From the NCBI RefSeq assembly GCF_001293685.1, contig NZ_BCAG01000003.1:186001-250000 (forward strand): 64,000 nucleotides of DNA, read 5' to 3'. The position numbers were made by a program, and so were the translations under genes. How positions within the stretch are numbered: the stretch's first letter is position 1; each line of letters opens with the position of its first letter. The notes under the pieces were generated by a model, which worked only from the letters and a program-made list of their open reading frames with translations, made no database searches and was not told the DNA's origin. Origin of the DNA: Desulfatitalea tepidiphila. Its GTDB lineage: Bacteria > Desulfobacterota > Desulfobacteria > Desulfobacterales > Desulfosarcinaceae. Below, one piece after another: positions 1 through 64,000 of this stretch.

Positions 1-1
1 G

Positions 2-538
2 AACGCCTTTCCCATGAGCGACATGCTGGCTTGCAGGGCCATCGAGTTGATCGCCGCCAACATTCGCACCGCTTACGCCAACGGCCAGGACCTGGCGGCG
101 CGCACCTGCATGCTCGAAGGCAGCCTGCTGGCCGGCATGGCCTTCGCCAATGCCGGCGTGACCGCAGTGCACGCTTTTGCCTATCCCATCGGGGCGGAGT
201 TCCATATCCCGCACGGGGTGGCAAACAGCATCATGCTGGCGTCGGTCATGGAGTTCAACATGCTCGGCAATTTGAAGAAGTTTGCGCAGATGGCAAGCCT
301 GCTGGGGGAGTGTACCGAGGGGTTGAGCGAGCGCGACATGGCCCTGGCGACGGTCAAGTCCCTGCGCACGCTCGCCGCGGATCTTCAGATCCCCAAGCAC
401 CTGAGCCGCTTCGGCGTCAAGGAGTCGGATATACCGGTGCTGGCCGCGGGAGTGATGAAGGTTACGCGTCTGCTGGCCAACAACCCTCGTGTGATGACGC
501 AGAAAGATGCTGAACGTATTTATCTGAGCGTGCTTTGA
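2..538 (+). CDS. Iron-containing alcohol dehydrogenase, C-terminal part (5' end outside window)
   Basis: C-terminal helical domain of a group III iron-dependent alcohol dehydrogenase, which interconverts an alcohol and an aldehyde with NAD(P)H in the cytoplasm. The reading frame is open to the window edge, so the N-terminal nucleotide-binding domain lies upstream; the first ATG (14) is probably internal. The frame shows the family signature AVHAFAYPIGAEFHIPHG, whose histidines are metal ligands, followed by the usual all-helical C-terminus ending at a TGA (536-538). An aldehyde:ferredoxin oxidoreductase follows about 45 bases later on the same strand, so the pair plausibly links alcohol/aldehyde and aldehyde/acid chemistry in one operon. 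The substrate cannot be told from this fragment. Confidence 0.85.
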   Translation, partial: NAFPMSDMLACRAIELIAANIRTAYANGQDLAARTCMLEGSLLAGMAFANAGVTAVHAFAYPIGAEFHIPHGVANSIMLASVMEFNMLGNLKKFAQMASLLGECTEGLSERDMALATVKSLRTLAADLQIPKHLSRFGVKESDIPVLAAGVMKVTRLLANNPRVMTQKDAERIYLSVL

Positions 539-582
539 GAGGGGTCAAGGGATGTGTTTCAAATCAAGGAGGAGATGCCCTC

Positions 583-2355
583 ATGTTCGGTTTTTATAAC
601 ATGGCGCTCAGGGTCGATGTGACCCAAAGCGCTTTTGAACTGCAGATGATTTCGGACGAGGTTCTCGCCCGGACGCTGGGCGGCAAAGGGCTCGCCACCC
701 ATTTGTTGCTGGCGCACAACCCGCAGGGCGTCGATCCGCTCTCCGCGGACAACCATATCATTTTCGCCGCCGGTCCGGTAGCCGGCAGCAGCATATGGGG
801 ATCGTGTCGTTACGGCGTCTTTTCCAAGTCTCCCCAGACCGGTTTTTATTCCGAATCCTATTCCGGGGGACGCGTGGCCGAAAACATCGCTGCATGCGGT
901 TTCGACGCCATCGTGATCCACGGGACCTCAGACACACCGATCTGGCTGGAGATCTGCGAAGAGACGGTCTACTTTCACAGCGCCGAAGAGCTCTGGGGAC
1001 TGGACACTTACGGCACCGAAGATCGCGTCAAGGCCTGGGTCAAGGAGAACCGTCCCGGCGCGGGCAGCTGCGGCGTCGTTTGCATCGGCCCGGCCGGGGA
1101 GAACCTCATCTCCTTTGCCGTCATCGAGAACGACTATTGGCGCAGCGCCGGTCGGACCGGGGTGGGCGCTATTCTGGGCGCCAAGAAGATCAAGGCTATC
1201 GCCTTTCACGGCAAACGCAAAAAAGCCTTTGCCGACGATGCCTTGGTGCGTGCCTTTTCCAAGGAGCTGGCCATCGAAGGCAAAGAGAACGCCGGCGTGA
1301 TCGCATACAAGACCAAGGGCACCCCCATGCTGGTGGATGTGATGAACAAGGCGGGAGGTTTTCCCACCCGGTACTGGCAGAAAGGGCGTTTCGAAGGGGC
1401 CAGTAAGATCAACGCCGACGCCCTGCACCAGCGCTGCGATGTCAAACCCCATGCGTGTTTGAAATGTTTCATGGCGTGCGGGCGCCTCTCCACGGTCAAG
1501 GAGGGGCGTCATGCGGGACTGCAGGTGGAAGGCCCCGAATACGAAACGATCTACGCCTTTGGTGGCTTGTGCGAGATCGACAGCATCGAGGAGATTATCT
1601 ACCTCAACGATATTTGCGACCGCCTGGGAATGGATACCATCAGCGCCGGTAATCTGGCCGCCCTGACCATCGAGGCCGCCCGTCAGGGGCGCATCGATCG
1701 CGTCATCGATTACGGCGACGTGGATGCCATCGCCCAGCTGCTGGCCGATATCGCTTACCGCAAGGATATCGGCGAGACGTTGGCCCGGGGCATTCGCACG
1801 GCCGCCGATGCCTGGGGCATGGCGGACCAGGCCATTCACGTCAAAGGCCTGGAACCGGCCGGATACGATCCGCGGGTGCTCAAGGGCATGGGGCTGGCCT
1901 ATGGTTCTTCCGACCGCGGCGCCTGCCACCTGCGGGCCACTTTCTACAAGCCGGAGCTGGCCGGTATCGTCGATCCGGAAAAGATCGAGGGCAAGGCCGC
2001 CGTTTTCACCGAGTGGGAAGACCGGCTGACCCTCTTTGATACCTTGATCTTGTGCCGCTTTTATAGGGATCTCTACCAATGGGAGCAACTCGGGACCATG
2101 ATCAAGGGCACCACCGGCCTGGATCTGGGCACTGAGGGGATGAGACGCATCGCCGCCCACGTCAGTGACGACACCCGCCGGTTCAACCTGCGCGAAGGGC
2201 TCCGGCCAGAAGACGACATGCTGCCCCCGCGATTCCATCGCGAAGCGCTGCCCGAGAGCGGCAAGGTGATCACCGAAGATCAGATGAAGCGCCTCATGGC
2301 GGACTACTACGCGGCCCGCGGATGGGACCCGGAGGGAAAGCCGCCGGACGCCTAA
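583..2355 (+). CDS. Tungsten/molybdopterin aldehyde:ferredoxin oxidoreductase
   Basis: About 590 residues, the usual length for the AOR family, which oxidises aldehydes to acids (or the reverse) with ferredoxin using a bis-pterin W/Mo cofactor and one [4Fe-4S] cluster. The N-terminal pterin-binding domain contains GRTGVGAILGAKKIKA. Cluster cysteines lie in ACLKCFMACG (near residue 300), and a distal Cys in DTLILCRFYRD completes the usual set. The start is ATG 583 because AAGGAGG sits at 566-572; a TTG at 535 in the same frame would add 16 residues but has no such site. It follows the iron alcohol dehydrogenase directly. A strong hairpin terminator follows the TAA. Confidence 0.92.
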   Translation: MFGFYNMALRVDVTQSAFELQMISDEVLARTLGGKGLATHLLLAHNPQGVDPLSADNHIIFAAGPVAGSSIWGSCRYGVFSKSPQTGFYSESYSGGRVAENIAACGFDAIVIHGTSDTPIWLEICEETVYFHSAEELWGLDTYGTEDRVKAWVKENRPGAGSCGVVCIGPAGENLISFAVIENDYWRSAGRTGVGAILGAKKIKAIAFHGKRKKAFADDALVRAFSKELAIEGKENAGVIAYKTKGTPMLVDVMNKAGGFPTRYWQKGRFEGASKINADALHQRCDVKPHACLKCFMACGRLSTVKEGRHAGLQVEGPEYETIYAFGGLCEIDSIEEIIYLNDICDRLGMDTISAGNLAALTIEAARQGRIDRVIDYGDVDAIAQLLADIAYRKDIGETLARGIRTAADAWGMADQAIHVKGLEPAGYDPRVLKGMGLAYGSSDRGACHLRATFYKPELAGIVDPEKIEGKAAVFTEWEDRLTLFDTLILCRFYRDLYQWEQLGTMIKGTTGLDLGTEGMRRIAAHVSDDTRRFNLREGLRPEDDMLPPRFHREALPESGKVITEDQMKRLMADYYAARGWDPEGKPPDA

Positions 2356-2382
2356 CGCAATGGCACACCCCGCCTGCGCAAG

Positions 2383-2412
2383 AAGGCCGCCCCTTTTCAA
2401 AGGGGCGGCCTT
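2383..2412. terminator. Hairpin terminator between convergent genes
   Basis: AAGGCCGCCCCTTT (2383-2396) pairs perfectly with AAAGGGGCGGCCTT (2399-2412) across a two-base turn. It lies between the plus-strand oxidoreductase and the minus-strand cytochrome gene and could serve both, although the T-tracts are short on either side. Confidence 0.7.
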
Positions 2413-2478
2413 CGTTGTTTCGGGTCTTGCGGAAGCCGGCGCGTTGACCACGGGTGCGCCACGCCGGCGTGTCCGATT

Positions 2479-4578
2479 TTACTTGTGGGCCTTGTACCCC
2501 ATTGGCAGCTTCTTGAAGCGTCCGCCATAGAGGATCGGATCACCCTTGTACCCCAGGGATTTGAAGTCGATATAATCGGTCGAGCCGATGAGGTGGCTTA
2601 CATCCCGGCCCTGGGAGGCCATGTAGCTGAAGTCGGTTCCTTTGTGGGCGATGGTTTTGAAATCCACATTTCGGCTGTCCTGGTGGCAGCGGTCGCAGGT
2701 GCGTTCACCTTTGAGGCTGTCATGGCACTGCACGCACGAGAGCGCCATGGGGGCCGGCATCACCTCGTGCTGTACGCCCCAGAACATGCGGGTCGTGATC
2801 CATTTGACCTTGCCGCTGTAGGGCATGTTGGCCGCTTTCATGCCATCGGTGAAGGCTTTCTGCCAGTCGAGATTCTTCCAGTAGGCCGTCGTGTCGTCCT
2901 TGTCGCGGGGAAACAGATGGGGCACGAGCAGGTACTTGTGCTCCTGGTCCACGGGTTGAACACCGGCCATGATCTTGAACGGCGAGATTTTGGAGTTGGG
3001 GTCGTTGATGGAGCCCACCGGTTCGGCGATGTTGACCCCGTCCGGCGCGTCGATGTCCATGCGGTCGCCCAGCAGCACGCGCTTCATGAAGCCGCCATAC
3101 CATCGGTAGACCGGTTTGGCCGACTCTTTCCAGACGAAATCGCCCTTCATCCAGTTGTAGTCTTCCATGCCGTACTTGTCTTTTTGGGGTTTGCGCGTCT
3201 TGTCGCCGGCCGTAGACCAGTCCCACCATGTCTTGGTGGGCTTGCATTTGGCATAGACCGGGGCATGGCAGGTGGTACAGGCGATGTTGTCCGAGTGTTT
3301 GTTCAGATGGTGATCGAGCAGTTTGCCACCATAGTGCGGCCTGTTGGTGTGGCAGTTTTCGCATTCCCGGCTGCCTTCCACCACGGGTACCGAGCTGCTG
3401 CGGCCGGCGATTTTGTGGTTGCGGGTGCGGTGGCACTCCGCGCATTGAAAGTCGTAGCCGCCCATGTGGATGTCGCAGTTACGCTCGGGGTGCAGCAGTT
3501 GGCGCGAAAGGTCGGCGTGTTTGACCGCTTCGCCGCCGCCGCCGTTGAAGTGACAGTCCCCACAGGTCTTGCGGGTGGTGTGGCCGACGCTCTTGGCCAC
3601 CTTGACGAGATCTACGCTGGGATCGGGCATGCCGGCCCCGGTGGGAATTTTTTTATAGGTGCCGGTGGTGTCGTGACACACCAGGCAATCGATTTTGGTC
3701 ATGTCCGTGAAATCGAAGGTCGCGTCTTTCCAACCGTATCCTGCGTGGCAGCTTGTGCAACGAGCCTCGTTGCTGATGATGCTCACTCAGAAATTGTTCA
3801 CGGCGGTTGTCGCTTTGCCGTGATGGACCGCCTTGCGATGGTCGAGCGTATATGGAGAAGGGCCCTTCCAGAGCCAGTGGGCCGTGGAGAGCATGTCCTG
3901 GCCCGCGGCCTTGTGGCAGCGCAGGCACTCGGACGTGACCTGGGAGGGTTCCGGGTTGTCGGGCAGCTGCACCAGGTCCTTGTGATCCGGTACGTTTTTC
4001 TGATGGCAGCCGATGCATCCGACCGGCCCTTTCTCCATCTCCTCGTGGCATGCCATGCACTGCTGGTGATAGGCGGCTTTCAGGCCGATGCACTCGGGAT
4101 GATCCGTCCGGAACGCCTCCTGGTGGCAGGCCGAGCAGCGCACGGTTTCCGACGCGCTCTCATCGGCCGGCCGGAAGTGGTGGCACAATGCGCAGTCCTG
4201 GGTAATGGCGGCATGCTTGCTGTGCATGAAGCGCACCGGACCGTAGCGGTCTTCGGTGCGCTTGATGATCGGGCTGTCGAGCAGCAGGTAGCTGTGGGCC
4301 TGGTCCTTGACGCCATACCCCTCGTCGCGGAGTCGTTGCTGGCGGCAGAGCTTGCACTCGTCGCGCACCTCGGCGACAAACGGGACCACCTCCTGGGCGC
4401 GTTTTTGGGCTTCGACCTGGTCGGGGGCGAACCATGCCGCAGATTCGGGCGCCTTTGCGGTTTCGGTCTCGGGCGGCGCGGCGGCGGCCATTGCCCGGGC
4501 AGGGAGCTGAATCCCGATGCCGACCATAAAGGCCGCCAACACAAGCCCCAGGGGAACCACTGATTTCAAATGCTTCAT
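2479..4578 (-). CDS. Selenocysteine-containing 13-haem cytochrome c (c3-like domain fused to octahaem tetrathionate-reductase-like domain)
   Basis: Reads as one 699-residue protein if the in-frame TGA at 3789-3787 is decoded as selenocysteine (residue 264). A Sec signal peptide (residues 1-30) leads into a tetrahaem, class-III-cytochrome-like region (CALCH, CSACH, CMACH, CIGCH), then an octahaem-tetrathionate-reductase-type region (CLRCH, CTSCH, CLVCH, CGDCH, CAECH, CENCH, CTTCH, CVQCH) and one extra CDRCH: 13 haem sites. The paralogue at 15521-17155 has INNFCISANKM where this protein has VNNF-UGA-VSIISNE, so UGA replaces its Cys121. From memory, the Shewanella tetrathionate reductase structure has a cysteine near the active-site haem at this NNFC motif. 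The GGGGxxVKH lysine region is conserved. A SECIS-like hairpin starts 13 bases after the UGA. ATG 4578 is chosen for GGAGG at 4589-4585; an ATG at 4626 overlapping the nrfD stop would add 16 residues. Third gene of an Fe-S/NrfD/cytochrome set. Natural substrate unknown. Confidence 0.85.
3757..3773 (-). promoter_or_regulatory. Bacterial SECIS-like hairpin after UGA 3789-3787
   Basis: In the mRNA, 13 bases after the UGA, GCAACG pairs perfectly with CGUUGC around the five-base loop AGGCU, placing the loop about 20 bases downstream of the UGA. This fits the general bacterial SECIS description: a short stem with a small apical loop, a G in one of the first two loop positions, lying in the coding region just after the UGA. 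Confidence 0.75.
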
Positions 4579-4622
4579 TGTCAACCTCCGGCGGAGCCGG
4601 TTGCAGGCAGGAACCTTTGGGA

Positions 4623-5831
4623 TCATGCGGCCACCTCCTTTTCCGGTTTGTTGAGAACCGGCAGATGTGTGACGAGAAAGCGATAGATCAGCATCAACCC
4701 GGCGATCAGGCCCGCGGTGATGGCGACTTCGCCGATGGACGGAAAGTAATGGGCTTCGCTGACCGGCGGGCGGTACCCCACCACAAAGACATTCACGCGA
4801 TTGAGCAGCACGCCGCCCACGATCATGGTGCAGGCGATAAAGAGCCAGCGGCGCGATTGACGCACCTTGGGCGAGAGCAGCATCAGCCAGGGCACCAGCA
4901 CGCCGATGATCATTTCGATGAGAAACGCATTGGTCTGGGCCTTGCCGTCCAGCAGGTAGACGTAGGTTTTTCGAATGACCATGTCGCCCACCTTCAGGGC
5001 CAGATAGATGCCCAGCAGAAAGACGGTGAAGCGGGTCAACGGCGTCAATATCTTCATCTCGGAATCGAGTTTCAGGCTGGTGGTGGCCAATGTGGCCTCG
5101 AACACCACCATGGGGTAACCCACTGCGATGGCCGAGGTGAGGAAGAGCAACGGCAGGATCGGGGTGTACCACAGCGGGTGGAGTTTTGTGGGCGCGATGA
5201 GCATGAGCGCCCCCAGACTCGACTGGTGCATGCACGACAGCACCACGCCGGCGATGATGAACACCCACATGATCTTGGAAAGCACCTTGTCCGCCAGGGT
5301 CAGCAAACCGTCGATCGCCCGGTTCAGCGCATCCGGGGCGCCGGGCAACCGCACCCGTCCCTTGAACCGATCGATCACCATGGGTAGGAATTCGATGTAG
5401 AGCACGTTCAGGTAGAACATCACGCACATGGCCACTTCGAAGAGGACCGAGTTGAAGTTCCAGTAGATCATGGGCTTCCAGATGGCCCAGGAGCGGCCGA
5501 TGTCCACCAGCAGCCCCAATACCACGAAGGTGTATCCGAGCATGGCGGTGAGCAGGGCGGGCCGGACCACCGGTTCGTAGTAATGTTTGCCGAGAATGTG
5601 GGCTAGAAAGGCGGTGGTGAAACCGCCGGCGGCCAGGGCGACCCCCGAGGCCACATCCACGCCGATCCAGAGCCCCCAGGGACGGGCCGTGCTCAGGTTG
5701 GAGACGTAGCCGATGCCGCCGATATAACGGGCGATGATGGCGACCAGGCCGGCGGCCGCCACGAAGGCCAGGGCGACCACGCCCGGGGTCCAGAATCTGC
5801 TGTTGGTGGGCGCCGCATGATGATGGCTCAT
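4623..5831 (-). CDS. NrfD/PsrC-type integral membrane quinone-interacting subunit
   Basis: About 402 residues, almost entirely hydrophobic segments (eight to ten predicted helices), matching the NrfD/HybB/DmsC-like family that exchanges electrons with menaquinol in the cytoplasmic membrane. It starts with [17 protein letters not shown], and its ATG overlaps the TGA of the Fe-S gene (ATGA at 5831-5828), so the two are translationally coupled. It is followed immediately by the multihaem selenocytochrome. It carries no haem-binding CXXCH. The likely job is to connect the quinone pool, via the four-cluster Fe-S protein, to the periplasmic cytochrome. Length and topology are ordinary for the family. 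Confidence 0.9.
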
Positions 5832-6748
5832 GAATTCCCTCCTTCGTGGTCTTCCTGGCGTTCGCCCTTGCCGCGGAAGGCCCACATGATGCCGCTGAGC
5901 ATGCCGAACAGAACGATGGGCGACCAGAGATAGCTGTAAAGCGAGTGTTGAATGGTTTCGGCCAGGCGGGGCATGGGATGGTCGGGCAGGGTTACGAAAC
6001 CCAGCTTTTCGAAGGGTTGGGCCGACAGGTACATCCAGGAGGTGCCGCCCGCTTCCCGTTCGCCGTAAAGATGATCGACGTAGCGGCCCGGGTTCTCTTT
6101 GATGCGATCCTTGGCCACCTTGAGCAGGGTGTCGCGCCGGCCGAAGGTGATCGCCTCCACCGGACAGACCTCGGCGCAACCGGGCAGCTTGCCCTCGTTG
6201 GCCACGCGTTCGTAGCAGAAGGTGCATTTCATCACCTTCGGGGTGATGGGGTCGTGGTATTCGTAGGCCGGGATTTCGAACGGGCAGGCCACCATGCAAT
6301 AGCGGCAGCCGATACATTTGGTCACGTCGTAGTTGACCGCCCCGTTCTCCTGCTTGGACAGGGCGCCCACGATGCAGGCCGACGCACAGGCCGGGTCCTG
6401 GCAGTGCATGCACTGCAGCTTGACAAACGTGGGAATAAGCTGGTCGCGTTCGTCGATCATGCCCGAGTAGTACCGGTTGACCACGGTAAACGTCTTCTCG
6501 TCCGGCCGCCGCTTCCGGTCCAGCACGGTCAGGTCTTCGAACGAACGATCGGGCGGCGGCAGTTTGTTGACCTCGTTGCATGCCTGTTCGCACTTGCGGC
6601 AGCCGATGCAGCGGGTCAGATCCACCAGGCAGCCGTAAGCCTCAGAAGGCGCCTGGGATTGCCAGGCCCGGGCCGGTGTTTGGGCGGTCGCGGTGGCGGC
6701 GCCGGCAACGGAAAGGATTTTGAAAAAATTGCGTCGGCTGATGCCCAT
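5828..6748 (-). CDS. TAT-exported four-[4Fe-4S] ferredoxin-type electron-transfer subunit (HybA/DmsB-like)
   Basis: 306 residues. A twin-arginine leader (SRRNFFKIL, residues 4-12) precedes Cys motifs for four [4Fe-4S] clusters: [11 protein letters not shown] (47-57), [26 protein letters not shown], and CTFCYERV paired with CAEVCP. A single hydrophobic helix near the C-terminus (about residues 265-285) should anchor it on the periplasmic face. This is the arrangement of HybA-type subunits that pass electrons between an NrfD quinone module and a periplasmic catalytic partner. Here the partner is the downstream multihaem cytochrome. Its stop overlaps the nrfD start. Confidence 0.92.
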
Positions 6749-6797
6749 CTCTTCTCCTTTTTTCCAGAAACGGCACTGCTCGATAATTGCGGCGCTG

Positions 6798-7088
6798 CTA
6801 TGCGGGCCGTTTGGTGATGCTCAAACAGATGCATTCATCGACGAAGCGGACGTCGAACGCGAAGCCGGGCATCGCGTTGAGCAGCAGTACCAGGTTGTCC
6901 TTGATGAACGGGTCCTTGAGCGTGACGTCGAGGTGCGTACCGATCGGCATCTGCTCCAATTGCTGATTGCATTTCAAGATGCTAATCGGCCAGGGAACAT
7001 CGACAAGGCTTAACTGGATGGTTTCTCCATTGCCCTCATGACCGCTCGGTTCGTTCACGCAGGCCGTCCGTTCATACATCCCGTTCAT
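6798..7088 (-). CDS. TusA/SirA-fold protein lacking the catalytic cysteine
   Basis: 96 residues. Residues about 25-60 ([12 protein letters not shown]...[17 protein letters not shown]) follow the pattern of TusA-family sulfur carriers (L-D-x-x-G-x-x-C-P-x-P, then helix, then G-x-x-L-x-V). The CPxP motif is VPWP here, so the sulfur-carrying Cys is missing; other cysteines (LKC, DECIC) lie elsewhere. It is the first gene upstream of the Fe-S/NrfD/cytochrome set, about 50 bases before the Fe-S gene and on the same strand, and is probably cotranscribed. A role as a protein-binding or regulatory TusA homologue is an inference; similarity is visible but modest. Confidence 0.6.
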
Positions 7089-7137
7089 CCAAACACACTC
7101 GTGGTGAAACGGTTAAAAGATCGTCTTGGGTGCTATC

Positions 7138-7153
7138 TCAAAATGCATGCCAG
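7138..7153 (-). promoter_or_regulatory. Candidate sigma-54 (-24/-12) promoter for the selenocytochrome operon
   Basis: The minus strand reads TGGCATGCATTTTGAG, close to TGGCAC-N5-TTGC with correct GG-to-TTG spacing, but the -12 GC is GA. It lies 50 bases before the TusA-like start, and a divergent sigma-54 activator is encoded just upstream. Plausible but imperfect. Confidence 0.4.
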
Positions 7154-7307
7154 GCCATGCGAATTGTGTAGATTTTTATCTGTCTGTAATCATGAAGGGA
7201 ATTGGCTGATAAACGGGTTTGCGTTTTGAGTGTTTAAATGGTAGTCTAACATTTGTTTAAATTCACAACATGTGTTTAAGCATTCAAATTATCATCTTCT
7301 TATCGGA

Positions 7308-8723
7308 ATGGCGGAGATGAAAGACATCGAGATCAACCGATACTGGGGCAGGGTGATCGATACCCTCAACGATGCCCTCCTGATTATCAGCAAAGAGGGC
7401 CGGATTCTGGCGGCCAACCGCTCTTTCGAAGAGATGACCGGCTATACGGCCCGGGAGATTACCGGCCAGTCGTGTCGCCTGCTCAAGTGCGACGCCTGCG
7501 AGAAGGCCATCAAAGACGACGGTCAGGGCTGGTGCACCCTGTTCGAGCAACCCCGTTCCGATATTCGCAAGTGCCGCTGTGAAATCGTCAAAAAGGACGG
7601 CACGGCCATGCCGGTGCTGAAGAATGCCTCGGTGCTCTATGACGAAGATGGCTCGATAATGGGGGCGGTGGAGACGTTGACGGATATCAGCGAACTCGAT
7701 CGCCTGGACAAGCGCGTGGCCTTCTTATCCCGCCAGCTCGACGAGACCGACGGGTACTGCGGCATCATCGGTCGCTCGCCCCAAATGCAAAAGGTCTTCG
7801 GCATCATCGAAAAAGCGGCCCGCAGCGATGCCCCGGTGATCATTCTGGGGGAATCGGGCACCGGCAAGGAGCTGGTGGCGCGGGCGATCCACGACCGCGG
7901 ATTCCGCTCCCAAGGGGCTTACGTACAGGTCAACTGTGCGGCCCTGAACGCCTCCTTACTGGAGAGCGAACTCTTCGGCCATGTCAAAGGGTCGTTCACA
8001 GGCGCCTTTCGCGACCGCAAGGGACGCTTCGAAAGTGCCGACGGAGGAGACCTCTTTCTGGACGAGATCGGGGATATCCCCCTCTCCGTCCAGATCAAAT
8101 TGCTGCGCGCTTTGGAAACCAAGCAGTTCGAGCGGGTGGGAGACGATCGCCCGGTGGCGGTCGATGTCCGCATCATCACGGCCACCAATAAAGATTTACA
8201 CGCCCTCATTGCCCAGGGCGCCTTTCGGCAGGATCTCTATTTTCGCATCAACGTCATCCCCATCCATCTGCCGCCGCTGCGGGAGAGAAGAGAAGATATT
8301 CCGTTGTTGGTGGAGACCTTTATGCAGCGGTTGAAATCCAAGACCGGAAAACCCATCAGCGGTATCCGTAAAGAAGCCATGGACAGCCTGATGCGCTACG
8401 CGTTCCCCGGCAATGTGCGGGAACTGAAAAGCGTCCTGCAATATGCGTTTACCCTTGCCGAAAAGGGGCCTCTCGAAATCTCGCACCTTCCGCCGCAGAT
8501 GTTCGCCGCCGATGCACCGGCCGTGGGCGCACCTCTTCCCGGCAGCCATCGGGAACTGAGGGAGCGGCAGGAATTGATCGATGCCCTGCAGGCCACCGGC
8601 GGAAATCAGACCCGGGCCGCACAGCTTTTGGGCATCAACCGCGTGACGGTGTGGAACCGCATGCGCAAATATGGGCTCGACCTGAAAAGGGAGTTGACCG
8701 CCACTCCCGCCGGGCCCACCTGA
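7308..8723 (+). CDS. PAS-domain sigma-54-dependent transcriptional activator
   Basis: About 471 residues: an N-terminal PAS domain (roughly 10-130), a sigma-54 AAA+ domain (about 150-390) with Walker A GESGTGKE, a sigma-54-contact loop GSFTGA (variant of GAFTGA), Walker B DEIGD and an arginine-finger region, then a Fis-type HTH at the C-terminus (TRAAQLLGINRVTVWNRM). The PAS domain holds six cysteines (56, 61, 64, 76, 89, 91) with spacing shared by the activator at 9647-11041, suggesting a redox, metal or Fe-S sensor. The start is uncertain: ATG 7272, 7308 or 7317 are all in frame; 7317 best matches the paralogue's N-terminus but has the GGAG too close. It is divergent from the selenocytochrome operon, its likely target. 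Confidence 0.9.
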   Translation: MAEMKDIEINRYWGRVIDTLNDALLIISKEGRILAANRSFEEMTGYTAREITGQSCRLLKCDACEKAIKDDGQGWCTLFEQPRSDIRKCRCEIVKKDGTAMPVLKNASVLYDEDGSIMGAVETLTDISELDRLDKRVAFLSRQLDETDGYCGIIGRSPQMQKVFGIIEKAARSDAPVIILGESGTGKELVARAIHDRGFRSQGAYVQVNCAALNASLLESELFGHVKGSFTGAFRDRKGRFESADGGDLFLDEIGDIPLSVQIKLLRALETKQFERVGDDRPVAVDVRIITATNKDLHALIAQGAFRQDLYFRINVIPIHLPPLRERREDIPLLVETFMQRLKSKTGKPISGIRKEAMDSLMRYAFPGNVRELKSVLQYAFTLAEKGPLEISHLPPQMFAADAPAVGAPLPGSHRELRERQELIDALQATGGNQTRAAQLLGINRVTVWNRMRKYGLDLKRELTATPAGPT

Positions 8724-8792
8724 TGGCCTGGTGCGGGCCTGTCACCGACATCGGGGGAGGCCACCATTCGTGTATGGGCACCGAACAGCAGC

Positions 8793-9578
8793 TTATGGCG
8801 GAGATGCTTGATCTTGAACATGGCGATTTTCCCTGCTGGACAATCCTTCCAGGAAGGCCAGTACATTTTTTCCCAGCACATCGTCATTGTAGCCCCCTTC
8901 CAGAAGCCCGTAGCAGCCGCCTTTGTTCCGTTCGGCCGCCGCGCGGACCCACTCCCCCATGGTGCGGTAATCGGCCGTGGTGAGCAGTCCGCCCCAGTCC
9001 TGGACATGGTTGTCGAACCCGGCGGAGACGGCGATGACATCGGCCGCCGTGGCATCCAGGGTGCGTCGCACCTGATCTAGATAAGTCAATCGATGGTGGG
9101 ATTCGGGGTTGAGAATGTCGACCCAGGTTTGGTCTCCGAGGATGTTGGCGGTGCCGTCGCCGTAGTGCAGGTCGAAATCCAGGATCAATGCGGAGCCGAT
9201 GCGGCCCGAGGCGCGCAGGTGAAAGAGCGAGACGGCCATGTTGTTGAAAAAGCAAAATCCCCAGCAGCTGTCGGCCGAGGCGTGATGTCCCGGCGGCCGG
9301 ATCAAGGCGAAACTCGGTTCCTGCATGCCGGCACGTGCGGCCTGGATCGCCCCTCCGGCCGCCAGGGCGGCGATATCGTACAATCCCCGGCCGCGAATAT
9401 CGGCGATGTGGCTTGCAGGGTGTGCGGCGCGCAGGTCCTCTTCGGTGGCCGGCTCGCATGTTCGAATGTCCACATACGGCGCGACGGTCTCGATGATCGC
9501 TTCCATTCGGCCGGCCGAGGCTGCGGGATCGCTGGTGTAAACCCGGTAGAAGTCGTTATGAAAATAGACGTTCATCAT
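8793..9578 (-). CDS. Histone-deacetylase-fold (AcuC/HDAC superfamily) hydrolase
   Basis: About 261 residues of the arginase/deacetylase superfamily. Motifs in order: RPPGHHA (active-site His pair), GFCFFNN, DFDLHYGDGT (Zn ligands Asp and His), SAGFDNH (third Zn ligand Asp) and LEGGYN. Members remove acetyl or other acyl groups from lysines, polyamines or small molecules in the cytoplasm. The start is taken at one of two adjacent ATGs (9578/9575), because this is where similarity to the family begins; no strong ribosome site is visible, and the frame stays open to 9650. It lies between two sigma-54 activators, convergent with the first and downstream of the second. Substrate unknown. Confidence 0.85.
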   Translation of the reverse strand: MMNVYFHNDFYRVYTSDPAASAGRMEAIIETVAPYVDIRTCEPATEEDLRAAHPASHIADIRGRGLYDIAALAAGGAIQAARAGMQEPSFALIRPPGHHASADSCWGFCFFNNMAVSLFHLRASGRIGSALILDFDLHYGDGTANILGDQTWVDILNPESHHRLTYLDQVRRTLDATAADVIAVSAGFDNHVQDWGGLLTTADYRTMGEWVRAAAERNKGGCYGLLEGGYNDDVLGKNVLAFLEGLSSRENRHVQDQASPP

Positions 9579-9646
9579 CGTGTGCCGGCCCTGGCGTTCA
9601 CTTGGACGCATGGCATGTTTTAAACCCGATGCTAACGTATTTGTTG

Positions 9647-11041
9647 TCAACCATCAAGGTTTGAGGGCACCGTAAAGAGTCCGGCCGGTTTCCCACCGAT
9701 GCCATATTTTTTCATACGCTTCCAGATGGTGACGCGGCTGACGCCCAGCAAACGGGCCGCCTCGGACTGGTTGCCACCGGTTTTGCGCAGGACGGTGAGC
9801 AGCGCCTCGCGCCCCTCCATGCATGCCGAATCCTGTGCACAGTTTCCGGGTATCGAGGTATGGCCGTGGAGGATCTTGGGTGGCAAATGGTTCAAACCAA
9901 TCCCGCCGCTCTGACACAGAACGAATGCGTATTCGATGGCGTTCCGAAGTTCGCGGACGTTCCCGGGCCATTCATAGATCGAAAGTTGTTCCAGGGCCTC
10001 GGGCGTCAGACCGAGAATCCGTTTGCCGCTGCTGATCGCATTGCGCCGGATGAAACTCTGTGCGATCAGCGGGATGTCTTCGCGTCTATCCGCCAGGGAC
10101 GGGCATTTCAACGGAAAGACATTGATTCGGAAGAAAAGGTCCTCCCGGAACAAGCCTTCGTCAATGAGTGCCTCGAGATTTTTATGGGTGGCGGTGACGA
10201 TGCGCACGTCGACGTCCACGGGGCGGTTGTCACCCACCCGTTCGATTCGTTTGTCTTCCAGGACCCGCAGTAGTTTGATCTGGATCGACGGCGGGATGTC
10301 GCCGATCTCATCGAGAAACAGGGTGCCGCCGTGGGCCGCTTCGAACCGTCCCACGCGAGCCCGTTCCGCTCCTGTATAGGCGCCCTTCACGTGGCCGAAG
10401 AGCTCGCTCTCCAGTAGATTTTCATTCAACGCCGCGCAGTTGACCTTGATATAGGGTTTTTCTTTGCGGGCGCTGGCCTGGTGGATGGCCCGGGCCACCA
10501 ACTCTTTGCCCGTCCCGCTTTCCCCCATGATCATCACCGGCGTATTGGACTGGGCGACATTCTCGATGGTTTCGAACAGGTTGAGCATGACGTCTGTCTT
10601 GCCCAGAATGCCGTGGTAGCCTTCGTCCAGGTGGAAGGTCTTTCGCAGGTTACTGATCTCCTGCTGCTGGCGCACCTTCTCGGTAATATCGGTCAGGGTT
10701 TCCACCGCACCGATCATGTCACCGTTTTCGTCACGCAATACGGTGGCGCTTTTGACGATGTGGACCGTATGGCGGTCCTTATGGGTGATCAGGCATTTTT
10801 TTGCCTTGATGGCGCCTTTGCTGAAAAGGCCACACCAATCGGCGCCGCGGCCTTTGCCGATGATCTTGCAGCCGGTGCAGTTGAGAATACGGCAGGAGCG
10901 GCCGACCAACTCGCTCGTCGTGTAGCCGGTGACACGCTCGGCCGCCGGATTGGCGGCCATGATCTGGCCTTGGGCGTCCACGACGAGAAGTCCATCCTGC
11001 AGGGTGTCCACGATGGTTTTCCAGTATTTGGCGATATCCAT
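9647..11041 (-). CDS. PAS-domain sigma-54-dependent transcriptional activator, paralogue of the one at 7308
   Basis: 464 residues: PAS (about 5-125), sigma-54 AAA+ domain with GESGTGKE, GAYTGA (GAFTGA loop with Tyr), DEIGD, and a Fis-type C-terminal HTH (SEAARLLGVSRVTIWKRM). The PAS domain carries cysteines at 50, 55, 58, 70 and 83, with exactly the C-x4-C-x2-C-x11-C-x12-C spacing of the neighbouring activator. It is divergent from the plus-strand sulfur/octahaem cluster, which has a consensus -24/-12 promoter. The intervening AT-rich DNA is packed with TTAAC/GTTAA half-sites, its probable binding sites. Direct control of the cluster is an inference from this arrangement. Confidence 0.92.
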   Translation of the reverse strand: MDIAKYWKTIVDTLQDGLLVVDAQGQIMAANPAAERVTGYTTSELVGRSCRILNCTGCKIIGKGRGADWCGLFSKGAIKAKKCLITHKDRHTVHIVKSATVLRDENGDMIGAVETLTDITEKVRQQQEISNLRKTFHLDEGYHGILGKTDVMLNLFETIENVAQSNTPVMIMGESGTGKELVARAIHQASARKEKPYIKVNCAALNENLLESELFGHVKGAYTGAERARVGRFEAAHGGTLFLDEIGDIPPSIQIKLLRVLEDKRIERVGDNRPVDVDVRIVTATHKNLEALIDEGLFREDLFFRINVFPLKCPSLADRREDIPLIAQSFIRRNAISSGKRILGLTPEALEQLSIYEWPGNVRELRNAIEYAFVLCQSGGIGLNHLPPKILHGHTSIPGNCAQDSACMEGREALLTVLRKTGGNQSEAARLLGVSRVTIWKRMKKYGIGGKPAGLFTVPSNLDG

Positions 11042-11054
11042 GTGTGCTCCAGTG

Positions 11055-11119
11055 TTAACCTTAACGAGTTAATATGTTAATTTGTTAAGCTAACAAATGT
11101 TAACATTAACATATTTGAG
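11055..11119. promoter_or_regulatory. Array of TTAAC/GTTAA half-sites (likely enhancer sites)
   Basis: An AT-rich stretch contains at least seven TTAA cores in mixed orientation, including GTTAAC-CTTAAC, GTTAATATGTTAATTTGTTAA and TAACAAATGTTAACATTAAC. It sits immediately upstream of the activator gene at 9647-11041 and about 100 bases upstream of the sigma-54 promoter at 11200, the usual distance for bacterial enhancer sites. Confidence 0.55.
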
Positions 11120-11199
11120 GCATATTGCAAGCATTCGATTAAAAAATAAAAATTAGAATAAACAATTACTTAAATGTAAAACGGGCCTCCTCCGACGCC

Positions 11200-11215
11200 T
11201 GGCACATGCGTTGCT
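11200..11215 (+). promoter_or_regulatory. Sigma-54 (-24/-12) promoter of the sulfur/octahaem cluster
   Basis: TGGCAC-ATGCG-TTGCT is an exact match to the consensus TGGCAC-N5-TTGCW. It ends 55 bases before the ATG of the outer-membrane barrel gene and lies between that gene and a divergent sigma-54 activator. Confidence 0.85.
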
Positions 11216-11270
11216 AATTGCTTGGAGTCAGTCCTTGATCAACTGAATAATTGCAAAGGGGGGAGGGGAC

Positions 11271-12980
11271 ATGAGATTGCATTTGAGGGGGTGGACAAGG
11301 GCGGTTGTCACCATTACCGGAATTTTGTTCCTCTTGGGCATGACGCTGCCCACCGCCGGCATCGCCCAGGACGATGTCGATGCGCTGCAGAAAAAGCTGG
11401 ACCAGATGACCCGTGAGATGGAAGCGGTTCGCAAAAAGATCGACGAGATGGAGAAAAAGAGTCAGGAAAAAGAAGAGGCGATCGACGAGATCGACGACCG
11501 CCTCAACAAGGCGGAGCTGCATACGGCCACCGACAAGCTCTCCTTCGGTGTCGAGCTCAGGACCCGGGGCGACAGCCTGCACTATACCGATATTCAGATG
11601 GCCCCGGCCGCATTGACAAATATGTTTTTCGCTGATTATCCAGCCGGATTCAACGGCGCCACCCTGGCCCAGGCCCAGGCCGCCATGGCCGCCATGGCCG
11701 CCGGCGGCATGATTCCTCCCACCGAGAAGTACGACGCGGACAACGACATCATCCTCACCAACAAGTTCCGCCTCAACATGTTCGCCAAAGTGAGCGACGA
11801 GCTGAGTTTCACCGGCCGCCTGGCCGCATACAAGGTGTTCGGCGACAGTACCGAGGTGAAGGTGAACCAGGGCAGCCTGGGGGATGTGACCCTGGACGGC
11901 AACACCTCCAGTCTGCCGCACGGCGACACCATCCGCCTGGAGCGCGCCTATTTCAACTACAAATTCGATCTCGGGCCCGTGCCCACCAACTTTTCGCTGG
12001 GCCGGCGCCCTTCGACGGAGGGCCCGCCGCTCGAATACCAGAACTACTCTCTTGAGGGCGGATCGCCGCTGGCCACGATCATCAACTGGCAGTTCGACGG
12101 TGCCTCCTATACCATGGGGCTTGAAGATCTCACCGGGATACCCGGAGCGGCATTCAAATTGTGTTACGGTGTGGGATTCGAAGGCGATTGGGGCAACACT
12201 TACGCCCTGAATGCCCAGCAACCCGATGTGGACGATGTGCACATGTTCGGTTTTATCGCCGACCTGTTCAACAACGGCTCTACGAGCGCCGTGCTCAACT
12301 ACGCCCACGCCTGGGACATCACCGACGGCTTCACCGGTCTGAGCGTCATGCCCTTCATCGTGAGCAAGAGCGGCGATCAGTACTTTTTTACGCCCAACAG
12401 TGGAGGCTATATCAGCCGCCTGCAACCCTCCACCGAGATCGGCGACTGGGATGCGCTTTCCCTGCTGCTGCGCACCAATCTGTCCGAACGCTTCGACAAG
12501 GACATCGACCTGTTCCTGTCCGGATCCTGGAGCCATACCAGCCCCTCGCGGACGTCAACGAACCCCTACTATGAACTCATGGGCATGGGGCTGCTCAATT
12601 CCAATGGGGAATTGGAGTCCCGCGACGGCTATATGGTCTATTTGGGAGCCGTATTCCCCATGCCGTGGCGCGGCCGCTTCGGAGTGGAATACAATTACGG
12701 CACCAAATACTGGTTCAACTTCACCGGTGCGGAAGATTCCCTGGTAGGCAGCAAGCTGGCTGTGCGCGGTCACGTCTATGAGGCTTACTGGCACCAGCCG
12801 ATTTACAAGGAATACTTCTTTGCAACCCTGGGCGGACGCTACTACGACTATGAATACAGCGGCAGCGGCAATCCTTTAGGCAAACCGGTCAAAATCGATG
12901 ATCTCACTTCCCTGAACGCATTGACGCCGGTCATCGATGAAGTGTGGGATGTCTACTTATCGCTCACCTTGCGCTATTGA
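11271..12980 (+). CDS. Outer-membrane beta-barrel protein with N-terminal coiled coil (DUF3373-like)
   Basis: 569 residues. A signal peptide (about residues 1-33, ending near TAGIAQ) is followed by a charged coiled coil (about 38-85, heptads such as LQKKLDQMTREMEAV) and then a long region of alternating aromatic and polar strands ending VYLSLTLRY, whose terminal aromatic is typical of an outer-membrane barrel. The layout resembles DUF3373 proteins common in Desulfobacterota; that family name is from memory. A purine-rich ribosome site (GGGAGGGG) precedes ATG 11271. As the first gene after the sigma-54 promoter, it may be the outer-membrane port for the sulfur compound used by the downstream periplasmic proteins. 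Confidence 0.8.
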   Translation: MRLHLRGWTRAVVTITGILFLLGMTLPTAGIAQDDVDALQKKLDQMTREMEAVRKKIDEMEKKSQEKEEAIDEIDDRLNKAELHTATDKLSFGVELRTRGDSLHYTDIQMAPAALTNMFFADYPAGFNGATLAQAQAAMAAMAAGGMIPPTEKYDADNDIILTNKFRLNMFAKVSDELSFTGRLAAYKVFGDSTEVKVNQGSLGDVTLDGNTSSLPHGDTIRLERAYFNYKFDLGPVPTNFSLGRRPSTEGPPLEYQNYSLEGGSPLATIINWQFDGASYTMGLEDLTGIPGAAFKLCYGVGFEGDWGNTYALNAQQPDVDDVHMFGFIADLFNNGSTSAVLNYAHAWDITDGFTGLSVMPFIVSKSGDQYFFTPNSGGYISRLQPSTEIGDWDALSLLLRTNLSERFDKDIDLFLSGSWSHTSPSRTSTNPYYELMGMGLLNSNGELESRDGYMVYLGAVFPMPWRGRFGVEYNYGTKYWFNFTGAEDSLVGSKLAVRGHVYEAYWHQPIYKEYFFATLGGRYYDYEYSGSGNPLGKPVKIDDLTSLNALTPVIDEVWDVYLSLTLRY

Positions 12981-12999
12981 TCACAGGGGCGCGGCGAAA

Positions 13000-13323
13000 A
13001 TGAGAATCAAGAATGGCGCAGCGGGAGGGAAACGGTTGATAAAGGCGGCCGTGATCATCAGAGACCCAGACCAACAGTACGAAGGGCTGCGCACCTGCAT
13101 CGGGTTGCTTCTGGAAAACATCGAGGTTCAGATGTTTGTCCTGCACCATGAAATCGTCGCAATGGACGATGCCTATCGGGACAATATGGCATTCGTCGAC
13201 GAAATGAAGGGCGAGCGCTATTCGAACCATTCAGGCAATGTGGAAGATTATGGATTCCGGCATGTCACGCTGAGCGAATTGGCAAGGAAAATCAATACCG
13301 CCGACGTGATTATCCCGTTTTGA
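13000..13323 (+). CDS. DsrE-family-like sulfur-relay protein
   Basis: 107 residues from ATG 13000. An N-terminal beta strand (RLIKAAVIIRD) followed by a helix (QYEGLRTCIGLLLEN) and a strand (VQMFVLHHEI) fits the DsrE/DsrF-like fold, and the C-terminal TADVIIPF resembles the end of those proteins. There is one Cys, at about residue 34 (RTCIG). It sits first in a run of three small genes of the DsrE/H type within a sulfur-metabolism operon. Assignment rests on fold pattern and context more than on strong motif identity. The start at 12937 in the same frame would overlap the barrel gene and is less likely. Confidence 0.6.
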   Translation: MRIKNGAAGGKRLIKAAVIIRDPDQQYEGLRTCIGLLLENIEVQMFVLHHEIVAMDDAYRDNMAFVDEMKGERYSNHSGNVEDYGFRHVTLSELARKINTADVIIPF

Positions 13324-13349
13324 GAAAGCGCCGGTCTGGAGATTGATTC

Positions 13350-13523
13350 ATGAGGATATTGCACCTGCTCAGGTCCGAGCCGGACGGCACCGTGGAGAAA
13401 ATCACCGATGTCATGTCGGAGGACAATACGACCACGGTGGTGTCGCTCTACGAAGAAGCGGTCGACTGGTCGGCGCTGGTCGATCAGATTTTCGAAAACG
13501 ACCGGGTGATTTGCTGGTGGTAG
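13350..13523 (+). CDS. Short DsrH/TusB-like protein (57 residues)
   Basis: ATG 13350 to TAG 13523. It begins MRILHLLRSEPDG and ends NDRVICWW, with a central EDNTTTVVSLYEE strand. DsrH/TusB proteins start with a similar MLHxLxRSP strand and carry a functional Cys near the C-terminus, so this looks like a shortened DsrH with the Cys at residue 55 next to two Trp. It lies 26 bases after the DsrE-like gene and 24 before another, completing a DsrE/H/E-like trio. Usual DsrH proteins are nearer 95 residues, so this one is compact. Confidence 0.6.
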   Translation: MRILHLLRSEPDGTVEKITDVMSEDNTTTVVSLYEEAVDWSALVDQIFENDRVICWW

Positions 13524-13547
13524 GTATCCGCCGATGGGAGGTTTGAC

Positions 13548-13862
13548 ATGGCAGATCATCTGGGGATTCTCGTCAGCTCGGATCGTCATCTGGACTATGT
13601 GGTCCATATGACCAGGGCCGCCCATGCCAAGGGCAAGCAGATCAGCCTCTTTTTTACGGGCAGGGGAGTGCTGCTGACGTTGGCCCCCCAGTTCGGCGAG
13701 TTGGTCGCCAAAGCCAGGCTGGCCGTTTGTGACATCAGCTTCAGAGAATACGGTTTGCCGGACCGAATGGCTGAGATTCCCGGCGTGGAGCGAGTGGAAT
13801 TCACAACACAGGCCAGACATGCGCAGATCCTTTCGGAATCCGATCGTTACCTGGTGTTCTGA
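13548..13862 (+). CDS. DsrE/DsrF-family protein
   Basis: 104 residues with the DsrE fold order: strand HLGILVSSD, helix DYVVHMTRAAHAKG, strand QISLFFTGRGVLL, helix, and strand ARLAVCDIS containing the single conserved-position Cys (about residue 62), then a C-terminal SDRYLVF. DsrE-like proteins bind or transfer persulfide sulfur in the cytoplasm. It has a good ribosome site (GGGAGG, 13532-13537) and is the third of three related small genes between the barrel and the periplasmic components. Confidence 0.75.
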   Translation: MADHLGILVSSDRHLDYVVHMTRAAHAKGKQISLFFTGRGVLLTLAPQFGELVAKARLAVCDISFREYGLPDRMAEIPGVERVEFTTQARHAQILSESDRYLVF

Positions 13863-13920
13863 AATGAAAGAAAAAGATCGTTCAACCATACCTGATTCAA
13901 AGGAAATAGAAGGAGGAACC

Positions 13921-14265
13921 ATGTTCAAGAAGTCCATTATCACAATTGTCGCTTTCACTTTTCTTTTCGCAACCGCGGGCATCACCCTGGCTCTGGAGAA
14001 GGGCAACGACCGCAAAGGCAAGTATACCTATCGCAAAGTCTATAAAGCCTGCATGGAGCGAGGCGAGGTGGATTCAGACAAACCGCCCATCAGCCCCGAT
14101 GCCAAAACCCAGGCCCAATGGACCCGAACCTTCGACAAAAAAGATTTCGCGGAATTCGGCTGCAAGCAGGAGTGGGACAGTCTGTCCGAAGAGGACTTGA
14201 TGGACATATACGCCTATCTGCATAACCATGCGGCCGATTCACCCACTCCGGCCAAGTGCAAATAG
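13921..14265 (+). CDS. Small secreted Cys-containing protein, cytochrome-c-like but without a haem motif
   Basis: 114 residues with a clear signal peptide (MFKKSIITIVAFTFLFATAG, residues 1-20). The mature part has KVYKACMERGE, a middle FAEFGCKQEW and a C-terminal DLMDIYAYLHNHAADSP-x-PAKCK. This end resembles the last helix of small monohaem cytochromes, but no CXXCH is present. Three Cys remain in the mature chain. A strong AGAAGGAGG site precedes ATG 13921. Found between DsrE-like genes and a rhodanese lipoprotein, upstream of an octahaem cytochrome, it may be a periplasmic accessory or sulfur-binding protein. Function unknown. Confidence 0.8.
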   Translation: MFKKSIITIVAFTFLFATAGITLALEKGNDRKGKYTYRKVYKACMERGEVDSDKPPISPDAKTQAQWTRTFDKKDFAEFGCKQEWDSLSEEDLMDIYAYLHNHAADSPTPAKCK

Positions 14266-14357
14266 CGGGTGGTGACGTCGGGATAACGGGCGGCATGAGT
14301 CGAGTGCTGCGTGCCGCCTTATTTTCACTCGTTTTTCTCATATCATGGAGGTCTTGA

Positions 14358-15482
14358 ATGAAGGCGAACCGTATTTTTTCGATGCTGCTTATCGTTGCGC
14401 TTGCGGGCGCTCTTTTATCCGGCTGCGCCGGCCATCAGGCCGCAGCCCCGGCCGAGTCCGCTTTTAAACCTTTCCACGACGTTGTGGACATGGCCTTTGT
14501 CGAGCAGCATGTCACCATTCCCATGGCCGAGAACGTGATGCTCATCGACTCGCGTCCCTACAAGCCGAAATATATCGAAGGCCACATTCCCATGGCGGTA
14601 AGCATTCCCGACAGCCAGTTCGCCAAGATGACCGACAAGCTGCCGGCCGACAAGAATGCCCTTCTTATTTTCTACTGCGGCGGTTTGAAGTGCGCCCTGA
14701 GCCACAAGAGCGCTGCCAAGGCCGAGGCCTTGGGCTATAAAAACGTGAAGGTGTTTGCAGAGGGCTACCCTAAGTGGATGTCGGTCAAGTCGCACTACCC
14801 TTCGGTATCGGCCGAATGGGTCAAGAGCCAGATGGACAAAGGAACCGATATGGTGCTCGTGGACTCGCGCCCCAAACGGAAACAATATGACCAGGGGCAT
14901 ATTCCCTCGGCCATCAGCATTCCCGACATGCAGTTCGATGAGCATAAAGGGCAGCTCCCGCCGGACAAGAATAAACTGCTCGTGTTCTACTGCGGCGGCC
15001 TGCACTGCACACTGAGCCACAAGAGCGCGGCCAAGGCTATCACCATGGGCTATACCAACGTGAAGGTGTTCGCCGAGGGGTATCCGGCCTGGGTGGCATA
15101 CGCCGGTAAGCCCGCAGCAACGGCCAAGACCACCGCGGTGAAAGCCGGTCAGGAGGAGGGCAGCATCGACCACGACGAGTTCCGCCGGATCCTTGCCGAG
15201 GCGCCCGAATCGATCCTGCTGGTGGATGTCCGCGATGCGGAAGAGTACAAGCGGGGCACATTGAAGTCGGCCATCAACATTCCCGTGGATGAACTGGAAG
15301 GTAAAATCAAGACCCTGCCGAGCGATAAACCGGTCGTCTTCATCTGCGGCACCGGCGCCCGCAGCGGTGAATCTTTCTACATGGTTCAAGACTTGCGTCC
15401 GGAGCTCAAAAACGTATATTATCTGGATGGCGAATTGACCATCGGCAAGGATGGCAGCTACACCATCAAAAAGCCGCAATAG
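14358..15482 (+). CDS. Triple-rhodanese lipoprotein
   Basis: 374 residues. The signal peptide ends in a lipobox LSGC (Cys 23), so the protein should be anchored on the periplasmic side of a membrane. Three rhodanese domains follow. The first two (about 40-140 and 145-250) are nearly duplicates, with active-site loops YCGGLKCALSH and YCGGLHCTLSH; the third (about 270-374) has ICGTGARSGES. Each loop has a Cys in the persulfide-carrying position. Rhodaneses transfer sulfane sulfur, so this protein probably delivers or accepts sulfur at the adjacent octahaem cytochrome. The tandem duplication of domains one and two is evident from their matching flanking sequence (VKVFAEGYP in both). Confidence 0.92.
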   Translation: MKANRIFSMLLIVALAGALLSGCAGHQAAAPAESAFKPFHDVVDMAFVEQHVTIPMAENVMLIDSRPYKPKYIEGHIPMAVSIPDSQFAKMTDKLPADKNALLIFYCGGLKCALSHKSAAKAEALGYKNVKVFAEGYPKWMSVKSHYPSVSAEWVKSQMDKGTDMVLVDSRPKRKQYDQGHIPSAISIPDMQFDEHKGQLPPDKNKLLVFYCGGLHCTLSHKSAAKAITMGYTNVKVFAEGYPAWVAYAGKPAATAKTTAVKAGQEEGSIDHDEFRRILAEAPESILLVDVRDAEEYKRGTLKSAINIPVDELEGKIKTLPSDKPVVFICGTGARSGESFYMVQDLRPELKNVYYLDGELTIGKDGSYTIKKPQ

Positions 15483-15520
15483 GTGCCTATCTCCATGTCA
15501 ACCCACAAAAGGGGGAAACC

Positions 15521-17155
15521 ATGAAGCCAAGTCTGAGGAGCCTTGCCGTTGTGCCCGCAACACTGCTCCTTTTCATGATCATCGTGCTTTGCTTGCCTCC
15601 GGCCTACGCTGCAACCGAACCGGCCCAGGACCAGGCGCCGGGCCGGACCATGGCGCAGCAGGCCACCAAAGAGAAGAATCTCTGGATTACGGTCGACCAT
15701 TCCCGCATCGAGGCGCTTCAAAAGGACTTCCGTTCGGGACTGGAAGTGACTCAGGCGTGCCTCTCCTGCCATACAGAGGCCGCCGACCAGATCCACAAGA
15801 CCATCCACTGGACCTGGCAAGCCTACCAGACCGAGGATGGCAGCGTCCACGGCAAAGGCGGCGACTCGATTAACAACTTCTGCATCTCGGCCAACAAGAT
15901 GCAGGACAAAGGATGCCTGAGCTGCCATCCGGGCTGGGGTAATGAAACCAAAACCATCAACTGCCTGAACTGCCACAGCAACAAGACGATGAATTGGGTC
16001 GAGGCGTTCGAGGACCTCTCCGCTTTCGCCGATTCCGACGATCCTGGGGAAAAGGAGATTGCCGATGAACTGCGCACCAATCTTCTGGCGTCGGTTCAGG
16101 CCGTGGTCCGGCCCCAGCGCCAGAACTGCGGCGAGTGCCATTTCAAAGGCGGGGGCGGCGACGGCGTAAAACACGGAGACCTGGACACCTCCTTGACCAA
16201 TCCCAACAAAGCCCTCGATGTCCACATGGCGGTGGAAGGCCGCAATTTCGAGTGCACGCGCTGCCACACCACCATTCTGCACAACATCGCCGGCCGGGTT
16301 TACACCAAGCCGGCGGCAACGGATCGCAAGAGCCTGATCGACGATGACCTGGCGCCTAAGATTACCTGCGAATCGTGCCATACCAGCAAGCCGCATGCGG
16401 CCGACTCCAAAGCCAACGATCATACGGACAAGGTGGCCTGCCAGAGCTGTCACATCCCCAAGTTCGCCCGGGTGAATCCCACCAAGATGTCCTGGGACTG
16501 GTCCCAGGCCGGCAAGACCAAGGATGGCAAGCCTTACAAGACCCAGGACGAATTCGGCAAGGACAGCTACCTGTCGATCAAGGGGCAGATGCGCTGGGAC
16601 AAGAACGTTCAGCCGGAATACTTCTGGTACAACGGCTCCATCAGCAGCGTGACGGTAAAGGACAAGATCGATCCCGGCACGGTGGTTCAGGTGAGCCACC
16701 CGGTTGGCTCCCGTGACGATGCCAACGCGCGCATCTTTCCCTTCAAGGTGCACGAAGGCCGGCAGCCATACGACAAAGTCCATAAGACGCTGTTGGGCCC
16801 TATGCTTTCCGGTCCTGACGGCTATTGGAAGACCCTGGACTGGCAGCACGCCATTTCGAAGGGGCAGGAGGCCCTGCAGGTTCCCTATTCCGGTGAATTC
16901 GATTTCGTGGATACCACCTATGTCTTCCCCATCACCCACATGGTGGCCCCCAAGGGGCAGGCCGTTTCGTGCGAGGAGTGCCACGTGCGCACGGACGGCC
17001 GGCTGGCCAAGCTGACCGGCTTTTACATGCCCGGCCGCGATCGCTTCTCGCCGCTGGACGCCATGGGATGGATCGTGGTGCTGGGCAGCCTGGTGGGAGT
17101 CTGTCTGCATGGACTGACCCGCATGTTCACCGGCGGCAGGAAGGAGGACAAGTAG
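15521..17155 (+). CDS. Octahaem c-type cytochrome of the tetrathionate-reductase family, membrane anchored
   Basis: 544 residues with a signal peptide (1-31) and eight CXXCH sites: CLSCH, CLSCH, CLNCH, CGECH, CTRCH, CESCH, CQSCH, CEECH. The active-site block INNFC (Cys121) and the lysine region GGGGDGVKHGD match the octahaem tetrathionate reductase family, known from Shewanella to reduce tetrathionate, hydroxylamine and nitrite in vitro. A C-terminal hydrophobic helix (about 512-534) should tether it to the membrane. It is the Cys-containing paralogue of the selenoprotein at 2479-4578, aligning from this Cys through the end (HPVGS versus EPVGS; YWKTLDWQ versus YWKNLDWQ). It is followed one base later by a cytochrome b, its likely quinone partner. 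Confidence 0.93.
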   Translation: MKPSLRSLAVVPATLLLFMIIVLCLPPAYAATEPAQDQAPGRTMAQQATKEKNLWITVDHSRIEALQKDFRSGLEVTQACLSCHTEAADQIHKTIHWTWQAYQTEDGSVHGKGGDSINNFCISANKMQDKGCLSCHPGWGNETKTINCLNCHSNKTMNWVEAFEDLSAFADSDDPGEKEIADELRTNLLASVQAVVRPQRQNCGECHFKGGGGDGVKHGDLDTSLTNPNKALDVHMAVEGRNFECTRCHTTILHNIAGRVYTKPAATDRKSLIDDDLAPKITCESCHTSKPHAADSKANDHTDKVACQSCHIPKFARVNPTKMSWDWSQAGKTKDGKPYKTQDEFGKDSYLSIKGQMRWDKNVQPEYFWYNGSISSVTVKDKIDPGTVVQVSHPVGSRDDANARIFPFKVHEGRQPYDKVHKTLLGPMLSGPDGYWKTLDWQHAISKGQEALQVPYSGEFDFVDTTYVFPITHMVAPKGQAVSCEECHVRTDGRLAKLTGFYMPGRDRFSPLDAMGWIVVLGSLVGVCLHGLTRMFTGGRKEDK

Positions 17156-17156
17156 C

Positions 17157-17819
17157 ATGGAACGCGTCAAAAAAATCAATATGTACCTGTATACCCGTTA
17201 CGAGCGCTTCTGGCACTGGCTTCAGATGCTGCTCATCGTTCTGCTGTTGGTGACCGGACTGGAGGTGCACGGCAGTTTCATGCTCCTCGGTTTTGAAAGG
17301 GCCGTGGAAATACACAACTTCGCCGGGATCACCTGGCTTATCGCCTTTTCCTTTTTCATCTTCTGGATTTTCACCACGGGTGAATGGCGTCAATACATCC
17401 CCACGACCCGCAAGATGTTCCAGGTGATTCGGTATTACAGCTACGGCATCTTCAGGGGCGAAAGCCACCCGGTACCCAAACGCAAGGAGGCCAAGCACAA
17501 CCCTCTCCAGCGATTGGTCTACCTCTCCCTGGCGGCTTTTTTACTGCCCGTTCAGATGGTGTCTGGTTTGCTCTACTGGCTGTACAACGACTGGCAGGCC
17601 TGGGGACTAACCGGTCTTTCCCTGAATCCGGTGGTTCTGATCCACACTGCCGGGGCCTTCGCCATCTTTTCCTTCATCATCGTACACGTCTATATGACCA
17701 CCACCGGCCACACGGTTAGCGCTCACGTGCGTGCCATGATCACCGGCTGGGAAGAGGTGGAGGAGGGTGAGGTGCAAGAGTGGGAAAAGTCCGTTAGGCG
17801 CACACCGGCTCCAAGATAG
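17157..17819 (+). CDS. Cytochrome b561-type di-haem membrane subunit
   Basis: 220 residues with four hydrophobic helices and conserved histidines: YERFWHWLQ (helix 1), AVEIHNFAG (helix 2), VVLIHTAGAF and IIVHVYMTTTGH (C-terminal helices), which suit haem b ligation as in thiosulfate reductase/PhsC-like and formate dehydrogenase gamma-type cytochromes. It starts one base after the octahaem cytochrome stop (TAG CATG) and is probably translationally linked. Likely role: exchange electrons between menaquinol and the octahaem cytochrome. It is the last gene of the cluster and is followed by a strong terminator. Confidence 0.9.
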   Translation: MERVKKINMYLYTRYERFWHWLQMLLIVLLLVTGLEVHGSFMLLGFERAVEIHNFAGITWLIAFSFFIFWIFTTGEWRQYIPTTRKMFQVIRYYSYGIFRGESHPVPKRKEAKHNPLQRLVYLSLAAFLLPVQMVSGLLYWLYNDWQAWGLTGLSLNPVVLIHTAGAFAIFSFIIVHVYMTTTGHTVSAHVRAMITGWEEVEEGEVQEWEKSVRRTPAPR

Positions 17820-17871
17820 ACGGCCGTCAGGCCGGCTGAAGGATAGCACCACCGATCAATTGAGAGCAACG

Positions 17872-17907
17872 CCCCGGAACCGTTGTGAACGGATCCGGGG
17901 TTTTTTT
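17872..17907 (+). terminator. Rho-independent terminator of the sulfur/octahaem cluster
   Basis: CCCCGGAACCGTT pairs with AACGGATCCGGGG (one A-A mismatch) around GTG and is followed by seven T. It sits about 50 bases after the cytochrome b gene. The T-run overlaps the TAA of the convergent membrane-protein gene. Confidence 0.85.
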
Positions 17908-18727
17908 ATCTTTTCGATCCTGCCTTCCATCTCAGGCGCCGGCTGTATTCCAACCCGAGCAGATAGGTCGTGGCCGCAGCATATCCCATGACAGTGCCCC
18001 AGGCCACCCCCAAGGTGTCGTAGGCCGCCGCCACGATCAACACATAGACGAGCAGCGATTGCAGACCGCGCGGCACGTTTTTGATGATCGTGCGCACGTG
18101 ATCCGGGTGGTAGGTGAAATGGATGATCACCAGGAGAGGCAGTACCGTGCTGGGAAAGGCCGAAAAGAGTCCGGCCCACCGCGTGCCGACGACCTTTGCG
18201 ATCGTGGTGATAGTCAGGATCACCAGGGCGGCGAAGGCGGCCCGGATCAAGGTCACGCGGAAGCGCAGACGATTTCTGTCGAGGATCGGCACTTCGGCGA
18301 TGGCCCTGAAAGCCCACACGGCCAGGGCAATGCTCGCCGCCGCGATGAGCGCGGCCCCTCCTGCGCCGATGGGCAACCGGGTGAGAACCCAGGCTGCCCC
18401 GCCATAGGCGGCCAGGGCTGTCGAAACCGAGATGCCGATGGCGGCCGCGCGGCCTTGGTTGCGCGCCCAGCTCAGGCCCACCAGATAGCCGGCCACGAAA
18501 GCCACAGTGGCCGACAGGCCGGCGGCCGTGAAAACCGCGCTGCGGGCGGCGAAGCCGGGTCCGATCTCGATACCGATGAAAAAGAGGGTGATGGCCGCCC
18601 CCATGGGAAAGCCGGAGATGATGCCGGCCATGCGCGGCCCGGCCCGCTCGGCGATGATGCTCAGCACCACCACGAAGAGGACGGACACCGCGATCTTGAT
18701 GAGAGCAAACAGGCCGAACCCGATCAT
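17906..18727 (-). CDS. Polytopic membrane protein, duplicated four-to-five-helix repeat, function unknown
   Basis: 273 residues, nearly all hydrophobic, with about eight to nine helices. The two halves look alike: ERAGPRMAGIISGFPMGAAITLFFIG in the first and GTRWAGLFSAFPSTVLPLLVIIH in the second share a G-P/R-x-A-G-x-x-S-x-F-P motif after a helix, suggesting an internal duplication of a small membrane unit (GlpM/DUF3147-like, tentative). Its start overlaps the stop of dctM (ATGA at 18727-18724), so it is coupled to the TRAP transporter operon. Its role in transport or in a related pathway is unknown. Confidence 0.7.
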   Translation of the reverse strand: MIGFGLFALIKIAVSVLFVVVLSIIAERAGPRMAGIISGFPMGAAITLFFIGIEIGPGFAARSAVFTAAGLSATVAFVAGYLVGLSWARNQGRAAAIGISVSTALAAYGGAAWVLTRLPIGAGGAALIAAASIALAVWAFRAIAEVPILDRNRLRFRVTLIRAAFAALVILTITTIAKVVGTRWAGLFSAFPSTVLPLLVIIHFTYHPDHVRTIIKNVPRGLQSLLVYVLIVAAAYDTLGVAWGTVMGYAAATTYLLGLEYSRRLRWKAGSKR

Positions 18728-20013
18728 GGTGCGTACAACCCGGCCTTGATCGGCAGATAGAGGGACAAAATCGGCAGCAGGGAGAGGATCAGCAGTACGA
18801 TGACGTCCATGACCACGTACGGTATGGCCTCCTTGGCCACCACGTCGATGTCGCTGTGGATCAGGTTGGCCGCGGTGAACAGGTTGACGCCCACCGGCGG
18901 CGTGGCCTGGCCGATGGCCAGGGCGGCGATGAAGATCACCCCGAACCAGACCGGATCGATGCCAAAGGCCTTGAGCACCGGGATCAGGATGGGCATCAGC
19001 AGATAGGAGATGCTGATGGCGTCGAGCACCATGCCCAGGGCCAGCAGCAGCAGGTCCACCAGAACGATCATCACCACGGCGTTGGGAGACATGCTCACGA
19101 TCAGTTCGGCCGTCCGGTCGATCACACCGATGACCGAGGCCGTCCAGGTGAAGATGCCGGCAAAGACCACGATGAACATGATCACCGAACTGGTGACCGC
19201 CGCACTGACCAGCATGTCGATCATGTCGCGCCAGTGGATCGAGTGGTAGATGAAGACGGCCACGAAGAGGCTGTAAAAGACGGCCACCACGGCCGCCTCG
19301 GTGGGCGTGAAGATGCCCGAGTAGATTCCGCCCAGGATGACCACCGGCGCCAGCAGGGCCCAGATCGACTTTTTCAAGGCCTGCCAAAGTTCGCCGGCAC
19401 TGCCGCGGCCTTCGGTGCCGCAATAGCCTCGCCGCTTGGATATCAGGTAGGCCACCAGCACCGTACCGGCACCGGTGAGCAATCCGGGGACCACGCCGGC
19501 CATAAACAGCGCACTGACCGATACGCTGGTGATGTTGCCATAGATGATGAAGGCGATGCTGGGCGGGATGATGATCGACAGATCCGAGGCGTTGGCGATG
19601 GTGGCCCCGGCAAAGCTTTTGTCATAGCCATGCCGGATCATGGGGGCCAGCAGGATCATGCCCACCGCCGCCGTGGTGGCCGGGCCCGATCCGGAAAGCG
19701 CCCCCCAGAAGATGCAGGTCATCACCGCCACCATGGCCAGCCCGCCCGTGCTTTTGCCGACGAGCAGTTCAAAAAAGCGGGCGATGGTGGCCGCCAGACC
19801 GGCGCGGTCGAGAATCACGCCGGCCAGTACAAAAAAAGGAATGGCCAGCAGCGGAAACGAGGCGATGCCCGAAGCGAAGTTGACCCCCAGCATCTCGATA
19901 CCCAGGTCGAACTGGTAGATCGTCACCACCCCGGCCACTCCCAGGGAGATGCCAATGGGCACACCCAGCACCATGAGTACGAGGAAGACCGAGCTGATCA
20001 GTGCAATTTCCAT
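18724..20013 (-). CDS. dctM: TRAP transporter large permease
   Basis: 429 residues, about twelve hydrophobic segments, with typical DctM landmarks: VLMVLGVPIGISLGVAG near the N-terminus, FFVLAGVILDRAGL, GALSGSGPATTAAVG (the conserved SGSGPAT motif) and ATPPVGVNLF near the C-terminus. It is the Na+-driven membrane pore of a tripartite ATP-independent periplasmic transporter for an organic acid or similar solute. Its ATG overlaps the TGA of the small permease gene (20015-20011), and its own stop overlaps the next gene's start, forming a tight operon. Confidence 0.95.
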   Translation of the reverse strand: MEIALISSVFLVLMVLGVPIGISLGVAGVVTIYQFDLGIEMLGVNFASGIASFPLLAIPFFVLAGVILDRAGLAATIARFFELLVGKSTGGLAMVAVMTCIFWGALSGSGPATTAAVGMILLAPMIRHGYDKSFAGATIANASDLSIIIPPSIAFIIYGNITSVSVSALFMAGVVPGLLTGAGTVLVAYLISKRRGYCGTEGRGSAGELWQALKKSIWALLAPVVILGGIYSGIFTPTEAAVVAVFYSLFVAVFIYHSIHWRDMIDMLVSAAVTSSVIMFIVVFAGIFTWTASVIGVIDRTAELIVSMSPNAVVMIVLVDLLLLALGMVLDAISISYLLMPILIPVLKAFGIDPVWFGVIFIAALAIGQATPPVGVNLFTAANLIHSDIDVVAKEAIPYVVMDVIVLLILSLLPILSLYLPIKAGLYAP

Positions 20014-20495
20014 CAGGCCGCCTCCCGGTCCATTTCGGCCAACCGATTGACAGCGCCCCGGTAGATGCCCCTGAAGACGAAGATCGAGAAGAGCGGTACG
20101 CCGGCGTAATAGAGCCAGACGGGTATGCCCAGCGATGCACTGGTGGCCTTGAAAAAGGTGATCTCGTCGTAGATGGCCTGGATCATGTAGCCGCAGACCA
20201 GGATGAAGAGCAGGGCGCCCAGCAGCGCGCTGAAGACCACCAGCCGACGTCGCATTTCCCGGGGAAAGAGATTGAAGAAGGTGACCATGCCCAGGTGCGC
20301 GCCCCGTTCAAAGGCGATGCCCGTGCCCACCACCGTCATCCAGACGAAGAGGTTGATGGTGATCTCTTCGGTGGCGCCGATGGAGAAGTTGACGAAATAG
20401 CGGCTCAGCACATTGACGAAGGCGATCAGGGCCATGGCCATGAGCAGAATCGCCACGATCCAGTAGTCCAGGCGAATCGGTTCGGGCTTTTGCAC
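20013..20495 (-). CDS. dctQ: TRAP transporter small permease
   Basis: 160 residues with four hydrophobic helices. The FSIGATEEITINLFVWMTVVG segment and FERGAHLGM motif are hallmarks of DctQ. A GTG start (20495) is chosen because GAGAGGAG precedes it; the frame stays open further upstream without a better site. It lies 11 bases downstream of the solute-binding protein gene and overlaps dctM. Confidence 0.92.
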   Translation of the reverse strand: MQKPEPIRLDYWIVAILLMAMALIAFVNVLSRYFVNFSIGATEEITINLFVWMTVVGTGIAFERGAHLGMVTFFNLFPREMRRRLVVFSALLGALLFILVCGYMIQAIYDEITFFKATSASLGIPVWLYYAGVPLFSIFVFRGIYRGAVNRLAEMDREAA

Positions 20496-20506
20496 GTCCG
20501 CTCCTC

Positions 20507-21595
20507 TCACCGGGCCATATCGGCTTTTGCCTTGGCCACCAGGTCGGCGCCGATCTCCTGGGTCCATTTTTCCAAGACCGGACGGGTGGCTTCGGCAAAC
20601 GCTTTGACCTGGCCGTCGTCGAGGAAAGTGACGGTCATGCCCTTGGATTCCATGAATTGAACGGGATTGGGTACCTCCATCTCGTAGTTGAATTCCTTTT
20701 TGAGAATGCCGATCGATTTCTCTCCGTCCAGGCCGGCCCGGCAGAGAGCGATTTCAAAACGCCCCGATGCCTCGGCCGCTTCCAAAATGGCCTTCTGGAT
20801 GTCGGCCGGGAAGGCCTGCCACTGCTTCTGGTTCCAGTAGATCACCAACGGGTCGACCAGGTAGTTCCACATGGTGGCATATTGATGATACTGCCAGATC
20901 TGCACAGGCACCAGCACGCCGACCGGATTCTCCTGGCCGTCGACCACCCCCTGCTGGAAGGCGGTCTGGGCATCGCCCCAGTTCATGTTCACCGGGTCGG
21001 CACCGAGCTGGCGGAAGGTTTCCATGAACAGCGGGTTGCCCACCACGCGGATCCGCAGGCCCTTGAGATCTTCGGGGGTCTGGATGGGGCGCTTGCTGTT
21101 GGTCACCTGGCGGAAACCGTTTTCCGCCCATGCCAGGGGCTGAAGCCCTTTTTGGGTCATGGCGTCGAAGACCGCCCGGCCGGACTGGCCGGCCTTCATT
21201 TTGTCCAGGTTGTCGAAGGAGTTGATGAAAAACGGCAGATGGAACACATTGGCTTCGCCGATCACCGGTGAGATGTTGATGGTCGATTCGTAGGCGCAGT
21301 CGATGACCCCCTTGGCCACCATCTGGGCGCAGTTGAGTTGGGCCCCCTTGAGCAGCGAGCTGCCGAAATAGGGTTTGATATGGATCCGGCCCCCGGTTTT
21401 CTCCTTGACCAGGTCGGCGAACTTGCTCGCGCCAATTCCCCAGTAAAAGGATGGGCCCACATTGACCTGCAGCTTGTATTCCCTTTTGAAGTCGGCGCCG
21501 CTGCCCGCCGGTGCCATGGAGAAAATGCCCGCCAGGACCACGCATGCCCATGCAAACACTTTTCGTACACCTGTCCAAGCATCTGATGATGTCAT
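20507..21595 (-). CDS. dctP: TRAP transporter periplasmic solute-binding protein
   Basis: 362 residues. A signal peptide (about 1-34) precedes a DctP-family fold: ASKFADLVKEKTGGRI, then FGSSLLKGAQLNCAQMVAKG, RIRVVGNPLFMETFRQLGADP and the central WGDAQTAFQQGVVDGQENP signature. The Arg in LKGLRIRVVGN is the usual carboxylate ligand, so an organic acid is the likely solute. ATG 21595 is preceded by AAAGGAG. It is the first gene of the TRAP operon, with a chemoreceptor encoded divergently, which may sense the same solute (inference). Confidence 0.93.
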   Translation of the reverse strand: MTSSDAWTGVRKVFAWACVVLAGIFSMAPAGSGADFKREYKLQVNVGPSFYWGIGASKFADLVKEKTGGRIHIKPYFGSSLLKGAQLNCAQMVAKGVIDCAYESTINISPVIGEANVFHLPFFINSFDNLDKMKAGQSGRAVFDAMTQKGLQPLAWAENGFRQVTNSKRPIQTPEDLKGLRIRVVGNPLFMETFRQLGADPVNMNWGDAQTAFQQGVVDGQENPVGVLVPVQIWQYHQYATMWNYLVDPLVIYWNQKQWQAFPADIQKAILEAAEASGRFEIALCRAGLDGEKSIGILKKEFNYEMEVPNPVQFMESKGMTVTFLDDGQVKAFAEATRPVLEKWTQEIGADLVAKAKADMAR

Positions 21596-21895
21596 CGAAA
21601 TCTCCTTTGGTTGATGGGTACGGTTAGCACATAAGAAGGATGATACGGCCTGCAATCCGGTCCCCATAGTGCTGCAGGCAAAACGGTCCGTCAAGGTGAT
21701 TTTGAGGATCCACCAACACGATTGCCATGAGTTGCGGCTAAAGTTTCCCCCGATCGTGCCAATGAAGATCATCAGGTAATTCCGCCGGTGTATGGCGCCC
21801 GGGATTGGACTTGGTGGGCTATGGCGTGGACACAAACCTGTTCTGAATGCATCCTTATGTTTTGATAAGGAAAACGCTTGATAAAGGATTGAAGC
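21596..21895. other. Intergenic region between divergent dctP and chemoreceptor genes
   Basis: 300 bases with no convincing gene. The minus strand carries TGGGGA-CCGGA-TTGCA at 21666-21651, which keeps the GG and TTGC spacing of a -24/-12 promoter but deviates at three -24 positions, so it is only a weak candidate for dctP. It presumably holds the promoters for both flanking transcripts. Confidence 0.5.
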
Positions 21896-23863
21896 ATGAA
21901 AAAATTGAAGATCAATACCATTAGAAACAAGATCCTGGTGCCCATTATCGGATTGATCGTTGTCGGGATGGGACTGACTGCAGCCGTTTCCTATTTCCGA
22001 TCGAGCCAGGCGCTCGAGGAGGTTCTGACACAGAATCTCAACCAGCACGCGGATTCAATCGCCACGATTCTGCAATCCTGGATCAAGGACCGCAAGCTCG
22101 ATTTGACCACGTGGAGCGAGCAGCAGCTTTACGCCAGCGCGGTCAAGGACACATTCATGGGCAAGGCCGCCAGAAAATCGGCCGACATCCAGCTGGCGAA
22201 ACTGAAGGAGCAATACGGCTACTACGAGGACATCAACCTGGCCGACACCGCCGGCAACATCGTGGCCTCTTCGAACACGGAACTTCCAGGCAAATTCAAG
22301 GTCGATGACCGGGATTACTTTCAGGCGGCCATGAAGGGCACGTTGGGGATCGGCGAGGTGACCCGCAGCCGCCAGACCGGACAACCGGTTTTTGCATTGG
22401 CGGCACCGATCGAGGAGAAGGGGGCCGTCATCGGTGTGGTGTTCAGCGTCGTGGACGTGTCGGCCTTCAACAAGGCCTTCGTGGATACGATCAAGGTCGG
22501 TCAAAGCGGGTACGCCTTTATGTACAAGCAGGACGGTGTCGTCATTGCCCACCCCGAAAAGGCCAATATCCTCAAACTCGATTTGAACGATTTCGATTTC
22601 GGCAAAAAAATGCTGGCCGGCAAATCGGGTATGCTCGAGTACACATTCGAGGGCGTCACCAAGCGAACCGCGTATAAACCCATCGAGGGGTTGGGGTGGA
22701 CCGTCGTCGTGGGTGTGCCCACCGATGAGTTCATGGCCGCTGCATACGAATTGGGCCGTTTGAATCTCATCATCACCGGGGTGGTCCTCCTGGTGGCCAC
22801 GATTTTGATTTTCATGGTGGTCAACACGATTGCCGTAAAACTCAACCAGGTCGTCCATGGGTTGCAGGACGCGGCCGAAGGGGAGGGTGATCTGACCAAG
22901 AGGCTGGCGGTCAAGAGCCATGATGAGGTGGGCGAGTTGGCCCGCTGGTTCAATGCCTTCGTTGAAAAGATTCAGGGCATCGTCCGCGAAATGGCCCAGC
23001 ACGCCGCACGAATCAATGACGCGTCCGGCAGTCTGGCCGGTATTTCCGAGCAGATGAATGCCGGCGCCGAGCAGACTTCCGCCAAGGCCACCACAGTGGC
23101 CGCCGCCAGCGAGGAGATGAGCGCCAACATCACATCGGTCGCCGCCGCCATGGAGCAGGCCGCCAGCAACATCAATGTGGTGGCGGCCGCCACGGAAGAG
23201 ATGACGGCCACCATTCGGGAGATCGGTCAGAGCACCGAAAAGGCCCGCAATATAACGGAAGAGGCGGTCGGACAGACGGCCAAGGCTTCGGAACAGGTCG
23301 GCGAGTTGGGCAGCGCCGCCCAGGAGATCGGCAAGGTGGTCGAGGCCATCACCGACATCTCCGAGCAGGTCAATCTGCTGGCCCTCAATGCCACCATCGA
23401 AGCCGCCCGGGCCGGTGAGGCCGGCAAGGGGTTTGCCGTCGTGGCCAATGAGATCAAGGAACTGGCCCGCCAGACATCGGAGGCGACGCTGGCGATCAAA
23501 CAGCGTGTGGAGAGCATTCAGCGTTCAACCGGAGGCACCGTTGCCGAGATTGAAAACATCACCCGGGTAGTCAAAAGCGTCAACGAAGTGGTCACCACCA
23601 TCGCCAGCGCCGTGGAGGAGCAGTCCACCACCACGGGTGAGATCGCCGGCAACATCGCCCAGGCCTCCCAGGGCATCGGTGAAGTCAGCGAAAACATCGC
23701 CCAGAGTTCGTCGGTGGCCTCGGATATCGCCGGAGATATCGCCGAGGTGACCCAGGCGGCCGGAGAGATGTCCAACAGCAGCTCTCAGGTCAATTTGAGT
23801 TCCGGCGAGTTGGCCAAGTTGGCCGAAGAGCTCAATGCCCTGGTGAACCGTTTCAAGGTGTGA
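21896..23863 (+). CDS. Methyl-accepting chemotaxis protein with periplasmic Cache sensor
   Basis: 655 residues: a first membrane helix (about 15-35), a periplasmic double-Cache domain (about 40-275) with [13 protein letters not shown] and [19 protein letters not shown], a second helix (about 285-307), HAMP (about 308-360), and a cytoplasmic signalling helix bundle (about 370-655). The bundle contains the conserved hairpin tip [19 protein letters not shown]. It has no C-terminal CheR/B tether pentapeptide. It is transcribed away from the TRAP solute-binding gene. A glutamine/glutamate-rich region around 400-450 is suited to adaptation by methylation. Confidence 0.95.
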
Positions 23864-24031
23864 TGGCGCGATATTACCGCGACGAACAGCCCTTCACCCC
23901 CGATAGAGGTTGACAAGTGCGCAACACAGACCATTTATTATTGAATTATCAATTTGGAGGAACGTTAATCGCATGTCGTAGACCGGCAAAAGGACGGTGA
24001 AGGCCCTTTCGGGTTCCACGGGGAGGTCATC

Positions 24032-24313
24032 ATGTTCCAGGAAAATGAACTGCTCATGCTCCTGCTGGGGGTGGGGGCGTTGGTTCTTGTGCACGGCAAC
24101 TATGCCAAGCTGAAAAGATACGAGGCCGCTTATCTTTTTATCTGGGCCTTTGCCTTCATGCTGATCGGATGGCTGCTGACCATTTTCGAAGGGTTTTTCA
24201 TATATTCGATCTTTAACTTTTTCGAACACCTCAGCTACCTGGCCGGCACCATCTTTCTCGCCTGTTGGATCTGGTGCATCACCCGTCCTCGGGAAGAGGG
24301 ACGATCCCCATGA
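24032..24313 (+). CDS. Small membrane protein, hypothetical
   Basis: 93 residues with three hydrophobic stretches (LLMLLLGVGALVLVHG; YLFIWAFAFMLIGWLLTIFEG; LAGTIFLACWIWCI). ATG 24032 has GGGGAGG upstream. Its TGA overlaps the ATG of the downstream hybrid kinase (ATGA at 24310-24313), so the two are translationally coupled and this protein may be a membrane partner of the kinase's N-terminal membrane region. No family recognised. Confidence 0.75.
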   Translation: MFQENELLMLLLGVGALVLVHGNYAKLKRYEAAYLFIWAFAFMLIGWLLTIFEGFFIYSIFNFFEHLSYLAGTIFLACWIWCITRPREEGRSP

Positions 24314-27000
24314 TCGCCTTCCTCGATGCCATTGCCTGCCTGGCCTCCTCCGCTGCCCTGCTTTTTTTCTTCATCGGTTTCAAACGCCTGCCTCTGACCA
24401 AGGATTCCCGCTATCTGCTGGCCGGTTTTCTTATTTTATTGACCGCATACCATTTCAGCCTGTTCATGGAATGGCGGCATGCGGGAACCGGCAACCGCTT
24501 CGACCGCATCGAAAATTTTATCGGCACCTTGACGCCCATCGCCTGGTTTCTGATGATCTACTGCCTGGTCAAGGAGGTGACCACCCGCGAGCTGCACGAA
24601 AGCGAACAGAAGCTGCGGGCTTTTCTCGATCACCACTTCGAGTTCTCCGGCATTATTGACCCCGAGGGCCGTCTCGTTCTGGCAAACAAAACAGCTCTGG
24701 ACTTTATCGAAGCGCGGCTCGAGGACGTGGTCGGCACGCTGTTATGGGAGACGCCCTGGGCGCAGGGCAATGAGGCATTTCAAGCCGAATTGAAAAGCTG
24801 TTTTCAAAAGGCCGCACAGGGGCAGTTCGCCCGTTTCGACGCCCAAATTCTCAATTACCGGAAAAAGCAGAGCCACATCGATGTCTCGATCAATCCCTTC
24901 CTGGACGCCTCGGGTAAGCTGCAGTGGCTGGTGGTCGAGGCGCGCGATATCACCCGGCTTCGCAAGGCCCAGGCCCTGGCCGAGGAGACGCTCCATCTCT
25001 CCAAAACCATTTTGTTCAAAGTGGACCTCGCATCGCGCCGGTTCGAATATGTCAGCCCGTATATCGAGACGGTTACCGGCTTTCCGGCCGACCGCTTCAT
25101 CGAAGGCGGACCGGCATGGGTTGCAGAAAGAGTTCACCCCGATGACCTTGAAAAATTCAATTGCATCAGCCGGGACATTTTTCGCCACAAGCCGGGCGAC
25201 ACCTCGGACCGAAACTACCAGTTGCGGTTCATGGGCATGAACGGCAGCTACGACTGGTACCGGGCCAGGATGACCATCCGTTTCAATGTGCAGGGCCGGC
25301 CGGCGGCTGTCGTCGGGAGCATCGAATCGATCACCGAACAGAAGCATGCCGAGAAGATCCTGCGCCATTATGAGCAGATCGTCTCCCACACCGGTGACCT
25401 GCTGGCACTGGTGGATACGGATTGTGTCTATCAGGCGGTGAGCAACTCCTATCACAGCTTTTTCGGGAAATCGGCTGACCAGCTCATTGGCCGAACTATC
25501 GCCGCGGCCGTTGGCGAAGACCATTTTGCCAGGGTCACCCGACCCATGGCCGAGCGTTGCCTCGGCGGTGAGGAGGTCCACTATCAGACCTGGATCACCC
25601 TGCGGGGTGGCGAGCAGCGCTGTCTGGACGTCAACTATTTCCCTTATATCGATCCTGAAAAACAGGCTATCGCCGGTTTTGTGGTCAGTGCCAGGGACGT
25701 CACCGTCAATCAGCGCCTCGAGGAGCAGCTGCGCCAAGCGCACAAGATGGAGGCCATCGGCACTCTGGCCGGTGGTATCGCCCATGATTTCAACAATATT
25801 CTTTCAGCCATCATGGGCTACTCGGAATTGGGACTCTCGCCGCACGAAACAGTTGACGCCCTGCGGGCCTACATGGGCAAAATCCAACAGGCCGGGCGGC
25901 GCGCCGGCGACCTGGTCCGCCAGATTCTGACCTTCAGCCGCCAGTCCAGCCAGGAGGTCGATGTTCTGCATCTCAAGCCCCTGATCAAAGAGGCGTTGAA
26001 ATTCATCCGTGCCTCGCTGCCGGCGACCATCGCCATTCGCCAGGAGCTGCTCTCCGACGGCCGGGTGCTGGCCGATCCCACCCAGATTCATCAGATCGTC
26101 ATGAACCTGGCCGCCAATGCCGGCTATGCCATGAGGGAGAAAGGCGGGATCCTGACGGTCAGGGTCGAGGATTCCCAGGTGGACGAGGCCTTTGCCGCCC
26201 ATCATGTGGATCTTTCGGCCGGCGCTTACGTGCGGTTGCGGATATCGGACACCGGAACCGGCATGCCGTCCCACGTCATCGATCGCATCTTCGATCCCTT
26301 CTACACGACCAAACCCAAGGACGAAGGCACCGGACTGGGGTTGTCGGTGGTCCACGGCATCGTCAAAAACGCGAAGGGTGCCGTTGCGGTGGAGAGCTCG
26401 CCGGGCAAGGGAACCACCTTCGATATCTATCTGCCCAAAATGTCGGGTGAGTCCCAGACCCGACGCGACGAGCGTTTCGAGGAGTTGCCCGGCGGGAGCG
26501 AGCGGGTCCTCTTCGTCGATGACGAGGCGCCGCTCGTGGAGATCGGCAAAAGAACGCTCGAAAAGCTGGGCTATCGCGTGACCGGCCATTCGAGCAGCAT
26601 CGCAGCATTGACCTGCTTCGAACACCGCAAAGAGGATTTCGACCTGGTGATCACCGATCTGACCATGCCCGATCTCACCGGCGACAAGTTGGCCGCGGCC
26701 ATCTTGAACATCCGACCGGATATGCCGATTATCGTGGCCACGGGTTTCAGCAAGGGCATGTCCGCAGAGGAGTTGACCGCGTTGGGCATCCGAAAGGTGA
26801 TTTTCAAGCCCATCGTGAGAAACGAGATCGCCGAAGCGATCCGCGAGGTTCTGGGAGGTTCTGGCTCAGGTATAGATCAACCAGCGTATCCCATAGGCGA
26901 GAAGAAGGGTCGAAAGCAGACCGCCACACCACAGGGCTGCGAACCAGAGCCATTGCCTGCGTCGACTAGTAGTGGATGTCATGGGAGCTCTTGCCCCTGA
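24310..27000 (+). CDS. Membrane-associated PAS hybrid histidine kinase with C-terminal receiver
   Basis: About 896 residues. N-terminal hydrophobic helices (about 1-95) are followed by three PAS-type domains (about 100-220, 230-350, 360-480), then HisKA ([18 protein letters not shown], phospho-His near 500), HATPase ([29 protein letters not shown]) and a receiver (LFVDDEAPL; phospho-Asp in VITDLTMPD; Lys in IFKPI). The architecture fits a phosphorelay sensor. The domain part ends near 26865; the last 45 or so residues are low-complexity (Ser/Gly/Cys/Pro-rich) and are read across the antisense of a DUF2474 gene, so this tail is probably an accident of a lost stop codon. Translationally coupled to the small membrane protein before it. 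Confidence 0.92.
26866..26982 (-). CDS. DUF2474-like small subunit of cyanide-insensitive bd oxidase
   Basis: A 38-residue protein: [10 protein letters not shown] followed by one hydrophobic helix ([20 protein letters not shown]) and GIRWLIYT. A single helix behind an arginine-rich start is the pattern of DUF2474/CydX-like small subunits found after cydB. Its ATG overlaps the last 17 bases of cydB on the same strand, which supports translational coupling. The gene lies entirely antisense to the tail of the histidine kinase. Confidence 0.8.
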   Translation of the reverse strand: MTSTTSRRRQWLWFAALWCGGLLSTLLLAYGIRWLIYT

Positions 27001-27985
27001 AAATATAGTAGCAATAGGCCGTATAGCCCAGTATCACCGGCAGCAGGACGACCGTGCCCACGATCAGCAGGGATTGGGATTGGGGTGCGGCAGCCGCCTG
27101 CCGGAAGGTCACCTCGAACGGCACCAGCCAGGGCCACATGCTCACGCCCAGCCCGATATAATTCATGAGAAAGACGCCCTGGACCAGGAAGAAGGGGCGG
27201 TTTTCATGGTTGCGGTGCAGATCCCGCCAGAGCAGGATAAAAAGGACCACACACGATAACGGCATGATTTGCAGGTAGAGAAAATTGGGCAGGCTGAACC
27301 ATAGCGCCCGGATCTGGGGGTTCATGATCGGCATGCCGATGCTGACCAGGACCATGAAAAAGGCCACGTAACCGATCAGATAGACGGCGCAGCGGCGTGC
27401 CCAATCCTGGGTGATGTCTTCGGTTTTCATGATGAGCCAAGCGGCGCCCAGCAGGGCGTAGCCGAAGACGAGGGCCAGGCCGGTCATGACGCTGAAGGCG
27501 CTCAGCCAGGCCAGCGGTTCGCCCGAAAACGCGCGGCCCTGGACCGAGACGCCCTGTACGAAGCCGCCCAGGATGGTGCCCTGGGCAAAAGCGGCTGCCA
27601 GGGAGCCGAAATGGAAGGTATAGTCCCAGAGGCGTCGGGACGGTCCATGGGCCTTGAAGCGGAACTCAAAGGAAACGCCACGAAGAATCAAGCCAAGCAG
27701 CATGATGATCACCGGCATGTAGAACGCCGGCATCAGGATGGCGTAGGCCAACGGAAACGCCGCGAACAATCCGCCGCCGCCGAGCACCAGCCAGGTCTCG
27801 TTGCCGTCCCAGAACGGCGCCACGGACCCCATCATGCGGTCGCGGCATTTGTCCGACGGCGCGAAGGGGAAGAGAATACCAATGCCTAGGTCAAAGCCGT
27901 CCAGAAGGACATAAAGAAAGATGGCCGTGGCAATCAGACCGTACCAGACGAGGGGCAGGTCGATGAAAGTGTCGAGATTGAACAT
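26966..27985 (-). CDS. cydB: Cytochrome bd-type quinol oxidase subunit II (CioB/CydB)
   Basis: 339 residues, about nine hydrophobic helices, with the subunit II signature WDGNETWLVLGGGGLFAAFPLAYA near residue 57-80 and LDGFDLGIGILFPF near the N-terminus. Subunit II supports subunit I, which reduces O2 with quinol in the cytoplasmic membrane; in an anaerobe this is usually oxygen protection. It overlaps the DUF2474 gene at its 3' end and the 3' end of the convergent histidine kinase gene (26966-27000). Confidence 0.95.
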   Translation of the reverse strand: MFNLDTFIDLPLVWYGLIATAIFLYVLLDGFDLGIGILFPFAPSDKCRDRMMGSVAPFWDGNETWLVLGGGGLFAAFPLAYAILMPAFYMPVIIMLLGLILRGVSFEFRFKAHGPSRRLWDYTFHFGSLAAAFAQGTILGGFVQGVSVQGRAFSGEPLAWLSAFSVMTGLALVFGYALLGAAWLIMKTEDITQDWARRCAVYLIGYVAFFMVLVSIGMPIMNPQIRALWFSLPNFLYLQIMPLSCVVLFILLWRDLHRNHENRPFFLVQGVFLMNYIGLGVSMWPWLVPFEVTFRQAAAAPQSQSLLIVGTVVLLPVILGYTAYCYYIFRGKSSHDIHY

Positions 27986-28039
27986 GATTTTCTCCTGATG
28001 CGGAAGGCTTGTGGTTCGGCGGAAGCGCCGCGCATGGAA

Positions 28040-29428
28040 TCACTCCGAGGCCAGGCGGCCCACAAGGGCCGGCCTTCCCTGCTTTCGGCCATCGTCCTTT
28101 TCGCTGGTGTCCGCGTCCGGTCCCTTGCGGATCAGCCCGATGATGTAATAGACCCCCGCGCCGAAGACCAGCAGGTAGACGGCGACAAAGGCCAGCAGCG
28201 AGAGTCCGACCTGAATGCCTCCCACCGGGGAGACCGCTTCGGCCGTGCGCATCACGTTGGAGACGATATAGGGCTGACGGCCGATCTCGGTGACGAACCA
28301 TCCGGCCAGCACGGCAATGAAGCCTGACGGCGTCAATGCCAAGCACCAGATTTGAAACCAGCGGGTTTCGAACAGGCGTTTTTTGAAGTGCAGCACGGCC
28401 CCAAAGAGTCCGGTGAGGATCATGAGGACCCCGATGCCTACCATGATCCGAAACGACCAGAAGACCCAGAGCACCGGGGGGCGTTCCTCCCTGGGCCACT
28501 CTTTGAGGCCCTTGACCTCTCCATCGAGGCTGTGGGTGAGAATCAGGCTGGACATCTTGGGCAGCTCAATGGCGTATCGGGTCTCTTCGGCTGCCTCGTC
28601 CGGCCAGCCGAACAGCACCAGGGGCGCGCCGCGCTGGGTATCCCACAACCCCTCCATGGCCGATACCTTCACCGGCTGGTGTTCGAGGGTATTGAGGCCG
28701 TGCATGTCCCCCACGAGCAGCTGCGTCGGTGCCACGAAAGCCGCCATCAACATGGCCATGCCGAGCATGATGCGGGCGTGTTGGACGAATTGTCTGCGCA
28801 AAAGATAGAAAGCGCCGACCCCACCGACCACGAAGGCCGTGGTCAGGTAGGCCGCAATGGTCATGTGGACGAATCGGTGGGGAAACGAGGGGTTGAAGAT
28901 AATGTCGATCCAGTTGGTCGGGTAGAAAAGGCCGTCCGCTCCGATGCGGAATCCCCGGGGGGTCTGCATCCAGCTGTTGGCGGAGAGAATCCAGAAGGCG
29001 GAGATCAGCGTACCCACGGCCACGATGATCGTGGCGGCAAAGTGCATTCGGGGGCTGACCCGTTGCCATCCGAACAGCATGACGCCCAGAAAAGAGGCTT
29101 CCAGAAAGAAGGCGGTCAGCACCTCGTAACCGAGCAGCGGTCCGAGGATGTTGCCCGTCCGGTCGGAAAACACCGACCAGTTGGTGCCGAACTGGTAGGA
29201 GAGCACCACACCGGAAACCACCCCCATGCCGAAGGTGACGGCGAAGATCTTGACCCACATGCGGTAGATCTCCCGGTAGAGCGGGTTTCCGGTCTTTAGC
29301 CAGCGCCACTCCACCACCGCCAGCCAGCTGGCAAGGCCGATGGTAAAGGCGGGAAAAAGGATGTGAAACGATACCGTGAAGGCGAATTGGATGCGGGCCA
29401 ACAGGGTTGGGTCGAGGTGATCGAACAT
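28040..29428 (-). CDS. cydA: Cytochrome bd-type quinol oxidase subunit I (CioA/CydA)
   Basis: 462 residues. Conserved features: the N-terminal haem histidine in FTVSFHILFPAFTIG, QFGTNWSVFSDRTGNI, the quinol-side GRQPY (GRQPW variant) and a C-terminal RTAEAVSP. The periplasmic Q-loop is short, and the presence of DUF2474 downstream points to the cyanide-insensitive (Cio) branch. The start at 29428 (MFDHLDPTLLARIQFAF) matches the family N-terminus; the frame stays open upstream without similarity. Subunits I and II are separated by about 50 bases. Confidence 0.95.
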   Translation of the reverse strand: MFDHLDPTLLARIQFAFTVSFHILFPAFTIGLASWLAVVEWRWLKTGNPLYREIYRMWVKIFAVTFGMGVVSGVVLSYQFGTNWSVFSDRTGNILGPLLGYEVLTAFFLEASFLGVMLFGWQRVSPRMHFAATIIVAVGTLISAFWILSANSWMQTPRGFRIGADGLFYPTNWIDIIFNPSFPHRFVHMTIAAYLTTAFVVGGVGAFYLLRRQFVQHARIMLGMAMLMAAFVAPTQLLVGDMHGLNTLEHQPVKVSAMEGLWDTQRGAPLVLFGWPDEAAEETRYAIELPKMSSLILTHSLDGEVKGLKEWPREERPPVLWVFWSFRIMVGIGVLMILTGLFGAVLHFKKRLFETRWFQIWCLALTPSGFIAVLAGWFVTEIGRQPYIVSNVMRTAEAVSPVGGIQVGLSLLAFVAVYLLVFGAGVYYIIGLIRKGPDADTSEKDDGRKQGRPALVGRLASE

Positions 29429-29761
29429 CTCTTGCTCGCTGTCGTTTGTGGACAAACCATTGTGCGAGTCGGCTTGCCGTGTTGGTAAAGCCACAGGCAT
29501 TCCTGCCGGCCACCTGCGGCAGGGTGCCTGCGTATAAGAAAACACGATAATGTTTACGGCCTGCCTGTCAAGGCGGGGTCGGCATAGGCGCAAACCGTCA
29601 TGCAGTTGAAAATTGAACCGGATCAAGGTGATCCGGCCTATTTTCTTGAACTTTGGCGTCGCTGACCGTATAGTGCCCACGCCTTTGGATCGTCGAAGGC
29701 CTTGCTCGACCGTTCGACGATACGGCAAAAGATGACAACGACCGTATGGAAAGGAGAAGCC
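29429..29761. other. Intergenic region between divergent cydA and nfeD
   Basis: 333 bases with no convincing gene. It contains a good plus-strand sigma-70-like promoter near its right end (listed separately). The left part presumably carries the cydA promoter; nothing else recognised. Confidence 0.6.
29646..29674 (+). promoter_or_regulatory. Sigma-70-like promoter for the nfeD/stomatin pair
   Basis: TTGAAC (29646-29651), a 17-base spacer and TATAGT (29669-29674), 88 bases before the nfeD ATG. Confidence 0.55.
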
Positions 29762-30220
29762 ATGTTGGGGTTTTCTCAAAGCTTGCCCGCCATCATGTGG
29801 TTCGTGGCGGGTTTGGTGCTGATTCTCATGGAGTTTGCCGTTCCCGGCGTGATCCTGGTCTTCTTCGGTGTCGGTGCCTGGGTCGTTACCGTGTTCGTCT
29901 ATTTCGATCTGTTGACGACGCTGACCTCGCAGCTTCTGGTGTTCAGCGTGGCGTCCCTGGTCTTGCTGATCGGGTTGCGAAAGTGGGTGCGGGACAAGTT
30001 TTACGGTCACATTACCGGCGCGCAGGATCTGTCCCATAACCTGGATGATTTTGTCGGTCACAAGGTGGTGGCCCTGACCGATGTGACGCCCGGGCGATCC
30101 GACGGGCGGGTCGAGTTCAAGGGCAGTGACTGGCAGGCCGTATCCGACCAGGTGATTAAAAAGGGCGAAACCGCCACCATCGTCCGAAACGATGGCTTGA
30201 CGCTTATCATCGAAAAATAA
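29762..30220 (+). CDS. NfeD-family membrane protein
   Basis: 152 residues: two to three hydrophobic helices (about 10-75: IMWFVAGLVLILMEFAVPG; VILVFFGVGAWVV) and a C-terminal OB-fold-like domain (about 95-152: GHKVVALTDVTPG; GRVEFKGSDWQAVS; TATIVRNDGLTLIIEK). This is the short NfeD form that pairs with SPFH proteins in membrane microdomains. AAGGAG precedes ATG 29762. The stomatin gene follows 18 bases later. Confidence 0.9.
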   Translation: MLGFSQSLPAIMWFVAGLVLILMEFAVPGVILVFFGVGAWVVTVFVYFDLLTTLTSQLLVFSVASLVLLIGLRKWVRDKFYGHITGAQDLSHNLDDFVGHKVVALTDVTPGRSDGRVEFKGSDWQAVSDQVIKKGETATIVRNDGLTLIIEK

Positions 30221-30238
30221 ATCGGGAGGAACAAACGC

Positions 30239-31192
30239 ATGGGTTCTGGTTTGAGTTTTGGGTTGGTCGTCTCCATCGGCATCGTCATTCTCATCGTGGT
30301 CACGATTTTCAAGACCGCGCGCATCGTGCCCCAGAAATCGGCCTTCATCATCGAACGGCTGGGGAAATACTCAAGGACATTGGACGCTGGGTTTCACATC
30401 CTGTTTCCTTTTCTGGACAGTGTGGCCTACAAGCACTCCCTGAAGGAGATGGCCGTGGATGTGCCTTCCCAGATCTGCATCACCAAGGACAACATCGCCG
30501 TGGAGGTGGACGGCGTGCTCTATATGCAGGTGGTGGATCCGGTCAAGGCGAGCTATGGCATCGAAGACTTTCTCTATGCGGCCACCCAGCTGGCCCAGAC
30601 CACGATGCGTTCCGAGATCGGCAAGATCGATCTGGACAAGACCTTCGAAGAACGGGTGGCCATCAACAGCGCCATCATCCAGGCCGTGGACAAGGCCTCT
30701 GATCCATGGGGGGTGAAGATCACCCGTTATGAAATCAAAAACATCAATCCGCCGCCGACCGTGACCGACGCACTGGAAAAGCAGATGCGCGCGGAACGTG
30801 CAAAGCGTGCGGCTATCGCCGAGTCCGAAGGGCAGCGGCAGGCCGTGATCAATGTGGCCGAAGGTGAAAAGCAGGAAGCGATCATGAGGTCCGAAGGCGA
30901 GAAGATGAAGCGCATCAACGAGGCCGAAGGCCGCGCCAAAGAGATCATGCTGGTGGCCCAGGCCACGGCCAAGGGGATTCAGATGATTGCCGAGGCCATC
31001 GAAACGCCGGGCGGCGACAGGGCCGTCAACCTGCGCATAGCCGAGCAGTACATCAAGGAGTTCGGCAACCTGGCCCGCACCAACAACACCATGATCATTC
31101 CCCAGAACATGAACGACATCACCGGCCTGATCGCCACGGCGACCAGCGTTATCGCAAAGACCGGCGAGGGAAACCAGCGATCGTCCGAATAG
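30239..31192 (+). CDS. SPFH/stomatin-like membrane protein (QmcA type)
   Basis: 317 residues: one N-terminal membrane helix (about 5-25), an SPFH/band-7 domain (about 28-190; ERLGKYSRTLDAGFH, DPVKASYGIEDF, FEERVAINSAIIQAVD), then an Ala/Glu-rich coiled coil (about 185-250). The SPFH/NfeD pair is thought to organise membrane domains and protein quality control. It forms a two-gene operon with nfeD and is convergent with the DEAD-box helicase gene. Confidence 0.93.
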   Translation: MGSGLSFGLVVSIGIVILIVVTIFKTARIVPQKSAFIIERLGKYSRTLDAGFHILFPFLDSVAYKHSLKEMAVDVPSQICITKDNIAVEVDGVLYMQVVDPVKASYGIEDFLYAATQLAQTTMRSEIGKIDLDKTFEERVAINSAIIQAVDKASDPWGVKITRYEIKNINPPPTVTDALEKQMRAERAKRAAIAESEGQRQAVINVAEGEKQEAIMRSEGEKMKRINEAEGRAKEIMLVAQATAKGIQMIAEAIETPGGDRAVNLRIAEQYIKEFGNLARTNNTMIIPQNMNDITGLIATATSVIAKTGEGNQRSSE

Positions 31193-31197
31193 TGGCG

Positions 31198-32838
31198 CTA
31201 TGACCTTGTGATACTCACCTTCCGGTTTCCGATACGATAGGATTTGCCGGCCGCCAGAATCTGCGCTACCAGCTGCCTGGGCACATCGACAAAGGTGGTC
31301 TGGCCGTCGATATGAATTTTGCCCAGGCTGCTGCCTGGGATATTGGCGTGCTGGGAAAGGCTGCTCACCACATGGCCGATGTTCAGGCCGTCTGCCTTGC
31401 CGCTGCTCAAGATGAGCCGCACCATGCCCTTTTCGTGGGACCGACCGGCTACCGGGCCGCTTTTGCGTGGGTCTGATGGCTTGCCCTTGAAGGGTTTTCG
31501 TTTGGTGGCATCGTCACAGACCGCCGAGATCGGCGCGATGGGTCGCTGTTTTTCTTCCGCGCGAACCAGCTTGATGGCGGCCGTTGCAATGTCAGCCAGG
31601 TCGAACCCCTGGCTGGTGAGATCGTTCACCATCTGACGCTCGCGGTTGCATCGTCCGCGCCGCAGCCACACCAGGAGTTGTTCGCCAAGGAGATGGTCCC
31701 GCCGGGACTGAATGTCCTCTTCGCTCGGCAGTTGGGCCGGGGTCATTTTCTGCTTGGTGTAACCTTCGATTTTCCGCAAGAACCATCGCTCCCGGGGGGT
31801 GATCAAGGAGATCGCCACGCCCGATTTGCCTGCCCGTCCGGTTCGGCCGATTCGGTGGACGTAAACCTCGGGATCCTGTGGCAGGTCATAGTTGAAGACA
31901 TGCGAGACATCCTCGATGTCCAGTCCCCGGGCCGCCACATCCGTTGCGACCAGTACCTTCACCTGGTGGTTGCGGAAGCGTTGGAGAACCCTCTCCCGGG
32001 TTTCCTGGCTCAGTTCGCCGGTGAGCATCTCGGCGGCAAATCCCCGGCCGACCAGTTCATTGACCAGTTCGGCGGTGCTCAAGCGGGTGCGGGCAAAGAC
32101 CAGGGCGCTGGTCATCGGTTCCATTTCGAACAAGCGGGTCAAGGCCGCGCAACGATCGTTTTCGTTGATCAGGTAGTAGCGCTGTTCGACCGTGGCAACG
32201 GTCAGCCGTTGGCGGTCGATCGTACAGGCATGAGGATCGTTCAGGTAGCGCTTGGCCAGACTGCGGATGGCCGGCGGCAACGTGGCTGAAAAGAGAGCGG
32301 TCTGGCGATCCTCGGGGGCGGCCTCCAGAAGGGCCTCGATATCCTTGATGAACCCCATGCTCAACATCTCGTCGGCTTCATCCAGAATGATCGTCGTGGT
32401 GCGGCTCAGGTCGAGCACCCGTTTTTCCATCAGGTCGAGCAGGCGGCCCGGTGTGCCGACCACCACCTCGATTCCTTTTTTCAGACGGTCGATTTGGGGG
32501 GGGTAAGGTTGGCCCCCATAAACGGCCAAAACCCTGGCTTGCATGTGGCGGCCCAATTGTTCCATGGCTTCGGCGACCTGCAAGGCCAGCTCACGGGTGG
32601 GGGTGACGATGAGACTCTGGACATGGCGCTGTCCCCCCGTGAGCCGCTGCAGGACGGGAAGACCGAAGGCGGCGGTTTTGCCGGACCCGGTCTGGGATTG
32701 TCCGATCACGTCGCGTCCGGCCAGCATGACCGGTATGACTGCGGATTGAATGGGCGTCGCGACAGTGTAGCCCAGATCTGAAATGGCCTGCATCAACTCC
32801 GGACGCAGGTCCAGAAGGGAAAAATCTTGATTCGACAT
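31198..32838 (-). CDS. DEAD-box ATP-dependent RNA helicase with DbpA-type RNA-binding tail
   Basis: 546 residues. Helicase motifs in order: Q-motif region GYTVATPIQ, SQTGSGKT (Walker A), PTRELALQ, DEADEM, SATLP, and in the second lobe VATDVAARGLDIE and HRIGRTGRAG. A basic linker (about 400-460) leads to a C-terminal RRM-like DbpA domain (about 465-546; VRLILSSGKADGLNIGHVV). It is similar in arrangement to DeaD/CsdA, which help ribosome assembly and mRNA turnover, often at low temperature. A 680-base gap lies upstream. Confidence 0.93.
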   Translation of the reverse strand: MSNQDFSLLDLRPELMQAISDLGYTVATPIQSAVIPVMLAGRDVIGQSQTGSGKTAAFGLPVLQRLTGGQRHVQSLIVTPTRELALQVAEAMEQLGRHMQARVLAVYGGQPYPPQIDRLKKGIEVVVGTPGRLLDLMEKRVLDLSRTTTIILDEADEMLSMGFIKDIEALLEAAPEDRQTALFSATLPPAIRSLAKRYLNDPHACTIDRQRLTVATVEQRYYLINENDRCAALTRLFEMEPMTSALVFARTRLSTAELVNELVGRGFAAEMLTGELSQETRERVLQRFRNHQVKVLVATDVAARGLDIEDVSHVFNYDLPQDPEVYVHRIGRTGRAGKSGVAISLITPRERWFLRKIEGYTKQKMTPAQLPSEEDIQSRRDHLLGEQLLVWLRRGRCNRERQMVNDLTSQGFDLADIATAAIKLVRAEEKQRPIAPISAVCDDATKRKPFKGKPSDPRKSGPVAGRSHEKGMVRLILSSGKADGLNIGHVVSSLSQHANIPGSSLGKIHIDGQTTFVDVPRQLVAQILAAGKSYRIGNRKVSITRS

Positions 32839-33519
32839 GGTGGCTCCTGTTTGTGTTGGGATACGTCAGCCGATGCCGCCCTTTCCAGGGCCGGCATCTC
32901 TTTCTAAGTCAACAGCCGACCCGTCCCGTAACCAAGAGCCCATCTGTTGTTGCATCGCCGTCCATCGGGATGCCACTTAGCCGTTCGAAAGATATTTTTT
33001 GAACCGCCATACATACACGTTTTGATCGGCAAAGGAAACCTAAAAATAGGCTTCCGGACGCCTGCGGTCCCATATCGTAAACATAGGCGCTTTGCGAATC
33101 GGTTTCACGCCGGTGCGGCCGGCGGCCGCTCCGCTCCTCACGCAACGTCGTGCAAGTGCGGGTAAGGTGCGCTCCGGACGGCCTGGAAACTCGCATGCGC
33201 TCAAACAGTCCGGGCCGCTTTTCCTCCGCTGCACCCGACCGGCACTGACACGACATGCGAACGAGGAAGCGGATCGCCTGCCGGACGCACCTCCTGCCGT
33301 AGATGATTCTATGTCAGGATGTTGTCGCATATCAGCGAACATCTTGTCGAGCTTGTCGGGTTTAAGGGGTGGAATGTGGATTTTTAAAGAAATGGGCTTA
33401 TGTTAATTTAATTTTCAATGAATTCGTAAAAGTCTCAGAAGCATCCTGTCGGACTCGATCCGGCATCCGTGCGAATCTTCCACCTGAACCCAGTGCATCC
33501 GACAAGAAAGGAGGCGTCG
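32839..33519. other. Long intergenic region upstream of the helicase and MBL genes
   Basis: About 680 bases between divergent genes. Open frames on both strands here have poor composition and no recognisable similarity. Near the helicase start an imperfect hairpin (GATGCCG...CGGCATC, 32873-32900) could belong to a helicase leader. An AT-rich stretch at 33378-33425 probably includes the promoter of the MBL gene. Nothing else recognised. Confidence 0.5.
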
Positions 33520-34122
33520 ATGATTATCAGACAGATTCCCATGGGATATATGGATAATTTTTCTTACCTGGTCGCCTGCGAGCAGACCCGCGACGCGTGG
33601 GTCATCGATCCGGCGCCCGAGATGCAGCGCATCCTCGCCGAAGCCGAAAAGGCGTCCGTCCATATCAAGGCCATCATCAATACCCATGGACACGGGGACC
33701 ATACGGCCGGCGACGCCGAACTCAAGCGCCTCACGGGAGCGCCGGTCATCATCCATTCCCTGGACAAGGATCGCTACCCCCAGGCCGATATCTTCCTGAC
33801 AGACGAACACACCCTGCAGTTGGGCGAGATCACCTTCGAGGTGATCCACACGCCCGGGCACACCCCGGGCGGCATTTGCCTCTATGCCCAGGGCAACCTT
33901 TTTACCGGAGACACGCTGTTTGTCGGCGACAGCGGACGCACCGACCTGCCCGGCGGCCACCGCCCCACCCTGGGGGCCTCCATCCGCCGGCTCATGGAAC
34001 TGCCCGATGATACCATCGTCTGGCCGGGACACGACTATGGTCCCACCCCATCGTCCACCATCGGCTGGGAGAAGCGCCACAATGTAAACGCGGTGGAGTA
34101 CGGCTATTATGTTGCCGATTGA
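33520..34122 (+). CDS. Metallo-beta-lactamase-fold hydrolase (glyoxalase II-like)
   Basis: 200 residues from ATG 33520 (AAGGAGG at 33508-33514). Metal-binding motifs: THGHGDHTAGD, TPGHTPGG, FTGDTLFVGDSGRTD and WPGHDYG near the C-terminus. This matches the small hydroxyacylglutathione-hydrolase-like subfamily, which splits thioesters or related compounds in the cytoplasm with a Zn/Fe pair. The role in this locus is unknown. It is followed after 168 bases by the thiolase/DUF35 pair on the same strand. Confidence 0.88.
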   Translation: MIIRQIPMGYMDNFSYLVACEQTRDAWVIDPAPEMQRILAEAEKASVHIKAIINTHGHGDHTAGDAELKRLTGAPVIIHSLDKDRYPQADIFLTDEHTLQLGEITFEVIHTPGHTPGGICLYAQGNLFTGDTLFVGDSGRTDLPGGHRPTLGASIRRLMELPDDTIVWPGHDYGPTPSSTIGWEKRHNVNAVEYGYYVAD

Positions 34123-34290
34123 ACGGCGATGATGGTAGGTTGATAAAGGCCCGCACTTTCCGTGTCAGACAAAATGTGCGCCGATCGGGCCATTTTCTGA
34201 TCTATTCCAAGGATGCCCATATAATTGGACATAAATTGATGGATTCGTAAAAGGTCGATCGCGGACGGCGCCGTCAAGATGGGAGGTTCA

Positions 34291-35460
34291 ATGAATTCGG
34301 CATTGAAGGACAAATACGCCATCGTGGGGATCGGGTACACGCCCCAGGGCCGCGTGCCCGGAAGAACGTCACTGAGTTTTCATCTGGAGGCGTCGGCCAA
34401 TGCCATCGCCGATGCCGGCCTTCAGAAGAGCGATGTGGATGGTTTCATCTGCTATCGCCACTTTCCGGCCGCTTCTGATGAAACCGATCTGACACCGAAT
34501 CGCATCGCCCAACACCTGGGGATTTCACCCGCTTACATGTACCAGGACGCCAACTGATCGCGAAGCCACATCCAGCACGCAGTTGGCGCGCTCGAATCGG
34601 GTTGGTGCAATTACGTTCTTATATCCTACGGACACAGTGCCCTCTCCAGCGACAGCATGGCGACCATGCTTACAGCCTTTTCCGGAGATGACGCCGTGTT
34701 CGGTCATTTCGGCGCCACCGGCGGCTATGCCTTGGCCGCCAGGCGGGCCATGCACGAATTCGGCACCGGTCCCGAGACCTGGAAGAAGATCGCCGTGGGC
34801 CAGCGCAGGTGGGCCAATCTCAATCCCCAGGCCCGGATGTATGCCAAGCCCATGACCGAAGCGGACTACGACAATGCCAATTGGATGGTCGAGCCGTTTC
34901 GGCTTCCCGACAATTGCCTGATCACCGACGGCGGGCGGGCCATCATCATCACATCCGTGGAGCGGGCTCGTGACCTGAAGCAGCCGCCGGCCGTCATCAT
35001 GGGCATGGGGCAGCAGCATCCTTCCACGGAAGTGGCCCAGTCCACCTGGATGGCCGGGCCCACCGGGGCCAAAAAGGCGGGGGCCATGGCCTTGTCCATG
35101 GCGGGGATCTCCCTCGATGACGTGGATGCCTGCCAGATCTACGACTGCTTCAGCTATACCGTTGAAATCACCTTGCAGGATTACGGTTTTTTCGGACCCG
35201 GTGAAGGCCGGGATTGGCTCGAGGGCGGCACCATCGAACCAGGAGGCCGCATGCCGGTCAATACCTCCGGCGGCCTCTTGTCGGAGGCCTATTTCATGGG
35301 GTTGACCCCGATTTCCGAAGGCGCCATGCAGATCATGGGGCGTTGTGTGCAACGGCAGCTCGGCCCTGCCACCCACACCAAAAGACCGGAGATTATTCTG
35401 TGCAGTGACAATGGCGGCGTTCTGCAGAGCCACTCGAGCATCCTGCTGAGGAGGTTGTAG
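34291..35460 (+). CDS. Thiolase-superfamily (SCP-x/lipid-transfer type) protein interrupted by an in-frame UGA
   Basis: The frame runs from ATG 34291 to TAG 35460 (389 codons) and is interrupted once, by TGA at 34555-34557 (residue 89). Similarity continues on both sides: KYAIVGIGYTPQGRVPG at the N-terminus, then after the stop HAVGALESGWCNYVLISYGH, and a C-terminal thiolase lobe (DACQIYDCFSYTVEI; NTSGGLLSEAYFMG). The UGA sits where the thiolase nucleophile loop lies, about two residues after the usual nucleophile position by my hand alignment. It may be a selenocysteine, a disabling mutation or a sequencing error. A weak 5-bp hairpin (34572-34586) lies downstream, but its loop ACGCA lacks the usual early G. 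It overlaps nothing and is directly followed by its usual DUF35 partner. Confidence 0.6.
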
Positions 35461-35895
35461 ATGGCGACTTACCCTAAGCCCTTGCCTAAACTGAACGGCG
35501 ACAGCAGCTCCTTCTGGGAAGGATGCCGTCAGCACGAACTCAGGTTTCAGCAGTGTGCCGCATGCGGCCACGTCCGTTGGCCGCCGGGGTTCCTATGCCC
35601 GCGGTGCCATGCCACGGAGGTCCAATGGGTCATTTCCAGGGGTGCCGGACAGGTGTATACTTTTGCCGTCTACCACACCGCCTTCCATCCGGCCTTCACG
35701 CCGGATTTGCCGTACGTGGTGGCTGTGGTCGCGATAGACGAGGGACCGCATCTGTTGACCAACGTGGTCGGCTGCCCTCCCGATGCGGTGTACTGCGAGA
35801 TGCCGGTCGAGGTGGTGTGGGAGGAGGCCACTGAAACGATAACGCTGCCCAGGTTCAGGCCGTTATCGACATCTTCGAGATCGTCAGGTTCGTAA
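35461..35895 (+). CDS. DUF35 OB-fold/zinc-ribbon partner of thiolase
   Basis: 144 residues. An N-terminal helix (SSFWEGCRQHELRFQQC) leads to a rubredoxin-like zinc ribbon (CAACG...CPRCH, about residues 33-50) and an OB-fold (about 60-135; GAGQVYTFAVYHTAFHP, LPYVVAVVAIDEG). DUF35 proteins form complexes with SCP-x-type thiolases and hold the acyl-CoA. It starts at the base after the thiolase stop. An intact DUF35 next to an interrupted thiolase argues that the pair may still be used. Confidence 0.9.
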   Translation: MATYPKPLPKLNGDSSSFWEGCRQHELRFQQCAACGHVRWPPGFLCPRCHATEVQWVISRGAGQVYTFAVYHTAFHPAFTPDLPYVVAVVAIDEGPHLLTNVVGCPPDAVYCEMPVEVVWEEATETITLPRFRPLSTSSRSSGS

Positions 35896-35968
35896 TATTT
35901 CCGAGACATCGCAGCGGCGTCATGCCGCTGCAATACATCTTAACCCATACTCTTTAAAGGAGGCTTAC

Positions 35969-36490
35969 ATGAGACGTGACGATGGCGGATGGAATCCCTA
36001 CCTGGCGGGAGCCCTCAGCGGAGTGGTGGGGATCTTGTCGGTGTGGCTCGCCGGCAAGTATTTCGGCGCTTCCACCTCTTTTGTGCGTACGGCAGGGCTG
36101 ATCGAGCAGCTGTTCGGTCCTGAACGGGTGGCGCAGATGGATTACTTCATCAAAACCGCCCCTAAAATCGACTGGCAGTGGATGTTCGTGGTGGGCATCT
36201 TCCTGGGCGCCTTGATCTCCGCAGTCACCTCGGGTTCTTTCAGGTGGCAGGCCGTCCCCGACATGTGGGCCGACCGTTTCGGCGCCGGCAGCACGGTCAG
36301 CCGCGCCGTGGTGGCCTTCGCGGGCGGCGTGGTGGCCATGTTCGGGGCGCGCCTCGCCGATGGGTGACCCAGCGGCCACGGGTTGAGCGGTTCGCTCCAA
36401 CTGGCGGTCAGTGGGTTCATCGCGTTGGTTTGCTTTTTTGTCGGGGGCATGATCATGGCCCGCATCGTTTACGGGGGAGGTTCAAAATGA
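35969..36490 (+). CDS. Selenocysteine-containing YeeE/YedE-family membrane protein, first half of a split transporter
   Basis: 173 residues if the TGA at 36365-36367 is read as selenocysteine (residue 133). Four to five hydrophobic helices, with GLIEQLFGPE and WMFVVGIFLGALISAV in the first part and GGVVAMFGARLADG-UGA-PSGHGLSGSLQLAVSGF across the UGA. YeeE/YedE proteins carry the hallmark GARxAxGCTSGHGxSG; here its Cys is the UGA. Downstream the frame encodes the expected last helix (IALVCFFVGGMIMARIVYG) and ends TGA 36488-36490, overlapping the next gene's ATG. A SECIS-like hairpin starts 15 bases after the UGA. AAAGGAGG precedes ATG 35969. YeeE (TsuA) imports thiosulfate through Cys-lined steps; a selenocysteine here implies transport of a sulfur or selenium species (inference). 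Confidence 0.88.
36382..36401 (+). promoter_or_regulatory. Bacterial SECIS-like hairpin after UGA 36365-36367
   Basis: GTTGAGCG (36382-36389) pairs with CGCTCCAAC (36393-36401) through eight pairs with one bulged C, closing a GTT loop; opening the top pair gives the loop GGUUC, similar to the E. coli fdhF loop GGUCU as I recall it. The loop begins about 22 bases after the UGA, in the usual range for bacterial SECIS elements. Confidence 0.7.
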
Positions 36491-37014
36491 AATTGTTGAT
36501 CTACGGATTGGTGACCGGCCTGTTGTTCGGGTTTTTTCTGCAAAAAGGGCGGGTGCTGCGCTATGACAAGCAGCTCGGTGCCCTGCGCTTGAAGGACATG
36601 ACCATCATCAAGTTCATGCTTTCCAGCGTGTGTGTCGGCATGGTGGGGATCTACCTGTTGAACGACCTGGGATTGGCCAAACTGTCGATCAAGGCCACTG
36701 TATTGGGGCCGGTGATCATCGGCGGCCTGATTTTCGGTCTCGGCTGGGGTCTGTTGGGATATTGCCCGGGAACCTCTATGGGCGCCCTCGGTGAAGGACG
36801 CTGGGACGCTGTGTGGGGCATCGTCGGCATGATCGCCGGCGCGGCCCTGTTCGCCGAGGCCTACCCCGCGCTCAAGCAGACGGTCTATACCTGGGGAGAT
36901 CTGGGCAAAATCACCTTGCCCCAGGTGCTGGGGGTCAATCATTGGGTGATCATCCCGATCTTTTTGATCGGCGCCGTGTTTTTCTTCCGTTGGCTGGAGA
37001 AAAAGGGGTTGTGA
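36487..37014 (+). CDS. YeeE/YedE-family membrane protein, second half of a split transporter
   Basis: 175 residues with four to five hydrophobic helices. The second hallmark of the family, GLLGYCPGTSMGALGEG, is present with its Cys encoded normally (near residue 95). Full-length YeeE/YedE proteins contain two such repeats in one chain; here they are two coupled genes (ATGA overlap at 36487-36490), which should form a heterodimeric channel: one half with selenocysteine, the other with cysteine. It is followed after 4 bases by a K+-channel-type gene. Confidence 0.9.
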   Translation: MKLLIYGLVTGLLFGFFLQKGRVLRYDKQLGALRLKDMTIIKFMLSSVCVGMVGIYLLNDLGLAKLSIKATVLGPVIIGGLIFGLGWGLLGYCPGTSMGALGEGRWDAVWGIVGMIAGAALFAEAYPALKQTVYTWGDLGKITLPQVLGVNHWVIIPIFLIGAVFFFRWLEKKGL

Positions 37015-37018
37015 TCTG

Positions 37019-38722
37019 ATGAAGACCATGGCCACCCAGCTGGCGCTGCTGCTCAGAATGGGGCAGCAGCGCAGCAACATGCGCCTGTTGATCAAGTTCA
37101 TGCTGGTGTTGATCTTCTTCTTTGTGATCTACAGCGTTCTGTTCCACCTCCTCATGGTTTACGAAGGCCGGGAGTACTCATGGATTACCGGGTTTTACTG
37201 GACCCTGACAACCATGTCCACCCTGGGGTTCGGCGACATCACCTTCGGCAGCGACATCGGCCGACTGTTTTCGGTGGTGGTGCTGATCAGCGGCATCGTC
37301 TTTTTGCTGGTCATGTTGCCCTTCACATTCATTCAGTTCTTCTATGCCCCCTGGCTGGAAGAACAGAACAAGGCGCGCGCACCGCGGGCTGTTCCGGAAA
37401 CCCTGTCCGGCCATGTGATCTTGACCCATTTCGACGAGGTGACCGTCAACCTGATCGATAAGTTCAATCAATATGGGGTGCCCTACGTCATCGTGACCCA
37501 TGAGCTGCAGAACGCGCTCGATTTGCACGATCTTGGGTATAAGGTGGTGGTCGGCGAGCTGGATGATCCCCAGACGTATCAACGACTTCGCATCGAGCAT
37601 GCCGCCCTGGTCGTGGTGATGAACGATGACGTCGTCGGCACCAACGTCATCTATACCCTGCGGGAGGCGAGCGACAGCGTCGTCACTGTGACCAATGCGG
37701 ATCTCGAAGACTCGGTGGACATCCTGCGATTGGCGGGCAGTACCTATGTCTTCCAATTCACCCACATGCTGGGCAAGGCGTTGGCGAGACGTGTCCTGGG
37801 GGTGAGCATGAAGGCCAATGTGATCGGCCGATTCGATCAGTTGCTGATCGCCGAAGCCCCGGCCATGCGGACCTGGCTGCAGGGCAAGACCCTGGCCGAG
37901 AGCCGTTTGCGCCAGGCCACCGGTGTCACCGTGGTCGGCCTCTGGGAGCAGAGCCGTTTCGTGATCCCGACGCCGCAGACCCGCATCGACGAGTCCACCG
38001 TTCTGGTGCTGGCCGGGACCGAAGCGCAGCTCGATCGTTTCGACCGCTCCATTGCCTTTACGGCCGATGGGGGGCCCAATCGGGCGCCGGTCATCGTGCT
38101 GGGGGGCGGCCGGGTAGGCCAGTCGGTGGCCGCAGCACTCGGCGCGCGGGGGATCGACTTCCGGGTCGTGGAGAAGCGCTCCGGCATCGTCGCCCAGGAT
38201 TCCCGTTTCATCCAGGGCAGCGCCGCCGATCGGGACACCTTGGAAAAGGCCGGTATCCGTGAAACGCCTTCGATCATCATCACCACCCACGACGATAACC
38301 TGAACATCTACCTGACTATCTACTGCCGACGATTGCGCCCTGATGTGCAGATTATCAGCCGCGCCAGCCTGGACCGCAACATCAAGACCCTGCACCGGGC
38401 CGGCGCCAATCTGGTGATGTCGTTCAGTTCCATGGTGACCACCACGATCATGAACCTGCTCGAACCCCAGCAGATGCTCATGCTCTCCGAGGGGCTCAAT
38501 GTCTTTCGCGTCGGTGTGCCCCCCAAGCTGGAAAACAAGGATCTGCTTCACATCCAGGTGCGCGAGACCACCGGTTGCAGCATCGTGGCCGTGAAGAGAA
38601 AGGATGAGTTGATGATCAATCCGGACCCGACGATCGTTCTCGAGCGCGGAGATGAACTGGTGCTGATCGGTTCGGCCGAGTCGGAAAAGATGTTCGCCGA
38701 GACATATCCGGCGGGCGGATAA
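37019..38722 (+). CDS. Two-helix potassium channel with two RCK (TrkA) regulatory units
   Basis: 567 residues. Two membrane helices (about 22-45 and 85-110) flank a selectivity filter TMSTLGFGDITFG. The first RCK unit (about 125-345; GHVILTHFDEVTVNLI) and second (about 355-560; VIVLGGGRVGQSVAAALGARG, a complete GxGxxG nucleotide-binding site) both have C-terminal TrkA-C lobes. The first Rossmann site is degraded (no GxGxxG), so only the second is likely to bind NAD or ATP. It lies 4 bases after the second YeeE gene and before the CBS gene, suggesting one transcript. Confidence 0.9.
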   Translation: MKTMATQLALLLRMGQQRSNMRLLIKFMLVLIFFFVIYSVLFHLLMVYEGREYSWITGFYWTLTTMSTLGFGDITFGSDIGRLFSVVVLISGIVFLLVMLPFTFIQFFYAPWLEEQNKARAPRAVPETLSGHVILTHFDEVTVNLIDKFNQYGVPYVIVTHELQNALDLHDLGYKVVVGELDDPQTYQRLRIEHAALVVVMNDDVVGTNVIYTLREASDSVVTVTNADLEDSVDILRLAGSTYVFQFTHMLGKALARRVLGVSMKANVIGRFDQLLIAEAPAMRTWLQGKTLAESRLRQATGVTVVGLWEQSRFVIPTPQTRIDESTVLVLAGTEAQLDRFDRSIAFTADGGPNRAPVIVLGGGRVGQSVAAALGARGIDFRVVEKRSGIVAQDSRFIQGSAADRDTLEKAGIRETPSIIITTHDDNLNIYLTIYCRRLRPDVQIISRASLDRNIKTLHRAGANLVMSFSSMVTTTIMNLLEPQQMLMLSEGLNVFRVGVPPKLENKDLLHIQVRETTGCSIVAVKRKDELMINPDPTIVLERGDELVLIGSAESEKMFAETYPAGG

Positions 38723-38758
38723 TCGGCCCGCCAAAACACCCACCAGGAGGTGTCTACG

Positions 38759-39310
38759 ATGGAAAAGATGAAAGTGCAGGAATTGATGGTTCCCGTGGAT
38801 CGATTTCCCAAGCTATCGGACCGGGCCACCTTTTATGAGGCCCTATACGCTTTGGAACATGCACAGGAACAGTTCTTGTCGGGTAAAGCCGAGCAAAGAA
38901 TTCTGCTCGTGGAAAACGAGCAAGGCAAGGTGGTCGCCAAGATGTCGCCCATCGATTTGATCCGGGGCCTGGAAACCAACTACGCCCGCGTCAACACCGA
39001 ACAGACGATCAAGCACTTCGGGCTGAGCTACATCTGGAAATCGATGCAAAAAGAGTATGGCCTGTGGGAAGATCCCTTCAAGGACCTGTGCCGCAAGGCC
39101 AACGAGGTGCACATCCGGGATTTCATCCATCCGCCCCAGGAGGGGCAGATCGTGAGTCCCGATGACACCCTGGCCAAGTGTTTTCATTTGTTCGTCATGA
39201 ATCGCCACGACAGCTTATTCGTGGTGCAGGGCGCTGACATCGTCGGTCTGCTGCGATTCACGGACGTCTACCACCGCATGTCGCAGACGATGAAAGCGTG
39301 TGCCTCGTGA
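38759..39310 (+). CDS. CBS-domain pair protein
   Basis: 183 residues from ATG 38759 (AGGAGG at 38745-38750). Two CBS repeats: VQELMVPVDRFPKLSDRATFYEAL (about 5-85) and IRDFIHPPQEGQIVSPDDTLAKCF (about 118-180), with SLFVVQGADIVGLLRFTDVY at the end. CBS pairs bind adenine nucleotides and regulate channels and enzymes. Its place between the RCK channel and the SLC13-like transporter suggests it senses energy state for one of them (inference). Confidence 0.85.
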   Translation: MEKMKVQELMVPVDRFPKLSDRATFYEALYALEHAQEQFLSGKAEQRILLVENEQGKVVAKMSPIDLIRGLETNYARVNTEQTIKHFGLSYIWKSMQKEYGLWEDPFKDLCRKANEVHIRDFIHPPQEGQIVSPDDTLAKCFHLFVMNRHDSLFVVQGADIVGLLRFTDVYHRMSQTMKACAS

Positions 39311-39394
39311 CGGGTCCGGTGCCGCCGCCTCGATGTTGACTCCGCAATCGCCGGTCGACCGGAGTGAACATCGCAATGCCCACAGGATCGATGC

Positions 39395-41191
39395 ATGGAC
39401 CTCAACTTTGACCAAAGCGTGGTGTTCGCCATTCTTGCCGGGACGCTGGTGCTTTTCGTCTGGGGGCGCTGGCGTTACGACCTGGTCGCCCTGGCGGCCC
39501 TGGTGCTGGTGTTTGTCGCCGGTCTGGTTCCGGCCGAAGAGGTTTTCCTGGGGTTTGGCCATCCGGCGGTGGTGACCGTGGCCGCGGTGCTGGTGCTCAG
39601 CCGCGGCCTGCTCAATGCCGGCGTGGTGGACGTGCTGTCGCGTCATCTGGGACGGGTGGGAACGCGCCCCGTGGCCCAGGTGGCGACGCTGACCGGGATC
39701 GTCATTTTGTGCTCCGGCTTCATGAATAACGTGGGGGCCCTGGCCTTGCTCATGCCCGTGGCCATCTGGATGTCGCGCCAGAGCGGCCGGTCGCCTTCCC
39801 TGCTGCTCATGCCACTGGCCTTCGGCTCCCTGCTGGGCGGTCTGATCACCCTGATCGGCACGCCGCCCAACATCATCATCGCCATGTATCGCGCCGAGAC
39901 GGGCCTGCCGGCCTTTGGCATGTTCGACTTCGCACTGGTCGGCGCCGTGACGGCAGCGATCGGCCTGGTTTTCATCGCCCTGATCGGATGGCGGCTGACG
40001 CCTCGGCGGGATGGACAGAGCGCGCCCGAAGAGTTGTTCGAAATCGAGGATTACATCAGCGAGGTGATCGTTCCGGAGGAGGCCAGGCTGGTCGGCCAGA
40101 CCATCTATCACCTCACCTCGGCCGTGGAAAAGGAGAGCGAAGCGACGGTGGTGGGCCTGATCCGGGGCGAGCGCCACATCGCGGCACCCTCCTGGTACGA
40201 GGTGATTCAGGCCGGCGATATCCTCATGGTCGAGGCCGCCCCCGAGGATTTGAAATCCCTGATCGACGAACAGGGGCTGTCCCTGGCCGAGTGCAAGGGC
40301 GACTGCAAGGCCACCCTGGGTTCGGATGATATCCGTCTCATGGAGGCCGTCATCACCTCTGATTCGCCGCTGCCCGGCAAGACGGCGGCCAGCATGCATC
40401 TGCGGGGAAATTTCGGGGTCAACCTGCTGGCCATTGCCCGCCGCGGCCGCCGACTCGAACGCCGGCTGGGACAGACCGAATTCGTGGTGGGCGATATTCT
40501 GCTGTTGCAGGGCAGCGACGAGTCCCTGCAGTCCATGCTCAAGACCTTCAAGTGCCTGCCGTTGGCCGAACGGGGTCTGCGCATCGGCCAACCCCGGAAG
40601 GTCGCGCTCGCCCTGGCCATCTTCGTCGCCGCCATGGTCCTTTCGGCCCTCAACGTGCTGCCGGTTCAAATCGCCTTCACCGCCGCGGCGGTACTGATGA
40701 TCGTGGTGGATCTCGTGCCCCTGGGCGACATCTACGAAAGCATCGACTGGCCGGTCATCGTGCTGCTGGGCGCCATGTTTCCCCTGGGCCATGCCCTGGA
40801 GAGCACCGGAGGGGCCCAACTCATCGCCGAACAACTGCTCCTGCTGTCGGCCCACCTCTCGCCCATGGCTACCCTGGCCGTGATCATGGGCGGCACCATG
40901 CTGCTTTCCAATGTGGTCAACAACGCCGCCGCCGCCGTGCTCATGGCGCCCATCGCCATCACCCTGGCGCGCGGCATGGAAGTATCGGTGGACCCCCTGC
41001 TGATGAGCGTGGCCGTGGGCGCCTCGTGCGCCTTTCTCACCCCCGTGGGCCATCAATCCAATGCCCTGGTCATGGCTCCCGGTGGATACCGCTTCGGCGA
41101 TTACTGGCGACTGGGCCTGCCGCTGTCCTTTCTGGTCATCATCACCGCCATACCGTTCATCTACTATTTTTGGCCCATGAGGCCGGTTTGA
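39395..41191 (+). CDS. SLC13/divalent-anion symporter-like protein with two internal TrkA-C domains
   Basis: 598 residues. The membrane half repeats carry GSLLGGLITLIGTPPNII (first) and AFLTPVGHQSNALVMAPGGYRF (second), the two re-entrant substrate motifs of the ArsB/SLC13 ion-transporter superfamily. Between them (about 210-390) lie two TrkA-C/RCK-C domains (VPEEARLVGQTIY; VITSDSPLPGKTAASM). Proteins of this type import sulfate or other dianions in several bacteria. Next to a YeeE/YedE system, a sulfur oxyanion is a reasonable guess only. It starts 84 bases after the CBS gene. Confidence 0.88.
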   Translation: MDLNFDQSVVFAILAGTLVLFVWGRWRYDLVALAALVLVFVAGLVPAEEVFLGFGHPAVVTVAAVLVLSRGLLNAGVVDVLSRHLGRVGTRPVAQVATLTGIVILCSGFMNNVGALALLMPVAIWMSRQSGRSPSLLLMPLAFGSLLGGLITLIGTPPNIIIAMYRAETGLPAFGMFDFALVGAVTAAIGLVFIALIGWRLTPRRDGQSAPEELFEIEDYISEVIVPEEARLVGQTIYHLTSAVEKESEATVVGLIRGERHIAAPSWYEVIQAGDILMVEAAPEDLKSLIDEQGLSLAECKGDCKATLGSDDIRLMEAVITSDSPLPGKTAASMHLRGNFGVNLLAIARRGRRLERRLGQTEFVVGDILLLQGSDESLQSMLKTFKCLPLAERGLRIGQPRKVALALAIFVAAMVLSALNVLPVQIAFTAAAVLMIVVDLVPLGDIYESIDWPVIVLLGAMFPLGHALESTGGAQLIAEQLLLLSAHLSPMATLAVIMGGTMLLSNVVNNAAAAVLMAPIAITLARGMEVSVDPLLMSVAVGASCAFLTPVGHQSNALVMAPGGYRFGDYWRLGLPLSFLVIITAIPFIYYFWPMRPV

Positions 41192-41522
41192 ATCGTATCG
41201 ATCCAATGGAGATGGATGCGCAGAAGTCGGTGTCGAACGGCGCTGTCACTTGAATATGAATGTCTTTAACTTAAGGCGTTCAGGGTTTCACATGGGGCGG
41301 AGGTAAACCCCGCCCCTAATGTCGTCTTGTAGCAACTGTTTGTGTTATAGCCCAAATCTTGTAGGGGCGGGTTTTACGCCCGCCCGCAACATCCGCCTAA
41401 GTCAACGACATTGAATTGCATATTGACACGCCAGGTTACTTCTGACAGGTTCACCCACTCAAATTGCGGAATTGCGCCTGCCGGCGGAATACCGAAGGGC
41501 CGGCCGGAAAACCGGGGCAGAC
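41192..41522. other. Intergenic region carrying a GC-rich inverted repeat
   Basis: 331 bases with no convincing gene. It holds a near-perfect inverted repeat (listed separately) and is otherwise unremarkable; the promoter of the downstream kinase is probably near 41400-41500. Confidence 0.6.
41303..41377. repeat. Inverted repeat, 16-base arms with one mismatch
   Basis: GTAAACCCCGCCCCTA (41303-41318) is the reverse complement of TAGGGGCGGGTTTTAC (41362-41377) except for one base; the loop is 43 bases. Short GGGGCGGG/CCCGCCC intergenic repeats of this look occur in many deltaproteobacterial genomes, so this may be a copy of a dispersed element (from memory, not checked). Confidence 0.6.
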
Positions 41523-43463
41523 ATGGACAAGGAAGCCGTTTTACTGATCGATTCAGATGGGCAGGCCGCCGACGCCCTCCATTCGATATTGCACGGTTGG
41601 GGACACCCCGTCGACATTCATCCCGACGTCCCATCGGCGCTGAACCGGTTCGACCAGACCCAACCGCCCTTCGTCCTGGTGAACACCGACCTGCCGGGCG
41701 GGGTTCGACTCGCCGTGGACATCCGGTCCGTATCATCGGATGCGATTATTTTTGCCATGGCATCCGATGATCGCCTGCCCGATATGATGCGCCGCCTGAA
41801 GGATTGGGCGGATGAGTTTCTCCGCCATCCGGTCGATGCCCTGGCACTGGACATCGCCCTGCAACGGTCACGAAAAATCAGACGGTTGATCCACGACGTC
41901 AAACACACCTGCGGCCAGGACCGTAGCGCCCAGACCTGCGATAACGTGGCCCGCGAAGTGGCCAACGAACGGTTCCTGGTGGTGCGCCAGATCATCGAAA
42001 AGATGTCTTCGTTCATCGCACAGGTGGCTTCCACGGTCGAAGGCGGCGTCAAATACTTCAACGAGCTGCCTTACTTCGTTTCCGTCCACAGCCCCGATTG
42101 CCGGGTGTTGGCGGCCAATGAGACTTCCTTGAAGTTTTTCGGCAACCGGCTCTATGCCAACAGCTGGGAGATCTACATCGGTAAACGCGCCACCCGCGAG
42201 GCCTGTCCGGTGGGGCGCACGGTGCGCAGCGGCAATGTGGAGACGACCCCCGCCTTGGTGCAATACAAGAGCGGGTCCAAGGTTCCGGTCCTCGTGCACA
42301 CGGCCCCGGTTTACGACAACGACGGCGAAGTGGCCCTGGTGCTGGAAGTCTTTGCCGGCACCCAGGAGATCGATCAACTCGCCGAACAGGTGCGCAGCAC
42401 CCAGCAGCGTTATGAAAAGCTGTTCGACGCGGTGCCGGTGCAGGTCGTTGTGCTGGATCGCCGCCACAACATCACGGCCGCCAACCGGCGGTTCAAGGAG
42501 CTGTTCGGCGACCAGATCGGCCGGAAGTTCTTCGATACCTTCAGGCCCGCGGCATTTCCCGCCTTTCGCGATCCCATCTCCCTGACCCTCGGCGACGGAT
42601 TGCCCCACCAGGGCGAGATGTCGCTCACCGGCCCGGACCATCACAACTACACGGTGATGGCCCACACTTCACCGATCATGACGGCCAGCGGCAAGCTGGT
42701 CCAGGTCCTGGCCATTCTCACCGACATCACCCAGTTTCGCCAGATGAAAGATCACATGGCCACCCTGGGCCTGATGCTCAGCACGGTGTGCCACGACATG
42801 AAGGGGTGCATCACCGGCCTCGACGCCGGGCTCTACCTGGTGGACAAGGGCTTTTACCGCAACGCGCCCGGACGCATCGAAGAGGGCCTGGATGTGATCC
42901 GCATGATGGGCGACCGGCTGCGCAAGCTGGTCTTCGGGGTGCTCTACGATGCCAAGGAGCGCCCCATGGAAATCGAGACGGTGGAGGTGCAAAAGTTCGT
43001 GGGAGACATTGCAGCGGTTTTCGAGACCCACATCCGCGGGGCGGCAATTGAGTTTATTTGCGACTTCGAGGGCTGCGACGGCGACATGCAGGTCGACCCC
43101 GGGCTGTTGCGCTCGGCCCTTTCCAACCTGCTGGAAAATGCGGTGGAGGCCTGCATCGAAGAGGATCTGAAACCAGATCACCGCATCGATTTTATCGCAG
43201 GCTCAGGTGAAGACGAGGTGGTTTTCGAAATCCGCGACAACGGCCGCGGCATTCCCGAAGAACAGCTCAAACACCTGTTCAACCTTTTTCACTCTTCCAA
43301 GGGGCAGCGGGGCACCGGCCTGGGCCTCTACATCACCGAAAAGGCGGTCCTCAAGCACGGCGGCCGCATCGACGTCTCTTCCACGCCGGGAAAGGGCACG
43401 GCTTTCAGCGTCCACCTGCCGCGACGGTTTGCCGGAACGAGTGGGGACCGAACGGAAGCATAG
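41523..43463 (+). CDS. Cytoplasmic PAS histidine kinase with degenerate N-terminal receiver
   Basis: 646 residues from ATG 41523. An N-terminal receiver-like domain (about 1-115; AVLLIDSDGQ, DLPGG) has Asn in FVLVNTDLPG where the phosphoacceptor Asp is expected, so it is probably not phosphorylated. A coiled linker and two PAS-like domains (about 170-300, 305-425) follow. The kinase core has LSTVCHDMKGCITGLDAG (phospho-His), NLLENAVEACI (N box), DNGRGIPEEQ and GTGLGLYITEKAV. No membrane helices are seen. No cognate regulator lies alongside; the nearest output proteins are the sigma-54 activators. Signal unknown. Confidence 0.9.
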   Translation: MDKEAVLLIDSDGQAADALHSILHGWGHPVDIHPDVPSALNRFDQTQPPFVLVNTDLPGGVRLAVDIRSVSSDAIIFAMASDDRLPDMMRRLKDWADEFLRHPVDALALDIALQRSRKIRRLIHDVKHTCGQDRSAQTCDNVAREVANERFLVVRQIIEKMSSFIAQVASTVEGGVKYFNELPYFVSVHSPDCRVLAANETSLKFFGNRLYANSWEIYIGKRATREACPVGRTVRSGNVETTPALVQYKSGSKVPVLVHTAPVYDNDGEVALVLEVFAGTQEIDQLAEQVRSTQQRYEKLFDAVPVQVVVLDRRHNITAANRRFKELFGDQIGRKFFDTFRPAAFPAFRDPISLTLGDGLPHQGEMSLTGPDHHNYTVMAHTSPIMTASGKLVQVLAILTDITQFRQMKDHMATLGLMLSTVCHDMKGCITGLDAGLYLVDKGFYRNAPGRIEEGLDVIRMMGDRLRKLVFGVLYDAKERPMEIETVEVQKFVGDIAAVFETHIRGAAIEFICDFEGCDGDMQVDPGLLRSALSNLLENAVEACIEEDLKPDHRIDFIAGSGEDEVVFEIRDNGRGIPEEQLKHLFNLFHSSKGQRGTGLGLYITEKAVLKHGGRIDVSSTPGKGTAFSVHLPRRFAGTSGDRTEA

Positions 43464-43547
43464 CGACACGCAGCCCTTCTATGGGCAGCCGGAGCGCAGG
43501 CATCCATCCAGTCCCGGTTCGACATCGAATCCCGACAGTATATGCGA

Positions 43548-46106
43548 TCATCCTTGGGGCCTTTTTCTCGGCCGGGCCCGATCCGAGGGCCGGGCGCTGA
43601 GCGGATCGTCGGGCCAGTGGTGCTTGGGATAGCGGCCCTTGAGCTCCTTTTTGACGGATGCATAGCTGCTGCGCCAGAAGCCGGCCAGATCCCGGGTAAT
43701 CTGTGCCGGCCGGCCGGCGGGCGAGAGCAGGTGCAGCTGCAAAGTCAGGCGGCCATCGGCGATGGCCGGGGTTTCAGCGGCGCCGAACATCTCCTGCAGC
43801 CGCACGGCCAGGACCGGCGGATCGCTGCCGTAATCGATGGGCCGGCGTCTGCCGCTGGGCACCACGATATGGGTGGGAGCCAGCGCGTCGAGGCTCTGTC
43901 GCTGTTGCCAGGTCAACCGGCTGCGCAGGACCGCCGAAAGGTCGAGACGTGCGAGGTCTTTGAGGTTTGTGATGCCATTCAGATAGGGTGCCAGCCAGTT
44001 TTCCAGGTCATCCGCCAATGCCGCGTCCGACAGATCGGGCCACGCATCTTCTGCGGTTTCCGTCTCGATACGGCGCAGCAGCTCTACGCGCGCCTGCCAT
44101 GTGCGCACAGCCGGAGTCCAGGGCAGCACACCGATGCCAAGTTTCCGGATGGCGGCGAGCATGGCGGCGGTCAGCGCCTGTGGATCGGGACGGGCCAGGG
44201 GTTCGCTCTGCAGGACCAGGGCGCCGAGCATCAGGCGGCGCCGGGCGATGAGGCCCTGGCGCTGGTCGTCCCAATCAATGGTTTCCCGCCATTGCAACCG
44301 ATCTTGAAATTGGGACATCAGCGTCTCCCGGTCATAGGCCGCCGCCAGGAAGATGCGTGCATCGCGGCGCTCGCCGTCCAACTCGGCGATCACCAGGAGA
44401 TCGTGACCCATGAGGGGGTCGGGCGGGTCGAAGTAGGCCCCGTGGCCGCTGGTCAGTTGATAGCGCCCCACGCCCTCGGCCCGCCGGGAGGCGATGCGGT
44501 CCGGATAGGCCCAGGCCAGCAGGCGGCCTGGATCACCCGGTGCGGTGGATCGGGTGATGATCCCCAGCCGCCGCTGCAACAGCGAGGCGACGCTTAACAC
44601 GCGCCCCATGGCCTTCCCATCCACATGGCCGTCGGACAGATGAAACGGCGTGCGGGTCTGAGCCGCGTGCAGGGCGTCCAGCCGTAGTCGCAAATCGGTG
44701 TCGCGCGCTGTTCCCGAAAAATGGAGCGGATCGCGTTCGCTCAACAGGGCGGCCACCCGGCAGGCCGCAATGCCCCAACCTGCGTCCCGGGCGCATAACA
44801 CCATGTGGGCCAGTCGCGGGTGCAGGGGCAGATCGGCCATGCGGCGGCCATGTTCAGTAATTTGTCCCTGTTCGTCGATCGCACCCAGATCGCCCAGCAG
44901 GGAGACGGCCTGGGCGTAGACGCCGGCCGGTGGGGGATCCAGCCAGCCCAGTGCATCAGGAGACGACACGCCCCACAGCGCCAGCTCCAGGGCCAGGTTG
45001 GTCAAGTCGACGTCCAATATTTCCGGACGGTTGTGTGATGAGAGGGCGGCGTGGGTGCTCTCGTTCCACAGGCGGTAGCAGATGCCCGGCCCGAGCCGTC
45101 CGGCCCTTCCGCGGCGCTGGTCGGCCGATGCCTGGGAGACCGGCAAGGTGACCAGCCGGGTCATGCCGCTCCGGGGATCGAAACGCGGCGCGCGCTGCAG
45201 GCCGCTGTCCACCACCACGCGGATCTGCTCGATGGTCAGGCTGGTTTCGGCGATGGCCGTGGCCAGCACGATCTTATTTCGACCAGCCGGCGCCGGCGTG
45301 ATGGCGGCGTCCTGCTCGGCGCGGGTCAGGTTGCCGAAAAGGGGCGCCACGTCCCATTGTTCGGGCAGGCCGGCATCGGCCAGCAGCCGGGCCACCCGCC
45401 GGATTTCCGGTGCGCCGGGTAGAAAGACAAGAATGTTGCCCTCGCAAGCCGCAACCGATCGAAGAATGGTGTCGGCCACGGCGCGTTCGATGGGCAGGGT
45501 CGGGCGCGGCGGCACATGGTGGGTCTCCACTGGAAACGCGCGGCCGTCGCAGCGGATCAGCGGGGCATTGCCGAGCAGGGTGGCCACAGGCGAGGGGTCC
45601 AGGGTGGCCGACATCACCAGCAGTCGCAGATGTTCATTGAACGCGGCCTGAACCTCGCGGCACAGGGCCAGGCCCAAATCGGCCTCCAGGCTGCGCTCAT
45701 GGAATTCGTCGAAGATCACCAGCCCCACGTCGGCCAGCCCCGGATCGGACTGCAGCCGTCGGATCAGCACCCCCTCGGTGACCACCTCGATACGGGTGCG
45801 CGGGCCGACCCGGCTCTCCATGCGGATGCGGTAGCCCACGGTTTCGCCCACCGCTTCGTTACGCAGGGCGGCCATGCGTTCGGCCGCGGCCCGGGCCGCC
45901 AGACGGCGAGGCGCCAACACCAGTATTCGGCGGCCGGCGAGCCATGGCGCGGGCAAAAGGGCCAGCGGAACGGCGGTGGTCTTGCCGGCCCCCGGCGGTG
46001 CCACGAGCACGGCCGACAAATGGTGCTGCAAGGTCGATTGGAGTTCTTCCAGAACTGCGGCGACCGGAAGGCGACGGAATAACGCTGGGGTCTGGTCACT
46101 GTGCAT
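43548..46106 (-). CDS. hrpB: ATP-dependent helicase HrpB
   Basis: 852 residues. Motifs: APPGAGKTT (Walker A), APRRLAARAAAERMA, IFDEFHERS (DEXH box), SATLD, FLPGAPEIRRV, and SQASADQRRGRAGRLGPG in the second lobe, followed by the winged-helix/HA2 region and the HrpB-specific C-terminus. This DExH family acts on RNA; its role in most bacteria is poorly defined. The start MHSDQTPALFRRLPV at 46106 fits the family, but no ribosome site precedes it; it overlaps a short ORF with a strong site, so coupling is possible. Confidence 0.93.
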   Translation of the reverse strand: MHSDQTPALFRRLPVAAVLEELQSTLQHHLSAVLVAPPGAGKTTAVPLALLPAPWLAGRRILVLAPRRLAARAAAERMAALRNEAVGETVGYRIRMESRVGPRTRIEVVTEGVLIRRLQSDPGLADVGLVIFDEFHERSLEADLGLALCREVQAAFNEHLRLLVMSATLDPSPVATLLGNAPLIRCDGRAFPVETHHVPPRPTLPIERAVADTILRSVAACEGNILVFLPGAPEIRRVARLLADAGLPEQWDVAPLFGNLTRAEQDAAITPAPAGRNKIVLATAIAETSLTIEQIRVVVDSGLQRAPRFDPRSGMTRLVTLPVSQASADQRRGRAGRLGPGICYRLWNESTHAALSSHNRPEILDVDLTNLALELALWGVSSPDALGWLDPPPAGVYAQAVSLLGDLGAIDEQGQITEHGRRMADLPLHPRLAHMVLCARDAGWGIAACRVAALLSERDPLHFSGTARDTDLRLRLDALHAAQTRTPFHLSDGHVDGKAMGRVLSVASLLQRRLGIITRSTAPGDPGRLLAWAYPDRIASRRAEGVGRYQLTSGHGAYFDPPDPLMGHDLLVIAELDGERRDARIFLAAAYDRETLMSQFQDRLQWRETIDWDDQRQGLIARRRLMLGALVLQSEPLARPDPQALTAAMLAAIRKLGIGVLPWTPAVRTWQARVELLRRIETETAEDAWPDLSDAALADDLENWLAPYLNGITNLKDLARLDLSAVLRSRLTWQQRQSLDALAPTHIVVPSGRRRPIDYGSDPPVLAVRLQEMFGAAETPAIADGRLTLQLHLLSPAGRPAQITRDLAGFWRSSYASVKKELKGRYPKHHWPDDPLSARPSDRARPRKRPQG

Positions 46107-46242
46107 GCCGAACACGATCGTACCCGAAGCGGTCCACTGTATCTGCTTCGTATTCAACGGCCCAGTCTTTGTAGGCGTCCATGAGTTCTTCATGGTTTTT
46201 GGCGGTATACACTTTATCGAGGGTCTGGTTTTGGGTGACCAT
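46096..46242 (-). pseudogene. 48-residue N-terminal remnant of a methyltransferase, overlapping the hrpB start
   Basis: ATG 46242 with an excellent AAAAGGAG site; TGA at 46098-46096. The peptide NHEELMDAYKDWAVEYEADT is clearly related to the N-terminus of the methyltransferase at 46399-47028 (SEDLAEAYRKWCALYDRDT), and both continue into a GY motif, but here the frame runs into hrpB and stops before any SAM-binding core. Most simply it is a truncated duplicate left at the junction with hrpB. It could still act as a leader for coupled translation of hrpB. Confidence 0.65.
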
Positions 46243-46398
46243 TGTTGGCTCCTTTTCGGGATGTTCTTGTAATTGGTGTTTTCACGGCTTGCGCCGCCGA
46301 CAACCTGCACCTCTTGCCGTCTCCCGGACTGAATTCGATGCGGTCAGAACTGCTCGAAGCCGATGAAGGTTTTGAATGGCGTTTTAATGCTATGTGCC

Positions 46399-47028
46399 TC
46401 AACCGGCGAGCACCTTGTATGTGCAGAATTTTGCGGTTACGTTTTCGTTGGTAAGGTAATCTTTCTCCCAAAGCTCCTGAAGCTCCCATTGTTCTTCAGC
46501 TTCCAGGTCCAACATCTTTTCGCGGTAATTGTAATCCTGGTAGGCACCGTCCCGGATGGTAAAACAGATGTACCCGCCCGGGCGGGTCACCCGGACCAGT
46601 TCCTCAAACGCATGCGGGCCCACATGGGCGTAGGTGAAAGTGCCTACACAGATGGTGGCATCATAACAATCGTCGGGAATGTTGAGTTTATCGTTCATAT
46701 CCGCCTGGATGAGCCGGTTGTAAACGCCCTTCTTCTCGGCTTCGCCAAGCATGTCCGGAGAATAATCCATGGCGTCGATATGATTGTAACCGAAGGAGCG
46801 CAGAAACTCGCCTACCAGTCCGGTGCCGCACCCGGCATCGAGAACCCGACAGCTTTTTGAATCCAGGTAGGCGTCGAGCATGGCCGCGGCCGTCTGAGGC
46901 CCTACGTATCCCATGACTTTAACGGTATCCCGGTCATAGAGCGCACACCATTTTCGATAGGCTTCGGCGAGATCTTCGGATGTTTCGGCTTCGTAGGTGG
47001 CTTCCCAGAGTTTTGGCGTCTGTCGCAT
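46399..47028 (-). CDS. Class I SAM-dependent methyltransferase (METTL27/WBSCR27-like)
   Basis: 209 residues. An N-terminal helix (SEDLAEAYRKWCALYDRDTV) precedes a Rossmann methyltransferase core: motif I VLDAGCGTGLVGEFL (about 70-84), acidic IDAMDYSPDML, and ATICVGTFTYAHVGPHAF. The closing part, VTRPGGYICFTIRD, is typical of small-molecule methyltransferases. ATG 47028 has AAGGAG upstream. It is the last full gene of a cluster with metK, a PfkB kinase, ahcY and a second methyltransferase, so a high flux of methylation is implied. Substrate unknown. Confidence 0.88.
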   Translation of the reverse strand: MRQTPKLWEATYEAETSEDLAEAYRKWCALYDRDTVKVMGYVGPQTAAAMLDAYLDSKSCRVLDAGCGTGLVGEFLRSFGYNHIDAMDYSPDMLGEAEKKGVYNRLIQADMNDKLNIPDDCYDATICVGTFTYAHVGPHAFEELVRVTRPGGYICFTIRDGAYQDYNYREKMLDLEAEEQWELQELWEKDYLTNENVTAKFCTYKVLAG

Positions 47029-47212
47029 ATCTTCTCCTTTCGGCCGGCGGTTTGTTTTCAGCTGTCATCGGCCATCCTTGATGCCCCCTGCGTTTTAAGG
47101 ATTTTGATACTCCATGCCGCCGGGGCCATTTTATGCATCACCGCCTCTAAAGGGCACATTAACGTCGGCACCCTCTGGGCCGACGGGCAGGGGGCGGCAT
47201 CCGCATTGAATG

Positions 47213-48649
47213 CTAATATCGGTAATGTTCGGACTTGAACGGACCGTTCACCGGAACGCCGATGTATTCGGCCTGTTCGTCGCTCAGCCGGGCCAGGGTC
47301 GCTCCCAGCTTGCATAGATGCAGGCGGGCCACCTCCTCGTCCAGTTCCTTGGGCAACCGGTAAACACTTGGCTGGCGTTGATTTTGCCACAGTTCGATCT
47401 GGGCCAGGGTCTGGTTGGTGAAGGAGTTGGACATCACGAAACTGGGATGCCCGGTGGCGCAGCCCAGGTTGACCAATCGGCCTTCCGCCAGCAGATAGAT
47501 GCAGTGCCCGTCAGGAAACCGGTAGCGGTCCACCTGCGGTTTGATATTGAGTCTTTCCACACCGTCCATTCCATTGAGGGCATCGACCTGGATCTCGTTG
47601 TCGAAGTGACCGATGTTACAGACGATGGCCTGATCCTTCATTCGCGCCATGTGGTCTGCCGTAATCACGTCCCGATTGCCGGTGGTCGTGACGTAAATGT
47701 CGCCGACCGCCAGGGCCTGCTCCATGGTCATGACGTCGAACCCGGCCATCAGGGCCTGCAAGGCGCAGATGGGGTCGATCTCCGTGACCACCACTTTGGC
47801 CTTGTGCGCGGCCAACGCCTGGGCCGAGCCTTTTCCCACATCGCCATACCCGCACACCACGGCGGTTTTGCCGGCGATCATGACATCGGTTGCCCGTTTG
47901 ATCCCGTCGACCAGGGATTCACGACAGCCGTAGATGTTATCGAACTTGCTCTTGGTGACCGAATCATTGACATTGATGGCTGGGGTCAGCAGTTCGCCCT
48001 TTCGGGCCATCTGATAGAGACGATGAACGCCTGTGGTGGTTTCCTCGGACACGCCGCGCCAATCCGCGACTACTTTGTGCCAGAAATCCGGTGACGTCTT
48101 GAGTGTCTGCTTCAGGACATCGTTGATGATGCGCAGTTCCTTGTTGTCGGTGAGTACATCGAGCATGGACGGGTCTTCCTCGGCCTGGTAGCCCCGGTGG
48201 ATCATCAGGGTGGCGTCGCCACCGTCATCGACCACCAGGTTGGGGCCCGCGCCGTCTGGCCAGGTCAGTGCTTGCTTGGTACACCACCAGTACTCCTCCA
48301 GGGTTTCGCCTTTCCAGGCGAACACCGGGACGCCGGCTTCGGCGACCGCCGCGGCGGCATGGTCCTGCGTGGAAAAGATGTTGCAGGACGCCCAGCGGAC
48401 ATCCCCGCCCAGTTCACGCAAGGTTTCGATCAACACGGCGGTCTGAACGGTCATGTGCAGGCTGCCGCTGATGCGGGCGCCGGCCAAGGGTTTGTCGGGC
48501 CCGTATTTTTCGCGCGTCGCCATCAAACCGGGCATCTCGTGCTCGGCGATTTCTATCTCACGTCGGCCCCAGCCGGCTAGTTCGATGTCCTTGACTTTGT
48601 ATTCCCGTGATTCAATGCTGCTCAACTTTTTGGCAGTAGCCTCACCCAT
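47213..48649 (-). CDS. ahcY: S-adenosylhomocysteine hydrolase
   Basis: 478 residues. Catalytic and NAD-binding landmarks: [45 protein letters not shown], the nucleotide site [16 protein letters not shown], and [10 protein letters not shown]. The C-terminus ends KSEHYRY, as in the whole family. It splits SAH to adenosine and homocysteine, removing the product inhibitor of methyltransferases. It starts 10 bases after the PfkB kinase gene and has AAGGAAACC upstream of ATG 48649. Confidence 0.97.
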
Positions 48650-48658
48650 ATGGTTTCC

Positions 48659-49653
48659 TTACCTTTCTTGGAGATAGTGTTTGAAATAGTCGGCGGCAGC
48701 GAGCCAGTCCCGCTCCGGCAGCTCGGCGCCCATATGGCGCACGGCCTGAGCGCCTAAAACGGCGCCCAAATGTCCGCAGACGTCCGGCCGGCAGCCGTTC
48801 AAGAGGCCGTATAAAAACCCGGCCGCCCAAAAATCACCGGCGCCCGTGGTATCTTTGACGCCATCGACTTCGATGGCCGGTACATCGATGGTTTTGCCGT
48901 TGGCTGCGACCAGGGCGCCCTGCGCCCCCTGCTTGACAACGGCCGTCGCGCAATGTCTGGACAGGGCTTCGAGTCCGGCCCGGGGGGCGCGACTCCCGCA
49001 AAAGGCCTCGGCTTCGTCCTCGTTGGCCATGACCACATCCACGTAGCGAGCCAGCAGCTCGGGAAGGATGTCGGCCGCCCCGGTGACCACTTCGAAAGAA
49101 CCCAGATCGAGGCTGACCGTGCACCCGGCCGCCTTGGCCGTCTTCAGAACGGACAGGGACAGATCGCGATTAAAGAGCAGATAGCCCTCCACGTGGGCAT
49201 GACGGCAATTGTGAAAATCGGCGGCGGATACCTCCTCCTGAGAAAAAGCGGCGGCCGCGCCCAGATCCGTACGCATGGTGCGTTGCGAATCGGGCGTGAC
49301 CAGGCTTAGGCAGCGAGCCGTCGCTGTTTTTTCGCACGTTTTCAGGCGCGAGCCGTCGCCGCCGATTTTCTCGAAAGCGCTGCGATAGTAGAGCCCTTCG
49401 GCGTCGTTGCCCAGCTTACCTATCAACACCGTGGGCACTTCGAGGCGCGCCAGTGCGAATATGGTATTGGCGGCCGAACCGCCGGGCGCCATCACCTGTT
49501 CGCCGGGAACCCTGCGCAGAAAGTCCTCCATGGTTGCGGTGTCCACCAGCGCCATGCCGCCTTTGCCTCCGTCGACCCCGGCCAGGAAGGCATCCTCGAC
49601 CAGGGCCAGCCTGTCGACAATGGGCGACCCGACACCAATTACGCCAGCCGCGC

Positions 49654-49657
<4 letters not shown>
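48659..49657 (-). CDS. PfkB-family nucleoside kinase, probable adenosine kinase
   Basis: 332 residues of the ribokinase fold: PGGSAANTIFALARL (substrate lid region), the C-terminal signature DTTGAGDFWAAGFLYGLL with catalytic Asp, and GSFEVVTGAADILPELL in between. Between metK and ahcY, the natural assignment is phosphorylation of the adenosine released by AhcY, closing the SAM cycle; that substrate is inferred from context. Its ATG overlaps the metK TGA (ATGA at 49657-49654), so the two are coupled. Confidence 0.88.
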
Positions 49658-50859
<1,202 letters not shown>

Positions 50860-50933
50860 AATAAAACTCTCCTTAATGAATAGATCTTTAGGGCTTCTCT
50901 ATCGATATCAGCTTCTACGCCTCGATCTTCGTT

Positions 50934-51692
50934 CTAATTGGTCTTTATCTTCCGCGAATTTCCATTCTTCCGTCCAACGATAACATGATAGTGCAGCGGT
51001 TCGCCGGCCAGAGAAAATCTGTGCCGGTAACGACGCGATTCCAGCAACTCAAAACCATCCTCCATGAGTATTTCGATGGTTTGACTGAACCCGCTTTGGT
51101 CCGTATCGCTAAGGAAGCGGTCCTTGATGTTGAAGGCCACCCATGCCCCATCGGGCATCAGGTTGCAGGCATTGGCAAACGCCTGGGCGCCGATGTCCCC
51201 AAAACCCAGAGCGGCGACGGTGACCAGCGTATTGAAATTCCATTGCGTGAGATTCTTATGGCTTATTTCGGAGAGATTCGCCAGATCCATGACGTAGTAC
51301 TCATCATAGATATCCGGCCGGTCCCTCATGGCCGCCGCGCGCGCCTCGGGGATAATGTCCAGGCCGACCAGCTTGCGGCAATTCAATTCCCGGCTTAAAC
51401 GCTCGCCGACCTGTCCATTGCCCGCCCCGAAGTCAAGTACCCGAAGGGGGTTGCGGTTTTCCCCCCATCGGTGGATCTGCTGCTTGAGCGCTTCGCAGAC
51501 CACCTGCGGCGACCGGCACTGCAGATCCTGGTAGAATTGATCGTAAAAGCCGGGGATTTCATAAAATCGGCCATAATCGTGCAGCCGGACCCGCTCGGCT
51601 TTGCCATCGATCACGATTTCAATCCACTCTTCGTTTTGGTCCAGTTTGCGACACTCTTCCGGTATGACCACCTCTACCTTGCATTCCATCAT
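50934..51692 (-). CDS. SAM-dependent methyltransferase with an N-terminal beta extension
   Basis: 252 residues (or 251 from the second of two adjacent ATGs). An N-terminal region (about 1-75) contains a beta-rich acidic segment (VEVVIPEECRKLDQNEEW) and DGKAERVRLHDYGRFYEIPG, not part of the usual methyltransferase core. The core follows: motif I VLDFGAGNGQVGERL (about 98-112), LVGLDIIPEARAAAM, and GAWVAFNIKDRFL. AAGGAG precedes the start. It is the first gene of the SAM-cycle cluster and is controlled by a -24/-12 promoter about 295 bases upstream. The N-terminal extension may recognise the substrate; it is unknown. Confidence 0.85.
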   Translation of the reverse strand: MMECKVEVVIPEECRKLDQNEEWIEIVIDGKAERVRLHDYGRFYEIPGFYDQFYQDLQCRSPQVVCEALKQQIHRWGENRNPLRVLDFGAGNGQVGERLSRELNCRKLVGLDIIPEARAAAMRDRPDIYDEYYVMDLANLSEISHKNLTQWNFNTLVTVAALGFGDIGAQAFANACNLMPDGAWVAFNIKDRFLSDTDQSGFSQTIEILMEDGFELLESRRYRHRFSLAGEPLHYHVIVGRKNGNSRKIKTN

Positions 51693-51986
51693 GCGTTCTC
51701 CTTGTTCGCATCGTATAGCGTTTCAACCCGACCATTTCGAACCGGCAGGCAGGATCCACTGCTTCAAATCCGTCGCGGGCAAGGCAATCGACCGTTCCGA
51801 ATCTACAAAAATGCTTCGTATTTTCTTGAATCCGGCGTCGCTGTGCGACCCGGCCGATTCATGAACGAAAGCACAGCGCGCCCGAAAAGGCACGGAGCGA
51901 CCTGCATTCTCCATCCCTTTTTGCCGCTTGTGCTACCTGATTTACTTTACGGTGAGGAGCTCTCTCTTTCATCCGGACCAAGCAAA

Positions 51987-52002
51987 AGCAATGGGTATGC
52001 CA
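51987..52002 (-). promoter_or_regulatory. Sigma-54 (-24/-12) promoter of the SAM-cycle cluster
   Basis: The minus strand reads TGGCAT-ACCCA-TTGCT, differing from consensus TGGCAC-N5-TTGCW at a single base, with exact spacing. It points toward the methyltransferase/metK/kinase/ahcY genes. A sigma-54 activator gene lies divergently just upstream. Confidence 0.75.
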
Positions 52003-52111
52003 TAATGTGCAGCCATATTCGATCACATTGAATTAACAATGAAAAGGAGTGTGGCCCGGCAGGGAGAGGGTCCTGATCGTTGGCCGGAGAGACACCAGGC
52101 AGCTGAAATAG

Positions 52112-52128
52112 TGTCTAAAATTTAGACA
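52112..52128. promoter_or_regulatory. Perfect palindrome, candidate enhancer site of the adjacent activator
   Basis: TGTCTAAAATTTAGACA is a perfect 17-base palindrome, 110 bases upstream of the -24 element at 51987-52002 and between the divergent promoters. A related half-site (CAAAATTTGTACA) lies near 52288-52300. This is the usual position for sigma-54 activator binding. Confidence 0.55.
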
Positions 52129-52373
52129 TACCAAGCCAAATCTCGTCACAATGTGTTCAAAAATGCCGGGCACGGTACCTGTTCCAGGCATGACGGAACG
52201 AGGAATTCGCTTTGCCGTCGCGCAAGCAGGAGAGCATGATCCCGGGAGACGCGCCGGGCGGTTATTGGACGAGGCGATGATCGCGTTCAAAATTTGTACA
52301 TTCATGCCTTGCAATTGTCGGGAACGATGATAAGGTGGCCACCTTTCCGGTTGACCTTATGCGGAGATCGAAT

Positions 52374-53792
52374 ATGCCTGAGGACACTTCAAAAAGCCCC
52401 CAAAGCGCGAAGCCGACGGTGCGGATCATCTGTCTCGACAGCCAGAGAGACCTTTGCCGGCAGACCAAGGCCATCTTCGGGGCAGACGACAATGTGGTCG
52501 TCTCATTCGAGAAAAGTTTCGAGAAAGTGCTCGATCTGGTCGAACACGAGGTATGCGATGTCATGCTGGCCACCAGCACCTTGGTCCGCGACGGGCGCAT
52601 GGACTGGCTGGAATATGTGGAGATGCTGACCGCTAAAAGCCCCTGGACACAGGTTATCTTCCTGATCAAGCCGCGCGAATTGGTGTTGGCGTCCAAGGCC
52701 CTGAAGGCCGGATCTTACCATTATGCCAAACTGCCTGTCAGCGACGAAGAGCTCAAGCTGCTCGTCGAAGCCGCCCTAGAAAGTCGACCCAGTGTGGATC
52801 CCAACTCGCAGGCCATTCGGCAAAACCGCAAGACGCGCTTCGAGGACATGGTCGGGGTTTCGGCGAACATGAAAAACGTCTATCGAATGATTCGGCAGGC
52901 GGCCGCTACGGACATTCCGGTATTGCTGACCGGAGAGACCGGCGTCGGGAAGGATCTGGCGGCCCGAGCCATCCACCAACTCAGTGCCCGGGTCGACAAA
53001 CCGTTTCAGGTCGTGCACCTCGGGGCCCTGCCTCCGGATCTGGCCGCGAACGAACTCTTCGGCCATGCCAAGGGGGCCTTTACCGGAGCCGGTGAAGCGC
53101 GGGCGGGCGCCTTCGAACGGGCCCACGGGGGCACGGTTTTCATGGACGAGATTGCGACGATTGACGATCGGGTTCAGATCAGTCTGCTGAGGTTGATCGA
53201 AAGCAAAAGGTTTCACCGCATCGGCGGCAGTCGGACCATCGACGCCGATGTCCGGTTAATCGCGGCCACCAATGAGCCGCTCGAAGATGCCGTTGAGGGC
53301 GGGCGGTTCAGAGAAGACCTTTACTACCGACTGGAAGTATTCCAAATCCCCATACCGCCTCTTCGCGACCGCCCCGGCGACATTCCGTTGCTGATACAGG
53401 ATTTTCTCCAACGCTACAACCGGGATTATGACAAGCGGATCATCGGTCTTTCGCCCGAAACCATGTCGATATTGAATGCCTACGAATGGCCGGGCAATGT
53501 CCGCGAGTTAAAAAATGTCATCCACCGCGCGGTGGTGGTTTGTACGGGCGAAGTCATCACGCCCCAACATCTGTCCAAAAGAATCAGACCCGGTGACGGC
53601 TCCCGGCGGAATATCATTTTGCCCGTGGGGACCTCCTTCGAAGAAGCCGAGCGGAAACTGCTGGAAAAAACGCTGCAGGCCACCGGAAACAGCCGCCGCT
53701 ACGCCGCGGCCATTCTGGGGGTCAGCCGGGGCACCCTGTACAACAAAATCAAAAAATACGGTGTGGCAAAAATACATAAACAGGAAAAATAG
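52374..53792 (+). CDS. Sigma-54-dependent activator with a degenerate receiver domain
   Basis: About 472 residues from ATG 52374 (GGAG at 52363-52366). A receiver-like domain (about 15-135; VRIICLDSQRDL, LKAGSYHYAKLP) lacks the phosphoacceptor: CDVMLATSTL stands where an Asp is expected. The AAA+ domain (about 155-385) has Walker A GETGVGKD, an intact GAFTGA loop and DEIATI (Walker B). The C-terminal Fis HTH reads RRYAAAILGVSRGTLYNKI. It is likely to activate the divergent SAM-cycle promoter, controlled by something other than Asp phosphorylation (inference). The final basic KIHKQEK tail is ordinary. Confidence 0.92.
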   Translation: MPEDTSKSPQSAKPTVRIICLDSQRDLCRQTKAIFGADDNVVVSFEKSFEKVLDLVEHEVCDVMLATSTLVRDGRMDWLEYVEMLTAKSPWTQVIFLIKPRELVLASKALKAGSYHYAKLPVSDEELKLLVEAALESRPSVDPNSQAIRQNRKTRFEDMVGVSANMKNVYRMIRQAAATDIPVLLTGETGVGKDLAARAIHQLSARVDKPFQVVHLGALPPDLAANELFGHAKGAFTGAGEARAGAFERAHGGTVFMDEIATIDDRVQISLLRLIESKRFHRIGGSRTIDADVRLIAATNEPLEDAVEGGRFREDLYYRLEVFQIPIPPLRDRPGDIPLLIQDFLQRYNRDYDKRIIGLSPETMSILNAYEWPGNVRELKNVIHRAVVVCTGEVITPQHLSKRIRPGDGSRRNIILPVGTSFEEAERKLLEKTLQATGNSRRYAAAILGVSRGTLYNKIKKYGVAKIHKQEK

Positions 53793-54191
53793 AATATTTA
53801 CCTTTTGTTTAAAGATCAGACACTTGAAAGGTCCATTTCGCCGATAGCCAAAACCCTTTGCGATTAATCGCTTCCGTTGCATATAATCTCCAATCCACTC
53901 AGATAATAGAAAACTGCTGCGATGCCGGAAGTGTTTCAAACGACATGTGCTGGTATTGTACAATCAAATAACCTTTTCACATCAATGACTTATATTTATA
54001 ATATGAAATATTTCGACAAAACAGAGGGATACGGCATTAATCTTTTCGCATTCTCATCCAAGGACCCGGGATGATTATATGGCGGCCCTGGAAGAAGCGA
54101 GCGTAAGACGGAATATTGACCGTTTTCCAGGTTTTTAGCTGAACTCGTTCAAAAAGGCACAAAGCACTGATGGTTCGAGGTATCGTGACAC

Positions 54192-54222
54192 AAAAAAACC
54201 TGCACCGTCGCAACGGTGCAGG
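54192..54222 (-). terminator. Rho-independent terminator (minus strand)
   Basis: Perfect ten-base stem (CCTGCACCGT with ACGGTGCAGG, loop of four), followed on the minus strand by seven T (A-run at 54192-54198). Confidence 0.85.
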
Positions 54223-54283
54223 AATTGATAGGATTTTGATGGCGGGCCAACCTATTGGGCATTTACATGAACTGGCTTTAGGC

Positions 54284-54317
54284 AAAAAAAGAGGGCTTGG
54301 ATTTTTCGTCCAAGCCC
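54284..54317 (-). terminator. Rho-independent terminator, probably the displaced terminator of tRNA-fMet
   Basis: Nine-base perfect stem (GGGCTTGGA with TCCAAGCCC) followed on the minus strand by CT and seven T (A-run 54284-54290). It starts 12 bases beyond the tRNA-end repeat at 54329-54342, exactly where a tRNA terminator would lie if the element were absent. Confidence 0.8.
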
Positions 54318-54328
54318 TTGATTTTCCT

Positions 54329-54342
54329 TTGGTAGCGGGGAC
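54329..54342. repeat. Distal attachment site: copy of the tRNA-fMet 3' end
   Basis: TTGGTAGCGGGGAC is identical to 57619-57632, the end of the tRNA-fMet gene (CCA, acceptor strand and start of the T-arm). The following three bases match in two of three positions. It marks the far end of the integrated element. Confidence 0.75.
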
Positions 54343-54431
54343 TGGCAACCAACTGTATCGACCTCTTGTGGTTGCCTGTAACATAACCGCCTCAATTCCT
54401 TTCAGAAAAACCATTTCTAAGGGGGGGCAAC

Positions 54432-54605
54432 ATGCCTGAAAAAGACCTCCCTTGTTCAAGAAAAATCTATCCGTCTCCTTTTTCTGTAAGGCTAAATCAA
54501 GAGGAGCGCGATGAATTAGAAAAAATGGCAGGTGGCCTGCCTTTGGGCACGTATATAAAGGAAAGCCTCTTTGTCAGGCGTCGCATAGGACCATATAGCC
54601 GTTAG
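54432..54605 (+). CDS. Small MobC/ribbon-helix-helix-like accessory protein
   Basis: 57 residues from ATG 54432 to TAG 54605. The core FSVRLNQEERDELEKMAGGLPLGTYIKESLF resembles plasmid-mobilisation and recombinase-associated accessory proteins (pattern SVRLTxEERxxLExxAxGxxLxxYIRxxLF). A poly-G stretch before the ATG may serve as the ribosome site. Its position just inside the left attachment site, upstream of hipBA, suggests it belongs to the mobile element. Confidence 0.6.
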   Translation: MPEKDLPCSRKIYPSPFSVRLNQEERDELEKMAGGLPLGTYIKESLFVRRRIGPYSR

Positions 54606-54615
54606 TCTATAATAA

Positions 54616-54703
54616 TGGTCATTGAGCCTATCTATGATTATTATTGTGGTCATTTTATTTAATTTTCTTGCAAATCTAAGCAATGCCAATTATATTGGTC
54701 ATT
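54616..54703. promoter_or_regulatory. hipBA promoter with three TGGTCATT repeats
   Basis: TGGTCATT occurs at 54616-54623, 54647-54654 and 54696-54703. A promoter-like TTGCAA (54668-54673), 17-base spacer and TATATT (54691-54696) overlaps the last copy. The repeats are candidate operators for autorepression by HipB. Confidence 0.5.
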
Positions 54704-54754
54704 AACAGTTCTTATGACTAATATGTTAGCCATTACAGTTAGGTGTATAGTGAA

Positions 54755-55084
54755 ATGAGAAAAAGAACATATTCAAAATACGCAAAAGAAGCTGCCTTTT
54801 TGCTTGGTCAGCAAATCAAACTTGGACGTAAGAAACGCAGGTGGTCCGAGAAAAACCTTGCTGATAGAGCTGGTATTTCAAGAGCGACGCTACAAAAAAT
54901 AGAATCCGGTGAAATGAGCCCCTCAATTGGGCTGGTATTCGAAACGGCTGCTTTGGTTGGCGTGAATCTTTTTGAGCAAGATAATCAGCGTCTTGAAACC
55001 AGTCTTGATCTGACGCAAAGTAAGATTGCTTTGCTACCCAAACGCATCCAGAGTAGGAAAAAGGCTGTAAATGATGACTTCTAA
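54755..55084 (+). CDS. hipB: HipB-like XRE-family antitoxin/repressor
   Basis: 109 residues from ATG 54755. A helix-turn-helix lies at about 20-75 (LGQQIKLGRKKRRWSEKNLADRAGISRATLQKIESG split over its helices), typical of the XRE fold. The basic tail (KRIQSRKKAVNDDF) is as in HipB-type proteins. Its last 14 bases overlap hipA, so the two are coupled. It should bind HipA and repress the operon at the TGGTCATT repeats. Confidence 0.88.
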   Translation: MRKRTYSKYAKEAAFLLGQQIKLGRKKRRWSEKNLADRAGISRATLQKIESGEMSPSIGLVFETAALVGVNLFEQDNQRLETSLDLTQSKIALLPKRIQSRKKAVNDDF

Positions 55085-56336
55085 GCAGAAAAACAATGAA
55101 GCTTTTGTTTGGATTTGGCTGCCGGGTGCGACAAAGCCTGTTGTTGCCGGAAAGCTTGAGAGCGACAATGGCCTTATCCATTTCAACTATGGTAAAAGCT
55201 ATCTTGAGCGCATAGGCGATATACCACCTGCCATTCCTATCTATGAGCCGGAATTGCCCTTAAAGCCTGGAATTTTACCTCTTACACAAGGCCTTGAAAT
55301 GCCAGGTTGCATCCGGGATGCTGCGCCTGATGCATGGGGGCGACGCGTTATAACCAACAAGCAGTTAGGACTAAAAGGAAAGGATACAGATACATCCGAG
55401 TTAGATGAGCTAACTTATCTCCTAGAATCCGGTTCCGACCGTATTGGCGCACTTGATTTTCAGAACTCACCCACTGAATATCGTCCACGATCAGCCAATA
55501 ATGCGACTTTGGAAGAATTGTTGGAATCTGCGGATCGCGTGGAAAAAGGTGTACCTTTAACACCAGAGCTGGATAATGCGTTATTCCATGGAAGCTCTAT
55601 AGGTGGTGCACGGCCAAAAGCTTTGATCGAAAATCAGGGCACCAAATACATTGCCAAATTTTCGTCCAGCACCGACCTGTATAGTGTCGTTAAGGCAGAA
55701 TATATCGCTATGAGATTAGCCGCACTTTCCGGTCTGGATGTTGCTCAGGTGAAAATGGTTCAAGCTGCGGGAAAGGACGTCTTGCTTATCGAACGTTTTG
55801 ATCGAATTCATACCGGTGATGGGTGGGCACGCAAATGCATGGTCTCCGCCCTGACCATGTTTGGCCTTAATGACATGACAGCCCGATACGCCAGCTATGA
55901 AGATTTTTCAGAAATTATACGACACCGTTTCACAGAACCCAAGAATACGCTTAAAGAGTTGTATGGCAGGCTGGTATTTAATATTTTGTGTGGAAATACA
56001 GATGACCATGCCCGCAACCATGCGGCCTTTTGGGATGGGAAAGTGCTTACCTTAACTCCAGCTTACGATATTTGCCCGCAAGGACGAACGGGGAACGAAG
56101 CATCTCAAGCTATGAAAATATCGGGAGAAAACAATCTTAGTCAACTTAAATCCTGCCTTGAGGCGGCTCATCATTTCCTGCTGTCTAATGAAGATGCGAT
56201 GTCGGTATCTGCACGTATAGAGCATGGTATTCGTAAATATTGGGATTCAGTATGTGAAGAAGCTCAGCTTAGCGAGATAGACAAAAAGCGCCTATGGAAT
56301 CGTCAATTCCTAAATCCATTCGCTTTTGAAGAATAA
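55071..56336 (+). CDS. hipA: HipA-family serine/threonine kinase toxin
   Basis: 421 residues. The N-terminal subdomain contains the P-loop-like SSIGGARPKALI (with the autophosphorylated-Ser type position), a Lys in KYIAKFSS, and the hinge LLIERFDR. The catalytic loop NTDDHARNHAAFW and metal-binding PAYDICPQ complete the kinase. HipA kinases phosphorylate glutamyl-tRNA synthetase or other targets and cause dormancy; the exact target here is unknown. Key residues appear intact, so it may still be active. AT-rich codon use contrasts with the surrounding chromosome. Confidence 0.93.
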   Translation: MMTSKQKNNEAFVWIWLPGATKPVVAGKLESDNGLIHFNYGKSYLERIGDIPPAIPIYEPELPLKPGILPLTQGLEMPGCIRDAAPDAWGRRVITNKQLGLKGKDTDTSELDELTYLLESGSDRIGALDFQNSPTEYRPRSANNATLEELLESADRVEKGVPLTPELDNALFHGSSIGGARPKALIENQGTKYIAKFSSSTDLYSVVKAEYIAMRLAALSGLDVAQVKMVQAAGKDVLLIERFDRIHTGDGWARKCMVSALTMFGLNDMTARYASYEDFSEIIRHRFTEPKNTLKELYGRLVFNILCGNTDDHARNHAAFWDGKVLTLTPAYDICPQGRTGNEASQAMKISGENNLSQLKSCLEAAHHFLLSNEDAMSVSARIEHGIRKYWDSVCEEAQLSEIDKKRLWNRQFLNPFAFEE

Positions 56337-56435
56337 CTTTTGCCAAAACTTCACATAGGCCCCTGAGGTGGTATAGCCGAAATGGACACTCCGAAAAGCA
56401 TGAGGTATAAACCATCATCTTTTTGGAGGTGAAAA

Positions 56436-56732
56436 ATGGGTCAGAACGGCAGAGGATTCACAAAGGAATTCAAAGTTGACGCTGTCAAACTGGTCACCGA
56501 GCAAGGGTACAAGCTCTCAGAGGCCGCTCGCAACCTTGAGATCGATTCCAGCGTTTTAAGACGCTGGAAGGAACAGATTGAAAAGGAAGGCATGCAGGCC
56601 TTTCCCGGCAAGGGGTTCATGACGGCTGAAAAAGAGGAGCTGCACCGGCTTCGCAAAAAGGCCAAGCAGCTTGAGATGGAGCGCGACATATTAAAAAAGG
56701 CCAAGGCCTTCTTTGCCAACCTGTCGAAGTGA
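56436..56732 (+). CDS. IS3-family transposase OrfA
   Basis: 98 residues. HTH_Tnp_1 type: FTKEFKVDAVKLVTEQGYKLSEAARNL (split helices), RRWKEQIEKEG, and a leucine-zipper end LRKKAKQLEMERDILKKAKAF. OrfA recognises the element ends and joins OrfB by frameshift. A short sequence with TGGACACTCCG (56381-56391) upstream may be the left end of the IS. OrfB follows in an overlapping frame but is cut short. Confidence 0.9.
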   Translation: MGQNGRGFTKEFKVDAVKLVTEQGYKLSEAARNLEIDSSVLRRWKEQIEKEGMQAFPGKGFMTAEKEELHRLRKKAKQLEMERDILKKAKAFFANLSK

Positions 56733-56980
56733 GATTCGACTTTATCCGGCAGCAAAAGAGGGCCTTCCCTGTCACCGTTTTGTGCAAGGTGATGAGGGTA
56801 AGCCGGAGCGGGTTTTACCAGTATTTGAGATATGGCAGTGGGGTCATCATTGATACTGATTTCCTCCTGCTTTCCAGGGTCCGACAGATTCATTCGAACA
56901 CACGTGGGACCTATGGTTCTCGTCGGATGTCCAAGCAGCTACGGGACGATGGCCATGATGTAGGCCGGTATCGGCCTTAA
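56729..56980 (+). pseudogene. IS3-family transposase OrfB, truncated
   Basis: 83 residues beginning FDFIRQQKRAFPVTVLCKVM and reaching TRGTYGSRRMSKQLRDDG, the N-terminal helix-turn-helix part of OrfB (usually near 280 residues). The integrase catalytic domain with its DDE residues is missing; the sequence runs into the serine recombinase remnant at about 56985. No right terminal repeat is seen. Confidence 0.85.
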
Positions 56981-56987
56981 AGGGACC

Positions 56988-57696
<709 letters not shown>

Positions 57697-57735
57697 TCAA
57701 GTAAAGGCCTCTTATAGCGTTTCCGCCTGGTGGCG

Positions 57736-58074
57736 TCAAGGTGTTTTTTGGGAGGCATCTCCGGCCAAAGCGGTCAGTTTTGCTTTGAGTTCGGATTGTT
57801 CTTGGGTCGAGAGGGTTCCCTGCTTGGCGCGGATGCGGACCTGCTTCTGCCGGCTGGTCTGGCCGGCGACGATCTCGATGGTCGATTTGGGGCGGCCCAG
57901 GGCCTTGGACAGTACTTCGACACACTGCTTGTTGGCGGCGTTGTCCACGGGCGGGGCGGTGAGGCGGATTTTCAGAGCCTTGTCGTGGAGGCCGATAATA
58001 CCGGTTTTGGATGCACGTGGCTGCACCGTCACCCAGAAGGTGATGCCCTGTTCGCCGGTCTGGATCTCAAGCAT
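57736..58074 (-). CDS. DUF167/YggU-family protein
   Basis: 112 residues with the family core VQPRASKTGIIG, LKIRLTAPPVDNAANKQCVEVL and a C-terminal SRQKQVRI. The function is unknown in all bacteria; small conserved cytoplasmic protein. It overlaps the end of the thioesterase gene by 8 bases, so the pair is coupled. Confidence 0.9.
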   Translation of the reverse strand: MLEIQTGEQGITFWVTVQPRASKTGIIGLHDKALKIRLTAPPVDNAANKQCVEVLSKALGRPKSTIEIVAGQTSRQKQVRIRAKQGTLSTQEQSELKAKLTALAGDASQKTP

Positions 58075-58486
58075 GCGATGTCCCGCTCTGTTTGCGGATG
58101 AGTTCGCGGATAAAGGCCGGCGGTCGAATGACGCGGCCTTGGCGGTTGGTGAAGGCGTGGCGGGTGTGGCCGGTGGCGTGAACGGTCAGGTCGTCCTCGC
58201 TGGTGATGCGGTAGTCGATCTTCATGCCGGCCTTCATTTCCGTGTCCAGGGTCGAGTGGATGATCAGGACGTCGTCGTAGTGGGCCGGTGTCATGTACTT
58301 GCAGTAGGCTTCGGATACGGGCAACAGGATGTCGCGCGATTCGATCTCGCGATAGGGCAGCCCCCAGTCGCGCAACAGCTCGGTGCGCCCGATCTCGAAC
58401 ATGCGCAGGTAGTTGGCGTAGTAGACGTATCCCATGTTGTCCGTATCGCCGTAAATGACACGGTAGCGGGTCTGTCGGGTGAGCAT
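58067..58486 (-). CDS. YbgC-type hotdog-fold acyl-CoA thioesterase
   Basis: 139 residues. The catalytic pattern YGDTDNMGYVYYANYLRMFEIGR (split over two helices) carries the conserved Asp of the 4HBT family; LEYxxP-type LPVSEAYCKYM follows. These enzymes hydrolyse short acyl-CoAs in the cytoplasm. Coupled to yggU. Confidence 0.92.
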   Translation of the reverse strand: MLTRQTRYRVIYGDTDNMGYVYYANYLRMFEIGRTELLRDWGLPYREIESRDILLPVSEAYCKYMTPAHYDDVLIIHSTLDTEMKAGMKIDYRITSEDDLTVHATGHTRHAFTNRQGRVIRPPAFIRELIRKQSGTSHA

Positions 58487-58498
58487 GGGTATCCTTAA

Positions 58499-59104
58499 TT
58501 ACGAGGCGAGCAGTGCACCGATCTCCTTCTGCAGGGCCTCGTAGTCATGGGTGACGGGAAACTGGGGAAATTCGGCCACGACATTTTCGGGCGGCCGGAA
58601 GAGCAGGCCGTGCTCGGCCTGTTCGAGCATGTTGATGTCGTTGTAGGAGTCGCCCATGGCGATCACCTGGAAGTTGAGTCCCTGCAGGGCCTGGACGGTG
58701 TGGCGCTTGGCGTCGGGCTGCCGCAGGTGGTAATCGGCGATGGCGCCCTCGGCATCGATGCCCAGCGAGTGGCAGAAGAGGGTGGGCCAGCCGAGCTTGG
58801 CCATGAGCGGTTTGGCGAATTCGATGTAGGTATCGGATACGATGATCACCTGGGTCTGGTTGCGCAGCCAGTCGAGGAATTCGACGGCGCCCGCCAATGG
58901 GTCCATGGTGTCGATGACGTCGGTGATGTCTTTCAACTTCAGACCGTTTTGCTTCAATATGGCCAGCCGTTTGCGCATCAGGGCATCGTAGTCGGAGATG
59001 TCCCGGGTGGTCAGGCGCAGCTCTTCGATGCCGGTTTTGCGGGAGACGTGAATCCAGATCTCGGGCACCAATACACCTTCGAGGTCAGTACAGACGATTT
59101 GCAT
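58499..59104 (-). CDS. thrH: ThrH-type phosphoserine phosphatase/phosphoserine:homoserine phosphotransferase
   Basis: 201 residues, HAD superfamily. Motif I is CTDLEGVLVPE (nucleophilic Asp), motif II VIIVSDTYIEF, and motif III GDSYNDINMLEQA. The exact ThrH form of motif I (DLEGVLVPE) separates it from ordinary SerB. ThrH transfers phosphate from phosphoserine to homoserine, which suits the downstream homoserine dehydrogenase gene on the same strand 97 bases upstream. Confidence 0.93.
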   Translation of the reverse strand: MQIVCTDLEGVLVPEIWIHVSRKTGIEELRLTTRDISDYDALMRKRLAILKQNGLKLKDITDVIDTMDPLAGAVEFLDWLRNQTQVIIVSDTYIEFAKPLMAKLGWPTLFCHSLGIDAEGAIADYHLRQPDAKRHTVQALQGLNFQVIAMGDSYNDINMLEQAEHGLLFRPPENVVAEFPQFPVTHDYEALQKEIGALLAS

Positions 59105-59201
59105 AAGCTTCTCACTGTCGGTTTTCGATGACTGTTTTAGATTTTTTTGATGGCTGCGCTAATGCCGGAAGATCGCTTCACCTATTTCGAGAAAGATTGG
59201 C

Positions 59202-60533
59202 CTACTCAGCAGTCTCGGCGGCCGTGGCGTTTTCATCTTCGATGCGGATCACCACGGGCGCCGGCCCCACCACCTCGAGACGGTCGATTTCGGCCAGGGC
59301 TTTCTGGACGTCGGCCTCCCTGGCATGATGGGTGATGATGACAATGGGGACATGGCCGTTGGTTTTGCGGCCCTTTTGCTGCACCGATTTGATGCTGATG
59401 CCGTTTTGGCCGAGTATGCCGGCAAGCGCAGCCAATACGCCCGGCCGATCTTCCACGGCAAAGCGGAAGTAGTAGTGGGTGACGATGTCGGTGATCGGCA
59501 GGATCGGCATGGTTTTGATCTGATCGGGCTGGTAGGCCATGGAAGGCACGCGGCCGGCGGCGCCATACTGGATGTTGCGCGCCAGATCGACGATATCGCT
59601 GACCACGGCGCTGGCCGTGGGCATCATGCCGGCGCCGAAGCCGGAAAGAAAAAGATTCTGCACCGCATGGCCGGTCACCGTGATGGCATTCAGCGAGCCG
59701 GAGACATTGGAGAGGATGTTGTCTTCGGGGATCATGGCCGGATGAACCCGCGCCTCGATTTTATCGCCTCGGTTTTTGCAGATGGCGAGCAGTTTGATGC
59801 GGTAGCCGAAATCCCGGGCGAACTGGATATCGAGGGGTGTGATCTTGGAGATGCCCTCCACGTAGACATCGTCGAAATTGATCCGCATGCCATTGGCCAG
59901 GGCTGCCAGGATGGCGAGCTTGTGGGCCGCGTCCAGGCCTTCGATGTCCAGGGTGGGATCGGCTTCGGCATATCCGTTGGCCTGGGCCTGGGCCAGGGCC
60001 TGGTCGAAGGGCAGCCCTTCGTCGGTGATCTTGGTGAGGATGTAGTTGCAGGTGCCGTTGAGAATGCCCACCAGGGCCTGGATTTCGTTGGCTACCAGGG
60101 CTTCGCGCAGGGACTTGATGATGGGGATGCACCCGGCCACGCTGGCTTCATAGGCCAGGTCCACCCCGGCTGCCTGTGCCGCCCGGAACAGTTCGTTGCC
60201 CTGCTTGGCCAGCAGGGCCTTGTTGGCGGTGACTACGTGTTTGCCCTTTTCGATGGCGGCCGAAATGAACTCCCTGGCCACCGTCAGGCCGCCGATCATT
60301 TCGACGACGATGTCGATTTCCGGATCGTTGATGATGGTCCAGGCGTCCTGGATGAAGACGCCGGGCCCGAAGACGATGCCCCGGTCAGTGGTCTGGTCCA
60401 GGTCGGCCACATATTTAAGATCCAGCGCAATGCCGGTCCGTTGTTCGATCATGTGTTGCTTTTCAATCAGCAACCGGGCGACACCGGTGCCCACCGTGCC
60501 GCATCCTATCATTCCCAGTTTTACGGGGCGCAT
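59202..60533 (-). CDS. hom: Homoserine dehydrogenase with ACT domain
   Basis: 443 residues. N-terminal NAD(P) site KLGMIGCGTVGTGVARLL, catalytic regions ANKALLAKQG and AYEASVAGCIPII, GILNGTCNYILTKI, and a C-terminal ACT domain (about 355-430; YYFRFAVEDRPGVLAALAG) that usually confers threonine feedback. It reduces aspartate semialdehyde to homoserine. Upstream of thrH and downstream of an aminotransferase gene on the same strand, in an amino-acid biosynthesis set. Confidence 0.96.
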   Translation of the reverse strand: MRPVKLGMIGCGTVGTGVARLLIEKQHMIEQRTGIALDLKYVADLDQTTDRGIVFGPGVFIQDAWTIINDPEIDIVVEMIGGLTVAREFISAAIEKGKHVVTANKALLAKQGNELFRAAQAAGVDLAYEASVAGCIPIIKSLREALVANEIQALVGILNGTCNYILTKITDEGLPFDQALAQAQANGYAEADPTLDIEGLDAAHKLAILAALANGMRINFDDVYVEGISKITPLDIQFARDFGYRIKLLAICKNRGDKIEARVHPAMIPEDNILSNVSGSLNAITVTGHAVQNLFLSGFGAGMMPTASAVVSDIVDLARNIQYGAAGRVPSMAYQPDQIKTMPILPITDIVTHYYFRFAVEDRPGVLAALAGILGQNGISIKSVQQKGRKTNGHVPIVIITHHAREADVQKALAEIDRLEVVGPAPVVIRIEDENATAAETAE

Positions 60534-60670
60534 GGCGAATTACTCCTTATTTATTGACGCAATAGAAGCGCAATTTCGTATAACCGGCCGGGCAAAGTCA
60601 ATAAAAAAAGGCCTGCAAACCGGTTCGACCGGGTTCCAGCCCGGCGGCGGGTGTAGGGGTGCTGTTGGGA

Positions 60671-61837
60671 TTACATCACCTTCCGGATGCCGCGAATGGC
60701 CTGGTTGATGCGCATGTTGTTTTCGATCAGTGCGAAACGCACGTATTCATCCCCATATTCCCCAAAGCCCAAACCCGGAGAGACGGCCACCTGGGCCTCG
60801 TTGATGAGAAACTTGGAAAATTCCACCGATCCCATGTGGCTGTACTTGGGCGGAATCTTGGCCCACACGAACATCGTGCCCTTGGGGCTGGGCACGTCCC
60901 ATCCGGCCCGGTTCAGGCCGGTGATCAGCGTATCGCGGCGCGACCGGTAGGTGTCGACGATTTCGCCCACGCATTCCTGTGGGCCGTTGAGGGCGATGAT
61001 GGCCGCGATCTGGATCGGTTGGAAAATGCCGTAGTCCAGGTAACTTTTGATGCGCCGTAAGGCGAAGATGATCTCGGGGTTGCCCACGCAGAAGCCGACC
61101 CGCCATCCGGCCATGTTGTAGCTCTTGGACATGGAGAAAAATTCCACCCCCACATCTTTGGCGCCCTTGGCCTGCAGGAAACTCGGGGCCTGGTAACCGT
61201 CGAACACCAGGTCGGCGTAAGCGAAATCATGGATCACCATGATCTTGTGTTCCTTGGCGAAATCCACCACCCGCTGGAAAAAATCGAGATCCACCACCTC
61301 GGTGGTCGGGTTGTGCGGGTAGCTGATGATCAGCAGTTTGGGACGCGGCCAGGACTGCCGGACCGCGTTCATGAGGTTCTCGAAGAAATCCTGGCCCGGC
61401 CCCACCGGCACGCCGCGCACATCGCCGCCGGCGATGATGGCCGAGTAGGGATGGATGGGATAGGTGGGGGTAGGGGTGAAGACCACATCGCCCGGCCGGA
61501 TGGTGACCAGCACCAGGTGCGACATGCCCTCCTTGACCCCGATGGTGACGATGGCTTCTCGGTCCGGGTCGATGGCCACGTCGTATCGCCTTTGGTACCA
61601 GGCCGCGATGGCATGGCGCAGCTTGGTGATTCCCATCGAGGCCGAGTAGCGGTGGTTATGAGATTTGCGGACCGCCTCGACCAGTTTGTCGACCACATGG
61701 TCGGGGGTGCCCATATCCGGATTGCCCATTCCCAGGTCGATGACATCCTCTCCTCTGCGGCGGGCCTGCATTTTGATTTCGGTGACTTGGGCGAAGACAT
61801 AAGGCGGCAGCCGGTCCAGACGGGCGAATTCAACCAT
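60671..61837 (-). CDS. PLP-dependent aminotransferase, AlaC-like (alanine-type)
   Basis: 388 residues of fold-type I class I aminotransferases: substrate-side [24 protein letters not shown] (Asn), [13 protein letters not shown] (Asp) and the PLP lysine in [15 protein letters not shown], then Arg in [11 protein letters not shown]. The combination DLGMGNPD and NAGWR-type SKSYNMAG fits the AlaC/YfdZ group, which makes alanine from pyruvate and glutamate. ATG 61837 is chosen for GGAAGG and the family start; the frame is open 25 codons further. Confidence 0.92.
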
Positions 61838-61930
61838 GGCGTTTCCTTCCGGGTATGATAGTGCTGTCCCATATGGTGATGGGGCGGGCGGTTTTTCTGC
61901 GTTTGCGTCCAACCCTATAAAAGCGTGTAG

Positions 61931-61960
61931 TAAAAGTCAAAAATTTTGTTTTGACTTTTA
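61931..61960. repeat. Perfect AT-rich inverted repeat between divergent genes
   Basis: TAAAAGTCAAAA (61931-61942) and TTTTGACTTTTA (61949-61960) are exact reverse complements with a six-base spacer, between the aminotransferase and purM starts. It may be an operator for one of them; the right arm also contains TTGAC-like -35 sequence. Confidence 0.5.
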
Positions 61961-62056
61961 GGGCCCATCAGTTTATCTATGCAGCTGTTTTTTCAGAGAT
62001 TGTTTGCAAGCCGCCGAAAATGGCGAAATTTGGTTCAAGATCCTCAGGAGATCCCC

Positions 62057-63103
62057 ATGGACAAACCGTTAACATACAGCGATGCCGGCGTTGACATCGA
62101 CAAGGCCGACCAACTGGTTCATACGATCAAGAAGATCGCCCAAAAGACCCGGGTACCGGGTGTTATGGGCGAGATCGGCGGCTTCGGCGGGCTCTTTTCC
62201 CTCAACACCGCCAACATGGAAAGCCCGGTGTTGGTCAGTTCCACCGACGGGGTGGGCACCAAGCTCAAAATCGCCTTTCTCATGGACAAGCACGACACGG
62301 TGGGGATCGACCTGGTGGCCATGTGCGTCAACGATATTATCGTGCAGGGAGCAAAGCCTCTGTTTTTCCTGGACTATTTGGCTACCGGGAAGATCGAGGA
62401 CGAGAAGCTGACCCAGATCATCGGCGGCGTCGGCGCCGGATGCCAGGAGGCGCACTGTGCCCTGATCGGGGGAGAGACCGCCGAGATGCCGGGGTTTTAT
62501 GCCGACGGCGAGTACGACCTGGCCGGTTTCGCCGTGGGATTGGTCGACAACAACAAGATCGTGGACGGATCGGAGATCCAGGTCGGCCACCAGATGATCG
62601 GCATCGCCTCCAGCGGCCTGCACAGCAACGGCTATTCGCTGGTGCGCAAGATCTGTTTCGATGTGCTCAAGATGGATGTCCACACCCATGTTCCGGACCT
62701 GGGCCGGACCCTGGGAGAAGAGCTGCTCACGCCCACGCGGATCTATTCCGAGACCGTGCAACATCTGATCCGCGGGCTGCCGATCCGGGGATTGGCCCAT
62801 ATTACCGGCGGCGGCATCGTCAACAATGTGCTGCGGATCATTCCCAAGGCTTGCGGGATTGCGCTGCACCGCGGCAGTTGGGAAACCCCGCCGATATTCA
62901 AGTTTTTGCAGGAGGCGGGCAAGGTGACCGATGACGAGATGCTGCGAGTGTTCAACAACGGGATCGGCATGGTGACCGTCGTTCCCGAAGACGCCGCCCA
63001 GGACATCGTCGCCCGCCTGTTGGCCATGAAGGAGAAGGCCTGGGTCATCGGCGAAATCACCGAGAGGGAAAGCGGGGGCGATAGCCGTTTTCGCTGGATG
63101 TAG
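62057..63103 (+). CDS. purM: Phosphoribosylformylglycinamidine cyclo-ligase
   Basis: 348 residues from ATG 62057 (CAGGAG at 62045-62050). Family motifs: TYSDAGVDIDKADQLV, LVSSTDGVGTKLKIA, CVNDIIVQGAKPLFFLDY, LIGGETAEMPGFY and GLHSNGYSLVRK. It catalyses the fifth step of purine synthesis (FGAM to AIR). An in-frame extension to 61979 lacks similarity. Monocistronic as far as visible. Confidence 0.97.
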   Translation: MDKPLTYSDAGVDIDKADQLVHTIKKIAQKTRVPGVMGEIGGFGGLFSLNTANMESPVLVSSTDGVGTKLKIAFLMDKHDTVGIDLVAMCVNDIIVQGAKPLFFLDYLATGKIEDEKLTQIIGGVGAGCQEAHCALIGGETAEMPGFYADGEYDLAGFAVGLVDNNKIVDGSEIQVGHQMIGIASSGLHSNGYSLVRKICFDVLKMDVHTHVPDLGRTLGEELLTPTRIYSETVQHLIRGLPIRGLAHITGGGIVNNVLRIIPKACGIALHRGSWETPPIFKFLQEAGKVTDDEMLRVFNNGIGMVTVVPEDAAQDIVARLLAMKEKAWVIGEITERESGGDSRFRWM

Positions 63104-63368
63104 GTGGTCCCCATCCACAGATGGCCAATCGACCTATTTGTGGACGGGTACCAGCTGTTCTGGGAATTTTAATGATACGAAAGCTTTTCGATCTTTTCTC
63201 CCGTTTCCTTAAATGGGTGGCCAAGGGTGCGCAAGACCAGCCGCCCTGTCGCAGTTGAGGGCTCCGCAGCGGGGACACCCGGGCGGTGTCCAAACCTCGC
63301 AAGTAATCCAGAGCACCCTTCTCCTCGCGCATCCCTCCATCGGCCCAAGGCAGCCAAAGGTGATCAAC

Positions 63369-64000
63369 ATGCGTGTCCTCGGTATCGAATCCTCCTGTGA
63401 TGAAACGGCGGCGGCCATTGTCGAAGACGGGCGCAGGATATTGTCGTCTGCGGTGGCGTCGCAGGTGGCGATTCACCATCCATACGGCGGCGTGGTGCCG
63501 GAGTTGGCATCGCGCAAGCACATCGAGGCCGTGGTGCCGGTGGTCGAGCAGGCCATCGGCGATGCCGGGCTCAGGATCGAAGAGATCGATGCCGTGGCCG
63601 CCACCCAGGGACCGGGGCTGGTGGGTTGTCTGCTGATCGGTTTTTCCTTTGCCAAAGCCTTTGCCTTTGCACGTGGATTGCCCTGGGTGGGGGTCGATCA
63701 CCTGGAGGGGCATCTCTATTCGATTCGTCTCGGAGACGATCCGCCTGAATTTCCCTACGTGGCGCTGCTCGCATCCGGCGGTCACACGGGCATCTACCAT
63801 GTAGCCTCGGAAAACAGCCACGAACTTCTCGGCCAGACCCGTGACGATGCGGCCGGCGAGGCCTATGATAAAGTGGCCAAGATGCTCGGGCTGGGTTATC
63901 CGGGCGGTGCAGTCATCGACCACCTGGCCGCCCAGGGCAACGCGGATGCCATTGCCTTTACCCGGCCCTATCTGGAAAAGGATCAATTCGATTTCAGCTT
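63369..64000 (+). CDS. tsaD: tRNA threonylcarbamoyladenosine transferase TsaD, N-terminal part (3' end outside window)
   Basis: Runs open from ATG 63369 to the window end (about 210 residues of roughly 340). Motifs: MRVLGIESSCDETAAAIVEDG, YGGVVPELASRKH, the metal-binding HLEGHLYSI, and LLASGGHTGIYH (ASKHA fold phosphate loop). TsaD completes t6A modification at position 37 of ANN-decoding tRNAs with TsaB and TsaE. The frame is intact up to the edge. Confidence 0.97.
   Translation, partial: MRVLGIESSCDETAAAIVEDGRRILSSAVASQVAIHHPYGGVVPELASRKHIEAVVPVVEQAIGDAGLRIEEIDAVAATQGPGLVGCLLIGFSFAKAFAFARGLPWVGVDHLEGHLYSIRLGDDPPEFPYVALLASGGHTGIYHVASENSHELLGQTRDDAAGEAYDKVAKMLGLGYPGGAVIDHLAAQGNADAIAFTRPYLEKDQFDFS

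Follow-up and report, generated by a model that had tools for sequence, protein, structure and literature searches.

A split YeeE/YedE transporter pair in Desulfatitalea tepidiphila with a predicted selenocysteine in its first half and a possible role in sulfane sulfur import

Within a window of 64,000 nucleotides from Desulfatitalea tepidiphila (contig NZ_BCAG01000003.1, positions 186,001 to 250,000 of the forward strand), a gene resembling one half of a sulfur transporter is interrupted by an in-frame UGA, which raises the questions of whether this codon is read as selenocysteine (Sec) and what a Sec-containing half would do beside a partner that carries cysteine (Cys). From its ATG at 35969, preceded by AAAGGAGG, the frame runs for 132 codons to the TGA at 36365–36367 and meets no further stop until the TGA at 36488–36490. 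The UGA occupies the Cys position of a G-C-P-S-G-H-G motif (...ARLADG-U-PSGHGLSG...), and the readthrough product scores 82.3 bits against the Pfam family Sulf_transp (PF04143; cut-off 27) over profile positions 175–310. The first-pass annotation had described a frame that crosses the UGA at the motif Cys and carries on with SGHGLSG, with a stop that overlaps the next gene in an ATGA; the sequence agrees on both points, and on the former so does an alignment of 96 related loci (Table 1).

The gene that follows matches Sulf_transp (54.9 bits) and DUF6691 (33 bits; cut-offs 27), and by the profile ranges that they cover the first gene corresponds to the C-terminal and the second to the N-terminal half of YeeE/YedE proteins. 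In all 96 loci the partner half follows the first half directly, with the extrapolated matches offset by no more than 60 nt. The two halves align to complementary halves of the TsuA/YeeE chain (PDB 6leo, Spirochaeta thermophila; 8k1r); with position numbers of 6leo taken from printed alignments, Sec133 falls on Cys293, Cys93 of the partner on Cys91, and Leu24 of the partner on Cys22. The Cys93 column holds Cys in 94 of the 94 loci in which the match covers it (the other two of the 96 are not covered), in agreement with the earlier remark that the partner keeps its own Cys in a GYCPGT motif, while all 96 have Leu, Ile or Val in the Cys22 column, so that the third cysteine of TsuA is absent. With both halves above the Pfam cut-off, complementary along 6leo and paired without exception, the proposal of a split YeeE/YedE transporter has gained in strength, and on sequence grounds we consider it highly probable that the two genes form a pair of the PmpA/PmpB (YedE1/YedE2) type. 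Homology and the strict pairing of the genes suggest that the two halves most likely assemble as one TsuA-like pore. The Sec would then take up a position that belongs, in TsuA, to one of three cysteines across the membrane (PMC11073785), in line with the first-pass statement that the TsuA cysteines line the conduction path.

Table 1. Coordinates of features of the split pair within the window
Feature	Position	Strand	Basis
Putative Sec-containing PmpA-type half of split YeeE/YedE transporter, 173 aa, Sec133	35969..36490	+	Readthrough translation, Pfam, 96 loci
UGA codon, predicted selenocysteine, residue 133	36365..36367	+	Column of TGA or Cys codons across 96 distinct loci; aligned to Cys293 of StYeeE (6leo)
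SECIS-like hairpin, bulged stem, loop GUU, begins 14 nt past the UGA	36382..36401	+	Fold, covariation, synonymous shuffles
ATGA overlap of partner start and Sec-half stop	36487..36490	+	Sequence
Putative PmpB-type partner half, 175 aa, Sulf_transp profile 16-150 and DUF6691	36487..37014	+	Pfam; downstream in 96/96 loci
Leu24 codon of partner, at the Cys22 (third cysteine) column of StYeeE	36556..36558	+	Alignment to 6leo; 96 loci
Cys93 codon of partner (GYCPGT), equivalent to Cys91 of StYeeE	36763..36765	+	Alignment to 6leo; 94/94 covered loci

The identity of the UGA was addressed by comparison of related loci. Of 389 genomes of the class searched with the first half, 164 gave matches, and only the best matches were taken. 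Named genome contigs were scanned as well; they supplied 94 relatives, and the top 80 of these were retained. The codon could be aligned in 112 loci; removal of two extra copies of the window locus and 14 double finds left 96 distinct loci, a set skewed to near relatives of the window locus. As the first-pass annotation had suggested, these were compared for TGA or Cys at the UGA column of split YeeE/YedE genes: the column holds TGA in 61 loci and a Cys codon in 35 (TGC 25, TGT 10). Homologues of the first half do not end at the UGA; the homologous frame runs on past it, and none of the 61 TGA loci has an additional in-frame stop in the remainder of its match. The ratio pN/pS is 0.25 after the UGA (codons 15–36) as against 0.47 in the 40 codons that precede it, the latter calculated without one locus (L038:1421-1927, minus strand). 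This locus, a first-half copy with the UGA plus a TAG and a TAA upstream of it, is probably a broken copy; its genome carries a second first-half copy with a single TGA, and no extra stop lies inside the match in any of the other 95 loci. A single isolate, Malonomonas rubra DSM 5091, has two first-half copies with TGA (L063 and L067), each followed by a partner half.

A quick tree was built from the 96 first halves with the Sec/Cys residue masked; in it the window first half lies next to that of Desulfatitalea sp. UBA4791. The tree requires at least ten changes between Sec and Cys, five of them forced by starred branches, which suggests that Sec and Cys can replace each other in this position; 41 of the 93 inner branches are poorly supported. 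The host, a bacterium related to sulfate reducers, appears to have Sec where many of its relatives have Cys.

A second line of evidence comes from the RNA just downstream of the UGA, where the earlier description of a bulged hairpin with a GUU loop at the right distance is matched by a fold that covaries in the TGA set only. Folded as a single sequence, the predicted hairpin is unremarkable (z = -1.01 for 46 nt, +0.56 for 37 nt and -2.49 for 61 nt). Counting the T of the TGA as 1, the wobble positions 21, 24, 27 and 30 have entropies of 0.24, 0, 0.35 and 0.12 in the 61 TGA loci as against 1.17, 0.92, 1.79 and 1.57 in the 35 Cys loci, a contrast that may be inflated because the TGA set is on average nearer the window than the Cys set; at wobble positions 6, 12, 39, 42 and 45 the two sets differ little in variability. 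Among 59 distinct rows of the TGA set, 92.4% of cells are paired as against 88.2% in shuffles, pair-keeping changes on both sides affect 25 cells as against 7.3, and the covariation score is 0.196 as against 0.114, and none of 500 shuffles reached the observed value for any of the three measures, while the counts of double-change pairs (2) and additional pair types (7) do not exceed the shuffles. The Cys set has 65.7% of its cells paired and no covariation measure above shuffles. The apical fold lies within the best 5% of a locus's own synonymous-codon shuffles in 59 of 61 TGA loci as against 6 of 35 Cys loci, a test that is independent of the kinship of the sets because it is done within each sequence. 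It is thus the comparative evidence, rather than the single fold, that places the predicted hairpin beyond chance. Two forms of the structure were seen: the SLQ type has a bulged stem and a GUU loop, and the LAQ type an unbulged stem and a six-base loop. In loci of the LAQ type (L042, L093, L119 and others), whose protein has LAQ in place of SLQ after the motif, the register of the hairpin shifts along with the protein sequence.

The genome also encodes what Sec insertion demands, namely tRNA-Sec (73.4 bits), SelB (374.3), SelA (620) and SelD (380.4), all over their cut-offs. Among 31 genomes with a TGA inside the first-half match, a count that includes six (G331, G049, G351, G251, G213 and G338) in which the TGA is placed only to within the match, SelB was found at 1e-70 or better in 25 and SelA in the other six; the six without such a SelB hit are assemblies of 140 to 650 contigs. 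SelB is likewise present in 25 of the 29 genomes whose best match is stop-free, so its presence does not discriminate between the two groups. A side observation from the same genome is an in-frame TGA in SelD itself (G000:C1:801085-802344; L022, L137), with a TusA-family match about 140 bases downstream.

Taken together, the codon comparison, the constraint on the hairpin and the Sec machinery in the genome support a genuine selenoprotein, as the first-pass annotation had proposed, and we regard it as nearly certain from these comparisons that codon 133 of the first half is read as Sec. Automatic annotation probably truncates such genes at the UGA in sulfate- and metal-reducing bacteria. AlphaFold2 modelled the first half with low confidence (pLDDT 64.7, pTM 0.41), and a PDB fold search with the model returned no match at E ≤ 0.001, so nothing was inferred from it.

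YeeE/YedE proteins are not new to the selenoprotein catalogue. The family (PF04143) already stands in the tables of two reviews (PMC9312934 and PMC13188914), with WP_012471001.1 as an example and, in the latter, a GUxSG motif with one Sec. The reviewed family shares its Pfam family and the G-U-P-S-G motif with the window protein, and the catalogued WP_012471001.1 is likely of the same type; in the available text of the reviews, however, the entry consists of table rows and a sentence among transporters, without split architecture, partner, SECIS comparison or mechanism. YeeE is not mentioned in the main texts of PMC2398784 and PMC5029168, the references cited for the family, and the original description may therefore sit in their supplements; nor is it mentioned in the main text of PMC12013277. 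YeeE in related bacteria is discussed in PMC13293266 and PMC13047784, in whose available text the word selenocysteine does not occur. A literature search on YeeE/YedE selenoproteins, the names of the split forms and Sec-containing sulfur transporters turned up no paper describing the split Sec form among the titles and partial texts returned. What was already known is thus the selenoprotein family and the split Cys forms, and what is clearly shown here is the two-gene Sec form together with its RNA signal. A bare table entry thereby gains an architecture, a partner, an RNA signal and an evolutionary pattern.

The closest described systems are the split pairs PmpA/PmpB of Serratia and YedE1/YedE2 of Cupriavidus pinatubonensis, which like the window pair consist of two genes, a C-terminal half with the Cys293 position and an N-terminal half with the Cys91 position, with one conserved Cys each. 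They differ in having Cys in the first half and in the length of the halves (about 130–144 aa, as against 173 and 175 aa in the window); a Cupriavidus pair was also aligned. Longer split pairs occur on plasmids of Cupriavidus campinensis and of a Fusobacteria bacterium, the only pairs found in a plasmid search. These are adjacent genes of similar length to those of the window, with GCTSGH and G[YF]CPGT motifs, but they are distant (identical to the window protein at 35% and 32% of positions) and contain Cys only. TsuA/YeeE, in contrast, is a single chain (339 residues in 6leo) with Cys22, a YeeD partner and cysteine throughout.

What the pair transports can be approached from these relatives. 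In C. pinatubonensis, zero-valent sulfur uptake was reported to be faster only when both YedE1 and YedE2 are present; Cys104 of CpYedE1 and Cys101 of CpYedE2 are each essential, since replacement by Ser abolishes uptake, and the full-length YedE3 proteins tested gave no speed-up (PMC10812762). For PmpA and PmpB, one conserved Cys each is reported, at the Cys293 and Cys91 positions, and a heterodimer has been proposed (PMC11582611). We posit that the window genes encode a split Sec/Cys YeeE/YedE pair that imports sulfane sulfur or a short polysulfide, and assign this reading as a whole a rough probability of 0.6. Sulfane (zero-valent) sulfur as the cargo, taken as a claim of its own and resting on analogy, is put slightly short of even odds; it is favoured over thiosulfate because the architecture and the two cysteine positions are those of YedE1/YedE2 and the third cysteine is lacking. 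CoA-disulfide-reductase-like genes, the commonest though rare immediate neighbours, also speak for this cargo, whereas the greater length of the halves, the unconserved neighbourhood and the lack of a TusA gene near the pair count against the reading. The first-pass annotation had left the cargo as a sulfur or selenium species, and of these the sulfur part stands as the one that analogy supports.

More specifically, the Sec would form the first position of the path, equivalent to Cys293 of TsuA, and Cys93 of the partner the second, equivalent to Cys91. The selenolate would capture sulfur at the periplasmic side and hand it to the partner Cys, from which a cytoplasmic thiol would take it, and both the third cysteine and the docking of YeeD known from TsuA would be dispensable. 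Such a Sec/Cys heterodimeric pore, moving sulfane sulfur through a covalent selenenyl-sulfide relay with the selenolate at the outer gate, is offered as a speculative mechanism to which we give about one chance in three. Its order of steps agrees with the account of TsuA in which Cys293 is given as first in the path (PMC11073785). Against a simple relay, the spacing of the cysteines is said to make direct Cys-to-Cys sulfur transfer questionable (PMC11582611), and the Cys of YedE1 is predicted on the cytoplasmic side (PMC10812762).

The strongest competing explanation is that the Sec/Cys pair is a TsuA-like importer of thiosulfate in which Sec merely tunes the first binding site. TsuA is the best NCBIfam relative of both halves, and Cys91 and Cys293, reported to be indispensable in TsuA (PMC11582611), are retained here as Cys and Sec; the scores of the halves (48.5 and 47.6 bits), however, fall far below the TsuA equivalog cut-off of 400, and the third cysteine, which in TsuA belongs to the YeeD interface, is missing from every locus compared. 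Moreover, a TusA-domain search of the genome found no TusA/YeeD gene near the pair, the three matches lying elsewhere (the nearest about 97 kb away). We consider thiosulfate import unlikely, at odds of some three to one against.

Import of a selenium species, either selenide or selenite-derived selenium, for selenoprotein synthesis appears less likely still. The host does use Sec, and YedE relatives are tied to selenium metabolism (PMC9312934). The genome, however, possesses a separate selenium-type YedE of the TIGR04112 family (G000:C1:185401-186724; L003, L136; 489.5 bits, cut-off 200), a member of the same superfamily as the window pair but a single chain, with a TusA-family gene adjoining it. 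These two genes likely represent a selenium-handling cluster distinct from the window pair, and for this reason selenium is a less likely cargo than sulfur. Both window halves lie below the selenium YedE cut-offs (second half 30.6 bits; first half unlisted), and the Cys versions in 35 of the 96 loci also argue against selenium as the cargo.

Equally improbable in our view is that the pair acts as a redox or persulfide sensor, or as a sulfur exporter, with a reactive pore Sec that would report on or vent reactive sulfur. Part of the case for it comes from the gene neighbourhood, where mechanically called ORFs of 90 aa or more flanking the pair were scanned (60 downstream and 64 upstream, out of 96 loci) and the first 25 families of each scan considered: peroxiredoxin genes, the next commonest of the families listed, lie directly upstream in 4 of 64, and a family with a cNMP-binding domain (one member scanned) lies about 2.6 kb downstream in 7 of the 96 loci, all of them with TGA. 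In Acinetobacter, a yedE1-yedE2-pdo2 operon has been linked to sulfur detoxification, but the same report found that YedE1E2 boosted the import of zero-valent sulfur and not its export (PMC10812762). No neighbour family occurs in a majority of loci and, the two halves apart, none among the families listed recurs widely, so the neighbourhood cannot be called conserved. The commonest of those families, CoA-disulfide-reductase-like proteins (Pyr_redox_2), was found in 5 of 60 genes downstream and 3 of 64 upstream, and an NCBIfam scan of eight neighbours labelled six as CoA-disulfide-reductase-like, all below the NCBIfam cut-offs; these are too few for the neighbourhood to decide function.

By far the least probable explanation, and one we rule out, is that translation truly ends at the UGA, or that a nonsense mutation arose there recently, which would leave the homology beyond it as a relic: gene finders would end the frame there, the single-sequence fold is unexceptional and L038 is probably broken, but TGA recurs at one column without any later in-frame stop, pN/pS is low beyond it, the partner is conserved and the SECIS constraint is confined to the TGA set.

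Bacterial selenoproteins are mostly regarded as redox enzymes. If the relay proposed for the sulfane sulfur importer were true, selenium would here be the chemical handle of a transporter, not of an enzyme, and one swapped with Cys many times in evolution. Sec at a conserved pore position, for which nature also provides many Cys versions, allows the role of selenium in sulfur transport to be compared cleanly.

Just upstream of the pair, and adjoining a DUF35/OB-fold gene, lies a thiolase-like gene (34279–35460, plus strand) with an in-frame TGA of its own (34555–34557, codon 93). A search of the 389 genomes of the class, in which at most four candidates were scored per genome, returned matches at E 1e-60 or better in 17. 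Fifteen of these, the window's own included, have 68–100% identity and one in-frame TGA each; the other two, at 38–39% identity, have none. In an alignment of 18 rows, 16 (15 of them distinct) have TGA at this column; the two distant (38%) relatives have a different codon, and their Cys lies 2 and 6 residues beyond the column. Thiolase is not mentioned in the main texts of the reviews PMC9312934 and PMC13188914, and a literature search for a thiolase-like selenoprotein returned no title pointing to such a protein. On the strength of the alignment the gene probably encodes an undescribed selenoprotein, which may be more novel than the split YeeE/YedE selenoprotein. In 13 of the 16 rows with TGA, CACGCAGTTGGCG is found 3' of the codon, and this element is possibly a SECIS stem-loop.
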